In this document: positions 1 to 64,000 of the stretch, piece by piece | Position numbering within the stretch: the stretch's first letter is position 1 | Layout: every line of letters starts with the position of its first letter | Assembly: GCF_033723955.1 (NCBI RefSeq) | Contig: NZ_CP137555.1 | Coordinates: 807,001 to 871,000, forward strand | Source of the DNA: Microbulbifer pacificus | Lineage (GTDB): Bacteria; Pseudomonadota; Gammaproteobacteria; Pseudomonadales; Cellvibrionaceae | Direction: 5' to 3' | DNA length: 64,000 bases | The notes under the pieces: generated by a model | What the model saw: the letters and a program-made list of their open reading frames with translations, nothing else | The model's database searches: none | Told to the model about the DNA's origin: nothing | Made by a program: the position numbers and the translations under genes

Positions 1-236
1 AATCCCTGTCTGCGGATGCCGTGGCCCTTAACCAGCGCCATCAAAAACTGCTCAATCAGCACGAGCTGCTGAAACAACAGCAGACCATGGACAAGGCCGA
101 AATCCAACGCCTGGCCAGCAGCGAAACCCGCAAGTGGTACATGTACGGCGCACTCTCCGTACTGATGGGCGCGTTCCTGGCAATGATTGCGCCGCACTTC
201 CGCCCGCGCAAGCGACACTCCGAGTGGGCCAACTGA
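1..236 (+). CDS. C-terminal end of a YgiM-like SH3-domain membrane protein (partial)
   Basis: Only the C-terminal end of this gene is in the window. The reading frame is open from base 3 to the TGA at 234-236, so the true start lies upstream. The visible residues form a charged, glutamine-rich helix, then one membrane-spanning segment (around WYMYGALSVLMG) and a short basic cytoplasmic tail ending RKRHSEWAN. A coiled helix, one C-terminal anchor and a basic tail match the end of the TIGR04211/YgiM family, whose N-terminal bacterial SH3 domain faces the periplasm. That domain is not visible here, so the family call rests on the tail only. A strong terminator follows 60 bases downstream. Confidence 0.6.
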   Translation, partial: SLSADAVALNQRHQKLLNQHELLKQQQTMDKAEIQRLASSETRKWYMYGALSVLMGAFLAMIAPHFRPRKRHSEWAN

Positions 237-295
237 TTCCCACCCCTATGTTCCCGTCCCCATGAGCAGCGGTTAGAATCCCAAAACCGGCTCAC

Positions 296-323
296 AAGGC
301 CCGGTCAGCGACCGGGCCTTTTT
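296..323 (+). terminator. Rho-independent terminator after the YgiM-like gene
   Basis: A perfect 11-bp GC-rich stem (296-306 pairs with 310-320) with an AGC loop is followed by a short T run. It sits between the stop codon at 236 and the signal-peptide start of the next gene at 387, so it separates the two units. Confidence 0.9.
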
Positions 324-386
324 GTTTTGGCGGCCACAAATTCAAAAAATCTGCACAGAAAAAATAGTTATACAGGGATTACCGAT

Positions 387-1022
387 ATGAAACGCCTGTC
401 GATGCTCCAATCACTCGCCGCCACACTGCTGCTCTGCCTGTCTGGATTTGCTGCAGCCCTCAGTGAAAACCCCCGGGTCGTATTGGAAACCGATCTCGGT
501 AACGTGGAGCTGGTGCTGTACGCGGACAAGGCGCCGAAGACCGTGGAGAATTTCCTCGCCTACATCGACAGCGGCTTTTATAACGGCACCATCTTCCATC
601 GCGTCATTCCCGGCTTTATGGCCCAGGGTGGAGGCTACACCTTCGATTTCCAGGAAAAGCCCACGCTCGAACCGGTGATAAACGAATCGGCCAACGGCCT
701 TTCCAATGCTCGCGGCACCATTGCCATGGCGCGCACCAATGATCCCGACAGCGCCACCTCCCAGTTCTTTATCAATCTGGTGGACAACAGCCGCCTCGAC
801 GGCAGCGCCGCAAAACCCGGTTACACCGTATTTGGCAAGGTACTGCTGGGCATGAGTGTGGTGCAGCAGATCGCCGCCGAGCCCCGCGGCCAATATGCCA
901 GCTTCCCCGATGCCCCCAACACCCCAGTGCGTATACTGAAAGCCAGACGGGTTGACGGCGGCAACGACGCTGCCGCCAACGCCAACAGCGAAACCGACAG
1001 CACCGGAGGCAACAGCCAGTGA
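387..1022 (+). CDS. Periplasmic peptidyl-prolyl cis-trans isomerase, cyclophilin type
   Basis: The 211-residue product begins with a clear signal peptide (basic MKRL, then a leucine/alanine core ending near GFAAA), so the cyclophilin fold should act in the periplasm on proline bonds of exported proteins. Family motifs visible are FHRVIPGFMAQGGG, the DSATSQFFINL segment of the active-site face, and VFGKVLLGMSVV. The ATG at 387 is chosen because it starts the signal peptide and has a CAGGGA ribosome site; an in-frame extension to 327 would bury the signal. A low-complexity tail rich in Asn, Ala and Ser follows the domain. The stop codon overlaps the GTG start of the next gene, so this is the first gene of a four-gene operon. 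Confidence 0.9.
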   Translation: MKRLSMLQSLAATLLLCLSGFAAALSENPRVVLETDLGNVELVLYADKAPKTVENFLAYIDSGFYNGTIFHRVIPGFMAQGGGYTFDFQEKPTLEPVINESANGLSNARGTIAMARTNDPDSATSQFFINLVDNSRLDGSAAKPGYTVFGKVLLGMSVVQQIAAEPRGQYASFPDAPNTPVRILKARRVDGGNDAAANANSETDSTGGNSQ

Positions 1023-1774
1023 TTGCTCTCAGCGTCAATCTCAACAAGATCGCCCTGATCCGCAATTCCCGCGAAGGCAACTACCCGGATGTGGTCGCCC
1101 ACGGTCGCACCTGCCTCGACGCAGGTGCGCACGGAATCACCGTGCATCCGCGCCCCGACCAGCGGCATATTCGCCCACAGGACGTGCGCGATCTCTCCAC
1201 CCTGTGCGCCAGCCGCAAGGTCGAATTCAATGTCGAGGGCAACCCTTTTGCGGGCGTCATGGGCAGCTACCCCGGATTGCTGCCACTGGTACTGGAAACC
1301 CGCCCACAACAGTGCACCCTGGTGCCGGATAGCGATGACCAGCTCACCTCCGATCACGGCTTTGACCTGACCCGCGACGGTGCGCGACTTGAGCCCATCA
1401 TCCGCCAACTGCGCGACGCAGGAATTCGCGTCAGCCTGTTTATGGACCCAGACAAGACCCAGATCGGCCTCGCCAAAGAAGTGGGAGCGGATCGCATCGA
1501 ACTCTACACCGGCCCCTACGCAGAGGCGGTGAGCCGGCAGAGTCCGGAACTGGAAAGCATTTTCGCCGCCCACTGCGCCGCCGCTGAGCACGCCCTGTAC
1601 CTGGGGCTCGGCGTGAATGCCGGACACGACCTGAACCTGATCAACCTGCCCCGCTATCGCACCCTGCCGGGCCTGCAGGAAGTCTCCATCGGCCACGCAC
1701 TGACCGTCGACGCCATCAGCATGGGCATGGCCAATGCGGTAGCGGCCTACGTCAACTGCCTGGCGGGCAAGTAA
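1019..1774 (+). CDS. pdxJ: Pyridoxine 5'-phosphate synthase PdxJ, divergent type
   Basis: The enzyme condenses 1-deoxyxylulose 5-phosphate with aminoacetone 3-phosphate to make pyridoxine 5'-phosphate in the cytoplasm. The 251-residue TIM barrel shows the family landmarks ITVHPRPDQRHI (catalytic histidine region), the EFNVEG strand with its catalytic glutamate, and a phosphate-site ELYTGPYA segment. The N-terminus reads SVNLNKIALIRNSRE instead of the VNIDHxATLRxAR usual in gammaproteobacterial PdxJ, so this looks like the alternative PdxJ branch and may not be the only copy. The GTG start overlaps the preceding stop by four bases (GTGA), implying coupled translation. pdxH lies elsewhere in this window (30779-31426). 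Confidence 0.85.
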   Translation: MIALSVNLNKIALIRNSREGNYPDVVAHGRTCLDAGAHGITVHPRPDQRHIRPQDVRDLSTLCASRKVEFNVEGNPFAGVMGSYPGLLPLVLETRPQQCTLVPDSDDQLTSDHGFDLTRDGARLEPIIRQLRDAGIRVSLFMDPDKTQIGLAKEVGADRIELYTGPYAEAVSRQSPELESIFAAHCAAAEHALYLGLGVNAGHDLNLINLPRYRTLPGLQEVSIGHALTVDAISMGMANAVAAYVNCLAGK

Positions 1775-2689
1775 TTGCAGGCGCCGGAAATTCCCACCCT
1801 GAATATCATTGGCGCCGGCCACCTCGGCCGCACCCTGGCGTGCCTGTGGCACCGACGCGGGGTGTTTGCCATCGGCGGCATCTGCAACCGCAGCGTCGAG
1901 AGCAGTGCCGCGGCGCGGGAATTTATTGGCGCCGGTACCGCCGCCGAAAGCCTTGATACCATGCCACCGGCAGGCCTCTGGCTAATCGCGGTGCCCGATG
2001 ACCAGATTGTCAGCACCGCGCAAAAACTTGCATCGTATTTGCCTTCGGACCGACAAACGCTGGTGTTCCACTGCAGCGGCGCCCTGCCCGCCAGTGCGCT
2101 TGCCTCCTGCACACACGCAACCCTTGCGAGCGCGCACCCGGTACACAGTTTTGCCGACCCGCAGCGTTCGCTGGAGGACTTACCGGGTGCAACCGTGGCC
2201 CTGGAGGGGGACATTGACGGCATGCAGCGGTTAGAGTCCGCCTTCCGCGCCCTGGATTGCCCCTGCATTCCCCTTAGCCCGGAACAGAAGGTGCTGTACC
2301 ACACTGGCTCGGTGATGGCCTGCAACTACCTCACCGTATTGCTGGACCTCAGCTTGCAGACGTTCGCCGCCGCCGGCATCGACGGCGCAACCGCAAAGCA
2401 GCTGCTGGCGCCCATCGTGTTGCAGACTGCCAACAACAATTTCGCCCTCGGTCCCGAGCGCGCCCTCACCGGCCCACTGGTGCGTGGGGACGTCGAGACC
2501 GTGACACGCCAGCTCCAGACCCTGGAAAAACTGGCGCAAATTAACCCCGGTACCGCCGCACTGGCAGAGACCTATCGCACCCTCGGAAAGGCGGCACTGC
2601 CACTGGCAAAACGCGCCGGTCTGAGCGACACTGCGCGCCGCCAAATGTCCGACCTCCTCACCGCCAATCCCGACGACAAAGTATCGTGA
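1775..2689 (+). CDS. Rossmann-fold DUF2520 dehydrogenase-like protein
   Basis: The N-terminus carries a dinucleotide-binding signature (IIGAGHLGRTLA). This is followed by a Rossmann domain of about 150 residues with the family segment SAHPVHSFADPQ, and by an all-helical C-terminal DUF2520 domain with a LAPIVLQTANN stretch. This is the architecture of putative ketopantoate-reductase/F420-oxidoreductase-like proteins whose substrate is generally unknown. Translation probably starts at the TTG at 1775, which follows the pdxJ stop with no gap; no ATG or GTG occurs before the Rossmann motif, so coupling is likely. The gene overlaps the next by four bases. Placement in a B6/RNA-modification operon does not reveal its substrate. 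Confidence 0.8.
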   Translation: MQAPEIPTLNIIGAGHLGRTLACLWHRRGVFAIGGICNRSVESSAAAREFIGAGTAAESLDTMPPAGLWLIAVPDDQIVSTAQKLASYLPSDRQTLVFHCSGALPASALASCTHATLASAHPVHSFADPQRSLEDLPGATVALEGDIDGMQRLESAFRALDCPCIPLSPEQKVLYHTGSVMACNYLTVLLDLSLQTFAAAGIDGATAKQLLAPIVLQTANNNFALGPERALTGPLVRGDVETVTRQLQTLEKLAQINPGTAALAETYRTLGKAALPLAKRAGLSDTARRQMSDLLTANPDDKVS

Positions 2690-3456
2690 CCGACTCCCCC
2701 GAATACCTGAAAAAACGCGCATTCTTTGACAGCCTGCTCACCATCTACGGACGCAAGCCGGTGCTTGAAGCGCTGGAAGACAGCAGCCTGCCAGTGCACA
2801 AGCTGCATCTGGCCGACAGCAATCGCAAGGATCAGCTGATCAGCCGTATCGAGCAGCTGGCGGCGGAGCGGCAGATTGAAATCGCGCACTGCGACAGAAA
2901 GGCACTCTCGCGCATTTCCAAAAATGCCAAGCAGGATCAGGGCGTGGCGCTGGATCTGGCGCTGCCCAAATACGGTGACGCGGAAACCTTCCTCAAGGAA
3001 AACCGCAAACAGCATTATGAATTACTGGCCCTGGACGGCATCACCAACCCGCAGAATCTGGGTATGATCATCCGCTCTGCCTGCGCCGGTGGTATCGACG
3101 GCCTGATCCTGCCGCGCAAGGGCTGCGCGCAGATCGACCCGCTGGTGATCAAGGCCAGCGTTGGCACTTTGTTCAAAACCAGAATTCTGCGCTGCGACCA
3201 GCTGGCGCCGGTGCTGAAAAAATTCTCTGAACAGGGTGCGCGCGTGTGCGCCCTCTCCTCTCACGCCAGCGATACCCTCCGCACCATCGACGACCGGGAA
3301 CCGACCATTTTCGTGCTCGGCAACGAAACCCACGGCGTGAGCCCCGCGGTAGAAAACGCGTGCACCCATCGCCTGCGCATCCCGATGCAAAATGGTGTTG
3401 AAAGCCTGAACGTCGCCATTACCGCCGCGCTGATCAGTTTTCGACACCAGTACTAA
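2686..3456 (+). CDS. TrmH/SpoU-family RNA 2'-O-methyltransferase
   Basis: This 256-residue protein has an N-terminal substrate-binding domain (YGRKPVLEAL) and a C-terminal SPOUT knot. The three knot motifs are visible: LDGITNPQNLGMIIRSA, FVLGNETHGVSPAV, and PMQNGVESLNVAITAALI. The conserved arginine and asparagine of motifs 1 and 3 are present, so SAM-dependent methylation of a ribose in rRNA or tRNA is expected. It resembles RlmB-like members, but the target base cannot be assigned from sequence. The GTG start overlaps the preceding stop (GTGA), and this is the last gene of the cyclophilin-pdxJ-DUF2520 operon. No clear terminator was seen in the 300 bases before the OmpA gene. Confidence 0.85.
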   Translation: MTDSPEYLKKRAFFDSLLTIYGRKPVLEALEDSSLPVHKLHLADSNRKDQLISRIEQLAAERQIEIAHCDRKALSRISKNAKQDQGVALDLALPKYGDAETFLKENRKQHYELLALDGITNPQNLGMIIRSACAGGIDGLILPRKGCAQIDPLVIKASVGTLFKTRILRCDQLAPVLKKFSEQGARVCALSSHASDTLRTIDDREPTIFVLGNETHGVSPAVENACTHRLRIPMQNGVESLNVAITAALISFRHQY

Positions 3457-3759
3457 GCGCTGCGCCGGTGGGAATTTCCGCCGCTCAGCCGCTCCTATCG
3501 CGACAATCTCAGCAACAGAAAAATTCACGCGCCATTAATTGCATTTTTCGGCGCGCAACCGCTGGAAAAGTCGCCGAGATCAACTAATAAGTAACGGGTA
3601 TAACAACGGATTATCCAATCCGGTCATGAAAGTTGTGCGCAAGTACCAACTCGGTCAATTCGCTCGCACGAAATTCCAGTTTTTGACACGCGCTTCAGAC
3701 TCCAAGCTGAAAAATCAAAGCACCGAATGAATAAACCTAAACATCCAAGGATGCTATTT

Positions 3760-4866
3760 ATGCCTTTGAATTCCATGCCAATCAAAATAACACTGGGCGT
3801 CGCACTGGCCGCCTCCCTGGTCGCCAGCGCTCAGGTGATGGCACAGGAAGACCGCTACGTCGACGTTATGCCATTCCTCACCCGCGTCGACTCGGAACGC
3901 AATACCGAACGCCAGGCCGGCGGCCTGCGCGCACTCTACGGTTTTCAATCCAGCGGCAACTGGTTTACAGAAGTGCAGCTTTTCGGCACCCAGCTGAACG
4001 ATGACGACAACAACTTCCTGCCACCCGCGACGGTGCCGGACCCCTATGTCTATACCGGCCAGCTGGTCCCCAGCAGTGATAACGACCTGACCGGTCTCGG
4101 CGTCGACGTCGTCTACAGCTTTGGTGGGCGCAACGGTTATACACCCTTCGTGCTCGGCGGCTGGGGTGCGTCCAACAACAGCACCAAATTCGACTATGGC
4201 CTGCAGGAAACCAATGCCTTCATCAACGTCGGCGCGGGCTTTACCACCGGCGCCATCAGTGAAAGCGGGCTAAAAATCCGCGCGGAAGTGCGCTACCTGC
4301 GCGACTTCTTTGCCAATGATTTTAACGACTGGCAATTTGGCTTTGGCCTCAGTATCCCGCTGAGCCAGCCGCCCGCACCCGCCCCGGTGGTAGTGGCTCC
4401 ACCGCCCGAACCCGAGCCGGAAATAGTAAATAAAGACAGTGATGGTGATGGCGTACTGGATCAGAACGATCGCTGCCCCAATACCCTGGCGGGCGCCAAG
4501 GTGGACGAGTATGGCTGTGTGATCAAAGACCAGACCATAACCCTGGAAAACATCCAGTTCGAGTTCAACTCGGCCAAACTTACCCCACGTGCGGAGACCT
4601 CCCTGAACAAGGTGGTGCAGTCCCTGCGCGACCAGCCCAACACCCAGGTGGAAGTGGCCGGCCATACCGATAGCCAGGGTAACGACAGCTACAACTTGCG
4701 CCTTTCCGGCCTGCGCGCGGAATCTGTGCGACGCTACCTGGTCGAACATGGTATCGACGCCGCCCGCATCACCGCCCGCGGCTACGGGGAAACCCAGCCC
4801 GTCGCCTCCAATGCAACGGATGCGGGGCGGGCCCAAAACCGCCGAGTGGAACTCACCTTCCGCTGA
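3760..4866 (+). CDS. OmpA-family outer membrane protein
   Basis: The protein (368 residues from this start) has a signal peptide ending near AQVMAQ, an N-terminal eight-strand-type beta barrel, a proline-rich linker (PAPAPVVVAPPPEPEPE), a calcium-type thrombospondin-3 repeat (DSDGDGVLDQNDRCP), and a C-terminal OmpA peptidoglycan-binding domain. That last domain keeps the aspartate in VAGHTDSQGND and the arginine in NLRLSGLRAESVR that grip diaminopimelate. The protein should tie the outer membrane to the cell wall. In-frame ATGs lie at 3727, 3751 and 3760; the last is preferred because AAGGA at 3747-3751 sits eight bases upstream. A strong terminator lies 100 bases downstream, so the gene is probably monocistronic. 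Confidence 0.9.
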   Translation: MPLNSMPIKITLGVALAASLVASAQVMAQEDRYVDVMPFLTRVDSERNTERQAGGLRALYGFQSSGNWFTEVQLFGTQLNDDDNNFLPPATVPDPYVYTGQLVPSSDNDLTGLGVDVVYSFGGRNGYTPFVLGGWGASNNSTKFDYGLQETNAFINVGAGFTTGAISESGLKIRAEVRYLRDFFANDFNDWQFGFGLSIPLSQPPAPAPVVVAPPPEPEPEIVNKDSDGDGVLDQNDRCPNTLAGAKVDEYGCVIKDQTITLENIQFEFNSAKLTPRAETSLNKVVQSLRDQPNTQVEVAGHTDSQGNDSYNLRLSGLRAESVRRYLVEHGIDAARITARGYGETQPVASNATDAGRAQNRRVELTFR

Positions 4867-4966
4867 GTCAGGCCAATTCTTCCGGAGGTGGTGCCTGCAA
4901 CGGGCGAAAGTCACTTCCGGAGGGAAAAACCAGAATGACCTGGGGGCAAAAACTCCCGGGTAGCAC

Positions 4967-4993
4967 AAAAGCCGGCACACGCCGGCTTTTTTT
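4967..4993 (+). terminator. Rho-independent terminator after the OmpA gene
   Basis: A perfect stem (AAAAGCCGGC at 4967-4976 with GCCGGCTTTT at 4981-4990), an ACAC loop and a seven-base T run follow the OmpA stop codon. Confidence 0.9.
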
Positions 4994-5462
4994 ATTCACA
5001 ATCCACAGAATCTGTGGATATGTCTGTGAGCAACCAACGGGAAAACGCCGCCAGCCCCCATCATCTGGTGAGATCTCGGAGTGAAGAAAATTTAACCAAA
5101 AACATTTTTTCCTTATAAATCAGAAACTTGCAATTAACTTCAAAACAACCTTGACAAATTTCGGTTGTAACTGAAGCGTAAGATTCGTTCACCCTTCGCT
5201 GTGGAAAGCTTTTTCGCATAGCCCTTATGGGCTACTGAATTTAGTGCCAGAAGCAGGAGAAGTGGTGGCAGATGGCGGATTGCACAGCAATAGGACAGGA
5301 CTTGCACACAGCCTGTGCGTGCGCACTAGCCTGGCGCCCTGGCTGACCAATCAGCCGGAGAACACATCGGCACACCGACGTGAAATTGAACGCGGTAGAG
5401 GGGGGCAGGAGCGGGCAATCACAACCCGCTCCGAACAGCTTGCCTGGATGACGGCAGCAGGC
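4994..5462. other. Intergenic region between convergent OmpA and fbpC genes
   Basis: No convincing gene lies here. The stretch 5085-5165 is much more AT-rich than its surroundings and contains a perfect TTGACA at 5151-5156, but no well-spaced -10 box was found. A hairpin TAGCCC-TTAT-GGGCTA lies at 5219-5234. An 8-bp inverted repeat (GGAGCGGG at 5408-5415 with CCCGCTCC at 5425-5432) lies just past the fbpC stop; it lacks a T run on either strand, so it is at best a weak terminator for the iron operon. The AT-rich part could hold a small RNA promoter, but nothing proves transcription. Confidence 0.4.
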
Positions 5463-6476
5463 TCAGCGCTTGCGGGCAAACGCCGCCAGCGGGTGTGTGG
5501 TCGTGATGGCCATCTGTACCCGGTCGCCGGGTTTGCCGTGCACTTCGTGACTGGTCCTTACCCGCAGCTGGGCGCCCCCCTCCACCGTCACCGCGTAGAG
5601 GCGGGAGCAGCCCTCGTAGCGCACCCAGTCGATCACGCCATTGCCGATGGCGGACGGCACCAGCGAAAGGTCGTCTGGACGCAAAAGCAGGTCCACCTCT
5701 CCTTCGGCAGCATCGATTGGAATTGCGGGCGCCGGGCCGAGTACGGTGGACACCTGGTGCCCGTGCAACTCGCCGGGAAGGAAGCTAGCCTCGCCGAGAA
5801 AGCCGGCCACAAAACGGCTGGCGGGCTCGGCGAAACACATTTCGGGGGTATCGAGCTGTTCGAGCACGCCGCCATTGAGGATACCGACGCGATCGCCTAC
5901 GGAGAGCGCCTCTTCCTGATCGTGGGTCACCCAGATAGCGGGGACACCGGCAGCCTTGAGGGCCTCGCGGATCTCCCAGCGCAGATTGTCTTTGAGAGCC
6001 GCGTCCAGGTTCGACAGGGGCTCATCCAACAGCACGAACGCCGGCTCGTGGGCCAGGGTCCGCGCCAGCGCCACCCGCTGTTTCTGCCCGCCGGACAGGC
6101 GTGCAGGTTTCGCATGGCGGAACTTGTCCAGCCCCAACAGGTTCAGCCAGTGGTCCGCCAGTGCGGTATTGGTCAGGCGGAAGCAGACGTTCTGCTCTAC
6201 CGTAAGATGCGGAAACAGTGCGAAGTCCTGGAACACCATGCCCACATTGCGCTTTTCCGGCGGCACTGGTTTTTTCGCGCTGGCACACCAGTTTCCCAGC
6301 GCAATCTCCCCCTCGGAAATGGGGATCAGCCCCGCCAGCGCCTGCAGAATCGTAGTTTTGCCACAGCCAGTGGGGCCCACCAGCATCAGGACTTCATCCT
6401 CCGCCAGAGCCAGATTCAGATTTTTCACGACGGCGGTGGTGCCGTAATGTACCGACAGATTGCTAACCTTCAGCAT
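5463..6476 (-). CDS. fbpC: Iron(III) ABC transporter ATP-binding protein FbpC
   Basis: This cytoplasmic ATPase powers uptake of ferric iron through the FbpB channel. The 337 residues show Walker A GPTGCGKTT (34-42), the Q-loop in MVFQDFALFPHL, the signature LSGGQKQRVALAR, Walker B FVLLDEP, and the H-loop WVTHDQEEAL. A C-terminal TOBE-like regulatory domain (LLLRPDDLSLVP) is typical of the FbpC/CysA/PotA group. The assignment to iron rather than polyamines or sulfate comes from the neighbouring fused permease, the FbpA-type binding protein and the Fur box at the head of the operon. The ATG shares one base with the fbpB stop codon (TGATG), so the two are translationally coupled. Confidence 0.88.
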   Translation of the reverse strand: MLKVSNLSVHYGTTAVVKNLNLALAEDEVLMLVGPTGCGKTTILQALAGLIPISEGEIALGNWCASAKKPVPPEKRNVGMVFQDFALFPHLTVEQNVCFRLTNTALADHWLNLLGLDKFRHAKPARLSGGQKQRVALARTLAHEPAFVLLDEPLSNLDAALKDNLRWEIREALKAAGVPAIWVTHDQEEALSVGDRVGILNGGVLEQLDTPEMCFAEPASRFVAGFLGEASFLPGELHGHQVSTVLGPAPAIPIDAAEGEVDLLLRPDDLSLVPSAIGNGVIDWVRYEGCSRLYAVTVEGGAQLRVRTSHEVHGKPGDRVQMAITTTHPLAAFARKR

Positions 6477-8011
6477 CAGGAATGTGGGGTCTCAGTAACA
6501 TCAAATTCGGCCCGGCGCTCGCCGGACAACATCAGCGCGAGCCCCAGTGCGGACATCAGCACCAGCAGCAAGCCGGGAATGGCGGCGCGACCAAAATACC
6601 CCGCTTCGTACACCCGCCACAAGTAGGTGGCCAGGGTTTCAAAACCGGTGGGGCCCAGCATCAAAGTCGCCGGCAGTTCGCGCATGGCTTCGAGAAACAC
6701 CAGAGCGGCACCGGCCACCATGCCGCGCACCGTGAGCGGCAATGTAATGCGCTGGAAAGCCTCGCGGGGACTCGCCCCCAGAACTCGCGCCGCCCTCACC
6801 AGACTCGGGTCCAGCCCCTCAGCCGTGGAACGCACCGAGCTCACCGCCAGCGGCAGGAAACGCAGCACGTAAGCGAGCACCAACAATCCCAGGGTCTGGT
6901 ACAGGAACGGCAGCTGCAGGCCGACATAAACCAGCGCCGTGCCCATCACGATGCCGGGCACACCAAACCCGAAATAGGTCATGCGCTCCATCAGGCGCCC
7001 GGCGCGACCGGCAATCGCCGCGTGCGCCACCGGAACCGCCAGCACCACCGCGAAAATCGCCGCCAGGAATGAGGCGTGCGCGGAATTCCATGCGTAACTA
7101 AACTCGAACCCCTCGGTGCCCTCACGGGCCAGCCAGATCCCAAACACGCCCAGCGGCAGCATAATGGCCAGCACCAAAATCGGCACCACCGACAGCGCGA
7201 TCGCCAATTGCTGCCCCCGCCCCGGCCAGATGGTGAGATGGCGCCCGGGTCTTTCGCGGCTGCCGCGCACCCGGGATTCCAGAAACAGCACCAGGCCGAC
7301 AATCACCAGTAACTGCAGCGACAGCATCGCCGCCTGGCTCAGGCCAAATGCGTTGTACTCGACAAAAATCACACGGGTGAAAGTATCCAGGCGCATGATT
7401 GCCGGGGTACCGAAATCCGACAGGGTGTACAGCGCCACTAACAAACCGCCAGCGGCGATACCGGTAACGACGCGAGGCAGTACCACCCGCCACAGGCTCA
7501 CGCCGAGGGTCATACCCAGGGTGCGGGCCGCATTTACCAGGCTGGCATCCAGGCTGAGCAGTGAGGCCCGGGTAGTGAGCATCACGAACGGATAGGAATA
7601 GAGGATCATCACCAGGGTCGCGCCGGGCAGCCCATCGACGGATGGTACCGGCAGGCCCAGCAAATTCTCGATCTCCCCGCCGCGACCGAATGCCGCGTAG
7701 AGGGTAAAGGCACCGATATAGCTGGGAATCGCCAATGGGGCGGCCAGCAGAATCAGCCACAGCCTGCGCCACGGCATCTGCACATAGGCCGTCAGCAGCG
7801 CCAGCGGAACACCGATCACAACCGACCCGAGCACGGTGAACAGCATCAACAGCAGCGTGTTGCTGAGAACCGTGAGGTTGTGTGCATCAAACAACTGCAC
7901 CTCATCCGAGGCGAGACCGAACAGTACACCCACCGGCACCAGCGCCATCAGTGCAATGACCAGGGCCAGCGGATAGGACGCCGGCCAGCGCAGCAGAGAA
8001 CTTGGCGTCAT
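6476..8011 (-). CDS. fbpB: Iron(III) ABC transporter fused permease FbpB
   Basis: The 511-residue inner-membrane protein is a tandem fusion of two binding-protein-dependent permease domains, with about twelve hydrophobic segments in two sets of six. The coupling (EAA) loops are visible in both halves: around LVNAARTLGMTLGVSLWRVVLP and LVRAARVLGASPREAFQRITLP. Fused permeases of this size are characteristic of the FbpB/SfuB iron family, where one polypeptide supplies both channel halves. The start overlaps the fbpA stop by four bases (ATGA type) and the stop overlaps the fbpC start, so all three genes form one coupled unit. The metal specificity is inferred from neighbours. Confidence 0.88.
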   Translation of the reverse strand: MTPSSLLRWPASYPLALVIALMALVPVGVLFGLASDEVQLFDAHNLTVLSNTLLLMLFTVLGSVVIGVPLALLTAYVQMPWRRLWLILLAAPLAIPSYIGAFTLYAAFGRGGEIENLLGLPVPSVDGLPGATLVMILYSYPFVMLTTRASLLSLDASLVNAARTLGMTLGVSLWRVVLPRVVTGIAAGGLLVALYTLSDFGTPAIMRLDTFTRVIFVEYNAFGLSQAAMLSLQLLVIVGLVLFLESRVRGSRERPGRHLTIWPGRGQQLAIALSVVPILVLAIMLPLGVFGIWLAREGTEGFEFSYAWNSAHASFLAAIFAVVLAVPVAHAAIAGRAGRLMERMTYFGFGVPGIVMGTALVYVGLQLPFLYQTLGLLVLAYVLRFLPLAVSSVRSTAEGLDPSLVRAARVLGASPREAFQRITLPLTVRGMVAGAALVFLEAMRELPATLMLGPTGFETLATYLWRVYEAGYFGRAAIPGLLLVLMSALGLALMLSGERRAEFDVTETPHS

Positions 8012-9057
8012 AGAACGCCGACGCTGCGCATCAGGTTGAGTGTCGGGCGCAGGTCAGCCAACTGGGTGAGATCCACCTTCGGCGGAGAAACACTGCTGAG
8101 GGGCACCAGGCCTTCCGGCGGCTTCACGCCACTGACCAGCGGTATTTCAAAGGCTTCGGTAGCGAGGTACGACTGCACTTCCCGGGACAGCAGGTAGCGG
8201 ATGAAATTGATCGGCAGATCGCCCTGGCTCAGCGCTACCACTCCGCCCGCATTGACCAGGCAGCCGGCGTCGTTTTTGGTGAACGCCAGATCTACCTTGG
8301 CATCGGGTTTGCCGCTCTTCAGGCGCAGGGTGTAATAGTGATTGGCGAGGCCAACATCCACTTCGCCCCGCTCCACCCCCATCACCACGCCCAGCTCGCC
8401 GGCGTAGGTCTTGGCACGCCGGTTAACACCACGCAGCCAGTCGGCCGTGGCCTTGTCCCCTTCCAGCAGGCGCATGGCCGTCAGGAATGACTGGAAAGCA
8501 GCATAAGCGGGCGCCCAGCCCACGGACAGATTGCTGTCGGGCAGCGCCATGATGCTGTCTGGAATCTGATCGGCGGTGAAGCGGCCGGTATAGTAAGGCA
8601 GGGTACGAATACGACCGGTGACCGGTGCCCACTGGGGATACTGGAAGCCCGGCATGAGCTGCCCAGTAAGATTTGCCGGCAGCGCGCGCGCGAGCCCCGC
8701 ATCCGCCACCTGACCGACGGCACCGGAGTCAACCGCCCAGAACAGATCGGCACGGCGCACTCCGGCCTTGGCCTCGGCCACAATGGTATTGGCCAGGGCA
8801 GAGGTAACACCGCGGCGGATTTTCAGGTTCAGCTTTGGATTGCGCTTCTCGATTGCCGCGAGGACATTTTCATAGAGCCCTCCCTCCCCGGTTCCCAGAT
8901 AGAGGGTCAGATCCCCCTCCAGTTTGGGCAATTGCTCTACGGAGACGGCGTTTTCCACGGAGTTGGCCATGGGACTCGCAGCCAGAGCGCGGGCTGCCGG
9001 CAGACAACCCAGCGCGCCAACCGCAGCCAAGCTATGCAAAAAAGCTCTGCGCTGCAC
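8008..9057 (-). CDS. fbpA: Iron(III)-binding periplasmic protein FbpA, Tat-like signal
   Basis: This 349-residue extracellular solute-binding protein captures ferric iron in the periplasm and passes it to FbpB. Typical features are the DLTLYLGTGEGGLYENVL opening strand, AEAKAGVRRADLFWA, and the NHYYTLRLKSGKPDAKV region, where two neighbouring tyrosines are the usual iron ligands. The N-terminus MQRRAFLHSLAAVGALG fits a twin-arginine signal (R-R-x-F-L followed by a mild hydrophobic core and an A-R-A-L-A cleavage zone), which is not the rule for FbpA proteins. It follows the upstream secreted-protein gene by 59 bases in the same direction, so both are probably driven from the Fur-box promoter. 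Confidence 0.85.
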   Translation of the reverse strand: MQRRAFLHSLAAVGALGCLPAARALAASPMANSVENAVSVEQLPKLEGDLTLYLGTGEGGLYENVLAAIEKRNPKLNLKIRRGVTSALANTIVAEAKAGVRRADLFWAVDSGAVGQVADAGLARALPANLTGQLMPGFQYPQWAPVTGRIRTLPYYTGRFTADQIPDSIMALPDSNLSVGWAPAYAAFQSFLTAMRLLEGDKATADWLRGVNRRAKTYAGELGVVMGVERGEVDVGLANHYYTLRLKSGKPDAKVDLAFTKNDAGCLVNAGGVVALSQGDLPINFIRYLLSREVQSYLATEAFEIPLVSGVKPPEGLVPLSSVSPPKVDLTQLADLRPTLNLMRSVGVL

Positions 9058-9116
9058 GGTTATTCCTTACTGAATATAAAGAGCGGAACCGGCAACATAC
9101 CGATGCCGGCAATTCC

Positions 9117-9935
9117 TTAAAATACGTCTTTACGTTTCTTTTCTGCTTCCTGCAGCAGGCTTTTCGCCTTGTCCAGTTTGGCCTGCATGGATTCCACCAC
9201 CTTGCGCACATCGTCCACGCTGGTTTTGCTGTTAAGCGCCTGGGGCAGAGTCACGTTGAAATCTTTTTCCAGGTCTTCCACCAGCGCGGCGTCCTGTTCG
9301 ATCAGCGCACCTTCAACGCCTTCAAATCGGTGCAGATAGGTGTCGTGCACGATGGAAGTCGCTGCATCTGGCAGTTTTTCCGCGTACTTGGCCACCACGC
9401 GATCCAGGCGGTGTTTGATGTCGTCCAGTATCTCCGGCATGGTGGTGGGTTCAACTTCGGTGGTCTGCACCTTGGCCAGCAGTCCCTTTTCCTGATACTG
9501 AGAGGCGAGCTTCACCGCCCCCAGTCCCTGCCACAGGGCCTGGTTCAGCTTGGCTTGTTCCTCGCGCACCTTGGCAATGGGGGCGCCGGCTTCAATGGCC
9601 TGCTTCACACCGAAGATGCCCTGCCAGATACTGGCGTATACCGGCACATAGTTGGTTTCGATGGCGGAGTGGAAATCAACACCTTCCCAGTATTCCACCA
9701 TAACTTTGGTGTCGGTGGCCTTCTGCCCTTTCTTCTCGTAGGTGTCGACCACTTCGCCAAATTTTGCGACCAGCCAGTTCACCTCCTCGGAATAAGAATT
9801 CAGGTGCCCCTTAAGATCATTCACGTGGTCGCCGATAGCGCCATTGGCGGATACCTGACCGGCCACCAACACTGCACACAGGCCAATAGCGAGGCCCAGC
9901 ACGCGATGTTTCCGTACACGGTTTAGAGATTGCAT
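9117..9935 (-). CDS. Fur-box-controlled secreted helical protein, unknown function
   Basis: The 272-residue product starts at the ATG at 9935, which has an AGGAG site eight bases upstream; a longer in-frame start to 9980 would run through the Fur box and is rejected. It has a signal peptide cleaved near AGQVSA and is then almost entirely predicted helix, rich in Glu, Lys, Ala and Gln, ending in a charged coil (LLQEAEKKRKDVF). No enzyme motif was recognised. It is the first gene of an iron operon (then fbpABC) and a Fur-like site lies directly upstream, so a role in periplasmic iron handling is inferred. Resemblance to imelysin-like or FTR1-type periplasmic helical domains is only a possibility. 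Confidence 0.7.
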   Translation of the reverse strand: MQSLNRVRKHRVLGLAIGLCAVLVAGQVSANGAIGDHVNDLKGHLNSYSEEVNWLVAKFGEVVDTYEKKGQKATDTKVMVEYWEGVDFHSAIETNYVPVYASIWQGIFGVKQAIEAGAPIAKVREEQAKLNQALWQGLGAVKLASQYQEKGLLAKVQTTEVEPTTMPEILDDIKHRLDRVVAKYAEKLPDAATSIVHDTYLHRFEGVEGALIEQDAALVEDLEKDFNVTLPQALNSKTSVDDVRKVVESMQAKLDKAKSLLQEAEKKRKDVF

Positions 9936-9959
9936 AGTCACTCCTGATATCTGACTCAC

Positions 9960-9978
9960 GCAAATGATACTTATTATC
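9960..9978 (-). promoter_or_regulatory. Fur box upstream of the iron operon
   Basis: The 19 bases GCAAATGATACTTATTATC match the classical Fur consensus GATAATGATAATCATTATC at 15 of 19 positions by eye. The site ends 25 bases upstream of the start codon at 9935, a suitable place for iron-dependent repression of the secreted protein-fbpABC unit. Confidence 0.8.
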
Positions 9979-10394
9979 AAAAACTAGTAAAGCACCATTG
10001 TATTAAGCAGTGTTAACGCCTCGCTATCCACGCCCACATGAGCGTCAGGCCATACAGATACCGCAGGGCTGACGGGAATTTCCGGGAAACTGGATCAGTG
10101 GGCTTTTGTTACTGCGAGTGCTGGAGGAAACGATAATCTATTCACCATTTCCAATGCGGCAGGATGCTACCAGTCCGGGGCGGGCATTTCACCTACTTCC
10201 GCCCCGTGCCGCCTGCAAAGGCCCATCACCTGGTACTTTGCGGGTCTGTCGAACCATGAATGTGTTGCGCCGGATGGCACAACTACCAGTCCGATGTCTT
10301 ATACCTGCCCAAGAGCTGGTATAGTCTCCCCTCTATAGTTTCCTTCTCTCACGCCCGACTACCGGTGACTTCTGACCCATGAAGAGCAGCTCCG
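9979..10394. other. Divergent intergenic region before the cyclase gene
   Basis: Apart from the adjacent Fur box this region holds no convincing gene. The 72-codon frame at 10106-10324 has no ribosome site or recognisable protein. An extended -10 motif (TG at 10317-10318, one base, TATAGT at 10320-10325) lies 70 bases before the cyclase start and is a candidate promoter for that gene. Its -35 region is poor, as is common for extended -10 promoters. Confidence 0.4.
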
Positions 10395-11918
10395 TTGATC
10401 ACTAAGGCCAAAGCCAAACTGCGGCACGCAGCCAGCGGTCTACAAGCGTGTGTGATCCGGTTGTTGCCCCGCCATGTCCCCATTGCCTTCAAATTGGCAC
10501 TGGTCATGACCCTGTTGCTGGTACTGGGGATGGCGAGCCTCGGTCTGTTTATCAGCGACAACCAGAACCAGCTGATCCGCACCCAGCTGCACGACTTCGG
10601 CAATACCATGGCGCAGCAGCTGGCGAAACTGGCCAGCGAGCCGATTCTGTCGGAAAACAACCTGAACCTGCGCATGCTGACCACCAACCTGGGCCAGGAT
10701 GAAAAAATCCTTGGCGCAGGGATCTACGCGCATAACGGAGAATTGCTGTCGAGCACTGGCATCCAGCCGCGCCTGAGCAACACCTTCTTTGAATCGGCGG
10801 AGGTTATCGCCAGCCCGTGGTTCCGACATACCGCAGACGGGTCCGCGGAACGCCTGATCAGCTTTATCGCTCCCGCCAATTACCAGGGTGTCCGGGTCGG
10901 CTCGGTGGTGGTCACTCTGTCGGCATCGCAAATGGACCAGGCTGCAGCCAGTGCCCGCAACGCCATTGTCTACGCCACCCTGGCGATGACCGTCCTGGCC
11001 TCCCTGTTGGCCTATTGGCTGAGCCGCCGCCTGTCACTTCCGATCCATCACTTGATGGAAGCCACCCGCGCTATCGACCGCGGCGACCTGGCGATCCGGA
11101 TCGATCAGCGACGCAACGACGAAATCGGCTTTTTGTTCGAAGGCTTCAACAACATGGCCGCCGGATTGCTGAAGAAATCCCAGGTCGAACAGGTCTTTTC
11201 CCGCTATGTGTCGAAAAGCGTTGCCGACAAGGTACTCGCCAATCTCGACGAGGTTCGATTGGTGGATCGCCCGATTGAGGCGACGGTGTTATTTGCCGAT
11301 ATCACCGGTTTCACCGCGATGTCGGAACAACTGCAACCGAGCCAGGTTTCCGAACTGCTCAACGAATACTTCTCGTACATTTCGCGCGCCTGCTCGCTAT
11401 ACCACGGCGTGGTGGACAAGTTTATCGGCGACTGTGCGATGCTGGTGTTCGGCGTACTGGAAGACGATACCGACCACGCATTCAATGCCGTCAGTTGTGC
11501 GGTCTTGATTCAGCAACTGGCCGCGCAGTTGAACGAGCAGCGCCGCGCCGACGGCCGGCCCGAGGTGCATTTCCGCATTGGGATCAATTGCGGCGCCATG
11601 TTGGCAGGCAATCTGGGTTCCGACGAGCGGATGGAATACACCGTGGTTGGTGACGCCGTCAATTTGGCCTCCCGTCTGTGTAGTGAGGCGGAGCCGGACC
11701 AGATCATTATTCGTCAACAGCTGTTTACCATGCTGCAGCCGCGCATCATCGCGCATGCAGGACAGACACTACCGATCCGCGGCAAATCCGCGCCGATACA
11801 GATCTACTCGGTGGAGAACATCCACAGTAGTGATCACCCCCTGCTAGAGGCCAATCTCCGCAAAGTGCTGAGTCCACAGGCCACCCAATCGCCGCAACGA
11901 GCCGTCGGGCATGCGTGA
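10395..11918 (+). CDS. Membrane-bound class III adenylate/guanylate cyclase with HAMP domain
   Basis: The product has a membrane helix near residues 32-54, a periplasmic sensor region to about 185, a second helix near 190-210, a HAMP linker (about 211-262), and a C-terminal class III cyclase domain. The two metal-binding aspartates are present (D302 in LFADITGFTAMSEQ and D346 in DKFIGDCAMLVFG). YTVVGDAVNLASRL carries the aspartate linked to adenine recognition plus the transition-state Asn/Arg pair, so cAMP is the likely product. No ATG is in frame near the start; the TTG at 10395, with GAAGAG about eight bases upstream, is the best candidate. It overlaps the next gene by eight bases. The ligand sensed by the periplasmic part is unknown. 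Confidence 0.85.
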   Translation: MITKAKAKLRHAASGLQACVIRLLPRHVPIAFKLALVMTLLLVLGMASLGLFISDNQNQLIRTQLHDFGNTMAQQLAKLASEPILSENNLNLRMLTTNLGQDEKILGAGIYAHNGELLSSTGIQPRLSNTFFESAEVIASPWFRHTADGSAERLISFIAPANYQGVRVGSVVVTLSASQMDQAAASARNAIVYATLAMTVLASLLAYWLSRRLSLPIHHLMEATRAIDRGDLAIRIDQRRNDEIGFLFEGFNNMAAGLLKKSQVEQVFSRYVSKSVADKVLANLDEVRLVDRPIEATVLFADITGFTAMSEQLQPSQVSELLNEYFSYISRACSLYHGVVDKFIGDCAMLVFGVLEDDTDHAFNAVSCAVLIQQLAAQLNEQRRADGRPEVHFRIGINCGAMLAGNLGSDERMEYTVVGDAVNLASRLCSEAEPDQIIIRQQLFTMLQPRIIAHAGQTLPIRGKSAPIQIYSVENIHSSDHPLLEANLRKVLSPQATQSPQRAVGHA

Positions 11919-13005
11919 TCTCCGGTTACCATTTCTGTGGTTTTTGCTGTTGCTACTGCTGCCGGCGTGTAGCGTGATGCCAACACCGCAACCGGCACTG
12001 GAAGGTTTTCCAACGGAAACTCTACATCAGGTCCGCCAACAGTCGACGGAACTCGAACGACTGCAAAGCCTGAATGCCGTAACCCCCGCGCAACAGCAAC
12101 AAATCCAGCAATTGCGCAGTGACTTGCAGCAGTTCGCGCGCAACGTAATCAGCAGCGCAAGCAGCATGGCGCAAAAAGACGACTGGCACGGTGCCGCACA
12201 GCTATTGCAAGGTGCCCTGCGCTGGTTGCCAGACAGTCAGTTGCTCACTAACGCGCAGCAGCAACTGGAGGCACAGCGCCAGTTACGCGAAGAGCGGGTG
12301 CGAATGGAGCTGGCTATCCACCGCGGTGAGCAGTTGCTGAAAGATGCCGAGGGCTACCGGAAACTGCAGCAGCTACAGGGCCCCGGCCTGATGAATTGGG
12401 TGGAAGTGAAAAACTACTACCGCAAACGCAGTGAATCGGCGCAGGCGCTCCAGCAACATTCCCAGCGCGCACTGGCACGGGGGGACTATGCGCTGGCTCA
12501 GCGCGCGCTGAAGATTACCCTCGAGCTCTACGGCGACGAACTTCAGCACGATACCGAGCGCCGCGAAAAAATCCAACGCGACCTGGCCATAGCCAGTCGC
12601 CGTCTCAGCCAATCGAAAACACAATCCGCAAACACCATCTCCGAAGCCTCCGCCGACAAAGTGGCCGAGGCGCCCTACACGGTAGTGCAACAGGCACTGG
12701 ACGCCGGCGATCTGACCAGCGCACGGCAACATCTGGATCAATTACGACAGCAGTCGCCACAGGAACCACAATTACCGCACCTGGAAGCGCAGTTCCAGGC
12801 GCAGTTGAATAGCCGCATTGAAACCGCGCTCAAGCGGGGGAATGATTTATACAGTCAGGGCAAGATTGAACGGGCCCTGGCCGTCTGGCGCGAAGCCAGT
12901 ACCCTGGCCCCGGAAAATGTCGAACTGCTGGCCAACATCGCACGGGCAGAAAAGGTTCTGGAAAACCTGCGCGCGCTGTCGGTACCCGCCAGCGCCACAC
13001 CTTAG
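11911..13005 (+). CDS. Coiled-coil, TPR-like lipoprotein co-transcribed with the cyclase
   Basis: The 364-residue product has a lipoprotein signal with lipobox LLPAC, giving a lipidated Cys20. The mature part is alanine/glutamine-rich helix with coiled-coil character, ending in a TPR-like region (GNDLYSQGKIERALAVWREASTLAPENVELLANIARA). It probably stands in the periplasm as a scaffold rather than an enzyme. The start lies inside the last eight bases of the cyclase gene, so the two are co-translated, and a functional link between periplasmic lipoprotein and sensor cyclase is plausible but unproven. The gene ends 21 bases before the convergent decarboxylase stop, with no clear terminator between them. 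Confidence 0.75.
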   Translation: MRDLRLPFLWFLLLLLLPACSVMPTPQPALEGFPTETLHQVRQQSTELERLQSLNAVTPAQQQQIQQLRSDLQQFARNVISSASSMAQKDDWHGAAQLLQGALRWLPDSQLLTNAQQQLEAQRQLREERVRMELAIHRGEQLLKDAEGYRKLQQLQGPGLMNWVEVKNYYRKRSESAQALQQHSQRALARGDYALAQRALKITLELYGDELQHDTERREKIQRDLAIASRRLSQSKTQSANTISEASADKVAEAPYTVVQQALDAGDLTSARQHLDQLRQQSPQEPQLPHLEAQFQAQLNSRIETALKRGNDLYSQGKIERALAVWREASTLAPENVELLANIARAEKVLENLRALSVPASATP

Positions 13006-13026
13006 GCTCTCCCCCTAGATTCTCCC

Positions 13027-15267
13027 TCAGTCCTTCACGCAATCCACGCAGTAGCGCGCCTTGCCGTCCTTCATTTCCTTCACCAGCCCGTGGCAATCGG
13101 TTTCGAAGCCGGGGAACTGCTCATTGAAGGTACGCGCAAAGCGCAGGTAGTTGACGATGGTGCGGTTAAAGCGCTCACCCGGAATCAGCAGGGGGATGCC
13201 GGGCGGGTAAGGGGTCACCAGCATGGCGGTGATACGGCCTTCCAGCTCCTCGATATCCACCCGCTCCACTTCCCGGTGTGCCATTTTTGCCCACGCCTCG
13301 CCCGGGCGCATCGCCGGCACCATAGTGCTCAGATACATTTCGGTGGTCAGGCGGGCGACGTCGTGTTGTGCATACACATTGTGAATGGCGTTACACAGAT
13401 CGCGCAGCCCCCACCCTTCATAGTGTTTGTTCTTGGCCAGAAACTCGGGCATGCAGCGCCACAGCGGGCTGTTGCTGTCGTAACAGTCCTTGAACTGCTG
13501 CAGTTCGGTGACCAGAGTGTTCCAGCGGCCCTTGGTAATGCCGATGGTGAACATGATAAAGAACGAGTACAGGCCGCACTTCTCGACGATGATGCCGTGT
13601 TCGGACAGGTACTTGGTGAGGATGGCCGCAGGAATACCCCAGTCATCAAAATTGCCGTCCAGGTCCAGCCCGGGGGTGACGATGGTTGCCTTGATCGGGT
13701 CGAGCATATTGAAGCCCTCGGCCAGATCGCCGAAACCGTGCCAGTTGTCGCCGGCCCGCAGCATCCAGTCCTCGCGCTCACCCATGCCCTCTTCAGCGAT
13801 ATGGTCCGGGCCCCAGACCTTGAACCACCAGTCGCTGCCCCACTCCTCGTCCACCTTGCGCATGGCGCGGCGGAATTCCATGGCCTCGGTGATGGACTCC
13901 TCCACCAGCGCGGTGCCCCCCGGCGGCTCCATCATCGCCGCCGCCACATCGCAGGAGGCGATGATCGCGTACTGCGGCGAGGTGGAGGTGTGCATCAGGT
14001 AGGCTTCGTTGAACAGGTCCTTGTCAAGCTGGCGGCTCTCGGAATCCTGCACCAGGATCTGCGACGCCTGGGAAATACCCGCGAGCAGCTTGTGGGTGCT
14101 CTGGGTGGAAAACACCAGTGATTCCTTGCAGCGTACGCGGCCCTCACCGATGGCGTGGTAGTCACCGTAGAAATCGTGGAACGCAGCGTGCGGCAGCCAA
14201 GCCTCGTCAAAGTGCAGGGTGTCGATCTTGCCGTCCAGCGCGTCCTTGATCTCTTCCACGTTGTACAGGACACCGTCATAGGTGCTCTGGGTAATGGTCA
14301 GTACCCGTGGCTTCGCGCCTTTGTCAGTAATAAACGGGTTCTGGGCGATCTTCTGCTGGATATTCTCCCAGTCGAATTCACTGCGCGGAATCGGGCCGAT
14401 GATGCCGAAGTTGTTGCGGGTCGGCATCAGGAAGATCGGGATAGCCCCGGTCATGATGATGGAGTGCAGGATCGACTTGTGACAGTTGCGGTCGACCACC
14501 ACGATATCACCGGGCGCCACCGTGGAGTTCCACACAATCTTGTTGGAGGTGGAGGTACCGTTGGTGACGAAAAACAGGTGATCCGCGTGGCTGATACGCG
14601 CAGCGTTGCGCTCACTGGCGGCGATCGGTCCGGTGTGGTCCAGCAGCTGGCCCAACTCGTCCACCGCATTACACACGTCGGCGCGCAGCATGTTCTCGCC
14701 AAAGAACTGGTGGAACATATGCCCGACCGGGCTCTTCAGGAACGCCACGCCACCGGAGTGGCCCGGGCAGTGCCAGGAATAGGAGCCGTCGGAGGCGTAA
14801 TGCACCAGCGCGCGGAAAAACGGCGGCGCCAGGTTGTCCAGATAGGCACGGGCCTCACGTACCACGTAGCGGGCGATGAACTCGGGAGTGTCCTCGAACA
14901 TGTGAATAAAGCCGTGCATCTCCCGCAGGATGTCGTTCGGCAGGTGGTGGGAGGTGCGCGTCTCACCGTAGAGGAAGATCGGGATGTCGGCGTTGCGGAA
15001 GCGCAGCTCCGCCACAAACGCGCGCAGCCGGGTCAGGGTTTCTTCCTGGTTGGCTTCGCTGAACTCATCGTCGTCGATGGAGAGGATGTAGCAGGAAGCC
15101 CTACTCTGCTGCTGCACAAAAGAAGTCAGGTCGCCGTAACTGGTGACCCCAAGCACCTCCATTCCCTCTGCCTCGATCGCGGTCACCAGCGAGCGGATGC
15201 CGAAACCGGACGAATTTTCCGAGCGAAAATCCTCGTCGATTACGATGATGGGGAACTGGAAGCGCAT
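13027..15267 (-). CDS. Orn/Lys/Arg-type PLP decarboxylase (LdcA-like)
   Basis: This 746-residue fold-type I decarboxylase has an N-terminal receiver-like wing domain (about 1-130), a large PLP domain and a C-terminal domain. The Schiff-base lysine is K393 in STQSTHKLLAGISQAS. Other landmarks are WHCPGHSGGVAF, FVTNGTSTSNKIVW, DRNCHKSILHSIIMTGAIP, LHFDEAW and PYPPGIPLLIPGERF. From memory of the family, the closest match is the pseudomonad lysine decarboxylase LdcA (about 751 residues), which makes cadaverine and serves arginine-responsive lysine breakdown. Arginine or ornithine as substrate cannot be excluded by eye. It is read toward the cyclase-lipoprotein pair and appears to be a single-gene unit. 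Confidence 0.85.
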   Translation of the reverse strand: MRFQFPIIVIDEDFRSENSSGFGIRSLVTAIEAEGMEVLGVTSYGDLTSFVQQQSRASCYILSIDDDEFSEANQEETLTRLRAFVAELRFRNADIPIFLYGETRTSHHLPNDILREMHGFIHMFEDTPEFIARYVVREARAYLDNLAPPFFRALVHYASDGSYSWHCPGHSGGVAFLKSPVGHMFHQFFGENMLRADVCNAVDELGQLLDHTGPIAASERNAARISHADHLFFVTNGTSTSNKIVWNSTVAPGDIVVVDRNCHKSILHSIIMTGAIPIFLMPTRNNFGIIGPIPRSEFDWENIQQKIAQNPFITDKGAKPRVLTITQSTYDGVLYNVEEIKDALDGKIDTLHFDEAWLPHAAFHDFYGDYHAIGEGRVRCKESLVFSTQSTHKLLAGISQASQILVQDSESRQLDKDLFNEAYLMHTSTSPQYAIIASCDVAAAMMEPPGGTALVEESITEAMEFRRAMRKVDEEWGSDWWFKVWGPDHIAEEGMGEREDWMLRAGDNWHGFGDLAEGFNMLDPIKATIVTPGLDLDGNFDDWGIPAAILTKYLSEHGIIVEKCGLYSFFIMFTIGITKGRWNTLVTELQQFKDCYDSNSPLWRCMPEFLAKNKHYEGWGLRDLCNAIHNVYAQHDVARLTTEMYLSTMVPAMRPGEAWAKMAHREVERVDIEELEGRITAMLVTPYPPGIPLLIPGERFNRTIVNYLRFARTFNEQFPGFETDCHGLVKEMKDGKARYCVDCVKD

Positions 15268-15428
15268 GCGTTCTCTCCGGATGAGATGTTATAGGGGGAC
15301 TGGCCTCAAATTTTGCGGCGGCACTTTAGTCTTGTGAACTGGTACTGTCTATATGCATTCTGCGACGCCGCCCACATTGTAGTGGGACTTAATCTCCTGC
15401 ACCTTGCCGAATTTCGCACGAGCAGGCA

Positions 15429-15461
15429 ACAAAAAGCCCGGCGCATGGCCGGGCTTTTTGT
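15429..15461 (-). terminator. Rho-independent terminator after efp
   Basis: A perfect 14-bp stem (15429-15442 with 15448-15461) around a five-base loop carries an A tract on one side and a T tract on the other, so it can act in both directions. It lies 17 bases past the efp stop. Confidence 0.9.
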
Positions 15462-15477
15462 GGCAGCGAGGAGGGCC

Positions 15478-16053
15478 TTAGGCCGTCGGCGCCTGGGTGC
15501 GGTTCTTGTAGGAACCGTCGCGGGTGTCGATTTCGATCCAGTCGTCGATTTCGCAGAAGTCTGCCACCTTGACTTCGGTGCCGTTGCGCAGCTTGGCCGG
15601 CTTCATGACTTTGCCGGAAGTGTCGCCACGGGCGGAGTTTTCGGTGTAGGTGATCTGGCGCACGATGGTGGTCGGCAGGTCGACGGAAATGACCTTGCCA
15701 TCGAAGAACACGGCTTCACAGATGTCGCTCATGCCTTCTTCGATGAACGGCAGGACACTTTCCAGGTCTTCGGCACGCAGCTCGTAGGAGTTGTACTCCG
15801 GATCCATGAAGACGTAGTCCTCACCGTTGATATAGGAAAGGGTCACTTCCTTGCGGTCGAGGATGACCGGCTCCATCTTGTCGTCGGCCTTGTACACGGT
15901 CTCGGTCTTGGAGCCGTTGATCAGGTTCTTCAGCTTCATCTTGACGATGGCGCTGTTGCGGCCGGACTTGGTGAATTCGGCCTTCTGGATCAGCCAGGGG
16001 TGGCCGTCGATCAGGGCCACACTGTTGGCCTTCATTTCTTGTGCGGTTTTCAT
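15478..16053 (-). CDS. efp: Translation elongation factor P, arginine-32 type
   Basis: EF-P relieves ribosomes stalled at polyproline. The 191-residue protein has the three beta-barrel domains of the family and the normal length. The loop that enters the peptidyl-transferase centre reads [12 protein letters not shown], with Arg32 in place of the Lys34 used by the E. coli EpmA/B system. Arg32 is the site rhamnosylated by EarP in Pseudomonas, Neisseria and Shewanella, and the earP gene lies immediately upstream in the same direction. The ATG at 16053 begins the usual MKTAQEMKA sequence. A strong terminator follows the stop. Confidence 0.97.
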
Positions 16054-16087
16054 AGGAGTATCCGGAATAGGGATGGGGATACCTTTT

Positions 16088-17236
16088 TCAGGTGGCGCAT
16101 GATAGCCATTTTCCGGAAAAACGCACTAGTGCCGATGCAAGATCTGGCCGTAAGACCTGCTCGTCGCACCAGTCACCGGCATAACGGGAATGTTCTTCTA
16201 TGTGTGCTTGGGCCTGCACCCAAGCCGCACCCATGTCTCCCTGCCCATTCCAGGCGTGCCACAAGCTTTTTTGCGCATCCGCCGCTTGCGGCGAAAGGCC
16301 AGCACAGTACAGGTCGAGAAAGGCATCCAGCTTGTCCCAGTGGGCACCTTCCTCCTGCTGGTAGATATGCCAGAGCAGCGGCCGCCCGGCCCATTGCGCC
16401 CGCACGAACGAATCCTCGCCGCGCACCGCATTGAAATCACAGCTCCACAGCAACCGGTCGTAATCGTGCTGACTCAGGAATGGCAGCAACTGCACCTGCA
16501 GGTTACCGCGCTGCCAGCGACTACCTGGTTCAGTATCCGCGACCCCGAGCCAGCGGCACAGATCGCCCTCGATACGCCCGTGCGGCACCAGCAACAGCGT
16601 CGGCCGTGTATCGACCGCCAGGGCGTCAAGCCAATCGGCCAGTGCCGCATTCTCGTAGGCGAACAGGGAAATCAGGCGGGCGTCATCCGCCGGCGTTACG
16701 CCTATCTGCGCGAGAAAGTCCCGACGCGCGTTAGGTACTGCCTGGAACGCGCGCCGCCGCGTCAGCAAATCGCGCTCCCGCAACAGGCCGCCGGTACCTT
16801 CGGTAAAGCCAGGGAAAAAGAAGAACTTCTGCAGACCACCGGCTTGCGGTGACGGCAGGACGTGGCAGCCGGCGACCCATGCCTCGGCACTGAGGTACTC
16901 GAGGTTCAGCCACAAAGGCTTGCGCTCCCCCACTGCCATGGCCTCGATATAACTTGCCGGCAGGTTACAGGCAAAGGCCTCGATCACTACATCAGCCACC
17001 TCAACCTGCGGGAAGTCCTGGGACCAGTGGCAAACCTCCACCCCATCGATGCGTTGCGAGGACAAGGAGGCATCGGCGGTCGGACAAAGGCGCAGAAAGG
17101 CGGCCGGCTCATCGACCCACAAGCGCACCGCCTGGTCGTGCTCGGCAGCCAGTTGCCGAGCCAAGCGCCAGGTCACCCCGATATCGCCGTAGTTGTCGAC
17201 GACGCAGCAGAAAATGTCCCAGCGTTTGCTCATCAT
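16088..17236 (-). CDS. earP: EF-P arginine rhamnosyltransferase EarP
   Basis: EarP transfers rhamnose from dTDP-rhamnose to Arg32 of EF-P, the modification needed for EF-P activity in this lineage. The 382-residue GT-B enzyme shows the family N-terminus [22 protein letters not shown], with its catalytic aspartates, then [27 protein letters not shown], and the C-terminal donor-site segment [21 protein letters not shown]. In-frame starts exist at TTG 17242, ATG 17236 and ATG 17233; one of the ATGs is preferred because known homologues begin just before WDIFC. It sits between guaA and efp, all in the same direction, and efp follows after a 34-base gap. Confidence 0.93.
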
Positions 17237-17267
17237 CGGCAAAAGCCGAAATACCAGCTAGTGCGGA

Positions 17268-18845
17268 TTATTCCCACTCAATGGTGGCAGGCGGCTTGCT
17301 GGAAACGTCGTAAGTCACCCGCGAAATGTGTTCGATCTCGTTGATGATGCGGTTGGAGACCTTCTCGATCAGATCGTAGGGCAGATGCGCCCAGCGTGCG
17401 GTCATGAAGTCCACGGTTTCCACCGCACGCAATGCCACCACGTACTCATAGCGACGGCCGTCGCCCACCACGCCCACGGATTTGACCGGCAGGAACACCA
17501 CAAACGCCTGGCTGGTTTTGTGGTACCAGTCCGCTTTGTGCAGCTCCTCGATAAAGATCGCATCCGCTTCGCGCAGGATATCCGCGTACTCTTTTTTCAC
17601 TTCGCCGAGGATGCGCACGCCGAGGCCCGGGCCCGGGAAGGGGTGGCGGTAGACCATGTCGTAGGGCAGGCCCAGCTCGAGGCCGATCTTGCGCACTTCG
17701 TCCTTGAACAGTTCACGCAGCGGCTCCACCAGTTCAAACGCCATGTCTTCCGGCAGGCCACCCACATTGTGGTGAGACTTGATCACGTGTGCCTTGCCGG
17801 TCTTGGCGGCGGCGGACTCGATCACGTCCGGGTAGATGGTGCCCTGGGCCAGAAATTTAACGTTCTGCAGGGCGGAGGCTTCCTTGTCGAAAATTTCGAT
17901 AAAGGTGTTGCCGATAATCTTGCGCTTGGCTTCCGGCTCGTCGACACCGGCGAGGCGGGACAGGAATGCCTCTTCCGCATCAGAACGAATCACGCGCACA
18001 CCCATGTTGTCGGCGAACATCTGCATGACCTGGTCGCCTTCGTTTTTGCGCAGCAGGCCGTTGTCCACGAATACACAGGTCAGCTGGTCACCGATCGCCC
18101 GGTGCAGCAGTGCCGCTACCACGGAGCTGTCGACACCGCCGGACAGGCCCAGCAGTACTTTGGAGCTGCCTACCTGCGCGCGCACCTTGGCGATGGAGTC
18201 CTCGATGATGTTTTCCGGGGTCCACAGCTTTTCACAGCCGCACAGCTCGATGACGAAGTGTTCGTAAATGCGGGTGCCCTGCAGGGTGTGGGTTACTTCC
18301 GGATGGAACTGCACACCGAAGAAATTCTTTTCCGCGTGGTACATGCCGGCGATCGGGCAGGACGGGGTGGAAGCCATCAGCTCGAAGCCCTGCGGCATTT
18401 TCACCACCTTGTCGCCGTGGCTCATCCACACGTCCAGCAGCGCCTTGCCGCTATCGTCCAGGTGGTCCTTGATGTCGTGCAGCAGCGCGGATTTCCCTTC
18501 CACGGTGACCTGCGCGTAACCGAATTCGCGCACGTTGCTGCCCTCCACTGCGCCACCCAGCTGGTGCGCCATGGTCTGCATGCCGTAGCAGATACCCAAT
18601 ACTGGTACGCCCAGCTCGAACACCGCCTGCGGCGCGCGCGGGGAGCCCTCTTCCGGCACGGATTCCGGGCCACCGGCAAGGATGATGCCCTTGGGCGCGT
18701 ACTCGCGGATTTCCTCGTCGCTCATGTCGAAGGCGCGGATTTCGGAAAATACCCCCAGTTCGCGCACGCGGCGGGCGATCAGCTGGGTGTACTGGGAACC
18801 GAAGTCGAGGATCAGGATTCGGCTGGAATGGATATCTTGGCTCAT
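17268..18845 (-). CDS. guaA: GMP synthase (glutamine-hydrolysing)
   Basis: GuaA converts XMP to GMP using ATP and glutamine-derived ammonia. The 525-residue protein has an N-terminal class I amidotransferase domain (nucleophile C86 in GICYGMQ; triad region [12 protein letters not shown]), a central PP-loop ATPase ([12 protein letters not shown]), and the C-terminal dimerisation domain ending IEWE. Length and all motifs are normal. It follows guaB by 120 bases in the same direction, the usual guaBA arrangement, but the gap holds three strong inverted repeats. earP starts about 30 bases after its stop. Confidence 0.98.
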
Positions 18846-18872
18846 GGCTTACTCGTAACGGTTTTATAAACG

Positions 18873-18951
18873 GCAAACGGACCATGAGAGGTCCGTTTGC
18901 GGTTCACTTTAAAGTGCACTTCTAGTCTTTTGGCCGGGACAGGGTCCCGGC
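18873..18951 (-). repeat. Three inverted repeats in the guaB-guaA gap
   Basis: Three perfect inverted repeats are packed into this gap. An 11-bp stem GCAAACGGACC/GGTCCGTTTGC is at 18873-18883 and 18890-18900 (loop six bases), a 12-base palindrome CACTTTAAAGTG is at 18905-18916, and an 8-bp stem GCCGGGAC/GTCCCGGC is at 18933-18940 and 18944-18951 (loop three bases). None is followed by a strong T run in the guaBA direction, so they are more likely mRNA structures (attenuation, processing or stabilisation between the two cistrons) than simple terminators. Confidence 0.6.
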
Positions 18952-18965
18952 AGGGAGTCGTTCTA

Positions 18966-20456
<1,491 letters not shown>

Positions 20457-20493
20457 TCAAACCTCAAACTGAGCGGGAATGGGTATCGGCGCG

Positions 20494-20521
20494 ATTATAG
20501 CCGCATCGTTCTCGGAAACAA
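20494..20521 (-). promoter_or_regulatory. Sigma-70 promoter of guaB
   Basis: Reading leftward, TTGTTT (20521-20516) is followed by a 16-base spacer and a perfect TATAAT (20499-20494). This would start transcription near 20487, about 37 bases before the guaB ATG. Confidence 0.65.
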
Positions 20522-20611
20522 AAGACTATTTACTCAGGATTGGCAAATCTCTTTACCTCCGCCGGCTTCCCTGCAATATTGGCCGCCCAGATCGCACTGC
20601 ATGAGAACGAA

Positions 20612-21988
20612 ATGCCTGATTTCCCGCCCGGAGCATACTCCCCACCCTCCTCCCCGCAGTCGCCGCTGCCCACCGACGGCAGGCCCGTTCTCTCCGTCAG
20701 CGAACTCAACCGGGAAGTTAAGCACCTGCTGGAAGGCAGTGTGCCGCTGCTGTGGGTGAGCGGGGAAATCTCCAACTTTGCCGCACCCAGTTCCGGGCAC
20801 TGGTATTTCACCCTGAAGGACGCCCGCGCCCAGGTGCGCTGCGCCATGTTCCGCGGCCGCAACCAGATGGTCAGATTCAGACCAGCCAACGGTCGCGAAG
20901 TGCTGGCGCGCGCTCGCGTCAGTCTTTATGAAGGCCGCGGCGAGTTCCAGCTGATCATCGAACACCTCGAGGAGGCCGGATTCGGCGCCCTGATGCGCCA
21001 GCTGGAGGAGCTGAAAGCCAAACTGCAGGCGGAGGGACTGTTCGACCTGGCACGCAAGAAGCCCCTGCCCCATCTGCCCGCCACCATTGGCATCATCACG
21101 TCTCCCACCGGCGCCGCGGTGCGGGACATGATCCAGGTGCTGGGACGGCGCTATCCCGCCGCCAAGATCGAATTGATCCCGGTCGCGGTACAGGGCCAGG
21201 GTTCCGCACAGCAGATCGCACGCGCCATCGAGCTAGCCGGCCGCCTGCAGCGCCACGACCTGCTGATTGTGGGGCGCGGTGGCGGCTCGCTGGAAGATTT
21301 GTGGTCCTTCAATGAAGAGATCGTCGCGCGCGCGCTGGCCGCCTGCCCCATCCCCACTATCTCCGCAGTGGGCCACGAAACCGATACCACCATCGCCGAC
21401 CTGGTGGCGGATGTGCGCGCGCCGACCCCCTCCGCCGCGGCGGAAATCGCCAGCGCCAACGCCGCGGCGCTAACCGAAGAAATAGACACTATCCGCTCGC
21501 GCCTGACCCGCGCCATGCATCTGCAGTTGCGCCACCTGCGCCAGCAGGTCCAGTTGGTAGGCAATCGCATCCGTCACCCACGGGAGCAACTGCAGAACCG
21601 CGCCCAGCGCCTCGACCACCTGGAAATGCGTTTGCACAGTGCCATACGCACTCGCACCACAGGCAATGCCCAGCGCCTCGCCCAACTGGAGCGCGCACTT
21701 GCCCAGGTTCACCCCCGCCACCGCATCGAGCGCGCACAGGTGCAACTCGCACAGCAGACCCAGCGCCTGCAGAAATCCGCGCTGGCGCTGCTGCAGCACA
21801 AGCGGGAGCAGGTGGCGCACGCCGGCCAGCTGTTGCACAGCGTCAGTCCGCTGGCGGTACTGGAGCGCGGCTATGCCATTGTCCAGGATGACAGGAAACA
21901 GGTCATCCGGCGCGCTCAGGACACCCGGTCGGGGCAAAGGATCCATGCCAGGCTCGCCGAAGGGGAAATTACCGCGGTTATCGAATAA
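20612..21988 (+). CDS. xseA: Exodeoxyribonuclease VII large subunit
   Basis: XseA pairs with several XseB subunits to degrade single-stranded DNA from both ends. The protein (458 residues from this start) has the N-terminal OB fold (PLLWVSGEISNFAAPSSGHWYFTLKD), the catalytic domain with TSPTGAAVRDMIQVLGRRYP, VGRGGGSLEDLWSFNEE and SAVGHETDTTIADLVAD, and a long coiled C-terminal region that binds the small subunits. The frame is open back to a TTG at 20540, but the ATG at 20612 gives a product closer to the family length. It is transcribed away from guaB; xseB is not in this window. Confidence 0.95.
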   Translation: MPDFPPGAYSPPSSPQSPLPTDGRPVLSVSELNREVKHLLEGSVPLLWVSGEISNFAAPSSGHWYFTLKDARAQVRCAMFRGRNQMVRFRPANGREVLARARVSLYEGRGEFQLIIEHLEEAGFGALMRQLEELKAKLQAEGLFDLARKKPLPHLPATIGIITSPTGAAVRDMIQVLGRRYPAAKIELIPVAVQGQGSAQQIARAIELAGRLQRHDLLIVGRGGGSLEDLWSFNEEIVARALAACPIPTISAVGHETDTTIADLVADVRAPTPSAAAEIASANAAALTEEIDTIRSRLTRAMHLQLRHLRQQVQLVGNRIRHPREQLQNRAQRLDHLEMRLHSAIRTRTTGNAQRLAQLERALAQVHPRHRIERAQVQLAQQTQRLQKSALALLQHKREQVAHAGQLLHSVSPLAVLERGYAIVQDDRKQVIRRAQDTRSGQRIHARLAEGEITAVIE

Positions 21989-22077
21989 ATACCGCACATT
22001 TTTCCCTGCACCACCAACCCGCCCGCCTGCACCCTAGGATTGCGCAATCGCTTTTTGCGCAGCGAGCGGAGTAATCC

Positions 22078-24453
22078 ATGGTCGAAAATCGCTCCAGGCT
22101 GTTCCTGCTGTCCACCGCCATCCTCGCTGCACTCGCGCTGTTTTTCAGCGCTGGGTGCGACAAAAAACAGGAAGAAATGAAACCGGATGAAATGGGCACC
22201 GGCAGAACTGAACAAGCCGCACCCAAGGAATCACCGAAGGAATACAGAAAAGAGCGCGACGTCCGCTTCGAGAATTACTCCGAATCCGGTGATCTAAAGG
22301 CACTCAGAAAACGCGGTATCATTCGCTTTGTCACCCTCGCCACCAGTGAAGACGATCTGCTCCCCCGCGCCACCATCGTCACCCAGCTGCACTATGAAAT
22401 GGCACAAGACCTGGCCGAAACACTCAAGCTCGAACCCCACTGGATAGCCGCAGCCTCACCCGAACAAGCGCTGCAACTGATCAAGGACGGGCGTGCCGAT
22501 ATATTCACCGGCAACCTAACTCGCACCGAGGAGCGCGCCCAGAATTTTGATTTAACCGAGACGATCACCAAGTCCCGCCAACAACTGGCAACCGGGGTAG
22601 ACGGACCCGACATCGACCATCCGAACAAGCTCAGCGATATTGTCATTGTCATTATGGAGGGAAGCACTTACGTAGCTACCGCCAAGGCGCTACAGGAAAA
22701 AATTCCCAACGCCACAATAGAAATGCGGGCACTGCGACCTGACGATTCCATTGACCGACTGATTGACAACATCAACCAGCGCAAGAACGTCATCACCATC
22801 ATTGACAGTTCTATTTTGCAAGGGTTGCTGAACTACCGCAGCGATATGAAATCCGGCGCCTTTGTCAGCGATGAAGAAGACATCGTGTGGGCCATGCGCA
22901 AGGACTCGCCGGAACTCAAACTGCGTGTCAACAATTTTCTCACCAAGAAAATGGTTTCCGCACCTGTCGACAGAAAATCCGACTGGGCATCGATCAAAAA
23001 ATCCAAGGTAATCCGCTTTCTTACCTACAACGGCCCCACCAGCTACTTCATGTGGAAGGGAACGCTGATGGGGTTTGATTACGACCTGGCAAAAAAATTT
23101 GCCGCCAAGCACGACCTTGAACTGCAACTGATTGTAGTGCCTCACGACCAGACATTGATCGAGTGGCTCAAGGCCGGGCGCGGTGATTTTGCCGGAGCGT
23201 CCATCACCATTACCGACGAGCGCAAGGCTCAGGGTGTGGAATTCAGCACACCGTATATGGAAGTGGCGGAACAGGTACTGAGCAACAGCGGCAAGCCGCC
23301 CATCAAGAGCCTGCAGGATCTGAATGGGCGCACCCTGACACTGCGCGCCTTCTCGATTTTCGAAGAAATCGCCAAAGGTCTGCAGCAGAGTGGTATTCAG
23401 GTAAAAATCGAGCTCGCGGCGCCCGAAATAAGTTATGGGCGCATCATCAACATGGTTGCCGAGGGTGAAGCCGAAGCCACCATCGTGGATGCCAGTGCGG
23501 CGGAGATGGGCGCGGCACTGCGCGAAGAACTGGTACTGGGCCCTGTGGTCAGCGACCCACTTCCCCAGGGGTGGATGGTGCTGAGGGGCAATGAATCGCT
23601 GCTGAAAAAAATCAACGATTTTTTAACCGACTTTAAAAATTCGGATGGGTACACCAAGAAAGTCGATTTCTATTTCAAGCCGAATAAGAGGGTCAGTGAC
23701 AAGTTGCTGGCGCGACTAAAACCCGGGAAGGACATTTCACCGTATGACAAACTGGTCAAAGATTCCGCCAGAAAACACGAATTCGACTGGCGACTGATCG
23801 TGGCCCAGATGTGGCAGGAAAGCAGCTTTAATCCGAAAGCGGAATCCCCGGTGGGCGCCCAGGGGCTGCTACAGGTAATGCCGCGCACGGCGGAAGAAAT
23901 CGGCTATCCGCCACCGCTGTTTGAACCGCAACGCGGGATTGAAGCCGGCGTTAAATACCTGGGCTGGATTCGCGAGCGTTTTTCCCCGGATGTCAGCCTG
24001 CAAAACCGACTGTGGTTTTCCCTCGCCGCCTACAACGCCGGTATCGGCCACCTGTACGACGCGCAAAGGGTGGCAAAAAAACTCGGGCTCAATCCCGATA
24101 TCTGGTTTGACAATGTGGAAGTGGGCATGCTCCGGCTATCGGAGCCGAACTATTTCAAGCACGCGCGCTATGGCTTTGCGCGCGGTGCGGAACCGGTGCA
24201 GTATGTTCGCAACATCAGCAAACTGTATCGCGCCTACACCGATATCGCGTCCGGGGAGGTAGCATTGCTGCGTCTGCTATACCATCCGCAGACCGCAAAG
24301 CTCATACACAACAATGCACCGGTTCCGCCCTTCAGACCTCCAGTACAATCTTGCCAATATGGCTACTGGACTCCATCAGACGGTGCGCCGCCGCAACCTC
24401 TGCCAGTGGAAACGTTGCCGCAATCTGCGGACGGATTTTGCCCGCCACAATAA
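22078..24453 (+). CDS. MltF-like lytic transglycosylase lipoprotein with two solute-binding domains
   Basis: The product is predicted to cleave peptidoglycan from the periplasmic side of a membrane. Residues 1-27 form a lipoprotein signal (lipobox FSAGC, Cys27). Two consecutive type-3 solute-binding domains follow, about 75-300 and 305-545; the second opens with VIRFLTYNGPTSYFMWKGTLMG and contains ARGDFAGASITITDER-like sequence. An SLT domain spans about 570-720, with catalytic E581 in AQMWQESSFNPKA, followed by GLLQVMPRT and AYNAGIGH. Standard MltF has one binding domain and about 500 residues; this one has two and 791. The last 40 codons (a proline-rich tail) run antisense into the neighbouring oxidoreductase gene. 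The start is the ATG after AGCGGAG. Confidence 0.85.
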   Translation: MVENRSRLFLLSTAILAALALFFSAGCDKKQEEMKPDEMGTGRTEQAAPKESPKEYRKERDVRFENYSESGDLKALRKRGIIRFVTLATSEDDLLPRATIVTQLHYEMAQDLAETLKLEPHWIAAASPEQALQLIKDGRADIFTGNLTRTEERAQNFDLTETITKSRQQLATGVDGPDIDHPNKLSDIVIVIMEGSTYVATAKALQEKIPNATIEMRALRPDDSIDRLIDNINQRKNVITIIDSSILQGLLNYRSDMKSGAFVSDEEDIVWAMRKDSPELKLRVNNFLTKKMVSAPVDRKSDWASIKKSKVIRFLTYNGPTSYFMWKGTLMGFDYDLAKKFAAKHDLELQLIVVPHDQTLIEWLKAGRGDFAGASITITDERKAQGVEFSTPYMEVAEQVLSNSGKPPIKSLQDLNGRTLTLRAFSIFEEIAKGLQQSGIQVKIELAAPEISYGRIINMVAEGEAEATIVDASAAEMGAALREELVLGPVVSDPLPQGWMVLRGNESLLKKINDFLTDFKNSDGYTKKVDFYFKPNKRVSDKLLARLKPGKDISPYDKLVKDSARKHEFDWRLIVAQMWQESSFNPKAESPVGAQGLLQVMPRTAEEIGYPPPLFEPQRGIEAGVKYLGWIRERFSPDVSLQNRLWFSLAAYNAGIGHLYDAQRVAKKLGLNPDIWFDNVEVGMLRLSEPNYFKHARYGFARGAEPVQYVRNISKLYRAYTDIASGEVALLRLLYHPQTAKLIHNNAPVPPFRPPVQSCQYGYWTPSDGAPPQPLPVETLPQSADGFCPPQ

Positions 24454-25309
24454 GGGGCCACACCTGCGCCTCCAGATCCTGTGCTATCGCCGCCTTCACT
24501 TCCGCTGGCTGCGGGCGCAGGGTGGAACCGGTCAGCGTCAGGCGCTTCAGCATTACCGGCAGCATATTGACCTCGACCTTGGCGCCGGCGAGGAATGCGA
24601 TATTGACGATGCGGCCATCGCGGGCCGCGCACTGGATGTTGCGGTCGACATAGTCGCCGCCGACCATGTCGAGAATCACATCCGCGCCCTTGCCGTTGGT
24701 GGCCGCCAGCACCTCCGCCACAAAATCCTGTTCGCGATAATTGATCGCGCGCTCGGCGCCGAGCGTTTCGCAGGCCGCGCATTTTTCCGCGCTGCCGGCT
24801 GTGGCAAATACCCGCACCCCCAAGTTTGCGGCGATCTGGATGGCCGCGGTTCCAATACCGGAGGAGCCGCCGTGTACCAGCAACACCTCGCCCTGCTTGA
24901 GGCGCGCGCGGTGCACCAGGTTACTCCACACGGTGAAAAACGTTTCCGGCAGCGCTGCTGCCTCCACGGCATTCAACCCTTGCGGTATCGGCAGGCACTG
25001 GCCTGCGGGAGCGAGCGCGAATTCCGCATAGCCTCCGCCATTGGTCAGCGCACACACCCGGTCCCCCACCTGCCAGCGACTTACACCCTCGCCCACCGCG
25101 ACAATTTCACCGGCTACTTCGAGCCCGAGTACCGGTGACGCCCCCGGCGGCGGCGGGTAAAAACCCGCGCGCTGCACCACATCCGGGCGATTCACCCCGG
25201 CGGCGGCGACGCGGATCAGAACCTCACCGGTACCGGCCACTGGCGCATCGCCCTCAGCGAGTTGCATTTTTTCCGGGCCACCGTATTCCGGCAGGTCGAT
25301 GTAGCGCAT
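24332..25309 (-). CDS. PIG3/QOR-type NAD(P)H quinone oxidoreductase
   Basis: This 325-residue zinc-independent medium-chain dehydrogenase has the N-terminal GroES-like fold and a Rossmann domain with LVHGGSSGIGTAAIQIAANLGVRVFATAGS. Other landmarks are RPDVVQRAGFYPPPPGASPVLGLEVAGEI and DMVGGDYVDRNIQCAARDGRIV. These place it with the PIG3-like quinone oxidoreductases, which reduce quinones or enones with NADPH; the physiological substrate is unknown. The ATG at 25309 is preferred over 25330 because GGTGG lies six bases upstream. Its 3' end overlaps the convergent transglycosylase gene by 122 bases, and its last codons (GKIVLEV) fit the family, so this gene is intact and the other one is extended. 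Confidence 0.88.
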   Translation of the reverse strand: MRYIDLPEYGGPEKMQLAEGDAPVAGTGEVLIRVAAAGVNRPDVVQRAGFYPPPPGASPVLGLEVAGEIVAVGEGVSRWQVGDRVCALTNGGGYAEFALAPAGQCLPIPQGLNAVEAAALPETFFTVWSNLVHRARLKQGEVLLVHGGSSGIGTAAIQIAANLGVRVFATAGSAEKCAACETLGAERAINYREQDFVAEVLAATNGKGADVILDMVGGDYVDRNIQCAARDGRIVNIAFLAGAKVEVNMLPVMLKRLTLTGSTLRPQPAEVKAAIAQDLEAQVWPLIVAGKIRPQIAATFPLAEVAAAHRLMESSSHIGKIVLEV

Positions 25310-25354
25310 GGTGTTCCACCTTCTTTCCATGTTTTGAAGTGCTGAATCCTACAA

Positions 25355-25380
25355 CAAAAAAGGCCCGGCAGAGCCGGGCC
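25355..25380 (-). terminator. Rho-independent terminator after the TonB-receptor gene
   Basis: A perfect 8-bp stem (GGCCCGGC 25362-25369 with GCCGGGCC 25373-25380) with a three-base loop is followed on the minus strand by six T residues. It lies 30 bases beyond the receptor stop. Confidence 0.85.
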
Positions 25381-25409
25381 AATCAAGACTGGCGGAGGTG
25401 ATTTAACGT

Positions 25410-27737
25410 TTAGATTTCGTAGTTCAGTTCGATACCGACGATGCGCCCGCGGTTGAGCGGGGTAAAGCTGGCGCCTGGCCCCATCACGAACGGACCGAGT
25501 GCGGTCGGCAGCTGGGTATCGTTGCCCTCACTGACCTCATCCAGCATGTTCTTGCCAAACAGTGCAACGCGATAGTTGCCGCCGTCCGGCTCGATACCGA
25601 TGCTGAAGTCCACCATTTCCACTTCACTCAGCATGCCGCGGTTGTTGTCGGTATAGGCGGAGGCATCGCGATGGTTGTAGTTGATGCGCGATGTTAGTGC
25701 GCCCCAGCTGCCAATTTGCAGGTCGTGTACCATGCCCACACCGTAGGTCCAGGGCGCGAGACGCGGGATCTCCAGCGCGTAATCCGCACTGTCCACCACG
25801 CCATCACCGCTGATATCCAGCCACACATCATCGTATTCGCCATCTACGTAGCCCACATTCATGGTCAGCAGCAGGTTGTCGGTGGCCGCCGCCATCATCT
25901 CGAACTCGGCGCCGCGGATGGTGGCGTTGGCGGTGTTGCGGATCAGCTGTGCCACACCGGCGGTTTCGCTCGGCAGGTTCACCTCACGCTGCATATCGTC
26001 AATGGTGTTGTGGAATAGCGCCATATTGGTTTTCACGCGTCCATCCAGCCACTGCATCTTGGCGCCCAGCTCGAAGCTGTTCTGCTCTTCCTGGTCGGTC
26101 GGGCCCGGCTCTTCCCCGGGTACGGTGTTACGCATGTTGTAACCACCGCTGCGGAAGCCCTTGGTCCACACCGCATAAGTCTGGGCAGTATCGCTCATTA
26201 CCCACTGCAGGCCGACTTTCGGGGTGAATGCACTCCACTTTTCACTGTCATTGAATTCGTAGGTACCACAGCCGCTCATGTCGCAACCATTGTTTTGCTG
26301 GATCGCGGCGATCTGTACGTCCTTCTCCTCCCAGGAGTAGCGCCCGCCCAGGGTCAGTACCCAGGCTTCATTCAGGTCGATATCCGCCTGGGTGAAAACG
26401 CCCTTGGCCTCGTGATCCTGCATGCCGCCGCCAATATGCATCTGCGGGAACAGCTGATCGTAGGGAGGACCGAGAGCAGCCAGCGCGCCGAGAATCTGGC
26501 GTCCTTCCATGTATTCCAGATCCTGGCTGAACCAGTACAGGCCGGAAGTGACGGAAGTGGAGCCGAAACGACCGGAATAGCGCAGTTCGTTACTGATCTG
26601 GCTCTGGTCAATCACACTGCTGGAGTGGAACAGTGGCAGCGGCGTGGAATCGATGTCGCCGTCACCGGCGGTCTCATAATCCCGCCACGCCAGCACGTTG
26701 GTGATGGTGCCGTTGCCGAAAGCCACTTCCCGGTTGTATTCGGCGATGGCCTGGCTCCAGTCGGTTTCCGCATAGCCCTCTTCGTCGATGGCGATCTCGA
26801 AGGAACCCTTGCTATTGTCCCAGTCGGTCACACCAACGGATGCCGCCAGCGCCTTGGCGCCTTCACCATGGTTGATACCGGTAATACCATCCGCATCCAC
26901 ATGACCTTTTTCCAGGCGCACGATCAGATCGGCGCTCTCACCCAGGTCGACGGTGAAGCTCGGGCGTACAAACCAGGTGGTGGAAGCACCGAAGTTGTCA
27001 TTGCCGGTTGCCTTGTTTTCGAACCAGCCCTGGTCGTCGCTGTAGTAGGCAGTCAGGCGTCCGTTGACGCTATCGCTGATCTTGCCGGAGACGGTGCCCG
27101 CCAGATTCGACTCTTTCTGCGCGGTGGTGGAGAAGCGCACCTTGCTGGTGAACTCCTCGGTGGGCTTGGCGGTTTTCACCACGACCGCGCCACCGGTGAC
27201 GTTGCGGCCAAACAGCAGTCCCTGCGGACCGCGCAGCACCTCGATGCCCTCCAGATCAAACAGATCCAGAATCACACCGGCGTTGATACCCATGTACATC
27301 CCGTCCACAAAAACGCCCACTGTGGGGTCGATGGAGGGAATGGAGCTGTTTACACCGAGACCGCGCACGGTGAAGTTGGCGGTGCTTTTGATGGTACCGG
27401 CATCGTCCATTTGCACATTGGGCATTTTGAACGCCAGGCTTTCCAGATCGCGGGTCTGCAGGGCTTCCAGCTGGTCGCCGGAATAGGCCGTGGCGGCGAC
27501 AGGAACATCCTGCAGACGCTCCGCATCGCCCCGCTTGCGGGCAACTACCTGCACCTCTTCCAGCAGGGTGTTAATGGAATTTTCCGATTTTTCCGCAGCC
27601 TGGGCCGAGCCCACGCCGCAGGCCAGCGACATGGCAGCGACGGAGCAGGCTGAGGCCAGCAACAGATTCCGGCCCTTGCCATTGGCGTTAATCAGTCGAA
27701 AGGATTTAGGGGTGAAAGCGTCAGTTGGGCTTCCCAT
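25410..27737 (-). CDS. TonB-dependent outer membrane receptor
   Basis: The 775-residue protein has a long signal sequence (hydrophobic core near LLLASACSVAAMSLACG, cleavage near AQA), a TonB-box-like EEVQVVARKR, a plug domain (VPVAATAYSGDQLEALQTRDLESL ending GRNVTGGAVVVKTAKPT), and a 22-strand-type barrel ending in NYEI. It should import a siderophore, vitamin or large organic nutrient using TonB energy. The ligand cannot be read from sequence; the organisation resembles the many receptors of marine degraders more than a specific siderophore receptor. The ATG at 27737 has GGAGAG upstream. No Fur box was seen, and the gene faces away from a pair of acyl-CoA dehydrogenases. Confidence 0.9.
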   Translation of the reverse strand: MGSPTDAFTPKSFRLINANGKGRNLLLASACSVAAMSLACGVGSAQAAEKSENSINTLLEEVQVVARKRGDAERLQDVPVAATAYSGDQLEALQTRDLESLAFKMPNVQMDDAGTIKSTANFTVRGLGVNSSIPSIDPTVGVFVDGMYMGINAGVILDLFDLEGIEVLRGPQGLLFGRNVTGGAVVVKTAKPTEEFTSKVRFSTTAQKESNLAGTVSGKISDSVNGRLTAYYSDDQGWFENKATGNDNFGASTTWFVRPSFTVDLGESADLIVRLEKGHVDADGITGINHGEGAKALAASVGVTDWDNSKGSFEIAIDEEGYAETDWSQAIAEYNREVAFGNGTITNVLAWRDYETAGDGDIDSTPLPLFHSSSVIDQSQISNELRYSGRFGSTSVTSGLYWFSQDLEYMEGRQILGALAALGPPYDQLFPQMHIGGGMQDHEAKGVFTQADIDLNEAWVLTLGGRYSWEEKDVQIAAIQQNNGCDMSGCGTYEFNDSEKWSAFTPKVGLQWVMSDTAQTYAVWTKGFRSGGYNMRNTVPGEEPGPTDQEEQNSFELGAKMQWLDGRVKTNMALFHNTIDDMQREVNLPSETAGVAQLIRNTANATIRGAEFEMMAAATDNLLLTMNVGYVDGEYDDVWLDISGDGVVDSADYALEIPRLAPWTYGVGMVHDLQIGSWGALTSRINYNHRDASAYTDNNRGMLSEVEMVDFSIGIEPDGGNYRVALFGKNMLDEVSEGNDTQLPTALGPFVMGPGASFTPLNRGRIVGIELNYEI

Positions 27738-28408
27738 GTTTTCTCTCCATTGCACCGAGTTATTTTTATGTATTTTCCAGCAACAGAACTTTCGCTATCG
27801 GTACGGCTTTCTCGCAACGTCGAACCCACTTACTGTTCAGCGATGATCCGATCAGCAACCGCGCTGTCTTGCGTCGACCCCCCATGTCTGGTGTCGACGG
27901 TGGAAAGACTACTAGAGGTTTTTCCGTTACAAAAGTTTATTTTTTGAGTAATTCATTCTAGTAATCCCCGAAGCGGTAAACCGAAGCCGCGGAAATATTC
28001 CAGAAATAAATGACTCCGACGTCAGGCTGGAGGATACAGCAAATCTGTTTCCAAAATTCTCCGCTTCCCCGCCGCAGTAGCAGTCTCGGGAACCAGTGAT
28101 TCCATTGGTAACAGCCTTCCTGAGCTTGTCACGTTGCACCAAGAAAGAACCACTATTGGCTACGCAAATGGGCCTCTAGCTGATTGCCAGTGTGTGGCTC
28201 CCGCCTACCCCGCGCCATAACCTCTTCGGTAATGTTGCAGTTATCTGTCAGACACCTTTCATCCCCACGCCATTTCCCTGCCCCTCTGGCGCTCGCCCGG
28301 CATTACCTCGGCGGTAGTGGCGCGCCCCCACTACCGGGCGCACCCTCGTCCGGATCGAGTATCAAAAAAGTCAGTATCGAATCGATAGTAAACGGGGGTA
28401 ATCCGATC
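27738..28408. other. Divergent intergenic region between TonB receptor and acyl-CoA dehydrogenase
   Basis: About 670 bases with no convincing gene. The frame open from 28184 into the dehydrogenase lacks a domain match before residue 76 and is treated as upstream sequence. The part near 27925-27960 is AT-rich (TTTATTTTTTGAGTAATTC) and is the likeliest promoter area, but no box pair with good spacing was found on either strand. No Fur-like palindrome was seen. Confidence 0.4.
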
Positions 28409-29608
28409 GTGAATAACGAGTACACGCAGGCAGAACAGGCGTTCAGGGACGAGGTCAGGCAGTTTCTCAGCGAGAACTTGCCAGAAGATATTCGCAGGAA
28501 GGTTCTGCTGGGAATGCACCTGACGAAAGAAGACTGTGTGCGCTGGCAAAAAATTCTCTACCGCAGAGGCTGGGCTGCAGCGAACTGGCCGACGAAGCAC
28601 GGCGGCACAGGCTGGAGCGCCACCCAGAAAAGTATTTTTGAAACCGAGTGCGCCCTGGCCGGCGCTCCGGAAGTGGTGCCCTTTGGATTGAAGATGGTGG
28701 CTCCGGTCATCTTTACCTTTGGCAGCGAACAACAGAAACAGCGCTTTTTGCCGGATATTCTGGCCAGCAACGTATGGTGGTGCCAGGGCTATTCAGAACC
28801 CAACGCGGGGTCCGATCTGGCCTCGCTTAAGACTACTGCCTACCGCGATGGCGATCACTACGTGGTGAACGGCACCAAGACCTGGACGACGCTGGCTCAC
28901 TACGCGGACTGGATTTTCTGCCTGGTGCGCACCGGTGGCTCACAGGGAAAAAACCAGACCGCCATCAGCTTCCTGTTGATCGATATGCACACCCCGGGAA
29001 TTACCCTGTCGCCGATCCTGACCCTGGACGGCTACCGTGAGGTGAACGAGGTGCACTTCGACAATGTGCGCGTACCGGTGGAAAACCGTATCGGCGAAGA
29101 GGGCCAGGGCTGGACCTATGCCAAGGTGCTACTCACCCACGAGCGCACCAACATTGCCCGCGTGGCCCACTCCCGCTGCCAGCTGCAGCGCGCCCGGGAA
29201 CTTGCCGGTGCAACACCGGATGGCGACACCACCCTGATGGAGAACCCGGTATTCGCACATAAGTTCGCCGAGATCGAGATTGAGCTCCTGGCCCTGGAGT
29301 ACACGGAGCTGCGCACCCTCGACGCCGTGCGCACCGGACAGGCCCCGGGGCCGGAGTCCTCCATCCTCAAGATCAGGGGCACGGAGCTCGCACAGAGTAT
29401 TGACGAGTTGCATGCGGAGATCGCCGCCTGCGGCGGACTGCCGTACCTTCCCTGGCAACTGGAAGAAGATTTTGACGGTGAAAGGGTAGCAACAGACGCC
29501 GCGATCAACAGCTGGTTGCGCTACTTCAACAACCGCAAATCATCCATTTACGGTGGCAGTAACGAAATCCAGAAAAACATTATCTGCAAGGCCGTACTGG
29601 GCCTGTAA
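28409..29608 (+). CDS. Acyl-CoA dehydrogenase, large-subunit type of a two-gene pair
   Basis: This FAD-dependent enzyme of 399 residues has the full three-part fold: an N-terminal helical domain, a central beta domain (QGYSEPNAGSDLASLKT, VNGTKTWTTLAHYADW) and a C-terminal helical domain ending in KSSIYGGSNEIQKNIICKAVLGL. It should introduce a trans-2 double bond into an acyl-CoA. The GTG at 28409 (NNEYTQAEQAFRDEV) with a GGGGG stretch ten bases upstream is the likely start. The next gene, 15 bases on, encodes a smaller companion lacking the usual catalytic segment; this resembles the pimeloyl-CoA dehydrogenase PimC/PimD and steroid-type heteromeric enzymes, so an alpha2-beta2 complex is likely. 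Confidence 0.85.
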   Translation: MNNEYTQAEQAFRDEVRQFLSENLPEDIRRKVLLGMHLTKEDCVRWQKILYRRGWAAANWPTKHGGTGWSATQKSIFETECALAGAPEVVPFGLKMVAPVIFTFGSEQQKQRFLPDILASNVWWCQGYSEPNAGSDLASLKTTAYRDGDHYVVNGTKTWTTLAHYADWIFCLVRTGGSQGKNQTAISFLLIDMHTPGITLSPILTLDGYREVNEVHFDNVRVPVENRIGEEGQGWTYAKVLLTHERTNIARVAHSRCQLQRARELAGATPDGDTTLMENPVFAHKFAEIEIELLALEYTELRTLDAVRTGQAPGPESSILKIRGTELAQSIDELHAEIAACGGLPYLPWQLEEDFDGERVATDAAINSWLRYFNNRKSSIYGGSNEIQKNIICKAVLGL

Positions 29609-29623
29609 CCGGAGGACGTAGAG

Positions 29624-30733
29624 ATGGACTTTTCCTTCAGCGAGGAACAACAACTGCTGCGCGACAGCGTGACCCGGTTTATCCGACAGGACTACGACTT
29701 CGACACACGCCGGAAAACCGTCACCAGCAGCGACCCCTTCAATCGCCAGTACTGGCAGACATTTGCCGAACTTGGCTGGCTGCTGGTGCCATTTTGCGAG
29801 GAGGACGGCGGCCTCGGCGGCTCGGCGGTCGACCTCATGGTGGTGATGGAGGAATTCGGAAAGGGCATGGTGGTAGAGCCGCTGCTGGCGAGCGCCATTC
29901 TCGCCGGCGGACTGATCGCCGAAACCGGCAGTGCCCCGCAGAAAAGCGACTGGCTGCTTCCGCTGATGGAAGGAAATTTGCAGCTGGCCTTTGCATTTTC
30001 CGAAGCTCAGGGTCGCTATGATCTGGGCAATCTGGCCACAGCGGCTGAAGACCACGGAGACAGCTTCATCCTGCGCGGCCACAAGACCGTGGTGCTCAAC
30101 GGCGGCGCCGCCGAGTTACTGGCAGTTTCCGTGCGGACGACCGGAGGGGTGAGCCTGCTGATGGTGGACGCCAGCACACCCGGAATCACCCGCAACAGCT
30201 ACAAAACCGTAGATGGCCATAACGCGGCAGAAATTTATTTCGACAGCGTACAGGTGCCCCGCGCCAACCTGCTGGGCGGCGAAGGTGAAGCCCTGCCGGC
30301 GATCGAAAAAATCGTCGACCGCGCAACCTTCGCCATCTGCGCCGAAGCGGTGGGCGCAATGGAAAGCGCGCTGCATAAGACGGTGGAGTACACCAAGACC
30401 CGCAAGCAGTTCGGAGTTCCCATCTCCAGCTTTCAGGCGCTACAGCACCGCATGGCGGATATGTTTATCGAGTGCCAGCAGGCGCGCTCGATTTTAATGA
30501 TGGCGGCGATGCAGCTGGATGCGGGCAACGGTGTTGCCCCGAAAGCGGTTTCTGCGGCCAAAAGCCGCATCGGCAAGGCCGCCCGCAAGGTGGGACAGGA
30601 AGCGGTGCAGATTCACGGTGGCATCGGTGTCACCGACGAACTGGATGTGGCGCACCTGTTCAAACGTCTTACCAGTATCCAGTATCTGTTCGGCAGTACC
30701 GACTACCACACCCAGCGGTTTATGCGTGCCTGA
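29624..30733 (+). CDS. Acyl-CoA dehydrogenase, small-subunit type
   Basis: The 369-residue partner of the preceding gene starts at an ATG with a GGAGG site. It has the N-terminal helical domain (MDFSFSEEQQLLRDSVTRFI), a central domain in which several FAD-contact residues are weakly conserved, and a C-terminal domain with RKQFGVPISSFQALQHRMADM and QIHGGIGVTDELDVAHLFKRL. The catalytic-glutamate motif of self-sufficient dehydrogenases is not evident, which fits a non-catalytic or half-site subunit of a heteromer such as PimD. The substrate chain is unknown; the TonB receptor upstream is divergently read and may bring in a related compound, but that is conjecture. Confidence 0.82.
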   Translation: MDFSFSEEQQLLRDSVTRFIRQDYDFDTRRKTVTSSDPFNRQYWQTFAELGWLLVPFCEEDGGLGGSAVDLMVVMEEFGKGMVVEPLLASAILAGGLIAETGSAPQKSDWLLPLMEGNLQLAFAFSEAQGRYDLGNLATAAEDHGDSFILRGHKTVVLNGGAAELLAVSVRTTGGVSLLMVDASTPGITRNSYKTVDGHNAAEIYFDSVQVPRANLLGGEGEALPAIEKIVDRATFAICAEAVGAMESALHKTVEYTKTRKQFGVPISSFQALQHRMADMFIECQQARSILMMAAMQLDAGNGVAPKAVSAAKSRIGKAARKVGQEAVQIHGGIGVTDELDVAHLFKRLTSIQYLFGSTDYHTQRFMRA

Positions 30734-30772
30734 ACCCGCCTGCGCCTTTGGCGACCGAAGGGCAGAGCCGTC

Positions 30773-30795
30773 AGCGGCTTAAGGACTAAGCCGCT
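30773..30795. terminator. Inverted repeat between convergent genes
   Basis: AGCGGCTT (30773-30780) and AAGCCGCT (30788-30795) form a perfect 8-bp stem with a seven-base loop that includes the pdxH stop codon. No T run follows on either strand, so termination activity is uncertain. Confidence 0.35.
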
Positions 30796-31426
30796 CGATT
30801 TGCCATTCGCCATCGCCCATGTCGCGGTAGACGAAGCGGTCGTGCAGCCGTGAGGCCCTGCCCTGCCAGAACTCTACCGCGTGAGGAACAACCCGGTAGC
30901 CGCCCCAGAATTCCGGCCGCGGTACATCCTGGCCTTCAAAATTTTTACTAAACGCCTCGAAACTGTCTTCCAGCACCTGGCGGGAGGTGATGGCGTCGCT
31001 CTGGTGCGAGGCCCAGGCGGCGATCTGGCTATCCCGGGGACGGGTGCTGAAATAGGCATCCGCCTCCGCATCCTCCACCTGCTGCGCCTCGCCGCGCACA
31101 ATTACCTGTCGCTCCAGAAAGTGCCAGGGAAACAGCAGGGAAACCTTGGGATTGGCCGTGATGTCCCACGCCTTCTGGCTTTTCAGATTGGTGAAAAAAA
31201 CAAATCCGCGCTCATCGAATCCTTTCAACAGCACGATGCGCTGTGACGGTTGGCCACTCGCATCCGCGGTGCTGAGGCACATGGCACTGGGATCGGAGAC
31301 ATCCGCCTTCACCAGCTCTTCCAGCCAAACGTGAAACTGGCGGATAGGGTCTGCCGCCAGGTCACTGCGCTGCAGGCCACCCTGCAGATACTCCCGTCGC
31401 CACTGGTCAATTTCCATCGCTGTCAT
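30779..31426 (-). CDS. pdxH: Pyridoxamine 5'-phosphate oxidase
   Basis: PdxH oxidises pyridoxine/pyridoxamine 5'-phosphate to PLP using FMN and oxygen. The 215-residue product matches the family length and shows QRIVLLKGFDERGFVFFTN (FMN contacts), SLLFPWHFLERQVIVRGEA, YFSTRPRDSQIAAWAS, WGGYRVVPHAVEFWQGRASRLHDR, and ends IERLSP as usual. The frame is open upstream to 31621, but the ATG at 31426 with AAGGA nine bases before it is the proper start. It complements the PdxJ-like gene at 1019. The gene stands alone, facing away from the thiamine-diphosphate enzyme gene. Confidence 0.96.
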   Translation of the reverse strand: MTAMEIDQWRREYLQGGLQRSDLAADPIRQFHVWLEELVKADVSDPSAMCLSTADASGQPSQRIVLLKGFDERGFVFFTNLKSQKAWDITANPKVSLLFPWHFLERQVIVRGEAQQVEDAEADAYFSTRPRDSQIAAWASHQSDAITSRQVLEDSFEAFSKNFEGQDVPRPEFWGGYRVVPHAVEFWQGRASRLHDRFVYRDMGDGEWQIERLSP

Positions 31427-31651
31427 ACCACGGTTTCCTTTCAAAACGTCATCTTTCGATATTACGCGCAAGTTTACGCAGTTGCGTGCCAATTCCCAAT
31501 TCGCGCAATTTTCTCTTTTTCGGCCCGCAACTACACTCAATTTTCCGGCGTATTTCCGCCTTGAGACGCAGAGTCTGCTGGCGCTTGCAGCCGCGGATAG
31601 CCGCGGATAGGCTCCGTGCAAATTTCAATAACGCTCAAAGGTTTTGCCGCC

Positions 31652-33277
31652 ATGCAAGTTACGCAACCGCAACACCCGAACCCAAGCTGCGCGCAGGTAC
31701 TGATGCACCTGTTGCGCCAGTATCAAGTCGACACGGTATTCGGCATTCCCGGCGTACACACCATCGAACTCTACCGCGGTCTGCCGGGCAGCGGCCTGAT
31801 CCATATCACGCCGCGCCACGAACAGGGCGCCGCATTTATGGCGGATGGCTACGCCCGCGCCAGTGGCAAACCGGGCGTTTGCTTCCTGATCACCGGGCCT
31901 GGTGTCACCAACGCCGCTACCGCCATGGCGCAGGCATTTTCCGATTCGATCCCCATGCTGGTGATCAGTGCGGTAAACCGCCGCGAGGATCTCGGCACCG
32001 GCCGTGGTCGCCTGCACGAACTGCCACACCAGCAGGATGTGACACGCGGCTTCTGTGTGTGGCAGCACTCACTGACCTGCGCCGAACAACTGCCGGAAGT
32101 ACTGGCGCGCGCATTTCAGGTGATGCACGCACCGCGTCCGGGGCCGGTGCATATCGAAATCCCCATCGACCTGTTCCCCGCCCCCATGCAGAAACCACTT
32201 GCGGACTACCGCGCGGTCAAGCCCGCCACCCTGCCTGCCGCCCCGGCTGACACCATTGCCACCGCAGCCAGGTGGCTGGCGGAAGCGAAGTCCCCGGTGA
32301 TCCTGCTGGGTGGCGGCGCCCAGGCCGCGGGTAAAGAGGTGACGGCACTGGCGGAACAACTGGCGGCGCCGGTATTCCTGTCCCTCGCCGCCAAGGGCAT
32401 CGTCGACGAGCGCCACCCTCTGTGCGGCGGTGCCAACCTCAGCTTTACCAATGTGCGCGAGCGCGTTGAAATCGCAGACGTGGTACTGGCCGTCGCCACG
32501 GAACTGGCGGAAACCGATCGCAACCTGGTGCGCGAGAACTACCATTTCAACGGCAAACTGATCCGCGTGGATCTGGACCCGGCGCAACTGGTGTGCAATG
32601 CGAATCCCGACCTCGCGATCTGTGCCGACGCAAAAGCCACCCTCGGGCAGCTCGTGGATGCGCTGCCGGCAGCAAATAGTGAGCGCCAGCGGCACACCGC
32701 CGCGGAAGTAGAAGACCTGTTGCGCGGCTGCCGCAGTGAGTGGTGGCCCGGCTCCGAAGGCCGCTTCCCCTGGGTGCGGGCACTGCGCGAGGCATTGCCG
32801 GAAAACGGGATTCTCGTCAGTGACTCCACCCAGCTCGCATACAACACCAACCATGCCCTGGGGCTGTACCAGCCGCGCAGCCATATCACCTGCACCACCG
32901 GTTACGGCACCCTGGGCTTCGCCCTGCCCGCCGCCATTGGTGCCGCACTGGCGAGCAAGCGCCCGGTAGTCGGCCTGATTGGCGATGGCGGCATCATGTT
33001 CACCCTCGGTGAACTGGCGGCGGCGGTGGAGCAGCGACTGCCGCTGCCGATTCTGGTGTGGAACAACAGCGGCTACGGTGAGATCCGGGATTTCATGGAT
33101 CAGGCCGCCGTGGCGCGGGAAGGCGTCAATCTGCGCGCGCCAGACTTCGTCGCCCTCGCCCGCGCCTTCGGCGCCGACGGCTGCCGCATCGACAAGCCGG
33201 AGCAACTGGGACCGGCAGTGGCCGAGGCGTTCGCGCGCCAGGGACCGACCCTGATCGAAATTACCGCACCGGCATAA
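31652..33277 (+). CDS. aruI: Thiamine-diphosphate enzyme, probable 5-guanidino-2-oxopentanoate decarboxylase
   Basis: The 541-residue protein has the three domains of the acetolactate-synthase superfamily. The N-terminal Pyr domain has VFGIPGVHTIELYRGL and RHEQGAAFMADGYARASGKPG with the activating glutamate; the C-terminal PP domain has the magnesium/ThDP motif GDGGIMFTLGELAAAVEQ ending in WNN. The GRGRLHELPHQQD segment is, to my recollection, characteristic of AruI-type enzymes, which decarboxylate 2-ketoarginine in the arginine transaminase pathway. The adjacent aldehyde dehydrogenase supports this, since it could oxidise the resulting 4-guanidinobutanal. The matching transaminase (AruH) is not in the window. 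Start: the ATG at 31652 after AAAGG. Confidence 0.72.
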   Translation: MQVTQPQHPNPSCAQVLMHLLRQYQVDTVFGIPGVHTIELYRGLPGSGLIHITPRHEQGAAFMADGYARASGKPGVCFLITGPGVTNAATAMAQAFSDSIPMLVISAVNRREDLGTGRGRLHELPHQQDVTRGFCVWQHSLTCAEQLPEVLARAFQVMHAPRPGPVHIEIPIDLFPAPMQKPLADYRAVKPATLPAAPADTIATAARWLAEAKSPVILLGGGAQAAGKEVTALAEQLAAPVFLSLAAKGIVDERHPLCGGANLSFTNVRERVEIADVVLAVATELAETDRNLVRENYHFNGKLIRVDLDPAQLVCNANPDLAICADAKATLGQLVDALPAANSERQRHTAAEVEDLLRGCRSEWWPGSEGRFPWVRALREALPENGILVSDSTQLAYNTNHALGLYQPRSHITCTTGYGTLGFALPAAIGAALASKRPVVGLIGDGGIMFTLGELAAAVEQRLPLPILVWNNSGYGEIRDFMDQAAVAREGVNLRAPDFVALARAFGADGCRIDKPEQLGPAVAEAFARQGPTLIEITAPA

Positions 33278-33327
33278 ACTGACATTTCACTTTAATAAAC
33301 GACAACGAATAACACGGCGGAGCAACC

Positions 33328-34761
33328 ATGACAGACCTGAAATCCCTGCCCACACACAAGCTCTATATCAATGGCGAGTGGCGCGACTCCAAAGGCGGCA
33401 ACCTGCACGCGGTCATCAATCCGGCCACCGAGGAAGTCGTGTGCGAAGTGATTCAGGGCACCCTGGAGGACGTGGACGACGCGGTGGCCGCGGCAAAATC
33501 CGCGTTCAAGGAATGGCGCCACAGCCGCGCCGCCAAACGCCAGGCCCTGCTGCACGCCATTGCCGACGGTATGGAAGCGCGCAAGCCGGACCTGATCGCC
33601 GCGGTATCCCAGGCGCTCGGCTGCCCGCCCCACATCACCGAGTGGCTGCATATCGATGGTCCCATCTATGCCATGCGCTACTTCGCGGACCGCGCCGCGG
33701 TCATGGAAGAGACCGAGACGGCCGGCCACTCGCTGGTGCTGAAAGAGCCCGTCGGCGTGTGCGGGTTTATCACCCCCTGGAACTACCCCCTGCACCAGTT
33801 TGTGGGCAAGGTGGCACCGGCACTGGCGGCGGGTTGCACCATGGTCCAGAAGCCATCGGAAATCACTCCGCTGCAGGACTATGTCATGGCGGAAATCATC
33901 GACGCCGCCGGCCTGCCGCCAGGAGTGTTCAATCTGGTCCCGGGGGCCGGCCCGGTTGTCGGCGCCGCACTCTCCAGTCACGTGGATATCGATATGGTGT
34001 CGTTCACCGGCTCCACCCGTGCCGGTATCGAGGTGGCGAGAGCCGCGGCACCAACGGTCAAACGGGTAACCCAGGAGCTGGGCGGCAAGTCGCCGTTTAT
34101 CATCACCCCCGAGGCAGACCTGGAGGCCGCAGTGCGCTGGGGCTGCGAGGACGTGTTCATCAATAGCGGACAGACCTGCACAGCGCTCACCCGCATGCTG
34201 GTGCCCGCGGAGCGCTACGAGGAAGCGGTTGCCATCGCGAAAAAAGTCGCGGAAGAAGTGGCCATGGGCACCGATGAAAATGCCTTTATGGGCCCGCTCT
34301 CCTCTGCCCGCCAGCGCGACATCGTGCGCGGTTATATCAAGAAAGGTATCGACGAAGGCGCTCGCCTGGTCACCGGCGGCGCGGATACACCGGAGGGCTT
34401 CACCACAGGCTTTTACGTGAAACCCACGGTATTTGCCGACGTCGACAACGATATGGCCATCGCCCGCGAGGAAATCTTCGGCCCGGTCACCTGCCTGATT
34501 CCGTACCGCGACATGAACGAGGCGATCGCCATCGCCAACGACACCCAGTACGGCCTTTCCAGCGGCGTGTGGGCGAAGGATGCCGAAGCGGCGATGCCCA
34601 TCGTGCGCCTACTGGAGGCGGGGCTCTGCTTCGTCAACGGCGGCGAGTTCAATTACGACGCTCCCTTCGGCGGTGTGAAGCGATCCGGCAATGGGCGCGA
34701 ATTTGGCAATGCCGGCCTGGACGAGTTTATTGAACTGAAATCCGTGCAGCTCCCCGCATAA
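33328..34761 (+). CDS. NAD(P)-dependent aldehyde dehydrogenase, probably 4-guanidinobutanal
   Basis: The 477-residue enzyme is a standard class of aldehyde dehydrogenase. The general base is E250 in TQELGGKSP and the nucleophile C284 in NSGQTCTALTR. The oxyanion and NAD segments PVGVCGFITPWNYPLHQ and SFTGSTRAG are intact, and the C-terminus reads PFGGVKRSGNGREFG. It follows the AruI-like decarboxylase by 50 bases with its own ribosome site, so oxidation of 4-guanidinobutanal to 4-guanidinobutyrate is the inferred role; sequence alone would allow other small aldehydes. A hairpin lies just after the stop, followed at once by the promoter of the next unit. Confidence 0.8.
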   Translation: MTDLKSLPTHKLYINGEWRDSKGGNLHAVINPATEEVVCEVIQGTLEDVDDAVAAAKSAFKEWRHSRAAKRQALLHAIADGMEARKPDLIAAVSQALGCPPHITEWLHIDGPIYAMRYFADRAAVMEETETAGHSLVLKEPVGVCGFITPWNYPLHQFVGKVAPALAAGCTMVQKPSEITPLQDYVMAEIIDAAGLPPGVFNLVPGAGPVVGAALSSHVDIDMVSFTGSTRAGIEVARAAAPTVKRVTQELGGKSPFIITPEADLEAAVRWGCEDVFINSGQTCTALTRMLVPAERYEEAVAIAKKVAEEVAMGTDENAFMGPLSSARQRDIVRGYIKKGIDEGARLVTGGADTPEGFTTGFYVKPTVFADVDNDMAIAREEIFGPVTCLIPYRDMNEAIAIANDTQYGLSSGVWAKDAEAAMPIVRLLEAGLCFVNGGEFNYDAPFGGVKRSGNGREFGNAGLDEFIELKSVQLPA

Positions 34762-34770
34762 AAAACTGAC

Positions 34771-34792
34771 GCGCCGCCTTTATCGGCGGCGC
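34771..34792 (+). terminator. Hairpin after the aldehyde dehydrogenase gene
   Basis: A perfect 8-bp stem (GCGCCGCC 34771-34778 with GGCGGCGC 34785-34792) with loop TTTATC follows the stop by ten bases. Only a broken T tract (TGTT) follows, so it is a moderate terminator. Confidence 0.55.
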
Positions 34793-34794
34793 TG

Positions 34795-34823
34795 TTGACT
34801 GCCCGTTCCCCCCTCGCTATCTT
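34795..34823 (+). promoter_or_regulatory. Sigma-70 promoter for the small-protein/kbl/tdh unit
   Basis: TTGACT (34795-34800) and TATCTT (34818-34823) are spaced by exactly 17 bases. Transcription would begin near 34830, leaving about 220 untranslated bases before the first start codon at 35051. Confidence 0.6.
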
Positions 34824-34829
34824 TGCCCC

Positions 34830-35050
34830 CGACATCAAGAGAGTGGCTGACGCCAACGCCAACCTGCCTACCGGGGCAAGGTGGTTTCTCTTCACGGAAT
34901 GTACATTTTGCGTACAGCTGTGTAGGGGATGGGGCTCTTGCTGGCAACCGAGAATATCGGCCCAGCTGTGCAATCCAACCGGGATGCGATTTGTTTGCAG
35001 ACAGATCGCCTCTTCCGCCGTCAGCCCTCCACTATTTTTTTGGAGGGAAC
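34830..35050 (+). promoter_or_regulatory. Long structured 5' leader with a sequestered ribosome binding site
   Basis: No gene is seen in this stretch, but it is rich in potential RNA structure. AAGAGA (34837-34842) can pair with TCTCTT (34887-34892), enclosing a stem made by CCAACCTGCC with GGCAAGGTGG. TGTAC/GTACA (34900-34904, 34912-34916) forms a small hairpin. CAGCTG (34915-34920) can pair with CAGCTG (34963-34968) around CCGA/TCGG (34948-34951, 34957-34960). Finally CCCTCCA (35025-35031) pairs perfectly with TGGAGGG (35041-35047), hiding the Shine-Dalgarno site of the next gene. This layout fits a translation-controlling leader or riboswitch, but its ligand is unknown. Confidence 0.5.
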
Positions 35051-35266
35051 ATGTCCGAATTCAAGCTTTCCAGCACCGACGTTATCGAAATCCAGATTGC
35101 CCCCCAGCGCAGCCGTACGGCAGTCCGGGCAGTCAAACGCAGCGATCGACTACTGCTGTGGCAACTCTTGTTCGACTCGACGGAAGATGCGCTGGCCTTC
35201 GCCACCCATTGCCGAGCCAGCGACGTACCAGTCACAGCCCACAAAGCCTGTGAACTGGCCGTGTGA
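35051..35266 (+). CDS. Small conserved-looking protein of unknown function (71 aa)
   Basis: This short gene has a very strong ribosome site (GGAGGG, three bases before the ATG) and a compact, charged, non-membrane product that reads like a small alpha/beta domain: MSEFKLSSTDVIEIQIA, then RAVKRSDRLLLWQLLF, then DALAFATHCRASDVPVTA. I recognise no family. It lies between a long structured leader and the threonine-to-glycine genes kbl and tdh (73 bases to kbl), in the same direction and with no terminator between. It may be part of that operon or a leader-encoded regulator. The other frames here are shadows without ribosome sites. Confidence 0.65.
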   Translation: MSEFKLSSTDVIEIQIAPQRSRTAVRAVKRSDRLLLWQLLFDSTEDALAFATHCRASDVPVTAHKACELAV

Positions 35267-35339
35267 CCACTAGACTTGTGCCACGAAATGCACCAGTCGA
35301 GCAAATCCCCATATCACCAAGGGAGCCAATAACAACGCC

Positions 35340-36539
35340 ATGTCCAAGCCCGAGCAATTCTTCCAGCACCTGCGCGACGAACTGAAACAGATCGAAGCCG
35401 ACGGCCTCTACAAGCGCGAGCGCATCATCACCTCGCAGCAGGCCGCAGAGATCCAGGTCAACAACGATACCCAGGTGCTGAACTTCTGCGCCAACAACTA
35501 CCTCGGGCTCGCCAACCACCCGGACCTGATCCAGGCCGCCAAAGAAGGCCTCGATCAGTACGGTTTCGGCATGGCTTCCGTGCGCTTTATCTGCGGCACC
35601 CAGGACATCCATAAGGCACTGGAATTCCAGCTGTCGGAATTCCTGCGCACCGAAGACACCATCCTCTATACCTCCTGCTTCGATGCCAACGGCGGCCTGT
35701 TCGAAACCCTGCTGGGCCCGGAAGACGCGATCATTTCCGACGCGCTGAACCACGCCTCCATTATTGACGGCGTGCGCCTGTGCAAGGCCAAGCGCTTCCG
35801 CTACGCCAACAACGACCTGGCGGACCTGGAAGAACAATTGAAGGCGGCCGATGCCGCTGGCGCCAAAACCAAACTGATTGCCACCGACGGCGTCTTTTCC
35901 ATGGACGGTGTCATCGCCAACCTGAAAGGCATTTGCGATCTGGCGGACAAATACAATGCGCTGGTAATGGTGGACGACTCCCACGCGGTGGGTTTCCTCG
36001 GCGAACACGGCCGCGGCACTCACGAATACTGCGACGTGATCGATCGCGTCGACATTATTACCGGCACCCTGGGCAAGGCCCTCGGCGGTGCTTCCGGCGG
36101 CTTCACTTCCGGTCGCAAGGAAGTCATCGATTTGCTGCGCCAGCGTTCACGCCCCTACCTGTTCTCCAACTCGGTGGCGCCTGCGATCGTGACCGCGTCT
36201 CTGAAAGTGCTGGACATGCTGATCGAAGGCGGCGAACTGCGCAAACAACTGCAGGACAACTCGGCCTATTTCCGCAAGCGTATGACCGAAGCGGGCTTCA
36301 CCCTCGCAGGTGCCGACCACGCGATTATTCCGGTGATGATCGGCGATGCCGCGCTTGCGCAGAAGATGGCAAACAAAATGCTGGAAAAAGGTATTTACGT
36401 GGTGGGCTTCTTCTACCCGGTAGTACCGAAAGGCCAGGCCCGTATCCGTACCCAGATGTCCGCCGCGCACACCCGTGAGCAACTGGACCGCTGTATTGAT
36501 GCATTTATTGAAGTCGGCAAAGAGCTGGAAATTATTTAA
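35340..36539 (+). CDS. kbl: 2-Amino-3-ketobutyrate CoA ligase (glycine C-acetyltransferase)
   Basis: Kbl splits 2-amino-3-ketobutyrate, the product of threonine dehydrogenase, with CoA to glycine and acetyl-CoA. The 399-residue alpha-oxoamine synthase has the PLP lysine K246 in [15 protein letters not shown]. Also visible are [51 protein letters not shown] and the C-terminal [19 protein letters not shown]. Length and motifs are normal. tdh follows after nine bases, so the two form the standard threonine-degradation operon, here preceded by a small gene and a long leader. Confidence 0.97.
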
Positions 36540-36548
36540 GTAGTAAAC

Positions 36549-37574
36549 ATGAAAGCACTATCCAAACTCCATTCAAAGCCCGGAATCTGGATGACCGATG
36601 TCGAGATCCCGGAGCCAGGTCACAACGACCTGCTGATCAAGATCCGCAAGACCGCCATCTGCGGTACCGATATGCACATCTATCACTGGGACGAGTGGTC
36701 GCAGAAGACCATTCCGGTACCCATGGTGGTGGGCCACGAGTATGTGGGCGAAGTGGTGGGCATGGGCCAGGAAGTGGCCGGCTTTAAAGTGGGCGATAGG
36801 GTTAGTGGCGAAGGCCACATCACCTGCGGCCACTGCCGTAACTGCCGCGCCGGCCGCCGCCACCTGTGCCGCAACACCTACGGTGTTGGCGTAAACCGCC
36901 AGGGCTCTTTCGCAGAATACCTGGTAATTCCGGCGCTGAACGCGTTCAAGATCCCGGACAATATTTCCGACGAGCTGGCTTCTATTTTCGACCCGTTCGG
37001 CAACGCGGTGCACACCGCACTGTCGTTTGATCTGGTCGGTGAAGATGTGCTGATCACCGGCGCCGGCCCCATCGGCATCATGGCGGCAGCGGTTGCCCGC
37101 CACGTGGGCGCGCGCCATGTGGTAATCACTGACATCAACGATTACCGCCTGGAACTGGCCAAGAAAATGGGTGCGACCCGCACCGTAAATGTGGGCCGTG
37201 AAAAGCTGCCGGACGTGATGAAAGAAATCGGCATGACCGAAGGTTTCGACGTGGGCCTGGAGATGTCCGGTGTTGCCGTGGCCTTCCGCGATATGCTGTC
37301 GTCCATGAACCACGGCGGCAAAATTGCGATGCTGGGCATTCCCCCGGGTGAGATGGCGATCGACTGGAGCCAGGTGATTTTCAAGGGCCTGATCCTGAAA
37401 GGCATCTACGGCCGCGAGATGTTCGAGACCTGGTACAAAATGGCGAGCCTGATCCAATCTGGCCTCGACCTCTCTCCGATCATTACCCATCAGTTTTCGG
37501 TGGATGATTACCAGAAAGGCTTTGAAACCATGGGTTCCGGTGAGTCAGGCAAGGTTATCCTGAACTGGCAGTGA
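36549..37574 (+). CDS. tdh: L-threonine 3-dehydrogenase
   Basis: Tdh oxidises L-threonine with NAD+ to 2-amino-3-ketobutyrate, which Kbl converts to glycine and acetyl-CoA. The 341-residue zinc medium-chain dehydrogenase shows the catalytic zinc site (C in [15 protein letters not shown], and [10 protein letters not shown]), the structural zinc cluster [15 protein letters not shown], and the NAD-binding [13 protein letters not shown] followed by an acidic residue in VVITDIND. The end [26 protein letters not shown] is typical. No ordinary terminator follows; instead a nested palindromic repeat begins 56 bases past the stop. Confidence 0.97.
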
Positions 37575-37629
37575 TGGTTACCGCTGGCTTCGGGGTAAAG
37601 CTCTGAAGCTGGCATTGTGGCGGACAAGC

Positions 37630-37725
37630 GCTGGGTATTCGTTTTCAAAACCGCTGTGAATACATCCCTGTACGCTGCGTCAGCGACGTCCCTGTCGCTG
37701 ACGCTTTTGAAAACGAATCCCCAGC
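37630..37725 (+). repeat. Nested palindromic repeat, copy A
   Basis: The outer arms (37630-37650 and 37705-37725) are complementary at 20 of 21 positions. Between them lie a 26-base core (37651-37676, beginning CCGCTGTGAATACATCC and ending TGTACGCT) and an inner hairpin with an 11-bp stem (37677-37687 and 37694-37704) and loop GTCCCT. The same architecture and core recur at 37816-37909 (opposite strand) and 50316-50424. This copy lies in sense orientation after tdh. Confidence 0.9.
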
Positions 37726-37815
37726 ACTCGCCCTTCAACTCAAAGCTTTGCACTCCGATTTGACCGACTATATTCAAGCTTACGAAGCGCTGTTGCCTGA
37801 TTTTAAGGCTAGGTG

Positions 37816-37909
37816 CCGGGGGAGGCATTTCGAAAGCGTCGCAAACAGGGACGTTTGCGACGCAGCGTACAGGGATGTATTCACAGCGGTTTCGAAATGC
37901 CTCCCCCGG
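37816..37909 (-). repeat. Nested palindromic repeat, copy B (inverted)
   Basis: The outer arms (37816-37835 and 37890-37909) are perfectly complementary over 20 bases. The inner hairpin stem is 37836-37846 with 37853-37863 (11 bp, loop AGGGAC, which reads GTCCCT on the minus strand). The 26-base core at 37864-37889 is the exact reverse complement of the core of copy A, although arms and hairpin stem are of unrelated sequence. On the minus strand it lies downstream of the antiporter gene. Confidence 0.9.
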
Positions 37910-38105
37910 TGGCTGGCCGCCCAAGCTTCAGAACAGAGCACCTCAAAATTCACAGGATTTAAACGAGTGATAAGAGTAATCGGCGTACTCCTCTTCGCCC
38001 TGCTGCTGTTGGCAATCGCAGCTCACCTGTTTTACTCCCGCAAAGCGAGAGAAGAAGAAACCGGATGTTTGCCAACATTTCCCATTCACCACGTCGCAAG
38101 AACCT

Positions 38106-39347
38106 TTACGACTCCATCTTCCGGATCAAGCGCGTACTCGTAGTCCCCTGCACCAGCAGCGAAAACAACACCACGCCGAATACCATCGCCTGCACCGTCG
38201 ACCAGTAAGGCAACTCCGTCGGCAGCGACAGCACCAGCGCCGCTGAAATCACCCCGCGCAATCCACCCCAGCTCAAGATCAACCGCCAGCTGTGAGTGAT
38301 CGGCGGTCCCACATAGCGTGCCAATGGCGCAACCAGAAACACCGCCAGGCCGCGTGCACCGATCGCCGCAACAATGGCGACAATCATCGCCAGCCAGTGC
38401 TGCGCAAACATATCGAATGAAATCACCAGCCCCATGATCACGAAGATCAGTGCGTGAAATAGCAGCCCAAGCCACTCCCAGGTGGGTGCCGCATGGGCGA
38501 GATAGGTTTCCTGTTGTTCCCTTAAGCAGGCGCGGGCAACGATCGCACAGATCATCACCGAGAGAATACCGGACACGCCGACCACGTGTTCCGCCAGGTA
38601 AAAACTGCCGAAGGCCGCCAGCACCAGCACCACCAGTGCCGCGCCCGCAGAGCGGAGAAACAGAATCACGATGGCGGTCAGCAGACCGCAAATAGTCCCC
38701 ACCGCCAGACCGCCGAAGAACACCGCGACGAAATACAGTGCAAAACTGCCCGCACCATTGATCGACTCGCCGGTGGCAACCGCCCCTTCCATGGCGCTGT
38801 GGGTGGCGATGCCGACAACGAGGGAGAACAGCAGTATCGCCAGCGCATCGTTGAACAGGCTCTCCCCTTCCACCAGCGTGAGTAATTCATCATTGGCTCC
38901 GGTCCGGCGCAGGCGGCAAACAATCGCGACCGGATCCGTGGCGGCGAGTATTGAGCCGGTGAGCAGTGCGGCGAGCCAGGGAAAGTCATTGGGCTGGTGC
39001 ACTCCGAAATACACCAGCGCTGCGGTGATCAGGATGCAAATAGGCACGCCCACCATGGCCAGCAGCAGTGCAGGCCCCAGCCAGCGGAACAGGATATCCG
39101 GGTCGATCTTCCACGCGGACTGGAACATCAGTACCGGCAGTATGATGAAAAACACCAGCTGGTGAATATTTTCCGCGCGCAGGCCGGTGTTGTAATCGAA
39201 CACCGGTAGCAGTATTCCAGCGAGCACACCGGCGATCAGACAGCCGAGGGTGTCATCCCGCTTTAGCAGTCGTGCAATGCCGAGTCCCGCGACGGCGGCC
39301 AGGGCCATATACAGCCCCTGCCCTACCAGTGTGGTGACGCCATCCAT
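38106..39347 (-). CDS. CPA1-family sodium/proton antiporter
   Basis: The 413-residue inner-membrane protein has about twelve hydrophobic segments and the CPA1 (NhaP-like) signatures ATDPVAIV and VEGESLFNDALAILLF, which carry the aspartates that exchange cations. LLKRDDTLGCLIAGVLAGILLP and the final RLILSWGGLRGVISAALVLSLP stretch are also typical. It should expel sodium or potassium in exchange for protons, useful in a salty habitat; the ion is not readable from sequence. The ATG at 39347 has GGGAGAG seven bases before it. The start lies 16 bases beyond the stop of the upstream flavoprotein gene, so both are probably in one operon. Confidence 0.88.
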   Translation of the reverse strand: MDGVTTLVGQGLYMALAAVAGLGIARLLKRDDTLGCLIAGVLAGILLPVFDYNTGLRAENIHQLVFFIILPVLMFQSAWKIDPDILFRWLGPALLLAMVGVPICILITAALVYFGVHQPNDFPWLAALLTGSILAATDPVAIVCRLRRTGANDELLTLVEGESLFNDALAILLFSLVVGIATHSAMEGAVATGESINGAGSFALYFVAVFFGGLAVGTICGLLTAIVILFLRSAGAALVVLVLAAFGSFYLAEHVVGVSGILSVMICAIVARACLREQQETYLAHAAPTWEWLGLLFHALIFVIMGLVISFDMFAQHWLAMIVAIVAAIGARGLAVFLVAPLARYVGPPITHSWRLILSWGGLRGVISAALVLSLPTELPYWSTVQAMVFGVVLFSLLVQGTTSTRLIRKMES

Positions 39348-39363
39348 GGTGCTCTCCCGCCCG

Positions 39364-40908
39364 TTAGTTAACACCGCGATCGGAAGCGATCACGGATTTG
39401 GGTTTGACCTCCGGCACAAGTTCATTGAGCGGCATTGGCACGCCGCGTTCGCTGATCACTTCCACGTGGGCGCGGCGCAGCAGGCGCGGTTCCGGCACGC
39501 CACAGGAGTGAGCGATGGTGCCCACCTCGTATTCCATGTTGCGCGCGTAGTGATACACGCGCTCCGCCTTGTCCATCGGATCCAGCCCCTGCTGCAGGTC
39601 GGGATTGTGGGTAGTGACACCGGTGGGACAGGTGTTTTTGTTGCACTGCATCGCCTGGATACAGCCGAGGGCAAACATAAAGCCGCGCCCGCAGTTGACG
39701 AAGTCCGCGCCCATGGCCAGTGCCCAGGCCACCATGGAAGGGGTCAGCAGTTTGCCGGCGCAGATAATCTTGATGCGCTCGCGCAGGCCGTACTGGGTAA
39801 TCAGGTCCACCACCAGGGGCAGGCTGCGGTTCAGTGGCAGGCCCATGTAGTCCATCAGGCTCTGCGGCGCCGCGCCGCTGCCGCCGTCGGCGCTGTCGAT
39901 ATTGATAAAGTCCGGCGCGGATTCGATACCGCGCCGCTGGATCGCTTCGCAAAGGTCGTGCAGCCAATCGCTGACGCCGATCACGCACTTGAAGCCTACG
40001 GGTTTGCCGGTGACCTCGCGGATATGGTTCACCATATCCAGCAGACCATCCACATCGCGGATTTCCGGGTGCCCATTGGGGCTGATGGAATCCATCCCCG
40101 CGGGAATACCGCGCACATGGGCAATTTCCGGCGTGACCTTGATACCCGGCAGTATCCCGCCCTTGCCGGGCTTGGCGCCCTGGGAGAGCTTCAGCTCGAA
40201 CATTTTCACCTGTTCGAGGGCCGCCACTTCTTTCAGTTTTTCGTCCGACAGGTTGCCCTCGGCGTCCCGCACTCCGTATTTGGCGGTGCCGATCTGGAAC
40301 ACGATGTCGCAACCGCCGGACAGGTGATGGGAGGAGAGACCACCTTCACCGGTGTTCATCCAGATACCCGCCTTGGCCGCCCCCTTCGACAGCGCCGTGA
40401 CCGCCGGTACCGACAGCGCGCCGAAACTCATGCCGGAAATATTGAAAATGGAGCGGGTGGTATAGGGCTTGCGGGCCACGCCCTCGCCCAGGGTCACTTC
40501 CCGCGGCGGCACCGCGTCCTTGCTGAGGGTGGGAAACGGGTGATTGAGGAAGACGATGTCGCCGGGCTGGTTGAGCGGCCTGGTGGAACCAAACGCGACG
40601 GTGGAATCCACGTTTTTCGCCGCCCGGTACACCCAACTGCGCTGGGCGCGGTTGAACGGCATCTCCTCACGATCGAGGGAAAAGAAGTACTGGCGAAAAA
40701 ATTCGCCCAGGTGCTCGAACTGGTAGCGGAAACGCCCCAGCACCGGGAAGTTGCGCCGGATCGCCTGTTTGGTCTGGCTCACGTCTGACAGGTACATGTA
40801 GGCGACGTACAGCACCAGCACCACCAGCCCGAAGGCAAACAACATCGAAAACAGCTGCAACACCGTGACCGCAAACCCTTTAATTGCGGCTACTGCCTGA
40901 AGATCCAT
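39364..40908 (-). CDS. FMN-binding glutamate-synthase-like protein with a membrane anchor
   Basis: The 514-residue protein begins with one membrane helix (about residues 15-42) and then carries the FMN-dependent central domain of glutamate synthase (GltB-like): ISGMSFGALSVPAVTALSKGA, NTGEGGLSSHH, ELKLSQGAKPGKGGILPG, NIDSADGGSGAAP. The three cysteines of CIQAMQCNKNTC match the iron-sulfur ligands of the family. It lacks the glutaminase domain and the ammonia tunnel entry, so it is not a complete glutamate synthase; members of this stand-alone family have no settled function. It precedes the antiporter gene by 16 bases in the same direction and is divergent from the radical SAM gene. Confidence 0.85.
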   Translation of the reverse strand: MDLQAVAAIKGFAVTVLQLFSMLFAFGLVVLVLYVAYMYLSDVSQTKQAIRRNFPVLGRFRYQFEHLGEFFRQYFFSLDREEMPFNRAQRSWVYRAAKNVDSTVAFGSTRPLNQPGDIVFLNHPFPTLSKDAVPPREVTLGEGVARKPYTTRSIFNISGMSFGALSVPAVTALSKGAAKAGIWMNTGEGGLSSHHLSGGCDIVFQIGTAKYGVRDAEGNLSDEKLKEVAALEQVKMFELKLSQGAKPGKGGILPGIKVTPEIAHVRGIPAGMDSISPNGHPEIRDVDGLLDMVNHIREVTGKPVGFKCVIGVSDWLHDLCEAIQRRGIESAPDFINIDSADGGSGAAPQSLMDYMGLPLNRSLPLVVDLITQYGLRERIKIICAGKLLTPSMVAWALAMGADFVNCGRGFMFALGCIQAMQCNKNTCPTGVTTHNPDLQQGLDPMDKAERVYHYARNMEYEVGTIAHSCGVPEPRLLRRAHVEVISERGVPMPLNELVPEVKPKSVIASDRGVN

Positions 40909-41011
40909 TCCCTAGCCCCTGTTCTGCTCGTTTAAAAGGCGGAGACCAAAACCGAGCAGTCATTGTATGCGCAGGCTCGCGCTATTGCACACTCCCGCCC
41001 CCGACAATAAA

Positions 41012-41027
41012 CTGTACAAACATACAG
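41012..41027 (+). promoter_or_regulatory. LexA (SOS) box upstream of the radical SAM gene
   Basis: CTGTACAAACATACAG fits the gammaproteobacterial LexA site CTGTATATATATACAG at 13 of 16 positions, including both outer CTGT/ACAG halves. It ends 27 bases before the GTG start at 41055. The P. aeruginosa homologue PA0069 is, to my knowledge, in the LexA regulon, so the site makes sense. Confidence 0.75.
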
Positions 41028-41054
41028 TTACCCAGCCTCCAACAGAGCTTTGCC

Positions 41055-42143
41055 GTGGCCAATGACGCCCCCACCAATCCCACACGCCTGTACAAGGGCC
41101 GCGGCGCCATCAGCAATCTGGCGGGGCGCTTCGTGGATCAGGTCAGCAGCCGCGAGAGCGACGGCTGGGAACTGGAGCTGGAACCGCTGCAACGGATAGA
41201 AACCCTGGCGATCGAGGAGAAGGCGAAATCCATTATCGCCACCAACAATTCCCCGGACATTCCGTTCAGCCAGTCCATCAATGCCTACCGCGGCTGTGAG
41301 CACGGTTGCATCTACTGCTATGCCCGCCCGGCCCACGCCTATATGGACCTGTCACCGGGACTCGATTTTGAAACCAGGCTGTTTTACAAACCCAATGCTT
41401 CTGAGCTGCTGGAACAGGCGCTGCGCAAAAAGGGCTACCAGTGCAGCCCCATCGCCATGGGTACCAATACCGACCCCTACCAGCCGCTGGAAAAAGACAA
41501 GCAGATCACCCGCCAGCTACTGGAAACGCTGCAGCGCCACCGCCACCCGCTGACCATCGTCACCAAGAGCCAGCTGATCCTGCGCGACCTGCCGATCCTC
41601 GCGGAGATGGCCCAGGACAATCTGGTGCACGTGGCCATCAGTGTGACCACACTCGACAATGACCTGAAACGCAAACTGGAACCGCGCACCGCTGGCCCGG
41701 CCGCGCGCCTGCGCACCATCGAGGCGCTGAGCAACGCGGGGATTCCCACCGCGGTGATGGCGGCGCCGATGATTCCCGCGATCAACGATTCAGAACTGGA
41801 GAAGATTCTCACAGGCGCCAGTGACGCCGGCGCCATTCAGGCGGCCTACATCCTGCTGCGCCTGCCGTTTGAGGTGGCACCACTGTTCCGCCAGTGGCTG
41901 GCCGAGCACTACCCGGAGCGGGCGGCCCATGTGATGAGTCTGGTGCAGCAGAGCCGCGGGGGAAAAGACAACCAGAGCGAATTCGGCGAGCGCCAGCGCG
42001 GCACCGGGGTGTTTGCGCAGCTGTTGCGGCAGAGATTCAAGATCCACTGCCGCAAACTGGGGCTGAATGAGAGAAAACTGGCACTGGACTGCAGCCACTT
42101 CACCCTGCCGCCCCAAACGGGGGACCAGCAGAGTCTTTTTTAG
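41055..42143 (+). CDS. PA0069-family radical SAM protein
   Basis: The 362-residue product has the radical SAM cluster motif in INAYRGCEHGCIYCYARP (C-x3-C-x2-C). Family landmarks are YKGRGAISN near the start, SPIAMGTNTDPYQPLEKD, TIVTKSQLILRDLPIL and GTGVFAQLLRQRF near the end. These are shared with spore-photoproduct-lyase-like and PA0069-type proteins, which are proposed to act on DNA, though no reaction is established for this family. The GTG at 41055 is the best start: it precedes the conserved YKGRG by a dozen residues, and a LexA box lies just upstream. An alternative frame extension to 40884 would run through that box. Confidence 0.85.
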   Translation: MANDAPTNPTRLYKGRGAISNLAGRFVDQVSSRESDGWELELEPLQRIETLAIEEKAKSIIATNNSPDIPFSQSINAYRGCEHGCIYCYARPAHAYMDLSPGLDFETRLFYKPNASELLEQALRKKGYQCSPIAMGTNTDPYQPLEKDKQITRQLLETLQRHRHPLTIVTKSQLILRDLPILAEMAQDNLVHVAISVTTLDNDLKRKLEPRTAGPAARLRTIEALSNAGIPTAVMAAPMIPAINDSELEKILTGASDAGAIQAAYILLRLPFEVAPLFRQWLAEHYPERAAHVMSLVQQSRGGKDNQSEFGERQRGTGVFAQLLRQRFKIHCRKLGLNERKLALDCSHFTLPPQTGDQQSLF

Positions 42144-42286
42144 GGAATTTCTGAAAAGCTACTGCGCGTGAGTCTGGCGGCGTCCGGCGGTGCTCAAAAT
42201 GCTCATGTATCAAAAATACATTCCGCTTTCTGCGCTCCGGCAGCCACCGCCAGCCTCCCGCTCGTTACGTTTTTCAGAGATCCCCT
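42142..42286. repeat. 145-bp imperfect palindrome between convergent genes
   Basis: Arms of about 47 bases (from 42142 rightward and from 42286 leftward) are roughly 70 % complementary, with long matched blocks such as TCTGAAAA/TTTTCAGA and CTGGCGG/CCGCCAG. The centre contains a perfect small hairpin ATGTAT-CAAAA-ATACAT (42205-42221). The element starts inside the radical SAM stop codon and ends six bases from the arsH stop, filling the whole gap. It differs from the nested repeats A-C. Confidence 0.75.
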
Positions 42287-42291
42287 AGCAA

Positions 42292-43008
42292 TCACATCGA
42301 GCGCTGATCGATCCGCTTGCGGAATTCCTCGGCACTTTCCTTGCGCTCGGAGTAGCGGTCCACCAGGTAGTCAGCGCGATCGCGCAGCAGCAGAGTGAAC
42401 TTCACCAGCTCTTCCATCACATCCACCACCCGATCGTACAGGGACGATGGCTTCATGCGATCGTTGTCGTCGAACTCCAGCCAGGCCTTGGGTATCGAGG
42501 ACTGGTTGGGGATGGTGAACATCCGCATCCAGCGCCCCAGCACACGCATCTGGTTGACCGCATTGAACGACTGCGAGCCGCCACTGACCTGCATCACCGC
42601 CAGAGTCTTGCCCTGGGTGGGGCGGATGCCCTGTATCGCCAGCGGGATCCAGTCTATCTGCGCCTTCATGATACCGGTCATGGCACCGTGACGCTCCGGG
42701 CTGCACCACACCATGCCGTCACACCACTGGGCCAGCGCGCGAAGCTCCTGCACCTTGGGATGATCCTCTGCTGCATCGTCCGGCAGCGGCAAACCGCTCG
42801 GATTGAAGGTGCGGGTTTCCGCACCAAAGAATTCCAGGATCCGCGCGGCCTCTTCCGCCGCCAGGCGGCTGAACGAGCGCTGTCGCAGGGAGCCATACAG
42901 CAACAGGATTTTAGGCGGTGCCGGTGTCCGCTCGACGGAGAAAAGTTTCTGCTCGTCGATCGGTTGCAGGCATTCGGCATCGATGTTCGGCAAATCGTTC
43001 AAGGACAC
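42292..43008 (-). CDS. arsH: Arsenical resistance flavoprotein ArsH
   Basis: ArsH is an NADPH-dependent FMN oxidoreductase that oxidises trivalent organoarsenicals. The 238-residue protein has the flavodoxin-like fold with [24 protein letters not shown] (FMN phosphate loop), [26 protein letters not shown], and [26 protein letters not shown], all hallmarks of ArsH. It is the last gene of the arsR-arsC-acr3-arsH operon, three bases after the acr3 stop. A 145-bp palindrome follows its stop. Confidence 0.95.
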
Positions 43009-43011
43009 AGC

Positions 43012-44031
43012 TCACTCCTCAAAGTAGTGGCGGGTTTTGTTGGCAAACGCCACCAGGCTCAGCATCACCGGCACTTCCACCAGCACCCCCACCACCGTCG
43101 CCAGTGCGGCACCGGAGTTGAGGCCAAACAGGGAAATGGCCACCGCAACCGCCAGCTCGAAAAAATTCGAAGTGGCGATCATGCAACCCGGCGCGGCGAT
43201 ATTGTGCGGCAGCTTCATCGCACGGGCAGCGCCATAGGAAACCGCAAAAATACCGTAGGTCTGGATCAGCAGCGGAATTGCGATCAGCACAATGGCCAGC
43301 GGTTTGGTGAGAATGGTTTCCGCCTGGAACCCGAACAGCAGCACCACCGTCGCCAACAGGCCGGCAATGGAAATGGGTTTCACGGTTGCCAAGAAGTGGT
43401 TCAGGCGCGAGTGATCCGAGCGTGAGTCCAGATGCGCTCGGGTAAGAATACCGGCAATCAGCGGTATCACCACATACAGCAGCACCGACAGCAACAGCGT
43501 ATCCCAGGGCACCGTCACGTCACTCACACCCAGCAAAAATGCGGCGAGGGGCGCAAACGCAAAAATCATGATGACGTCGTTCACCGACACCTGCACCAGC
43601 GTGTAGTTGGCATCGCCGCGGGTCAGCTGGCTCCACACGAACACCATCGCGGTACACGGGGCGACACCCAGCAGGATCATGCCGGCGATATATTCTGTGG
43701 CCGTCTGCGGGTCCACCAGATCGGCAAAAATCACCCGGAAAAACAACCAGCCGAGGGCCGCCATGGTGAAGGGCTTGACCAGCCAGTTCATCACCAGGGT
43801 GAGGAACAGACCCTTGGGTTTTTTACGGATGTCGCGGATAGAGGAGAAATCCACCTGCACCATCATCGGGTAGATCATCAACCAGATAAAAATCGCCACG
43901 GGGATATTTACATGGGCCACTTCCAGTGAGGCAAACCACTGGAACAATCCCGGGAACACCGTGCCGAGCAGCACACCGGCGACGATGCAAAGCGCCACCC
44001 ATACGGAAAGATACCGTTCAAAAAGGCCCAC
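43012..44031 (-). CDS. acr3: ACR3-family arsenite efflux permease
   Basis: This 339-residue inner-membrane protein with about ten hydrophobic segments expels arsenite. Family motifs are [26 protein letters not shown], the conserved cysteine in [26 protein letters not shown] that is needed for transport, and the C-terminal [16 protein letters not shown]. It belongs to the ACR3 (Bass) family, not the E. coli ArsB family. The gene lies between arsC (two bases) and arsH (three bases), so translation is likely coupled. Confidence 0.95.
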
Positions 44032-44033
44032 GG

Positions 44034-44507
44034 TTATTGCACCTCTGCGATGTTCATCAATTTTTCCTGTAGCGCTTCCCGTGAAAGATCGTTCAGATCC
44101 AGCGACAGCAGCCGTTGCACGCGCCGCTCGATAGTTGTCATCACCGCATAGAACGCATCACGAACCTCTTCTTCGCTGCCGTCCAGTTTAGAGGGATCCG
44201 GCAACCCCCAGTGCACCTTAACGGTATCGCCGAACCACACAGGGCAGGTCTCACTGGCGGCACTGTCGCACACCGTCACCACGATATCCGGCTGATCCAC
44301 TGCAAACGCATCCCAGGACTGGCTGCGCAATCCCGCTGTATCGATTCCCTTTTCCTTGAGGTAACGGAGCGAAAGCGGGTGTACCTCACCACTGGGTTGG
44401 CTGCCCGCGCTGAACGCCTGAATACGCCCCTGCCCCAGGTGATTGGTTATCGCCTCGCTCAGGATGCTGCGGCAGCGATTGTGGGTACAGATATACAGAA
44501 TCTTCAT
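44034..44507 (-). CDS. arsC: Arsenate reductase, low-molecular-weight phosphatase type
   Basis: ArsC reduces arsenate to arsenite for export. The 157-residue protein has the phosphatase-like loop ICTHNRCRS (nucleophile C7, anion-binding R13, C-x5-R-S). Two further cysteines, C80 and C88, in [15 protein letters not shown] form the disulfide relay of thioredoxin-coupled ArsC enzymes, and the DP acid loop is [10 protein letters not shown]. It is therefore the S. aureus pI258 type rather than the glutaredoxin-dependent E. coli type. It follows arsR by 22 bases and precedes acr3 by two. Confidence 0.93.
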
Positions 44508-44529
44508 TCATCCATCTCGTGAGTTGTTT

Positions 44530-44865
44530 TCAGCAACAGGCCGGGCGATCGGGCATCGCCTGGAGGTTATTGCGCAATAAGGTTAATCGCTCGGACTCGG
44601 CATTGGCCGCCGCGTTACACGCGGATGCCGCCCACGCTGGCAGCTGCGGGTGAATGGCGTAGTAGACCCACTGGCCACGCCGGGTATCCTGCAGCAGCCC
44701 GCAGTTGCGCAACTGCGCCAGATGCCGGGAAATCTTCGGCTGGGACTCCCCCAGCGCCGCCACCAGCTCACATACGCACAGCTCGCCCTCCGCCTGCATC
44801 AGCATCACCAGCTGCAGACGGGTCTCGTCCGCCAGACATTTGAACAATTGCACAGGGGTTATCAC
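44530..44865 (-). CDS. arsR: ArsR-family arsenite-responsive repressor
   Basis: ArsR represses the ars operon until arsenite binds. The 111-residue winged-helix protein has FKCLADETRLQLVMLMQAEGELCVCELVAAL with the C30-x-C32 arsenite pair in the recognition-helix region, then SQPKISRHLAQLRNCGLL and RRGQWVYYAI. A C-terminal ACC tail may add ligands. The GTG at 44865 is chosen because GGGAGG lies a few bases upstream; the longer frame to 44970 would cover the operator. The four-gene order arsR-arsC-acr3-arsH is complete. Confidence 0.93.
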   Translation of the reverse strand: MITPVQLFKCLADETRLQLVMLMQAEGELCVCELVAALGESQPKISRHLAQLRNCGLLQDTRRGQWVYYAIHPQLPAWAASACNAAANAESERLTLLRNNLQAMPDRPACC

Positions 44866-44898
44866 ACGGCCTCCCAGGCATCGGGTTGAGTGGCGGGC

Positions 44899-44924
44899 AT
44901 TATATATGGATATGCACATATGTA
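44899..44924 (-). promoter_or_regulatory. Candidate ArsR operator
   Basis: An AT-rich imperfect palindrome (ATATATGGATATGCACATATG is its heart) lies about 35 bases upstream of the arsR start, in an otherwise GC-rich gap. Its position and dyad symmetry suit an ArsR binding site overlapping the promoter. Confidence 0.5.
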
Positions 44925-45001
44925 AATTTAATGGCGCGTTCGTACTGCCCCAGGCTGGTACAATTCGCATTACTGCGATTCCTCCCCAGCAAAGGTGAAA
45001 A

Positions 45002-45283
45002 GTGTCCGACTGGTTTGTCTACCTGATCCGCACCCGCTCCGGCAGTCTCTATACTGGCATCACCCGGGACGTGGCGCGCCGATTCGACGAGCACAGCAGC
45101 GGTGGCCCCAAAGCGGCCAAGGCGCTGCGCGGGCGCGGCCCGCTGAAACTGGAATTCCACCAGGCGGTGGCGGGTAAATCAGAAGCGCTGAAACTGGAGC
45201 TTGCGATCAAGAAATGGCCGAAGGCACGGAAAGAGGCATTGATTGCAGGCCGGTTCGAGCTGCCAATTGACCAACCGGCGTAA
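45002..45283 (+). CDS. GIY-YIG nuclease-domain protein (YhbQ/UPF0213-like)
   Basis: This 93-residue single-domain protein has the GIY-YIG core: WFVYLIRTRSGSLYTGITRDVARRFDEHSSGG, with tyrosines, the catalytic arginine in the VARRF stretch, and a downstream glutamate in LKLELAIKKWPK. Stand-alone members such as E. coli YhbQ have weak DNA nuclease activity in vitro and an unclear role. The GTG at 45002 has AAGGTG five bases upstream. It is read away from the ars operon and toward the convergent glutathionylspermidine-synthase-like gene; an inverted repeat (GGCAGGC/GCCTGCC, 45291-45311) separates them. Confidence 0.9.
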   Translation: MSDWFVYLIRTRSGSLYTGITRDVARRFDEHSSGGPKAAKALRGRGPLKLEFHQAVAGKSEALKLELAIKKWPKARKEALIAGRFELPIDQPA

Positions 45284-45331
45284 GCGGCAGGGCAGGCTTT
45301 TTCCGCCTGCCGTGCTACTTGCTTAACCCCA

Positions 45332-46522
45332 TCAGTCCAGAATGATGTGCGGCAGGAAACGGGAGGAATCCTTGGTAATCAGGGTCGCATCCTCGCGAAT
45401 GCAGATGCCCGCTGCGCTATCGCCCACCACCCAGCTTCCTATCATGGTGTAGGCATCCGCATTGCGATACTCATCGCGGAATTTTGGCAGCGCATGCAAT
45501 GCCTGGCGGATATAGCGCCCATCGGCATAGGGACCGGCCGCGGAAATCTGCTCGCCACCCGTGGTGATCAGGTCCACGTTGGCGCCCTCGCGGGAGAACA
45601 GGGGTTTGCGCACCCAGCCGGCCGCCATCGGCTCACTGCTGGCGGTTTCAAAAAACGCGGGCAGCAAGTTGGGGTGATCGGGGTAGCGCGCCCACAGCAG
45701 CGGCAGAATGCCCTTGTTGGACAACAGCATTTTCCACGCGGGCTCGACCATCTGGGTATTACCGTCGGTAACGGCGCGGGCAAATTCTTCCTGCACCATG
45801 AATTCCCAGGGATACAGTTTGAACAGCCCTCTTATTGGCTCGCCGTCCATGTCGACAAACTGTTGACTCCCGTCTTTTGCATCACCAATAACGCCGATAT
45901 CTTCCAGCGCGATATAGCGCACATTCTTTCCTGCCTGCGCAGCGATATCCATCAGATAATTGACGGTGCCGCGGTCTTCGGCGTTGTCACGTACGCTGGT
46001 GAAATAGAACGGGGTCGGTAATTCCAGCTGGATAAACGCCTGCTCGATCTTGTCCTGCAGGGAATTAAACTGATCCGCACGTCCGGGCAAGACGCCGTTG
46101 CGGATCTGGTCTTCCAGCCAGACCCACTGGAAAAAACCGGTTTCAAACAGCGATGTCGGGGTGTCGTAATTGAGTTCGAGCAGTTTCGCCGGGCCAGTGC
46201 CGTCGTACACCAGATCCATACGGCCGTACAGATGCGGTTCGCCACTATTCCAGGAGTTCCACACATAGCTCCAGTAATCCCGCGGGATATTGAGCTGGGT
46301 GAGCATCTCTTCGCTGCGGGTGATATCCCCCACCATATCCATCACCATCTGGTGCAGCTCTTCGGTGGGTGCCTCCAGATCTTCCTCAATCTGCTGCAGA
46401 CTGAATTGGTAATAGGCGGTTTCATCCCAGTAGGGCTCACCGTCGAAGGTGTGGAAATCGAACCCGACTTCTTCCGCATAGTCGCGCCAGTTAGCGCGCT
46501 CGGTAATATTGATGCGCTGCAC
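45332..46522 (-). CDS. Glutathionylspermidine-synthase-like ATP-grasp ligase (YgiC/YjfC family)
   Basis: The 396-residue protein corresponds to the C-terminal synthetase half of E. coli Gss without the amidase half. Features are the N-terminal YWDETAYYQFSLQQIEEDLE, MDLVYDGTGPAKLLELNYDTPTSL, KLYPWEFMVQEEF and WKMLLSNKGILPLLWARYPDHPNLLPAFF, ending with MIGSWVVGDSAAGICIREDATLITKDSSRFLPHI. It should activate a peptide carboxylate with ATP and join it to an amine, but the YgiC/YjfC family lacks proven glutathionylspermidine activity. It is the last gene of a three-gene unit after DUF350 and DUF1190 genes, starting three bases after the latter, matching the yjfL-yjfM-yjfC part of E. coli. Confidence 0.87.
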   Translation of the reverse strand: MQRINITERANWRDYAEEVGFDFHTFDGEPYWDETAYYQFSLQQIEEDLEAPTEELHQMVMDMVGDITRSEEMLTQLNIPRDYWSYVWNSWNSGEPHLYGRMDLVYDGTGPAKLLELNYDTPTSLFETGFFQWVWLEDQIRNGVLPGRADQFNSLQDKIEQAFIQLELPTPFYFTSVRDNAEDRGTVNYLMDIAAQAGKNVRYIALEDIGVIGDAKDGSQQFVDMDGEPIRGLFKLYPWEFMVQEEFARAVTDGNTQMVEPAWKMLLSNKGILPLLWARYPDHPNLLPAFFETASSEPMAAGWVRKPLFSREGANVDLITTGGEQISAAGPYADGRYIRQALHALPKFRDEYRNADAYTMIGSWVVGDSAAGICIREDATLITKDSSRFLPHIILD

Positions 46523-46525
46523 GGG

Positions 46526-47122
46526 TTAGCTGCCAAAACTGCTGCGCGTGGCCGCCTGCTGCCCGAAACCACCGCGGCGCACCAACCTGCCGGCCTGGGG
46601 TTGAACCTGCGAAGGCTTGAAGGAGACGGGACCAACACCTTTCGCCACCGGTCTGTTGGTGGCGGTACGGAACGTATTGCGGTCATCACGGGATTTATAC
46701 AGGGGCTGCGTAGGCACGCTGCTGCCCGCACCGGCGGCGGTGGGTTGCTGCATATTCGCTCCCCCCGGTTGCTGCGTATTCGCCCCCCCGCGATTCATCA
46801 TCTGTCCGGCGAGATACCCCATCATCATCGGCATAAAGAAACTGCCACCGGAGGCGGTCTGCTGCGGCGCGGTCTCACACTTGCCCTCACCGAAATCCGC
46901 TTCGCACTCTTGCTTGTTTACGTATTTCGGCGCGACCTGCGGATGCAATGCCTTGGCCGCGGCGAAGTCGGCTTCGCACTGCTCTGTGCTATTCCAGCCG
47001 CCGGCACTGCACTCATCCGGATTGCTGTACACCATGCCCTGCACTTCTTTTTCACAACCGGCAATCAGTAGTGTGGCGACAGGAACCGTCAATACCAGAG
47101 CGGCTTTTTTACTGCGTTTCAT
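46526..47122 (-). CDS. DUF1190 lipoprotein (YjfM/YgiB-like)
   Basis: The 198-residue product has a lipoprotein signal with lipobox LIAGC (Cys23). A cysteine-containing repeated region follows (YSNPDECSAGGWNSTEQCEADF and NKQECEADFGEGKC), then a methionine/glycine-rich stretch (MPMMMGYLAGQMMN) and a flexible Gly/Gln/Arg-rich tail ending SSFGS. This is the DUF1190 pattern. The function is unknown; its constant partnership with a DUF350 membrane protein and a YjfC-type ATP-grasp ligase suggests it could be a substrate or scaffold of the ligase. It lies 19 bases after the DUF350 gene. Confidence 0.88.
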   Translation of the reverse strand: MKRSKKAALVLTVPVATLLIAGCEKEVQGMVYSNPDECSAGGWNSTEQCEADFAAAKALHPQVAPKYVNKQECEADFGEGKCETAPQQTASGGSFFMPMMMGYLAGQMMNRGGANTQQPGGANMQQPTAAGAGSSVPTQPLYKSRDDRNTFRTATNRPVAKGVGPVSFKPSQVQPQAGRLVRRGGFGQQAATRSSFGS

Positions 47123-47141
47123 CGTTTGCTTCCTGTAAAAA

Positions 47142-47555
47142 TTAATAGCTCATACATGCGGCGTTGATCAGACCGACCGCGATGGCGACCGTAGCGGCAA
47201 AAATGCCGGAGGCCATCTCACCGTTGTCGATGCGTTCGGACAGTTGTTTAAGCACCATTCGCAACACCACAAACGTGAGGGCCTGGACAATCAGTGCAAC
47301 AGCACCCCAGACGGCGCAATCCAGCAGGGACAGGGAATTGGTAATGGCGCTGGATAGCGGCAAGGCAAAACCGATAATCGCCCCGCCAAACGCCAACGCC
47401 GCCGCGGAATTGTTCGCGCGGATCAATGCCATCTCTGCGTGCGGCGTCATCCACGTATAAATACGCACAAAGATAAGCACCAGGACTATCGCCACGGCGA
47501 AATAGGCCAGGAAAGGGGGAATACCGTTTAACGATGACAGTGTAGTGGCAAGCAT
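47142..47555 (-). CDS. DUF350 inner-membrane protein (YjfL-like)
   Basis: The 137-residue protein has four hydrophobic helices (around FLAYFAVAIVLVLIFVRIYTW, ALAFGGAIIGFALPLSSA, AVWGAVALIVQALTFVVLRMV, GIFAATVAIAVGLINAACMSY), as in DUF350/YjfL proteins, which form two repeats of a two-helix unit. The ATG at 47555 has AAGGA seven bases upstream and is preferred over the track-length start at 47585. It is the first gene of the three-gene DUF350-DUF1190-ATP-grasp unit. The E. coli equivalents sit in a larger locus with a PspA relative that is not seen here. Confidence 0.88.
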   Translation of the reverse strand: MLATTLSSLNGIPPFLAYFAVAIVLVLIFVRIYTWMTPHAEMALIRANNSAAALAFGGAIIGFALPLSSAITNSLSLLDCAVWGAVALIVQALTFVVLRMVLKQLSERIDNGEMASGIFAATVAIAVGLINAACMSY

Positions 47556-47703
47556 GACCGAGTCCTTGATGAGGTAAGCAGGCAATAGCGAATAAAAAAA
47601 CCGCCGGATTCTGACATAAAACAGGGGGTGGCTCTATCTGGCGATCCCTGCTGATACAATGCGCGCCACAGCCGTCCTCCCCCCACCCTACACAAGGTAC
47701 CCC

Positions 47704-48477
47704 ATGGAACTTACCCTCACCCTGCTTCTGGTGTTGTTTGCCGTCGCCATGCTGGCGGGCTGGGTGGATACGCTCGCCGGCGGCGGCGGATTGTTGACCC
47801 TGCCGGCACTGCTGCTGACGGGTGTGCCGCCGGTAACGGCGCTGGCGACCAACAAAAGCCAGGCGGTCATCGGTACCCTGACCGCAACCGCCACCCTGTT
47901 TGCCAAGGGGCACCTGCGCGAGCGCAAGCTGATCCTGCCGGTTGCCACCGCAGCACTCGGTGCGGCGCTGGGTACCTGGTTGATCCAGCGCGTCGACACC
48001 AGCTGGCTCAGCTGGGTAATCCCGGTTCTGCTGCTCGGTGTGGCCCTGTATGTCTGGCTGACGCCGCACATGGGCAAAAGTGACAGTCACCCCAGATTGA
48101 GTGAAAAGCAGTGGGCGTGTACCTGTGCCCCGACGGTCGGGTTTTATGACGGCGCCTTCGGGCCGGGTACCGGTACCTTTTTCGCCGCCGCGGGAGTGGC
48201 CTTTCGCGGCCAGACACTGCTGACCGCCACCATTCGCGCAAAGCTGTTCAACCTGACCACCAATGTGGTTTCCGTTGCGCTGTTTGCCGCCGCGGGCAAG
48301 GTAATCTGGACCATCGCCGCCACCATGATGGCGGGACAGGTCATCGGGGCCTTTATCGGCAGCCACACCATGCTCGCGGGCGGCACCCGGCTGATACGCC
48401 CGCTGGTGATCACCATGTGTGTGCTGATGTCCGTGAGCCAGATCGCCCAGCACCTGAATCTGTTGAATCTGTCCTAA
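47704..48477 (+). CDS. TSUP-family transporter (YfcA-like)
   Basis: The 257-residue inner-membrane protein has about eight hydrophobic segments and the two-repeat layout of the TauE/SafE (TSUP) family. The glycine-rich opening reads WVDTLAGGGGLLTLPALLLTGVPPVTALATNK, and the second repeat reads GFYDGAFGPGTGTFFAAAGVAFRG with KLFNLTTN. The group includes exporters of sulfite, sulfoacetate and other organic sulfur anions, but the substrate of YfcA-like members is not known. The ATG at 47704 with AAGG upstream is preferred over 47659. It is divergent from the DUF350 operon. Confidence 0.88.
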   Translation: MELTLTLLLVLFAVAMLAGWVDTLAGGGGLLTLPALLLTGVPPVTALATNKSQAVIGTLTATATLFAKGHLRERKLILPVATAALGAALGTWLIQRVDTSWLSWVIPVLLLGVALYVWLTPHMGKSDSHPRLSEKQWACTCAPTVGFYDGAFGPGTGTFFAAAGVAFRGQTLLTATIRAKLFNLTTNVVSVALFAAAGKVIWTIAATMMAGQVIGAFIGSHTMLAGGTRLIRPLVITMCVLMSVSQIAQHLNLLNLS

Positions 48478-48573
48478 CCGGCAGACCATCCTCTGGTATT
48501 GAGAATCACGCCGGGCATAGCCCCGCCGCTGGTGGTATTCTTGCGCGCTCGACAGAAAACTAACTGAAACCCT

Positions 48574-48894
48574 ATGTATTACTCACTTGGCGACTTGTTC
48601 TGGCTGTTCCTGCTGATCCTGGCAGCCTGGTATTTCTGGGCCGGCATGGCTGCCAAGGACCGGGTGCGCCGCATCGTTAAGGCGCACTGTGCCGAGACCG
48701 GGGTCCAGCTGCTGGACGATACCGTAATGCTGGTGCGCACCCGTCTGAAGCGGGACAAAAGCGGCCAGGTGCGGCTGCTGCGCCAGTACGAATTTGAGTT
48801 CACCTCCACCGGCGAGCGCCGCTACAGCGGCATTGCGGTGTTGCACGGGCAGCGGGTCAACCAGATCCAGCTGTCGCCCTTTCATATGGCCTGA
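48574..48894 (+). CDS. DUF3301 small membrane-anchored protein
   Basis: The 106-residue product has one N-terminal membrane helix (LFWLFLLILAAWYFWAGMAAKD) and a soluble basic domain with CAETGVQLLDDTVMLVRTRLKR and YEFEFTSTGERRYSGIAVLHGQRVNQIQLSPF, which is the DUF3301 pattern seen across Gammaproteobacteria. No function is known. It is followed after 55 bases by a DUF1653 gene in the same direction. Confidence 0.85.
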   Translation: MYYSLGDLFWLFLLILAAWYFWAGMAAKDRVRRIVKAHCAETGVQLLDDTVMLVRTRLKRDKSGQVRLLRQYEFEFTSTGERRYSGIAVLHGQRVNQIQLSPFHMA

Positions 48895-48949
48895 CCACCG
48901 TGCATCTGGCCTGACTTTTCCCTTCAGGAATACCCATCCAGGAACATCC

Positions 48950-49162
48950 ATGCAGAAAGGCATATACCGTCACTACAAAGGCAACCTTTACCATTTGCTG
49001 GAAATCGCCACCCACTCTGAAACCGGGGAACAATTGGCGATCTATCGCGCTCTGTATGATGATTTCGGCGTATGGGCGCGCCCGCTGGCGATGTTCGCAG
49101 AAACCGTCGAAAAAGACGGGGTGATCGTGCCCCGTTTCGCGCTGGAAAAGCCGCTTAACTGA
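48950..49162 (+). CDS. DUF1653 small protein
   Basis: The 70-residue protein opens with KGIYRHYKGNLYHLLEIATHSETGEQLAIYRALY, the classic DUF1653 sequence, and ends with a short acidic strand and hydrophobic tail (VIVPRFALEKPLN). It is a small beta-rich domain of unknown role. The ATG at 48950 has AGGA six bases upstream; the frame is open further upstream but without a start that respects the family. It lies between DUF3301 and a Rossmann reductase gene in the same direction. Confidence 0.88.
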   Translation: MQKGIYRHYKGNLYHLLEIATHSETGEQLAIYRALYDDFGVWARPLAMFAETVEKDGVIVPRFALEKPLN

Positions 49163-49227
49163 ATCCCCCTATACAAACTCGGTTCCGGTACAACAAGGTC
49201 CCAGAGACCACACAATAAGGACAACAG

Positions 49228-50295
49228 GTGAACAACAAGCAGATCCTGATTTACGGCGCCTACGGCTATACCGGGGAATTGATTGCCCGCAAGGCGGTGG
49301 CCCGGGGCCTGAAACCCATTCTGTCCGGTCGCAGTGCGGCAAAGCTGCAGCCGCTGGCCAATGAGCTGGGGCTCGCCGCTATCGCCATCAGTCTCGACGA
49401 CGAAGACGTGCTGGCGCGAACCCTGCGGGATGTGGCGGTGGTCATCCACTGTGCCGGCCCCTTCTCCGCCACCGCAGAACCGATGATGCGCGCCTGCATC
49501 AAAAGCGGTACCCATTACCAGGACATCACCGGAGAGATGGCGGTGTACCAGCAGGCGCATGCGCTGGATGCAGAGGCGAAAGCCGCAGGGGTGGTGCTCT
49601 GCCCCGGTACCGGTTTTGATGTGATCCCCACCGACTGCCTGGCGATGGCACTGCACAAGGCCATGACCAGCGCCACCCACCTGACCCTGGGGTTCGACTC
49701 CGACTCGGGACTCAGTCCGGGCACCGCCAAGACGTCCATCGAGAGCCTGGGCGTGGGCGGCGCGGTGCGCCGCAACGGCAAGATCGAGGTGATTCCCCAC
49801 GGCGAACTGACGCGCAAGATCAACTTCGGCCGCGGTGAAAAGTTTGCCGTGGCCATCCCTTGGGGCGACGTGGCCACCGCCTACTACTCCACCGAGATCC
49901 CGAATATCGAGGTCTACATACCCATGAGTCCGCGGCGGGCGAAAAAAATGCAGGGGCTGAACAAGTTTCGCTGGCTGCTGCGCATGCAGTGGATGCAGAA
50001 GTGGCTGAAAGGCAAGGTGGACAAGAGTGTGCGCGGGCCGACCGAGAACCAGCGCGCCGAGCAGAAAACCTGGGTGTGGGGCGAGGTGCGCAACGACCGC
50101 CGCGGCGAGCGCCGGGTGGGCCGCGTGGTCACGGCCAACGGTTACGATGTGACCGTGTACGGCTCACTGGCGGTCATGGAGTACCTGCTCGATTACAAGG
50201 GCGAGGGCGGCTATTTCACCCCATCAAAACTCTGCGGTCACCAGCTGGTGGAAAAACTGCCGGGCTCCGGTGCCATCAAGATCGGAATTGATTAA
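49228..50295 (+). CDS. Saccharopine-dehydrogenase-like NAD(P)-binding protein
   Basis: The 355-residue protein has a Rossmann N-terminus (ILIYGAYGYTGELIARKAVARG), the family segment VIHCAGPFSATAEPMMRACIKSGTHYQDITGE, and LCPGTGFDVIPTDCLA. These place it with the saccharopine dehydrogenase/trans-acting enoyl reductase group, members of which act on lipid or amino-acid substrates. Lysine degradation is not implied. The GTG at 49228 has AAGGA upstream. A nested palindromic repeat begins 21 bases after its stop. Confidence 0.82.
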   Translation: MNNKQILIYGAYGYTGELIARKAVARGLKPILSGRSAAKLQPLANELGLAAIAISLDDEDVLARTLRDVAVVIHCAGPFSATAEPMMRACIKSGTHYQDITGEMAVYQQAHALDAEAKAAGVVLCPGTGFDVIPTDCLAMALHKAMTSATHLTLGFDSDSGLSPGTAKTSIESLGVGGAVRRNGKIEVIPHGELTRKINFGRGEKFAVAIPWGDVATAYYSTEIPNIEVYIPMSPRRAKKMQGLNKFRWLLRMQWMQKWLKGKVDKSVRGPTENQRAEQKTWVWGEVRNDRRGERRVGRVVTANGYDVTVYGSLAVMEYLLDYKGEGGYFTPSKLCGHQLVEKLPGSGAIKIGID

Positions 50296-50315
50296 GCCCG
50301 AGTGTGTTCCCTGGC

Positions 50316-50424
50316 GGCAAGGCGCCAGGGCGAGCACTTCGAATCGCTGTAAATACATCCATGTACGCTCCGTCGGCGACGTCCTGTCGCCGACGGTTCG
50401 AATTACTCGCCCTGGCACCTTGCC
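50316..50424 (+). repeat. Nested palindromic repeat, copy C
   Basis: The outer arms (50316-50343 and 50397-50424) are complementary at 25 of 28 positions. The core (50344-50369) matches the core of copies A and B at 23 of 26 positions. The inner 11-bp stem (50370-50380 with 50386-50396) has loop GTCCT. Arms and stem sequences are unrelated to those of A and B. It lies in sense orientation right after the Rossmann reductase gene. Confidence 0.9.
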
Positions 50425-50527
50425 TTCGCCCAGAACTATCGACACTTAAGCACCCCCAAAATAAGATTTCACGGATCTGACACATTTCGGTCAAGTCCGC
50501 GCAACATTGGCTTCGTACTTTTAGGGC

Positions 50528-51055
50528 ATGCGAAGCCTACCTATCACACTTAAAACGGTCGATGTCTCCCTGGTTCTGCGCATGGCGCAGCGGGCGACGC
50601 GACCGGCATCGCGCAGGAACTACCTGCTTCTCTCTCGCTCTGCTGACGGCTGGCTGTACCTGCTGTCACCACTGCTGGTGGCGATCATCGACATGGTGGC
50701 GGCACTCGAGTTTCTCTACACCTGCGGCGCGGCCTTCGCCGTTGAGCGTTCGCTCTACTGGACCATCAAAAACACCACCAAGCGCAACCGCCCGCCGGAT
50801 GCCATCCCGGGGCTGCGCTCCATCGTCGTCGCCAACGACCGCTTCAGCCTGCCCTCCGGCCACACCTCCGGCGCCTTCCTGTTCGTGACTATGCTGAGCC
50901 AATGCCTGAACCCGCTGTGGGCGCTGGGTTACTTCTGGGCCGCGGGCGTCGGCACGTCGCGGGTGGGACTCGGTGTGCACTTCCCCACCGACGTGTGTGC
51001 CGGTGCGCTGCTCGGCACCAGCGTGGGCTTTGCCCTCAGCGGCGCACTGCTGTAA
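50528..51055 (+). CDS. PAP2-family membrane phosphatase
   Basis: The 175-residue membrane protein carries the three phosphatidic-acid-phosphatase motifs: KNTTKRNRP (K-x6-RP), PSGHTSG, and SRVGLGVHFPTDV (S-R-x5-H-x3-D). It should remove phosphate from a lipid pyrophosphate or phospholipid on the membrane. It is followed after 47 bases by a glycosyltransferase gene in the same direction, and the pair may act on a common lipid-linked substrate. The cysteine-containing LSQCLNPLWALGYF helix and a C-terminal hydrophobic helix complete the membrane part. Confidence 0.87.
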   Translation: MRSLPITLKTVDVSLVLRMAQRATRPASRRNYLLLSRSADGWLYLLSPLLVAIIDMVAALEFLYTCGAAFAVERSLYWTIKNTTKRNRPPDAIPGLRSIVVANDRFSLPSGHTSGAFLFVTMLSQCLNPLWALGYFWAAGVGTSRVGLGVHFPTDVCAGALLGTSVGFALSGALL

Positions 51056-51102
51056 GCGGTCATTCCAATAATTATCTTTCCTCGGCTCTACGGAGAAGCA
51101 CC

Positions 51103-52224
51103 TTGAAAATACTCTACGGCGTTCAGGGCACCGGCAACGGCCATATCTCCCGCGCGCGCGCCATGGCCGAGGCCTTCCGGCAGTTTCCGGGGCTGGAAGT
51201 CCAGTGGCTGTTCAGCGGCCGTCCACCGGAAAAGCTGTTTGCCATGGAGGCCTTCGGCGAATTCTGGTGGCGCGAGGGCCTGACCTTTGTGCACAGGGCA
51301 GGAAAGATCGACCAGATCGCCACCGCAAAGCAGCTGAACCTCAGTCGTTTATTGGAAGATATCCGCGAACTGCCGGTACAGGACTTCGACCTGGTGATCA
51401 GCGATTTCGAACCGGTCACCGCCTGGGCGGCGAAGAAGCGCAAGTGCCCGAGCCTGGGACTGGGTCACCAGTACGCGTTCGACTTCGCCATCCCCGCTCC
51501 GCGCTTCGGCTGGACCGCACGTGCCATCATGAAAATGTTTGCCCCTGTGCAGGTGAGTCTCGGCATGCACTGGCACCACTTCGGCCACCCGATATTGCCA
51601 CCGATCGCGCAAGCGCACGGCCAAGCCGATACGGCACAACAGGATCACGTGCTGGTGTACCTGCCGTTTGAACACGCGGAATCACTGCTGCACCAGCTTG
51701 CGCAACTACCCCACACCTTCATCGTGTACGGATTGCCAACCGAGCTGCCGGCGGCAGACAACATTGTGTTGAAGGCGCCCTCGGTGCAAGGCTTCCGCGA
51801 GGATGTGGCCAGTGCCCGCGCGGTGATCTGCAACAGCGGCTTTGAACTGATCGCGGAAACCCTCACTCTCGGCAAGCCCATCCTATCGCGTCCGCTAAAA
51901 GGACAGTTCGAGCAAGAGGCCAATGCCATGGCCCTCACCCAGCTGCAACTGGCCAAAGTCGTGGAAAAGATGGATGCCCTTACCATCGGCCGCTGGCTAC
52001 AGGAGCAACCGCGCGGCGTGCATATTGACTGGCCGGATGTGGCCGACTCCATCGTGCAGTGGATCGCCGATGACCGGAGCGAAAGTCAACAACAGCTGTC
52101 ATCGCGCCTGTGGGCCAACGTCATCCCCGGCCGCACGGGTGCCGGCAGTAAAGGCAGCGCCGCCCCTCATCCCATCCGGCCGGCACAGGAAATGGACGGC
52201 ATCAAGGGTGGCGAGAGCACCTGA
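51103..52224 (+). CDS. GT-B glycosyltransferase of the MJ1255/VC2487 family
   Basis: The 373-residue product starts with KILYGVQGTGNGHISRARAMAEAF, the signature of the MJ1255/VC2487 family of MurG-like glycosyltransferases. The central DLVISDFEPVTAWAAKKR and the nucleotide-sugar segment ICNSGFELIAETLTLGKPILSRPLKGQFEQEANA are present. The sugar and acceptor are unknown. The TTG at 51103 is supported by GGAGAA six bases upstream; no ATG is in frame nearby. The C-terminal 50 residues are low-complexity and probably disordered. Partnership with the PAP2 gene suggests a lipid-linked acceptor. Confidence 0.83.
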   Translation: MKILYGVQGTGNGHISRARAMAEAFRQFPGLEVQWLFSGRPPEKLFAMEAFGEFWWREGLTFVHRAGKIDQIATAKQLNLSRLLEDIRELPVQDFDLVISDFEPVTAWAAKKRKCPSLGLGHQYAFDFAIPAPRFGWTARAIMKMFAPVQVSLGMHWHHFGHPILPPIAQAHGQADTAQQDHVLVYLPFEHAESLLHQLAQLPHTFIVYGLPTELPAADNIVLKAPSVQGFREDVASARAVICNSGFELIAETLTLGKPILSRPLKGQFEQEANAMALTQLQLAKVVEKMDALTIGRWLQEQPRGVHIDWPDVADSIVQWIADDRSESQQQLSSRLWANVIPGRTGAGSKGSAAPHPIRPAQEMDGIKGGEST

Positions 52225-52356
52225 AAGCAGCGGACTTTCCCGGCGGTGGTCGCTGCCCAGCAAATTGATCAGTGGCCATTACCTGATAAGTCATTGCCGT
52301 CACCACATCCACTGCCTACCCTGATCCGCTTCCTATAAAACTGAGGCGGAGTGGTT

Positions 52357-54165
52357 ATGAGCGAGCAGTATCTGGTAGACCGGGATATCGAATTCCTGCT
52401 GTACGAATTTCTCGACACCGAGGCCCTGCTGCAACGCCCCCGCTACCGTGAACATTCCCGGGAAGTCTTCGACGCGACTCTGGGTACTGCAAAGACCATC
52501 GCGGAAAAATACTTCGCCAATCACTACACCAAGGGCGATGCCTGTGAGCCCACCTTCGATGGCGAAAACGTCACCCTGGTGGAAGAAACCCACAAGGCCT
52601 GGAACGCTTTTGCCGAGGCCGGCTTCCTCGCCGCCCACTACGATTTTGACGAGGGCGGCATGCAACTGCCGGAGGTGATCCTGCGCAGCGCCATGGCCTA
52701 CATCAACGCCGCCAACGTGGGCAGCGCGGCCTACCCCTTCCTCACCCTGGGCGCGGCCAACCTGGTGCACAGTTTCGCCAGTGAAGAACTGAAAAACCGC
52801 TATCTGCCACCGATGATGGACGGCCGCTACGCCGGCACCATGGCATTGACCGAACCGGACCAGGGCTCGGCGCTTGCGGACATCCGCACCACCGCGACAC
52901 CGGCGGAAGACGGCAGTTACCGTCTGCGCGGACAGAAAATGTTTATCTCCGGCGGCGACCAGCCGATTACGGAAAATATCGTGCACTTGGTGCTGGCACG
53001 CATCAAGGATGCGCCGCCCGGGGTTAAAGGTATTTCCCTGTTCCTGGTGCCGAAATTCATCCCCGCCAGTGACGTCAGCGAAGCCACCCGCAACGATGTG
53101 CAGCTCGCAGGGCTGCTGCACAAGATGGGCTACCGCAATACCACGTCCACGGTATTGAGTTTTGGTGAAAATGGCGGCGCCATCGGCTACCTGATCGGCG
53201 AACCCCACAAGGGCCTGAGTTACATGTTCCAGATGATGAACGAGGCCCGTATCGGCGTTGGCACCGGCGCTGCGGTACTGGGTTACCGTGGCTACCGGCA
53301 CGCGCTGCAGTATGCAAAGGAGCGCCCCCAGGGTCGCCTGCCCTCCAACCGCGACCCGCAGTCAAAGCAGGTACCCATCATCCAGCATGCCGATGTACGT
53401 CGTATGCTGTTGATGCAGAAAAGCTACGTCGAAGGCGGTCTCGCGCTCTGCCTCTACGCCTCCTCCCTGTTTGAGGATGCACACAGCGCGGAGTCCGAAA
53501 GCGAGCGGCAACAGGCCGCAGAGCTGCTGGACCTGCTCACCCCCATCGTAAAATCCTGGCCGTCCAGGTACTGCCTCAAGGCCAACGATCTGGCGATTCA
53601 GGTGCTCGGCGGTTCCGGCTATATCCGCGAGTACCCCCTCGAACAGCTGTACCGCGACAACCGCCTGAACCCGATCCACGAAGGTACCGAGGGCATCCAG
53701 GCCATGGACCTGCTGGGACGCAAAGTACCGGCAAAAGGGCTCGCCGGTTACAAGATCCTCGCCGGGGAAATCGGCAAAACCATCGCCGCCTGTAGCGGGG
53801 ATGCAGAGCTGCTAGTACTGGCGCAGTGTCTCGGCGACAGCCTCACCCGCCTCAACGGCACCACCGAAAATCTGCTGGGGAAATTGGCTACGGACGCCGA
53901 CCTCGGCCTCGCCAACGCCGCACTGTATCTCGATGCCTTCGGCCGCGTGGTGGTGAGCTGGATCTGGCTGCGCCAGGCCCTGATCGCATCGCAGAAGCTC
54001 AGCACCGGCAGCGCGCTCAGTGACGAAGAGGAGAATTTCTACCGCGGCAAGCTGCAGGCCGCGCGCTTCTATATCCAGTGGGAACTACCGGAAATCGGCC
54101 CGCAGCTGGCGCTGCTCGACACGGGCAACCGCGTGCCGTTTGATATGCAGCGGGACTGGTTCTGA
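52357..54165 (+). CDS. Acyl-CoA dehydrogenase, large 600-residue type
   Basis: The 602-residue FAD enzyme belongs to the long acyl-CoA dehydrogenases with an extra C-terminal domain. It shows GTMALTEPDQGSALADIRTTA, GQKMFISGGDQ, NEARIGVGTGAAVLGYRGYRHALQYAKERPQGR, and the catalytic glutamate region LNPIHEGTEGIQAMDLLGRK. It should oxidise medium to long acyl-CoA in beta-oxidation. The ATG at 52357 with GGAG five bases upstream is preferred over the GTG at 52351. It is monocistronic with a strong terminator after the stop. This is the third acyl-CoA dehydrogenase of the window and of a different subclass from the 28-30 kb pair. Confidence 0.92.
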   Translation: MSEQYLVDRDIEFLLYEFLDTEALLQRPRYREHSREVFDATLGTAKTIAEKYFANHYTKGDACEPTFDGENVTLVEETHKAWNAFAEAGFLAAHYDFDEGGMQLPEVILRSAMAYINAANVGSAAYPFLTLGAANLVHSFASEELKNRYLPPMMDGRYAGTMALTEPDQGSALADIRTTATPAEDGSYRLRGQKMFISGGDQPITENIVHLVLARIKDAPPGVKGISLFLVPKFIPASDVSEATRNDVQLAGLLHKMGYRNTTSTVLSFGENGGAIGYLIGEPHKGLSYMFQMMNEARIGVGTGAAVLGYRGYRHALQYAKERPQGRLPSNRDPQSKQVPIIQHADVRRMLLMQKSYVEGGLALCLYASSLFEDAHSAESESERQQAAELLDLLTPIVKSWPSRYCLKANDLAIQVLGGSGYIREYPLEQLYRDNRLNPIHEGTEGIQAMDLLGRKVPAKGLAGYKILAGEIGKTIAACSGDAELLVLAQCLGDSLTRLNGTTENLLGKLATDADLGLANAALYLDAFGRVVVSWIWLRQALIASQKLSTGSALSDEEENFYRGKLQAARFYIQWELPEIGPQLALLDTGNRVPFDMQRDWF

Positions 54166-54193
54166 GCCGACCTCGCAGAAATAGCAGCAATTA

Positions 54194-54223
54194 AAAAAGG
54201 GACTGAAAATTCAGTCCCTTTTT
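54194..54223. terminator. Bidirectional Rho-independent terminator
   Basis: A perfect stem (AAAAAGGGACTGA 54194-54206 with TCAGTCCCTTTTT 54211-54223) and loop AAAT lie between the convergent acyl-CoA dehydrogenase and M20 peptidase genes, with A and T tracts suited to both directions. Confidence 0.92.
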
Positions 54224-54250
54224 CTTAGAGAAAACGCCGTGGCGAAAGAT

Positions 54251-55822
54251 CTACAGATTCGAAATCTCGATCATCATCGCCGTGTACATTTTCAGGTTCA
54301 GGCGCATCTGATCCACGCTGATGAACTCATGCTCTGAATGACCGGTATAGGCCTTGTCCGGCATTGACGGGCCGAAGCTCACCGCATTGGGCAGCAGCTT
54401 GGCATTGGTGGAGCCGCCGATGGCTACCGGGCCTGCGTCCGCGATACCGGTGAAGTGACGGAATACCTGCAGCAGCGGTTCTACTTGCGGCGCATTATCC
54501 GCGCGGTAGGGCTCGCCCAGATGCACGCCCACATCGGCCATCTGGATACCGGTTTTCTTCTGCCAGCTGTCGATGGCGCTGTGGATCTGTTGATCCAGCA
54601 GCTCGGCAGTCTTGCCGGTGGGACGGCGCAGGTTCAGGTGGCTGGTCAGCCCCTTGTCGGTGACTTTTACCATGGTCAGGGCGCCGGTCATCGGTCCCAT
54701 GAAGTCATCGCTGTAGGCGATATCGCCAAACTGCTCGGCGGTGATGCCGGTGCCAATCAGGTCGTTGATGTAGCGCACCGTGGCACCGGCGGCGTTGGCC
54801 GGCCAATCGTAATTACCCAACGCATCCGCCAGGAAGGCAATGGCATTGATACCGTGTTGCGGTTCGGAACTGTGGGTGGCCACGCCGCGGGCAGTGATTT
54901 CCAGCACGCCGTCCTTATGCGCGAACTCGAACTTCACCTGCGGGTTATTTGCCGCGCGGGCGCGAATAGACTTTTCCAGAGCTGCGCTCGGGTTGACGAT
55001 ACTGGCATGGGCCTCGTCCGGCACCTGGCTGCCAAAATAGCCGCCGTGGAAGTCGCTCAGGTAAGGCTTGTTCTTGTCCGCCACCGGTACCTCGGCAAAG
55101 GTCGCGCGGATTTCACTCCAGCCCTTCTCTGCCGTCACCACCGGGTAATCCGCGTCGATGGTGATGTTGTAGGTAGGCATGTCGTAATCTTTCAGGAACG
55201 CCTGCAGGGGCGCCCAGTCAGATTCCTCACCCAGGTAGACAATCAGTTCCACGCGCCGCTGCATGGGCACGCCCTTGTCCTTGATCGCCTTCATCGCATA
55301 AAGCGCGGTGGCGATCGCACCCTTGTCGTCCTCGCTGCCGCGGGCGATCAGCTTGCCCGGCTCGCTGGTGCGATCCAGCTCGAACGGGCTCTTCTGCCAC
55401 TTGGCCGGATTGGCCGGCTGCACATCGCCGTGGGTGACAATACCGATCTTCTCCTCACCCTGGCCCAGTGCCACGATCACCACGTAGCCGTGGTCCTGGC
55501 ACTCCAGCCCCAGCCCCTTGGCCGTGTCGCACAGGGAGCTTTTGAAACCGGTGAACTCGGGGTTCTGCTCCAGCGGCAGGTCTTCCCGCGCCACCGTCTT
55601 GAACTGCACCAACTCGGCGAGGGTGTCGGTCATCGCCGCTTCGTAGCGTTCCACCGCATAGTCCGCGGTGTTCTGTGCCACCGGCGAAACATTTGCCACC
55701 GCGGCCAGCGGACAGAGCAACAGCGGAACCGCAATCCGCGCAATATTGGATCGGAATTTCACAGGGCACTCCATAGTTGAAAGGAAAGGGTTCAGGGAAA
55801 AGAGGTCGGAGAAAGGTCGCAT
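54251..55822 (-). CDS. Secreted M20-family metallopeptidase
   Basis: The zinc-peptidase fold shows the metal-site sequence GIVTHGDVQPA, the second ligand pair ARGSEDDKG and LGEESDW, the IDADYP aspartate, and the C-terminal TGHSEHEF histidine. It resembles the M20 dipeptidase/carboxypeptidase group, including PepV-like and CNDP-type enzymes, with a normal lid domain in between. The start at 55822 is favoured by a strong GGAGGG site four bases upstream, but it gives an unusually long charged segment before the signal-peptide core (RIAVPLLLCPLAAVANV); the ATG at 55774 would give a typical signal peptide but has no ribosome site. Export to the periplasm is likely in either case. Confidence 0.87.
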   Translation of the reverse strand: MRPFSDLFSLNPFLSTMECPVKFRSNIARIAVPLLLCPLAAVANVSPVAQNTADYAVERYEAAMTDTLAELVQFKTVAREDLPLEQNPEFTGFKSSLCDTAKGLGLECQDHGYVVIVALGQGEEKIGIVTHGDVQPANPAKWQKSPFELDRTSEPGKLIARGSEDDKGAIATALYAMKAIKDKGVPMQRRVELIVYLGEESDWAPLQAFLKDYDMPTYNITIDADYPVVTAEKGWSEIRATFAEVPVADKNKPYLSDFHGGYFGSQVPDEAHASIVNPSAALEKSIRARAANNPQVKFEFAHKDGVLEITARGVATHSSEPQHGINAIAFLADALGNYDWPANAAGATVRYINDLIGTGITAEQFGDIAYSDDFMGPMTGALTMVKVTDKGLTSHLNLRRPTGKTAELLDQQIHSAIDSWQKKTGIQMADVGVHLGEPYRADNAPQVEPLLQVFRHFTGIADAGPVAIGGSTNAKLLPNAVSFGPSMPDKAYTGHSEHEFISVDQMRLNLKMYTAMMIEISNL

Positions 55823-56028
55823 TGTACCCTCCCACCGGCGCCAAATCCCGCCCAGCGCGGCGCGGCGACGGCCAGCTGCGATCTACCGATGATTATGTCC
55901 GGCAAGCCCGGGTAAGACACGGGCCCAGAAAGTACCGAGATGCGCAACTGCTTGCCGGCTGATGGCCATCCCAGAAAAAGGGTTCTACCTTCAGTTATTC
56001 ATACGCTGACGTTTAAGGGTGGTTGGAG

Positions 56029-56583
56029 ATGACGGTCGAGATTGGCAACAATTTCACCAGGGGAACAGAAGCATTCCGCTTTCATGCGCGGGCCAAACTG
56101 TTTCTTGAGGGTTTTGGTTTTCAACTTGTGAGCGACCCATCTGCGATATCAAGCCCTTACCAGCAAACCCGGGCGATATACAGTTCCAGGTCGGGGCTGT
56201 TTATCGGTATTTGGTTTGAACCTGCGGATAGCAATTCCGCATGTATTAACTTCGGAAGAAGATGGTCGGCAGACAAGGTGGGCTTCGCGTTATCAAACTT
56301 TTATTCAAAGTTCGTCGCAAAATATGATTTTGACTTACCAGAGCTATATCAACTCGGCTATGGAGATCAGATAGATAAAACAATCCTCCAAGTCAGTGAT
56401 GATATTGAGCGCACGTTAGTGCCTGTATTGGAAGAAATTGACTTGGACACACTAGTCAAACTGGAAGAAGCACCTGGCGGAGCCCAGGAGTGGGCCAGAG
56501 GGTGGTTCGGCACCTACTTGGGCGACCATGTCGAAATAAGTAAATTTGATGCGAATTTTCTTCGCCGCGGCCACAAGGTGTAA
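56029..56583 (+). CDS. Hypothetical protein in an AT-rich accessory patch (184 aa)
   Basis: No family was recognised. The product is soluble, acidic and mixed alpha/beta: FRFHARAKLFLEGFGFQL, then SSRSGLFIGIWFEPADSNSACINFGRRWS, then FDLPELYQLGYGDQIDKTILQVSDDIERTLVPVLEEI. The last part reads like a helical domain of a small immunity-like or DUF protein. The ATG at 56029 is preferred because GGTGG lies about seven bases upstream. Base composition is lower in GC than flanking genes, and a palindromic GGGGTCAGA-type repeat follows the stop, so this gene was probably acquired. Confidence 0.6.
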   Translation: MTVEIGNNFTRGTEAFRFHARAKLFLEGFGFQLVSDPSAISSPYQQTRAIYSSRSGLFIGIWFEPADSNSACINFGRRWSADKVGFALSNFYSKFVAKYDFDLPELYQLGYGDQIDKTILQVSDDIERTLVPVLEEIDLDTLVKLEEAPGGAQEWARGWFGTYLGDHVEISKFDANFLRRGHKV

Positions 56584-56593
56584 TTGGCAGTGA

Positions 56594-56676
56594 AATAAAT
56601 GGGGTCAGATCAACACTTTGGCATCACACACCTTCGACTGAATTAATACCATAAAGATGATCTACCCCCATTTATT
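56594..56676. repeat. REP-like palindrome with GGGGTCAGA arms
   Basis: AATAAATGGGGTCAGATCA (56594-56612) and its near-complement at 56658-56676 (TGATCTACCCCCATTTATT) form 19-base arms around a 45-base centre. A further half-copy, CCCCATTTAAT, follows at 56680-56690. Sequences of this kind accompany REP-associated tyrosine transposases in many bacteria; none is present here. Confidence 0.7.
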
Positions 56677-56718
56677 CAACCCCATTTAATAACCATTTGT
56701 TTTCTCAACAGTACCAAT

Positions 56719-57097
56719 CTATTCTCGAACTGGTTTCAATTGTGCATTTTCCAAGATGGCTTTCCATTTGAAAAACAGTAAGCCTGATGTCATTAAAAAC
56801 CAAAGCACACCAAAAACAACAACTTCAAACTTTAAAGATAAAGCATTTCTAATTGCAAAATAGTTAAATATTACATATGCACTTATTAACAAAAAAAGCT
56901 TAACCCTGCATACACCGGCGTGAGAGAAAAAAGTCAACTCTAACGATTCCTCTTCCCCCAACAATCAGTATCCAAGGAGGGCGTGCAAGCCACTCCCCAT
57001 CAAAGGTCCACCCATATAATTCTTGTTTATATACAGCACCACACCCAATACAGGCGTAAGAATTAAAAAAGCCAACCCTCTCATAATACCCCGCCAA
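56719..57097 (-). pseudogene. Small two-helix membrane protein, apparently frameshifted
   Basis: Two overlapping short frames on the minus strand look like halves of one gene. The first (57097-56900) reads YYERVGFFNSYACIGCGAVY, then WLARPPWILIVGGRG, then VRVDFF before running into an unrelated end. The second (ending 56719) continues with SHAGVCRVKLFLLISAYVIF and a second membrane helix, LWFLMTSGLLFFKW. Moving back one base at the run of six T residues (plus-strand A6 at 56927-56932) joins them into a protein of about 115 residues with an N-terminal C-x2-C motif and two C-terminal membrane helices. A sequencing error, a real mutation or programmed slippage are all possible. The function is unknown. 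Confidence 0.5.
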
Positions 57098-57162
57098 AAC
57101 ATATCAATCGACTAGAATACCGGGGACCTGCCAAGCCGACCCTTTTATCCTTTCCCGCCATC

Positions 57163-57387
57163 TTATTTTTTCTTGCCTGAAACAGAAAAAGCATCAAAAA
57201 ATTTCCGAAACACCCACCCTATAACAGCATAAAATATGATCATTACCGAAAAAAACACCCACTTGGGAACCTGTTGACCTTTAGCATCGTAGCAACTTGA
57301 AATCAAATCGCTCACGCAGGCAAATAATACTAATGCTAAAGCCAACAAAGCGACTGAAACGATTTTATTTTTTACCTTTTTCGTCAC
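57163..57387 (-). CDS. Small two-helix membrane protein (74 aa)
   Basis: The product has a basic N-terminus (TKKVKNK), a first membrane helix (IVSVALLALALVLFACV), a short loop with a cysteine (LISSCYDAKGQQVP), a second helix (WVFFSVMIIFYAVIGWVF) and a basic C-terminus (SGKKK). It starts at a GTG with AGGA only a few bases upstream, so the start is uncertain. No family was recognised. It lies in the AT-rich patch with other small unknown genes. Confidence 0.5.
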   Translation of the reverse strand: MTKKVKNKIVSVALLALALVLFACVSDLISSCYDAKGQQVPKWVFFSVMIIFYAVIGWVFRKFFDAFSVSGKKK

Positions 57388-57534
57388 AGTCCTGAGCCGC
57401 CATTAACAATTCAAAAATCACATCCCGCCCCCTTTACGCATATTTGACGCAGCAGCGCCATTCCAAGTATTGGCATGCAAGGGCACAGTCAAACTGAAAC
57501 GAAAAACAAATGGGGCCACCCAATTATTAAAATA

Positions 57535-58035
57535 TCACTCCAACGAAACAAATACCGGATGCTCAGGAACAATTAACACTTTACCAATGGTGTCAATATC
57601 ATCTATGTTGCCAACCTTCCGATAGCCATTTTCAGAACTACAACTCAACCTGGAATATTTTTTCTGCAATTCCCCTCCGCCGTATTCAACACCTGACATA
57701 TCAACCCATCCATCATTAGTTTCCCGCAATTTGTATATTGGCAAACGGAGAGTTGGCACTTTGGAAATAACATTCCATTTACCAGAATCGGCACTCAAGA
57801 CCAGCAAGGTACAACCTCCGCTCCCGCACCAGTCACCAGTTAAAAAAACAAGAGCCTCATCATCACCATCATTATTTAAATCTTCGAAACCAATAGAGTA
57901 CACAGTCCCGGAAGCAACGCCGTACTCTTTTAATGAATTAGCCACCTCAACATCACGACCTTTATCACCTGCGTTATTCTTTGCAACAAGGGAGGCGAAT
58001 AAAAATATACATATAAACACAGATAAAATACGCAT
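57535..58035 (-). CDS. Secreted protein of unknown function with an acidic Asp/Asn loop
   Basis: The 166-residue product starts at an ATG with GGGA eight bases upstream and has a signal peptide (RILSVFICIFLFASLVA). The mature part reads as beta sandwich: GFEDLNNDGDDEALVFLTGDWCGSGGCTLLVLSADSGKW, then SKVPTLRLPIYKLRETNDGW. LNNDGDDEAL looks like a calcium or FG-GAP-type loop and GDWCGSGGC a disulfide pair. No function is assigned; the pattern is seen in scattered bacterial lipoproteins and secreted proteins. Low GC agrees with acquisition alongside its neighbours. Confidence 0.6.
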   Translation of the reverse strand: MRILSVFICIFLFASLVAKNNAGDKGRDVEVANSLKEYGVASGTVYSIGFEDLNNDGDDEALVFLTGDWCGSGGCTLLVLSADSGKWNVISKVPTLRLPIYKLRETNDGWVDMSGVEYGGGELQKKYSRLSCSSENGYRKVGNIDDIDTIGKVLIVPEHPVFVSLE

Positions 58036-58121
58036 CAGAAAAATCCCATCAACGCTAGCACATTGCTTCCATAGTTAACGTCGGACTGACCCTGCACCAG
58101 CCCCACATTCCCGCACAAAAA

Positions 58122-58964
58122 TTACAACTGCTGCCGCGCCTGCTCCTGTTTCAGTTGCGCCACTGCTTCCTGCATCGTAGCCACCCAATAGCGGTCCGGG
58201 TGTGCCGCCAGGTGGTCCAGCAGCGCGCGATGTGACTCGGACGAAACGCTAATGTAATCACCGCCCACGCCGTGAAACATAAAGCTCACCAGGCTGCGGC
58301 CTTCCCGCGCCGCTTCCACTACGGCGATCAGTTCCTCTGCGGTTTTTTCGGCACCGTCGAAGGACGCCAACCGGTAAAAGTCGCCATCACTTATCGGATG
58401 CTGGCCGTCCGCGGAAAACAGCCGCGCCGCCGGCACCAGTTTTTTCAACTCCGGTATCACGTCCTCACCGCCCGCGGTCATGTCGCCGCAGGGATAGGCG
58501 AAGGTGTGCTGTTCCCGACCATCAATGGCCTTGAGCATACTGTTGGTGGCCTGTACCTCGTCCACAAACTGTTCCAGGGTGTACTGATCCAGGTCCTGCC
58601 AGGGTTTGACCCAGCTGCGATTGGACAGGGATTTGCGGCAGGGGTGGTAAAGCATGTGGTTGCCGAGCTCGTGCCCATGCTGGGCGGCACGGCGCCACTC
58701 GTGCAGGCGCATTCGGATGGAGGGACGCGCACCGCTGAGGTAAAAAGTTCCGGGAAGTTTGCGCTCGTTCAGCTGCGGAATAGCGATATCGAGGTGGGAG
58801 TCCAGGGCATCGTCGTAGGTGAGGACCACAGCCACTTCGGCACCGCCAGGCCAGGGAGAATGCTTTTCGGTGGCAATCGCGGGCGCGATTAATATCCATG
58901 CGAAAATCGCGAGCAATACGGACTTTCGAGCGCGGAGAAACCTCCTGAGTGGTCGAAAAAACAT
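58122..58964 (-). CDS. Polysaccharide deacetylase (NodB-type), secreted
   Basis: The 280-residue protein has an N-terminal signal or anchor (SVLLAIFAWILIAPAIA). The NodB domain has the metal and base residues VVLTYDDALDSHLDIAI (the D-D pair) and HGHELGNHMLYHPC (the H-x3-H type), plus TFAYPCGDMTAGGEDVIP and SFMFHGVGGD. It should remove acyl groups from an extracellular or periplasmic polysaccharide. The ATG at 58964 has GGGA upstream and begins the signal, while a longer frame to 59042 does not fit. It starts 34 bases after the sensor-kinase stop, so it probably belongs to the PepSY/response-regulator/kinase operon. Confidence 0.85.
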   Translation of the reverse strand: MFFRPLRRFLRARKSVLLAIFAWILIAPAIATEKHSPWPGGAEVAVVLTYDDALDSHLDIAIPQLNERKLPGTFYLSGARPSIRMRLHEWRRAAQHGHELGNHMLYHPCRKSLSNRSWVKPWQDLDQYTLEQFVDEVQATNSMLKAIDGREQHTFAYPCGDMTAGGEDVIPELKKLVPAARLFSADGQHPISDGDFYRLASFDGAEKTAEELIAVVEAAREGRSLVSFMFHGVGGDYISVSSESHRALLDHLAAHPDRYWVATMQEAVAQLKQEQARQQL

Positions 58965-58998
58965 AAAACATCCCTTTTTATTTTTGCGTTTTATCCGG

Positions 58999-60378
58999 TT
59001 ACAGCGCGACCCGCAGGGTGAGGCCTCCGAGATCTGCATCATCCCGTTCGGGCGGTGGCACTATGGCAATCTTGCCGTGGTAACTCTCCACAATATCCAC
59101 CACAACCGCAAGGCCGATGCCCTGCCCCTGCTGTTGCTGGTCCGCGCGCACTCCACGCTGGACCACCTGTCGCCACTGCTCCTCAGTGAGCCCCGGACCG
59201 TTGTCGGCGATGATCATTTCCAGCCCGCGCTGGTCACCGGTGTTGGCAATTTTTGCCAGCAGCTTGCCGCCGCCGTATTTGTAACCGTTGTCCAGCAGGT
59301 TGCCGAGCATTTCCATCAGGTCGCCCTCGTCGCCGTAGAACAGCACCGCGTCGTCACACAGCAACTCTGCATCCACGTGCTTGTGGCGGTACACCTTGTC
59401 CAGCGCGGTGAGCAGTTTCTCCGCGATGGGCTGCACTGCCACCCCGCGCAGGATGGATTTGGGTGAGCCGGCCACCGCGCGCTTCAGCTGGTAACTGATG
59501 ATGCCGTCCATGCGCTGCACCTGTTCCGCCAGCGCCGCCTGTGCGGACTGCGGGTCGGACGCCAGGTCCATGCCTTTCAATACCGCCAGTGGGGTTTTCA
59601 GGCTGTGGGCGAGATCGCCGAGGGTATGGCGGGTTTTATCCCGCTGGCGGCGCTCGTTTTCGATCAGCAGGTTGAGGTTATCGGTGAGCGGTACCAGCTC
59701 CCGCGGGAAGTTGCCCTGCAGGGTGTCACTGCCACCCTGCTGCATCTCCTGCAGCGCGCGAGTCACACCGCGCAGCGGCGCCAGCCCCCAGCGCAGCACC
59801 AGCAGTTGTACCGCAATCAGCGCCAGCGCACCGATACCCAGCCAGCGCCACAGGGTATCGCTGAACTGTTCGACCTGTGCGTGCAGCGGCGCCGCATCTT
59901 CCAGAATGACGAAGGTGAATAGCAGTTCCCTGTCCTCCAGTGCCCAGGCGATGCCCTGGCGGAAACTGCTGTAGCGGGTGGCAATTCCCGGCAAGCGGAT
60001 CTCGGCAAACGCCTGCTGCCCCTGGCGCAGCGGCAGCGGCAGCGGCATGGCGGAAAAATTGGGCAGGCTGACGGCGGACTGGGAGCGCCAGATCACCCGG
60101 CCGCGGGCATCCATCACCGCGCCGATCAGGCCGGAATCCGGCTGGTTGAAGCGCTGTTCACCAAGATTGAACGGCAAGTGCAGGCCGTCGCCATCCGGCT
60201 CCGCCACCACCAGCATGGTATAGATATACGCCTGTAGCTCGCGCGCCTTGGCCTCATCCAGGGAGGTGCGGTAGGCCCGCTCGAGCACCCCGGAGAGCAC
60301 CACCAGAAATACCAGCAGTACTAGGGTGGCCATCAGCGAGAGACGGCCCGACAGGGAGTGCAGCCAGCGAGTAAGCAA
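58999..60378 (-). CDS. PhoQ-like sensor histidine kinase
   Basis: The 459-residue kinase has a first membrane helix (residues about 14-36), a periplasmic sensor of about 140 residues, a second helix (about 178-197), a HAMP segment, a dimerisation domain with the phosphorylated H258 in GDLAHSLKTPLAVLKG, and a C-terminal ATPase domain (N box EMLGNLLDNGYKYGGGK, G1 box IADNGPGL, G2 GQGIGLAVVVDIVESY). The sequence around H258 resembles PhoQ-type kinases. It starts at a TTG a few bases after the regulator stop, with GGTGAG as ribosome site, so the two are coupled. The stimulus is unknown; divalent cations or antimicrobial peptides are known stimuli of PhoQ relatives. Confidence 0.88.
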   Translation of the reverse strand: MLTRWLHSLSGRLSLMATLVLLVFLVVLSGVLERAYRTSLDEAKARELQAYIYTMLVVAEPDGDGLHLPFNLGEQRFNQPDSGLIGAVMDARGRVIWRSQSAVSLPNFSAMPLPLPLRQGQQAFAEIRLPGIATRYSSFRQGIAWALEDRELLFTFVILEDAAPLHAQVEQFSDTLWRWLGIGALALIAVQLLVLRWGLAPLRGVTRALQEMQQGGSDTLQGNFPRELVPLTDNLNLLIENERRQRDKTRHTLGDLAHSLKTPLAVLKGMDLASDPQSAQAALAEQVQRMDGIISYQLKRAVAGSPKSILRGVAVQPIAEKLLTALDKVYRHKHVDAELLCDDAVLFYGDEGDLMEMLGNLLDNGYKYGGGKLLAKIANTGDQRGLEMIIADNGPGLTEEQWRQVVQRGVRADQQQQGQGIGLAVVVDIVESYHGKIAIVPPPERDDADLGGLTLRVAL

Positions 60379-60382
60379 TGAT

Positions 60383-61057
60383 TCAGCTCACCGCGGAAAA
60401 GCGATAGCCGCGCCCGCGCAGGGTCTCGATGGGTTTCACCCCGCCGGCAGCATCCAGTTTCTTGCGCAGGCGGCCGATAAACACCTCGATCACGTTGCTG
60501 TCGCGGTCGCAGTCCTGCTCGTAGATGTGTTCGGTAAGAGTGGTTTTCGACACCACTTCATCCGGGTGCAGCATCAGGTACTCGAGCACCTTGTACTCGA
60601 AGGAAGTGAGTTCCAGCTCACTGCCGGAGACCTTAACCCGCTGGGCACTGGTGTCCAGCTCGATGGGGCCGGCATTGATGGTGGGAGAGGAAAACCCTGC
60701 GGAGCGGCGCACCAGGGCATTCAGTCGCGCCAGCAGTTCCTCGGTGTGGAACGGCTTGGTGAGATAGTCGTCGCCGCCCGCTTCCAGGCCGCGCACCCGC
60801 TCCTGCCAGTGGCCTCGCGCGGTGAGGATCAGGATCGGAAAATGACGCCCTTCCTTGCGCAGGGTTTCGATCACGGCAATACCGTCAATTTTCGGCAGGC
60901 CGAGATCCATTACCGCCACGTCGTAGGGGTACTCGCGCCCGAGGTACAGGGCCTCTTCGCCGTCCGGGGCTTCGTCCACGGTGTAACCGGCCTTGCGCAG
61001 GGATGTCGCCAGCTGTTCCCGCAGGGCGAATTCGTCTTCCACCAGCAGTGCGCGCAT
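60383..61057 (-). CDS. PhoP-like OmpR-family response regulator
   Basis: The 224-residue regulator has a receiver domain (phosphorylated D51 in VAVMDLGLPK, T79 region ILILTARG, K101 region YLTKPF) and an OmpR-type winged-helix DNA-binding domain (LTSFEYKVLEYLMLHPDEVVSKTTLTEHIYEQ, and VFIGRLRKKLD ending RGRGYRFS). It most resembles PhoP/QseB regulators. The ATG at 61057 has GAGGAA just upstream; the frame to 61234 is upstream extension. Its partner kinase follows, and a PepSY gene precedes it by 46 bases. Confidence 0.93.
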   Translation of the reverse strand: MRALLVEDEFALREQLATSLRKAGYTVDEAPDGEEALYLGREYPYDVAVMDLGLPKIDGIAVIETLRKEGRHFPILILTARGHWQERVRGLEAGGDDYLTKPFHTEELLARLNALVRRSAGFSSPTINAGPIELDTSAQRVKVSGSELELTSFEYKVLEYLMLHPDEVVSKTTLTEHIYEQDCDRDSNVIEVFIGRLRKKLDAAGGVKPIETLRGRGYRFSAVS

Positions 61058-61103
61058 AAAAATTCCTCTATTGCTTTTGTGTGGAGCGCCAACCCAGCCA
61101 GCG

Positions 61104-61505
61104 TCAGCCGGAGATCTGTCCGGTCTCTTTATCCACGTACACCACATAGACCTGGCTTTTGTCGGAAAGTCCCTTGACCCGATACATGGTGCGGCCGTTG
61201 CGCTGCACTTCGCTGATTGCCAGGATCTTGCCACCGTAGCGGCGCTTTACCAGGGACGCCGCCTGATCGCGGGAAATCCCCTTGTTCTGCACGCGGACGG
61301 CAGCCAGCGGCTCCACCTTGCCGGCGTGGCGCTCAAGCTGGATCCGCGGCAGCGGATTCCGCTCCACATGGTGTCCTCCAACCTGCACACCACCGACTGC
61401 GGGCCCAGCGTACAACGGCGCGGCCAGCAGTGCCGCCAGCAGGCCGGTCACCAGTAGCATCGCCGCCTTTACCTTTGCGGCCCTGGGGGTAGCGGGAAGT
61501 ATCAC
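61104..61505 (-). CDS. PepSY-domain secreted protein
   Basis: The 133-residue product has a signal peptide (AMLLVTGLLAALLAAPLYA), a basic linker, and a C-terminal PepSY domain (SRDQAASLVKRRYGGKILAISEVQRNGRTMYRVKGL, then VYVVYVDKETGQISG). PepSY proteins often sit with two-component systems and are thought to modulate envelope proteases or kinases. The GTG at 61505 has AGGAG seven bases upstream. It precedes the response regulator by 46 bases and is probably the first gene of the four-gene operon. Confidence 0.88.
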   Translation of the reverse strand: MILPATPRAAKVKAAMLLVTGLLAALLAAPLYAGPAVGGVQVGGHHVERNPLPRIQLERHAGKVEPLAAVRVQNKGISRDQAASLVKRRYGGKILAISEVQRNGRTMYRVKGLSDKSQVYVVYVDKETGQISG

Positions 61506-61578
61506 AATGCAGCTCCTGTTATTCCGAAAGCAGTGACCCGTGAATACCGGTGACTTTCTGTGATTTCCGTCATTGCCA

Positions 61579-62160
61579 TCACAGTACCGGCGTCACATCT
61601 ACGCGAACCCGGATTCTATCCCCAGGATGCTGGTTGGTGCGAATCAGAAATATCTGGCCGTTGTACTGGTAGTTCACATCGTAACCTACCAGCTCCCGGC
61701 GGGTGCTGACCTGATCCACCACCTGGCAGCGCTGTTCGGTGCCGTACTGTACCGGCGCGCTACCGCGACTGACGGCATTGCCGATCATCGCACCGACGGC
61801 AGCACCGGCCACCATACCGGCACCCTTGTTGCCAGAGTGATAGTGGCCGTGGCGGCCCCAGCCGTGACGGTAGCCGCGGGCGGCATCGCGGCCGACGGCT
61901 GCGCCGATCAGGCCACCGATGATGGTGCCGGCGGGGGACGGCTGTTGATAGGCAACGGTCTGGTCCCAGCACTGGGTGCGGGGCTCCACCACCTGGATGT
62001 CGTTGTAAATTGGGGTCACGGAAGTGACGGGGGCGTAATCATAGCCATCGTTCGGGTAGTAACCGCTATCGCCGGCGGCGACCTGGGCACTTACACCCAG
62101 CAGGCAGGCGGAGAGGCCGATCAGCCCCAGCTGTTTGCGAAGAATATGAATCTTGATCAT
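61579..62160 (-). CDS. Glycine-zipper (17 kDa antigen-like) envelope protein
   Basis: The 193-residue protein has a signal peptide (LGLIGLSACLLGVSAQVAA), then a glycine-zipper segment with two hydrophobic glycine-rich stretches (AGTIIGGLIGAAVGRDAARG and GAGMVAGAAVGAMIGNAVSRG) around a histidine-rich turn (HGWGRHGHYHSG), and a C-terminal beta region (YDVNYQYNGQIFLIRTNQHPGDRIRVRVDVTPVL). This is the rickettsial 17 kDa surface antigen family, often stress-induced envelope proteins. The ATG at 62160 has GGGAG eight bases upstream. A CCTGAA direct repeat about 80 bases upstream is a candidate site for the neighbouring response regulator. Confidence 0.88.
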   Translation of the reverse strand: MIKIHILRKQLGLIGLSACLLGVSAQVAAGDSGYYPNDGYDYAPVTSVTPIYNDIQVVEPRTQCWDQTVAYQQPSPAGTIIGGLIGAAVGRDAARGYRHGWGRHGHYHSGNKGAGMVAGAAVGAMIGNAVSRGSAPVQYGTEQRCQVVDQVSTRRELVGYDVNYQYNGQIFLIRTNQHPGDRIRVRVDVTPVL

Positions 62161-62238
62161 GTTACGTGCTCCCTGAGACCCGGATCGGGCGTCTTTCTCT
62201 GGTTTTTACAACCTATGGGAGCACTTTAGGGCGGGTTG

Positions 62239-62255
62239 CCTGAATCTTTCCTGAA
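62239..62255 (-). promoter_or_regulatory. Direct repeat, candidate OmpR/PhoP-family operator
   Basis: On the minus strand TTCAGG-N5-TTCAGG repeats with an 11-base period (plus strand CCTGAA at 62239-62244 and 62250-62255). Tandem half-sites one helical turn apart are typical for OmpR/PhoB-type regulators, and such a regulator is encoded 1.2 kb downstream in the same direction. The site lies about 80 bases before the glycine-zipper gene. Confidence 0.4.
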
Positions 62256-62310
62256 CTGGGGGGAACTTTTGGCCCGCCATACACGGATGTCGGTGGCTCA
62301 GGCCGGCGCG

Positions 62311-62463
62311 GCCGTTCTGGCCGATGGTCGCGCCAAAGGACGCGGAGAAGCTGGCGATGGCGGGGGAAACTTTCAGCTCGTCGATCTGGGTGTCCACATT
62401 CAGCGGGATGATCGCCGCACTGGAGCGGGAACTGAAAGCGAACACCAGCGGCAGCACGTTCAC
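62311..62463 (-). pseudogene. Relic of a sodium/dicarboxylate-type (TcyP/YdjN-like) symporter
   Basis: The minus strand here encodes [20 protein letters not shown], then [20 protein letters not shown], then FGATIGQNG, a stretch that is near-identical in kind to the conserved helical-hairpin region of DAACS-family transporters such as TcyP/YdjN. Only about 50 codons remain. Upstream the frame runs at once into the stop of the thioredoxin gene, and downstream of QNG the family sequence is lost. No other part of such a transporter is seen nearby. This is therefore a decayed remnant, the rest having been deleted. The remaining 62161-62310 region otherwise holds only the promoter side of the glycine-zipper gene. 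Confidence 0.8.
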
Positions 62464-62472
62464 CGCTAACGT

Positions 62473-62964
62473 TTATTGCTGTACTTGCGCCACGGCCGCG
62501 GCAAGTGATTCCGCCGTTTGCGGGCCTACCAGGGTGCGCCGCCACTGACCGCTGGCGTCGATGATAAATGTGGAGGGCAGTACTTGCGGCACGGGCTGGC
62601 CCCAGCGGCCTTCCGGGGCGTTGGCCAGCAAAGGGAATTCGATGGCAAATTTCTCCGCCTGCTGCTTAACCTGCCCCGCCGGCAGCTGATCGAAATTGAT
62701 CCCGAGCACCATGACTTTGTCACCGTGCGCGCGATAAAAGGCATTCAGCTCGGGGATTTCCAACCGGCATGGCGCACACCATTCGGCCCAGTAGTTCACC
62801 AGCAGAATCTTGCCCTCGGTGTGCAGAGATTTACCGTCGATAGACTGCAAGCCGCCGCTGCGGCTTTCACACCCGCCAACCAAAAACGCGGTGAGCAACA
62901 GCAGGATGAACGGGGCAAAACGATTAAGAGCTGGTGGTGCGGCTCGAAGATTTGGCGCGGGCAT
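62473..62964 (-). CDS. TlpA/ResA-like thioredoxin-fold lipoprotein
   Basis: The 163-residue product has a lipoprotein signal (lipobox VGGC, Cys32) and a thioredoxin fold with the redox pair C63-A-P-C66 in NYWAEWCAPCRLEIPEL and the cis-proline in LPSTFIID. It should act as a membrane-anchored periplasmic disulfide reductant, for example in cytochrome maturation or protection of cysteines. The ATG at 62964 lies inside the end of the upstream YihY-family gene (41-base overlap) with AAGGAA nine bases upstream, so the two are in one operon. A transporter relic follows its stop. Confidence 0.9.
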   Translation of the reverse strand: MPAPNLRAAPPALNRFAPFILLLLTAFLVGGCESRSGGLQSIDGKSLHTEGKILLVNYWAEWCAPCRLEIPELNAFYRAHGDKVMVLGINFDQLPAGQVKQQAEKFAIEFPLLANAPEGRWGQPVPQVLPSTFIIDASGQWRRTLVGPQTAESLAAAVAQVQQ

Positions 62965-64000
62965 TGCGGCTGCTTCCTTTGCTGGCAGGCTTGTTATCGT
63001 TGCTGTTATTTTCCGGTGCGGGCAACTCCCTGGTTTCCGCTAGCGGCTCCACGGACTTCTCCAGCAGCTCCTTCGCCATGGACTCACGAAACAGATCCCC
63101 GAGACTCTGGGAGAGATGCGCGTGTGAGAAATCGCGCGCTTCACGGAAGCGCGCATCGACGTCGCGATACCAAGGGCGCACCTGCAGTTCGCGGTGGCCG
63201 CTCTCCGGCAGCGGCGCCGGGTGCAGCCAGTCGAGCATCTGCTCGAGGGTGACGGAGTCCAGATCCCGCACCAGCACATGTTCGTTGCGGTCGGTCTGCG
63301 CGATCACCTTGTTGGCTTGCAGGATTTCGCGGATACGCCGCCACTGTGCGGGGCGGATGCCCGCGCGGGAAATATCCTGCTCGCTCACCGGCAGGCCCTT
63401 CTGGTAATTGCTGAAAAATTTCGACATCAGCACCAGCGTTGCCACCAGATCGGAATAATTGCGCCCCTGCGCGGCGGCGTGGTACGCGGACAGGGTCCGC
63501 ACCAGCACACAGCCCGCCAGCACAATCATCCACATGGTGTAGATCCAGATCAGAAACATCGGCACAAACGCAAAGGCACCGTAAATCGCCTGCACCGAGC
63601 TGCGCGACACGATCAACCCGAACAGGTACTTGGCCGCCTCAAACGCTATCGCGGTAATCACACCACCGGCGAGCCCGTGGCGCAGTGGCACCCGGCAATT
63701 GGGTACCGCCACAAACAGCAGGGTGAAGGCGATGGCAGTAAAAATGAAAGGCAGCACCCGCAACACACTCGGCAACAGGCCGAGACTGTCGTTCTGGGCG
63801 AGTACCTTTTGCGAAAACAGGTAGGTCGTGGCCGCCATGCCCGCGCCCAGCAGGATCGGCCCCAGGCTCAAAATGGCCCAGTACAACAGGAAACTGGAAA
63901 CCCCCTTGCGCCCCCTGGGAATATCCCAGATGGCATTGAAGGTGGTCTCGATGTTTTTCAGCAGGAAACCCGCGGTGAGCAGCAGCATGGCGATACCCGC
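62924..64000 (-). CDS. YihY/BrkB-family inner-membrane protein (5' end outside the window)
   Basis: The frame is open to the right edge of the window, so the first part of the gene is missing. The visible 358 or so residues include several membrane helices (LLYWAILSLGPILLGAGMA, VLPFIFTAIAFTLLFVAV, FVPMFLIWIYTMWMIVLAGCV) and the YihY/UPF0761 landmark AIYGAFAFVPMFLIWIY. A cytoplasmic winged-helix-like region follows (SEQDISRAGIRPAQWRRIREILQANKVIA), then a long basic, serine-rich tail ending RTTSS. The family was once called ribonuclease BN by mistake and its real function is unknown. It overlaps the thioredoxin gene by 41 bases. Confidence 0.88.
   Translation of the reverse strand, partial: AGIAMLLLTAGFLLKNIETTFNAIWDIPRGRKGVSSFLLYWAILSLGPILLGAGMAATTYLFSQKVLAQNDSLGLLPSVLRVLPFIFTAIAFTLLFVAVPNCRVPLRHGLAGGVITAIAFEAAKYLFGLIVSRSSVQAIYGAFAFVPMFLIWIYTMWMIVLAGCVLVRTLSAYHAAAQGRNYSDLVATLVLMSKFFSNYQKGLPVSEQDISRAGIRPAQWRRIREILQANKVIAQTDRNEHVLVRDLDSVTLEQMLDWLHPAPLPESGHRELQVRPWYRDVDARFREARDFSHAHLSQSLGDLFRESMAKELLEKSVEPLAETRELPAPENNSNDNKPASKGSSRNARAKSSSRTTSS

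What the first reader, a model, noticed from the sequence alone, without database searches (positions are those of the whole stretch)
37630..50424. A family of nested palindromic repeats with a fixed core and freely varying, self-complementary arms
Three copies (37630-37725, 37816-37909 inverted, 50316-50424) share one plan: outer arm, 26-base core, 11-bp hairpin with loop GTCC(C)T, complementary outer arm. The core is identical in A and B and 23/26 in C. The outer arms (21, 20 and 28 bases) and hairpin stems have unrelated sequences in each copy yet remain 20/21, 20/20 and 25/28 complementary outside and 11/11 inside. This covariation means the secondary structure is maintained while the sequence is not. 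A simple REP or MITE would keep its arm sequence. It may be a selected RNA or DNA cruciform element around a protein- or RNA-binding core, or a mobile element that copies its arms from its target.
Basis: seen in the sequence. Interest (0 to 1): 0.78.

Follow-up and report, generated by a model that had tools for sequence, protein, structure and literature searches.

The report
Dispersed repeats with paired CsrA-type hairpins
The three odd palindromes belong to a repeat family with about a hundred copies in this marine bacterium; one DNA strand of each copy folds into a structure showing two loops that look like docking sites for the global regulator CsrA, so the repeats may be scattered CsrA-binding RNAs rather than plain palindromes.

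Summary
A, B and C belong to an interspersed family in a Microbulbifer genome: 99 places found in 4.19 Mb, with model matches in 37 of 91 sampled genera of the order. The 'core' is itself a hairpin (H1); with the inner hairpin (H2) it sits on a long outer stem, a three-way junction. Stems vary but stay paired. On that strand both loops read A(N)GGAN in 226 of 243 copies, the CsrA/RsmE motif. All 26 exact CsrA SELEX-consensus sites in the genome lie in these repeats. Rfam's TwoAYGGAY motif (RF01731), already proposed in print to bind CsrA, aligns to six copies on that strand, below its cut-off. Copies lie mostly behind genes, often as inverted pairs that can flip between species. Best reading: a TwoAYGGAY-like repeat family acting as dispersed CsrA-binding RNA. 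Structure and strand are shown; transcription and CsrA binding are inferred. Random orientation relative to genes is the main objection.

The parts
37616..37739 (-). Element A (model span).
   Evidence: R1 match on + 130.3 bits; fold of the - strand -68.9 kcal/mol, z -9.6
37630..37650 (.). A: outer arm, side 1
   Evidence: 20 of 21 pairs with 37705-37725
37661..37672 (-). A: hairpin H1; - strand reads UACA-GGGA-UGUA, exact CsrA SELEX consensus with flanks
   Evidence: G000:844662-844673
37677..37704 (-). A: hairpin H2, 11 bp, - strand loop AGGGAC
   Evidence: sequence; fold
37705..37725 (.). A: outer arm, side 2
37801..37924 (+). Element B (model span), inverted to A, 61 nt behind it; strand inferred to work is '+'
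   Evidence: R1 match on - 133.8 bits; fold of the + strand -77.5 kcal/mol, z -8.5
37836..37863 (+). B: hairpin H2, + strand loop AGGGAC
   Evidence: sequence
37868..37879 (+). B: hairpin H1; + strand carries the exact CsrA SELEX consensus
   Evidence: G000:844867-844878
37816..37835 (.). B: outer arm, one side (pairs 20/20 with 37890-37909)
37890..37909 (.). B: outer arm, other side
50310..50430 (-). Element C (model span); strand inferred to work is '-'
   Evidence: R1 match on + 110.6 bits; fold of the - strand -82.0 kcal/mol, z -10.65
50316..50343 (.). C: outer arm, side 1 (25 of 28 pairs with 50397-50424)
50354..50365 (-). C: hairpin H1; - strand loop AUGGAU
   Evidence: sequence
50370..50396 (-). 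C: hairpin H2, 11 bp, - strand five-base loop AGGAC
   Evidence: sequence
50397..50424 (.). C: outer arm, side 2

Best explanation
A, B and C are copies of an interspersed repeat, mostly lying behind genes, related in plan to the TwoAYGGAY RNA motif. Shown: folding of one strand (the GGA strand) is what is conserved, as a long variable stem carrying two hairpins with A(N)GGAN loops, usually 20-21 nt apart. Inferred: when transcribed, a copy is bound by a CsrA dimer bridging the two loops; the roughly hundred copies together hold or buffer CsrA, and single copies could tether it to ends of transcripts. The stems need only pair, so they drift; loops and junction are what is kept.
For: 99 places in G000. 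Loops A(N)GGAN: H1 238, H2 231, both 226 of 243. RTACARGGATGT: 26 sites in all of G000, all 26 inside elements and on the GGA strand; reversed pattern 0. Stem mispairs A.C:G.T (H1 left out) 67:7, 33:1, 44:9 in G000, G001, G034; same direction in three gene contexts and in 8 of 8 chromosome-quarter/orientation bins; both where the ortholog has G-C (62:12) and A-T (22:2). GGA strand more stable in 182 of 219 copies. RF01731: 6 of 6 hits in G000 are elements on the GGA strand. Canonical CsrA in G000. RsmE ANGGAN hexaloop and CsrA bridging range 10-63 nt from PMC7652899 (passages). Least-changed orthologs: 12 double Watson-Crick changes against 0.4 expected.
Against: No transcript or binding data. 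Orientation to genes is random: of 99 places 29 tandem gaps carry the GGA strand in the upstream message and 29 the other strand, so lone antisense copies get no GGA RNA by read-through; the wobble skew is as strong in those (23:2). No promoter above chance in the A/B gap. H1 itself shows G.T 41 against A.C 1, 38 of them at the loop-flanking pair. The conserved junction (UUCACRGCG on the GGA strand) is not needed for CsrA. Only 89 of 243 copies carry the exact SELEX consensus. The SELEX enrichment is not independent of how the family was first found.
Confidence: 0.5

Rival explanations
1. A REP/BIME-like mobile element: the GGA strand folds as single-stranded DNA and is the substrate of a transposase or recombinase; loops and junction are its recognition site, and the likeness to CsrA sites is coincidence.
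For: Random orientation, inverted pairs only (14 tail to tail, 4 head to head, 0 direct), flips or member exchange in 9 of 34 pair comparisons, module exchange, sites without the element in relatives. G.T wobble on one strand is also expected for folded single-stranded DNA.
Against: No Y1 (REP-type) transposase over the cut-off in G000 (one hit, 22.3 bits against 23; G001 has 3 and G034 2 over it, up to 49 bits). Many copies sit at orthologous positions in three species and in the least-changed ones the structure is kept with 3.2% change per side, more than a dead insertion would show.
Confidence: 0.25
2. A 3'-end element of messages in either direction: terminator, exonuclease block or boundary between convergent genes, acting through a stable stem.
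For: 29 of 99 places in convergent gaps and 58 in tandem gaps against 3 in divergent gaps. In L075 the site of A/B holds a hairpin followed by a T run instead (by eye).
Against: No T run follows the stem of A or B; terminator-like matches in the gap are at chance (1 found, 0.9 expected; other copies not scanned). Does not explain the loops or the strand skew.
Confidence: 0.13
3. A self-maintaining DNA palindrome: arms are kept complementary by intrastrand template switching (quasipalindrome correction), without selection for RNA.
For: Double changes exceed single ones over 111 ortholog pairs (741 against 219).
Against: Predicts no strand skew independent of genome orientation and no loop conservation. 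Flips and exchange account for part of the double changes, so 741:219 overstates in-place change.
Confidence: 0.08

Closest known systems
TwoAYGGAY RNA motif (Rfam RF01731, clan CL00106; listed in PMC2864571; CsrA binding proposed in PMC4333381)
   Same: Two hairpins with GGA hexaloops on a junction closed by a poorly conserved outer stem; model aligns over its full length to copies on the GGA strand.
   Different: Copies of this genome score below the cut-off (best 42.5 against 43); second loop base is mostly G, not C/U (strict AYGGAY 44 and 24 of 243); about a hundred dispersed copies, often in inverted pairs.
CsrB/RsmZ-type CsrA-sequestering sRNAs
   Same: GGA-loop hairpins that fit the CsrA/RsmE motif.
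   Different: Those are dedicated genes with many sites; here two sites per copy and about a hundred places, no promoter known.
REP/BIME elements (recalled)
   Same: Intergenic, palindromic, inverted pairs, mostly behind genes.
   Different: Stem sequence not conserved, two-hairpin junction, no REP-type transposase over the cut-off in G000.
Ysr224 (Rfam RF02770, Yersinia)
   Different: Far below its cut-off of 70, opposite strand, different upstream part.

Membership tests
TwoAYGGAY (RF01731) | Score at or above the curated cut-off of 43 bits | tested here: not met
   Window: none at gathering; A/B none up to E 10; best in G000 42.5. Met by 3 places in G086, another genus of the order.
TwoAYGGAY (RF01731) | Two terminal loops AYGGAY | tested here: inconclusive
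   A(N)GGAN in both loops 226 of 243; strict AYGGAY only 44 (H1) and 24 (H2)
TwoAYGGAY (RF01731) | Full-length structural alignment on the GGA strand | tested here: met
   6 of 6 hits at E 0.01 in G000 are elements, GGA strand, model 1-168
CsrA-binding RNA | ANGGAN loops in hairpins, two sites at bridging distance | tested here: met
   20-21 nt in 67 and 13 nt in 19 of 86 copies that the pattern could measure, of 101 rows
CsrA-binding RNA | Binds CsrA; is transcribed | not testable with these tools
   needs RNA-seq and binding assays
CsrB/RsmZ sRNA | Match to the family model | tested here: not met
   RF00166: no match over the cut-off in 3 genomes, and weak hits at other places; at this E-value 8 of 14 control genomes ring too. 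RF00018, RF00195 not searched genome-wide.
REP/BIME (RAYT-linked) | Y1 transposase in the genome | tested here: not met
   G000: one hit, 22.3 bits, under the cut-off of 23
REP/BIME (RAYT-linked) | Inverted pairs | tested here: met
   18 of 18 neighbour pairs under 150 nt inverted
Intrinsic terminator | GC stem directly followed by a T run | tested here: not met
   A/B gap only; other copies not scanned

The most novel reading that the evidence does not exclude
Many genomes of this order carry a CsrA antenna: of the order of a hundred scattered copies of a two-site CsrA-binding RNA repeat behind genes. Together they set the free CsrA level and couple it to transcription all over the genome, a decentralised counterpart of CsrB/RsmZ that spread and rearranged like a mobile element.
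Probability: 0.3. Interest if true: 0.85.

Novelty: new variant of a known kind. Interest (0 to 1): 0.62.

Why it matters
RF01731 has no tested function that I found. This family gives it a plentiful natural data set, a strand assignment that does not rest on annotation, and a host with one canonical csrA. If the repeats bind CsrA, models in which a few dedicated sRNAs control CsrA availability need a large distributed sink. If they do not, a dispersed repeat that carries every copy of the CsrA consensus in a genome is a warning for CsrA target prediction. The wobble-skew test is a cheap way to find the working strand of structured repeats.

Tried and rejected
Arms copied from the target: rejected, because orthologous sites with matching flanks hold different arms. 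Sites without the element exist: at C, 28 of 29 other genomes' loci have no model match and one (L166) has one (the gap in L155 shows no such arm by eye); at A/B, L073 and L075 have none in the gap, L074 has other genes there (L073 has a copy elsewhere).

Simple in-place compensation for all differences: rejected in part once I saw that inverted pairs flip or exchange members. The first ortholog counts (637 double cells, 741) are inflated by this; the conservative figure is, whose pairs were themselves chosen for having few doubles.

Mutational strand bias as cause of the A.C excess: not supported. Phage or plasmid origin: no match to the A/B region at E 1e-5. Own promoter: one promoter-like match in the A/B gap against 0.4 expected. 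RsmZ-type decoy: nothing over the cut-off.

Literature: searches listed no paper that I recognised as describing this repeat or tying a dispersed repeat to CsrA; only open-licence papers are held, most hits were not opened, supplements were not readable. Seen: passages of PMC7652899, PMC9788540, PMC2864571, PMC4333381, PMC11701678, PMC9029176, PMC3791407; outline and section 11 of PMC2267715; listings for the rest. REP, BIME, RAYT and quasipalindrome correction are recalled.

The gene finder is a home-made codon score. A1 left out five copies of the held G000/G001 loci (three with inserts, one normal copy beside one of them, one of another subtype).
Full report
WHAT IS THERE. The window lies in G000, a 4.19-Mb one-contig genome. 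The 341-aa protein encoded before A is 96% identical to one of Microbulbifer sp. HZ11, so the genome is from that genus or very near. A 23-base core pattern occurs 21 times in G000. A 20-base version occurs 22 times in G000, 38 in G001 and 22 in G005; 8 of the 19 genomes searched have it, all of the genus, none of the six from other families.

AN UNBIASED CENSUS. Because a core search biases conservation, I built a covariance model (R1) from 39 copies of G000 and G001. In G000 only 150 of 2194 candidates were scored; they gave 95 distinct places. A local search of held stretches added rows; without two overlapping rows there are 99 places, 93 of them at 70 bits or more, the lowest 45. Core variants now appear (TACGTCCC, CCCATCCCTGGG, CCCATCCATGGG), so hairpin 1 covaries too (TACA/TGTA against CCCA/TGGG). 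Of 145 genomes of the order, 51 match at E 1e-5, in 37 of 91 genera, with 24 candidates scored per genome. Copies from other genera keep the plan with unrelated arms, and 6 of the 10 loci read hold two inverted copies.

ANATOMY. In A1 96.0% of 1637 cells pair and 29 of 42 pairs have a change on both sides; 0 of 500 shuffles reach the number of double-changed cells, and sliding the register by 1-3 columns drops pairing to 35-44%.

WHICH STRAND WORKS. With H1 left out: 67:7 in G000, 33:1 in G001, 44:9 in G034. The skew holds in tandem-sense (23:2), tandem-antisense (26:2) and convergent (15:2) contexts and in 8 of 8 bins of chromosome quarter and orientation, some with few counts. It holds both where the ortholog has G-C (62 against 12) and where it has A-T (22 against 2), which one-sided cytosine deamination would not give. 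The GGA strand is predicted more stable in 182 of 219 copies of at most 135 nt (mean -78.7 against -73.8 kcal/mol). A recurring CA/CA mismatch in the outer stem is a tandem G-U on that strand; the motif CACYGG...CCRGCAC is in 34 of 101 rows. Against this, H1 has G.T 41 and A.C 1, of which 38 are the loop-flanking pair; if the loop is a hexaloop, that pair does not exist.

WHAT THE LOOPS SAY. On the GGA strand H1 is A(N)GGAN in 238 and H2 in 231 of 243 copies, both in 226 (five-base AGGAN loops are counted). RsmE structures show an ANGGAN hexaloop, and CsrA bridges two sites 10-63 nt apart with an optimum above 18 (PMC7652899, passages). Of 101 rows, 86 could be measured: 67 have 20-21 nt between the GGA triplets, 19 have 13. 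The SELEX consensus is RUACARGGAUGU. RTACARGGATGT occurs 26 times in all of G000; all 26 lie inside elements on the GGA strand, and the reversed pattern occurs 0 times. G002 and G003, which lack the core pattern, have 3 sites each. This enrichment is partly a restatement of the core; what is not built in is that the core equals the consensus, and that loops of other subfamilies keep GGA. G000 has one csrA, whose product matches CsrA/RsmA structures (1vpz_A, E 5.1e-30; RsmE 2jpp_A, 1.3e-23). Binding is untested.

RELATION TO KNOWN FAMILIES. At gathering thresholds Rfam finds only a SAM riboswitch elsewhere in the window. At relaxed thresholds RF01731 (TwoAYGGAY) aligns full length to elements on the GGA strand; in L308, another genus, one copy has 45.6 bits, above the cut-off of 43. 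G000 has 6 hits at E 0.01, all elements on the GGA strand, best 42.5 bits; A, B and C are not among them. So the window's copies fail the curated test, yet have the same kind of structure. PMC4333381 (passage) proposes that TwoAYGGAY binds CsrA; that idea is not mine.

PLACEMENT. Copies avoid divergent gaps but show no strand preference, the main difficulty for a read-through RNA. The 18 neighbour pairs within 150 nt are all inverted, 14 tail to tail and 4 head to head.

EVOLUTION. Many copies are at orthologous positions in G000, G001 and G034, with flanks mostly 80-93% identical in the rows shown. Of 115 reciprocal pairs 112 were compared: stems 82.7%, unpaired positions 91.2% identical. Over 111 pairs with model alignments there are 741 double Watson-Crick changes and 219 single changes. 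This is not all in-place compensation: in 9 of 34 inverted-pair comparisons the members match better when swapped, among them A/B against G034 (24 doubles direct, 8 swapped), so pairs flip or exchange members. Elsewhere H1 and H2 change as blocks while the arms stay (pairs 18/179, 102/226, 117/223). In the 33 least-changed pairs (at most one double each) there are 12 Watson-Crick doubles against 0.4 expected, 51 singles (20 wobble on the GGA strand, 7 on the other, 21 other mismatches, 3 with both states unpaired) and 3.2% change per side. There the structure is being kept.

JUDGEMENT. Existence, copy number, architecture and strand skew are computed results. That the GGA strand works as RNA rather than single-stranded DNA, that CsrA binds it, and that this buffers CsrA are inferences. 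I put about one half on the CsrA-binding RNA reading; mobile single-stranded DNA is the strongest rival. Unexplained: the conserved junction UUCACRGCG, and why tandem copies ignore gene direction.

Noticed in passing
window 34827-34961 (+): SAM-I/IV riboswitch, 43.7 bits against a cut-off of 41.1.
   Followed up: no
G000 places 2565523, 283613, 1680274; G001 loci L033, L034: A second G+C-rich palindromic module (GGCCCGGCCGC...GCGGCGCC...GGCC) sits inside the loop of H2.
   Followed up: no
G000 places 2128195 and 2884120: Inserts of roughly 80 nt inside H1 that contain GTTAGGC...GCCTAAC, which recalls attC boxes (recalled, not tested).
   Followed up: no
G000 places 2554906, 2562413, 3487373, 3747816 and others: A subtype in which CGCTGTG before H1 is replaced by a GGGCTAGGCGCCCC hairpin.
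   Followed up: no
G005 loci L053-L072: Another Microbulbifer genome has a subtype with nearly constant arms and ends TTACTA...TAGTA, as after a recent burst; it also has 9 csrA-family genes and 11 Y1-transposase hits.
   Followed up: no
L170, L175, L177, L179, gap orthologous to C: Unrelated long palindromic repeats (GCCCCGCTACCGG...CCGGTAGCGGGGC in L177) occupy the gap in other genomes.
   Followed up: no
window 37616-37924 against L233 of G034: The A/B inverted pair appears flipped between the two species, or has exchanged members.
   Followed up: partly
Rfam RF02770: Ysr224, listed among the 20 most prevalent sRNAs in PMC9029176 (passages), seems to include a relative of this repeat; its high count may reflect a repeat.
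   Followed up: partly
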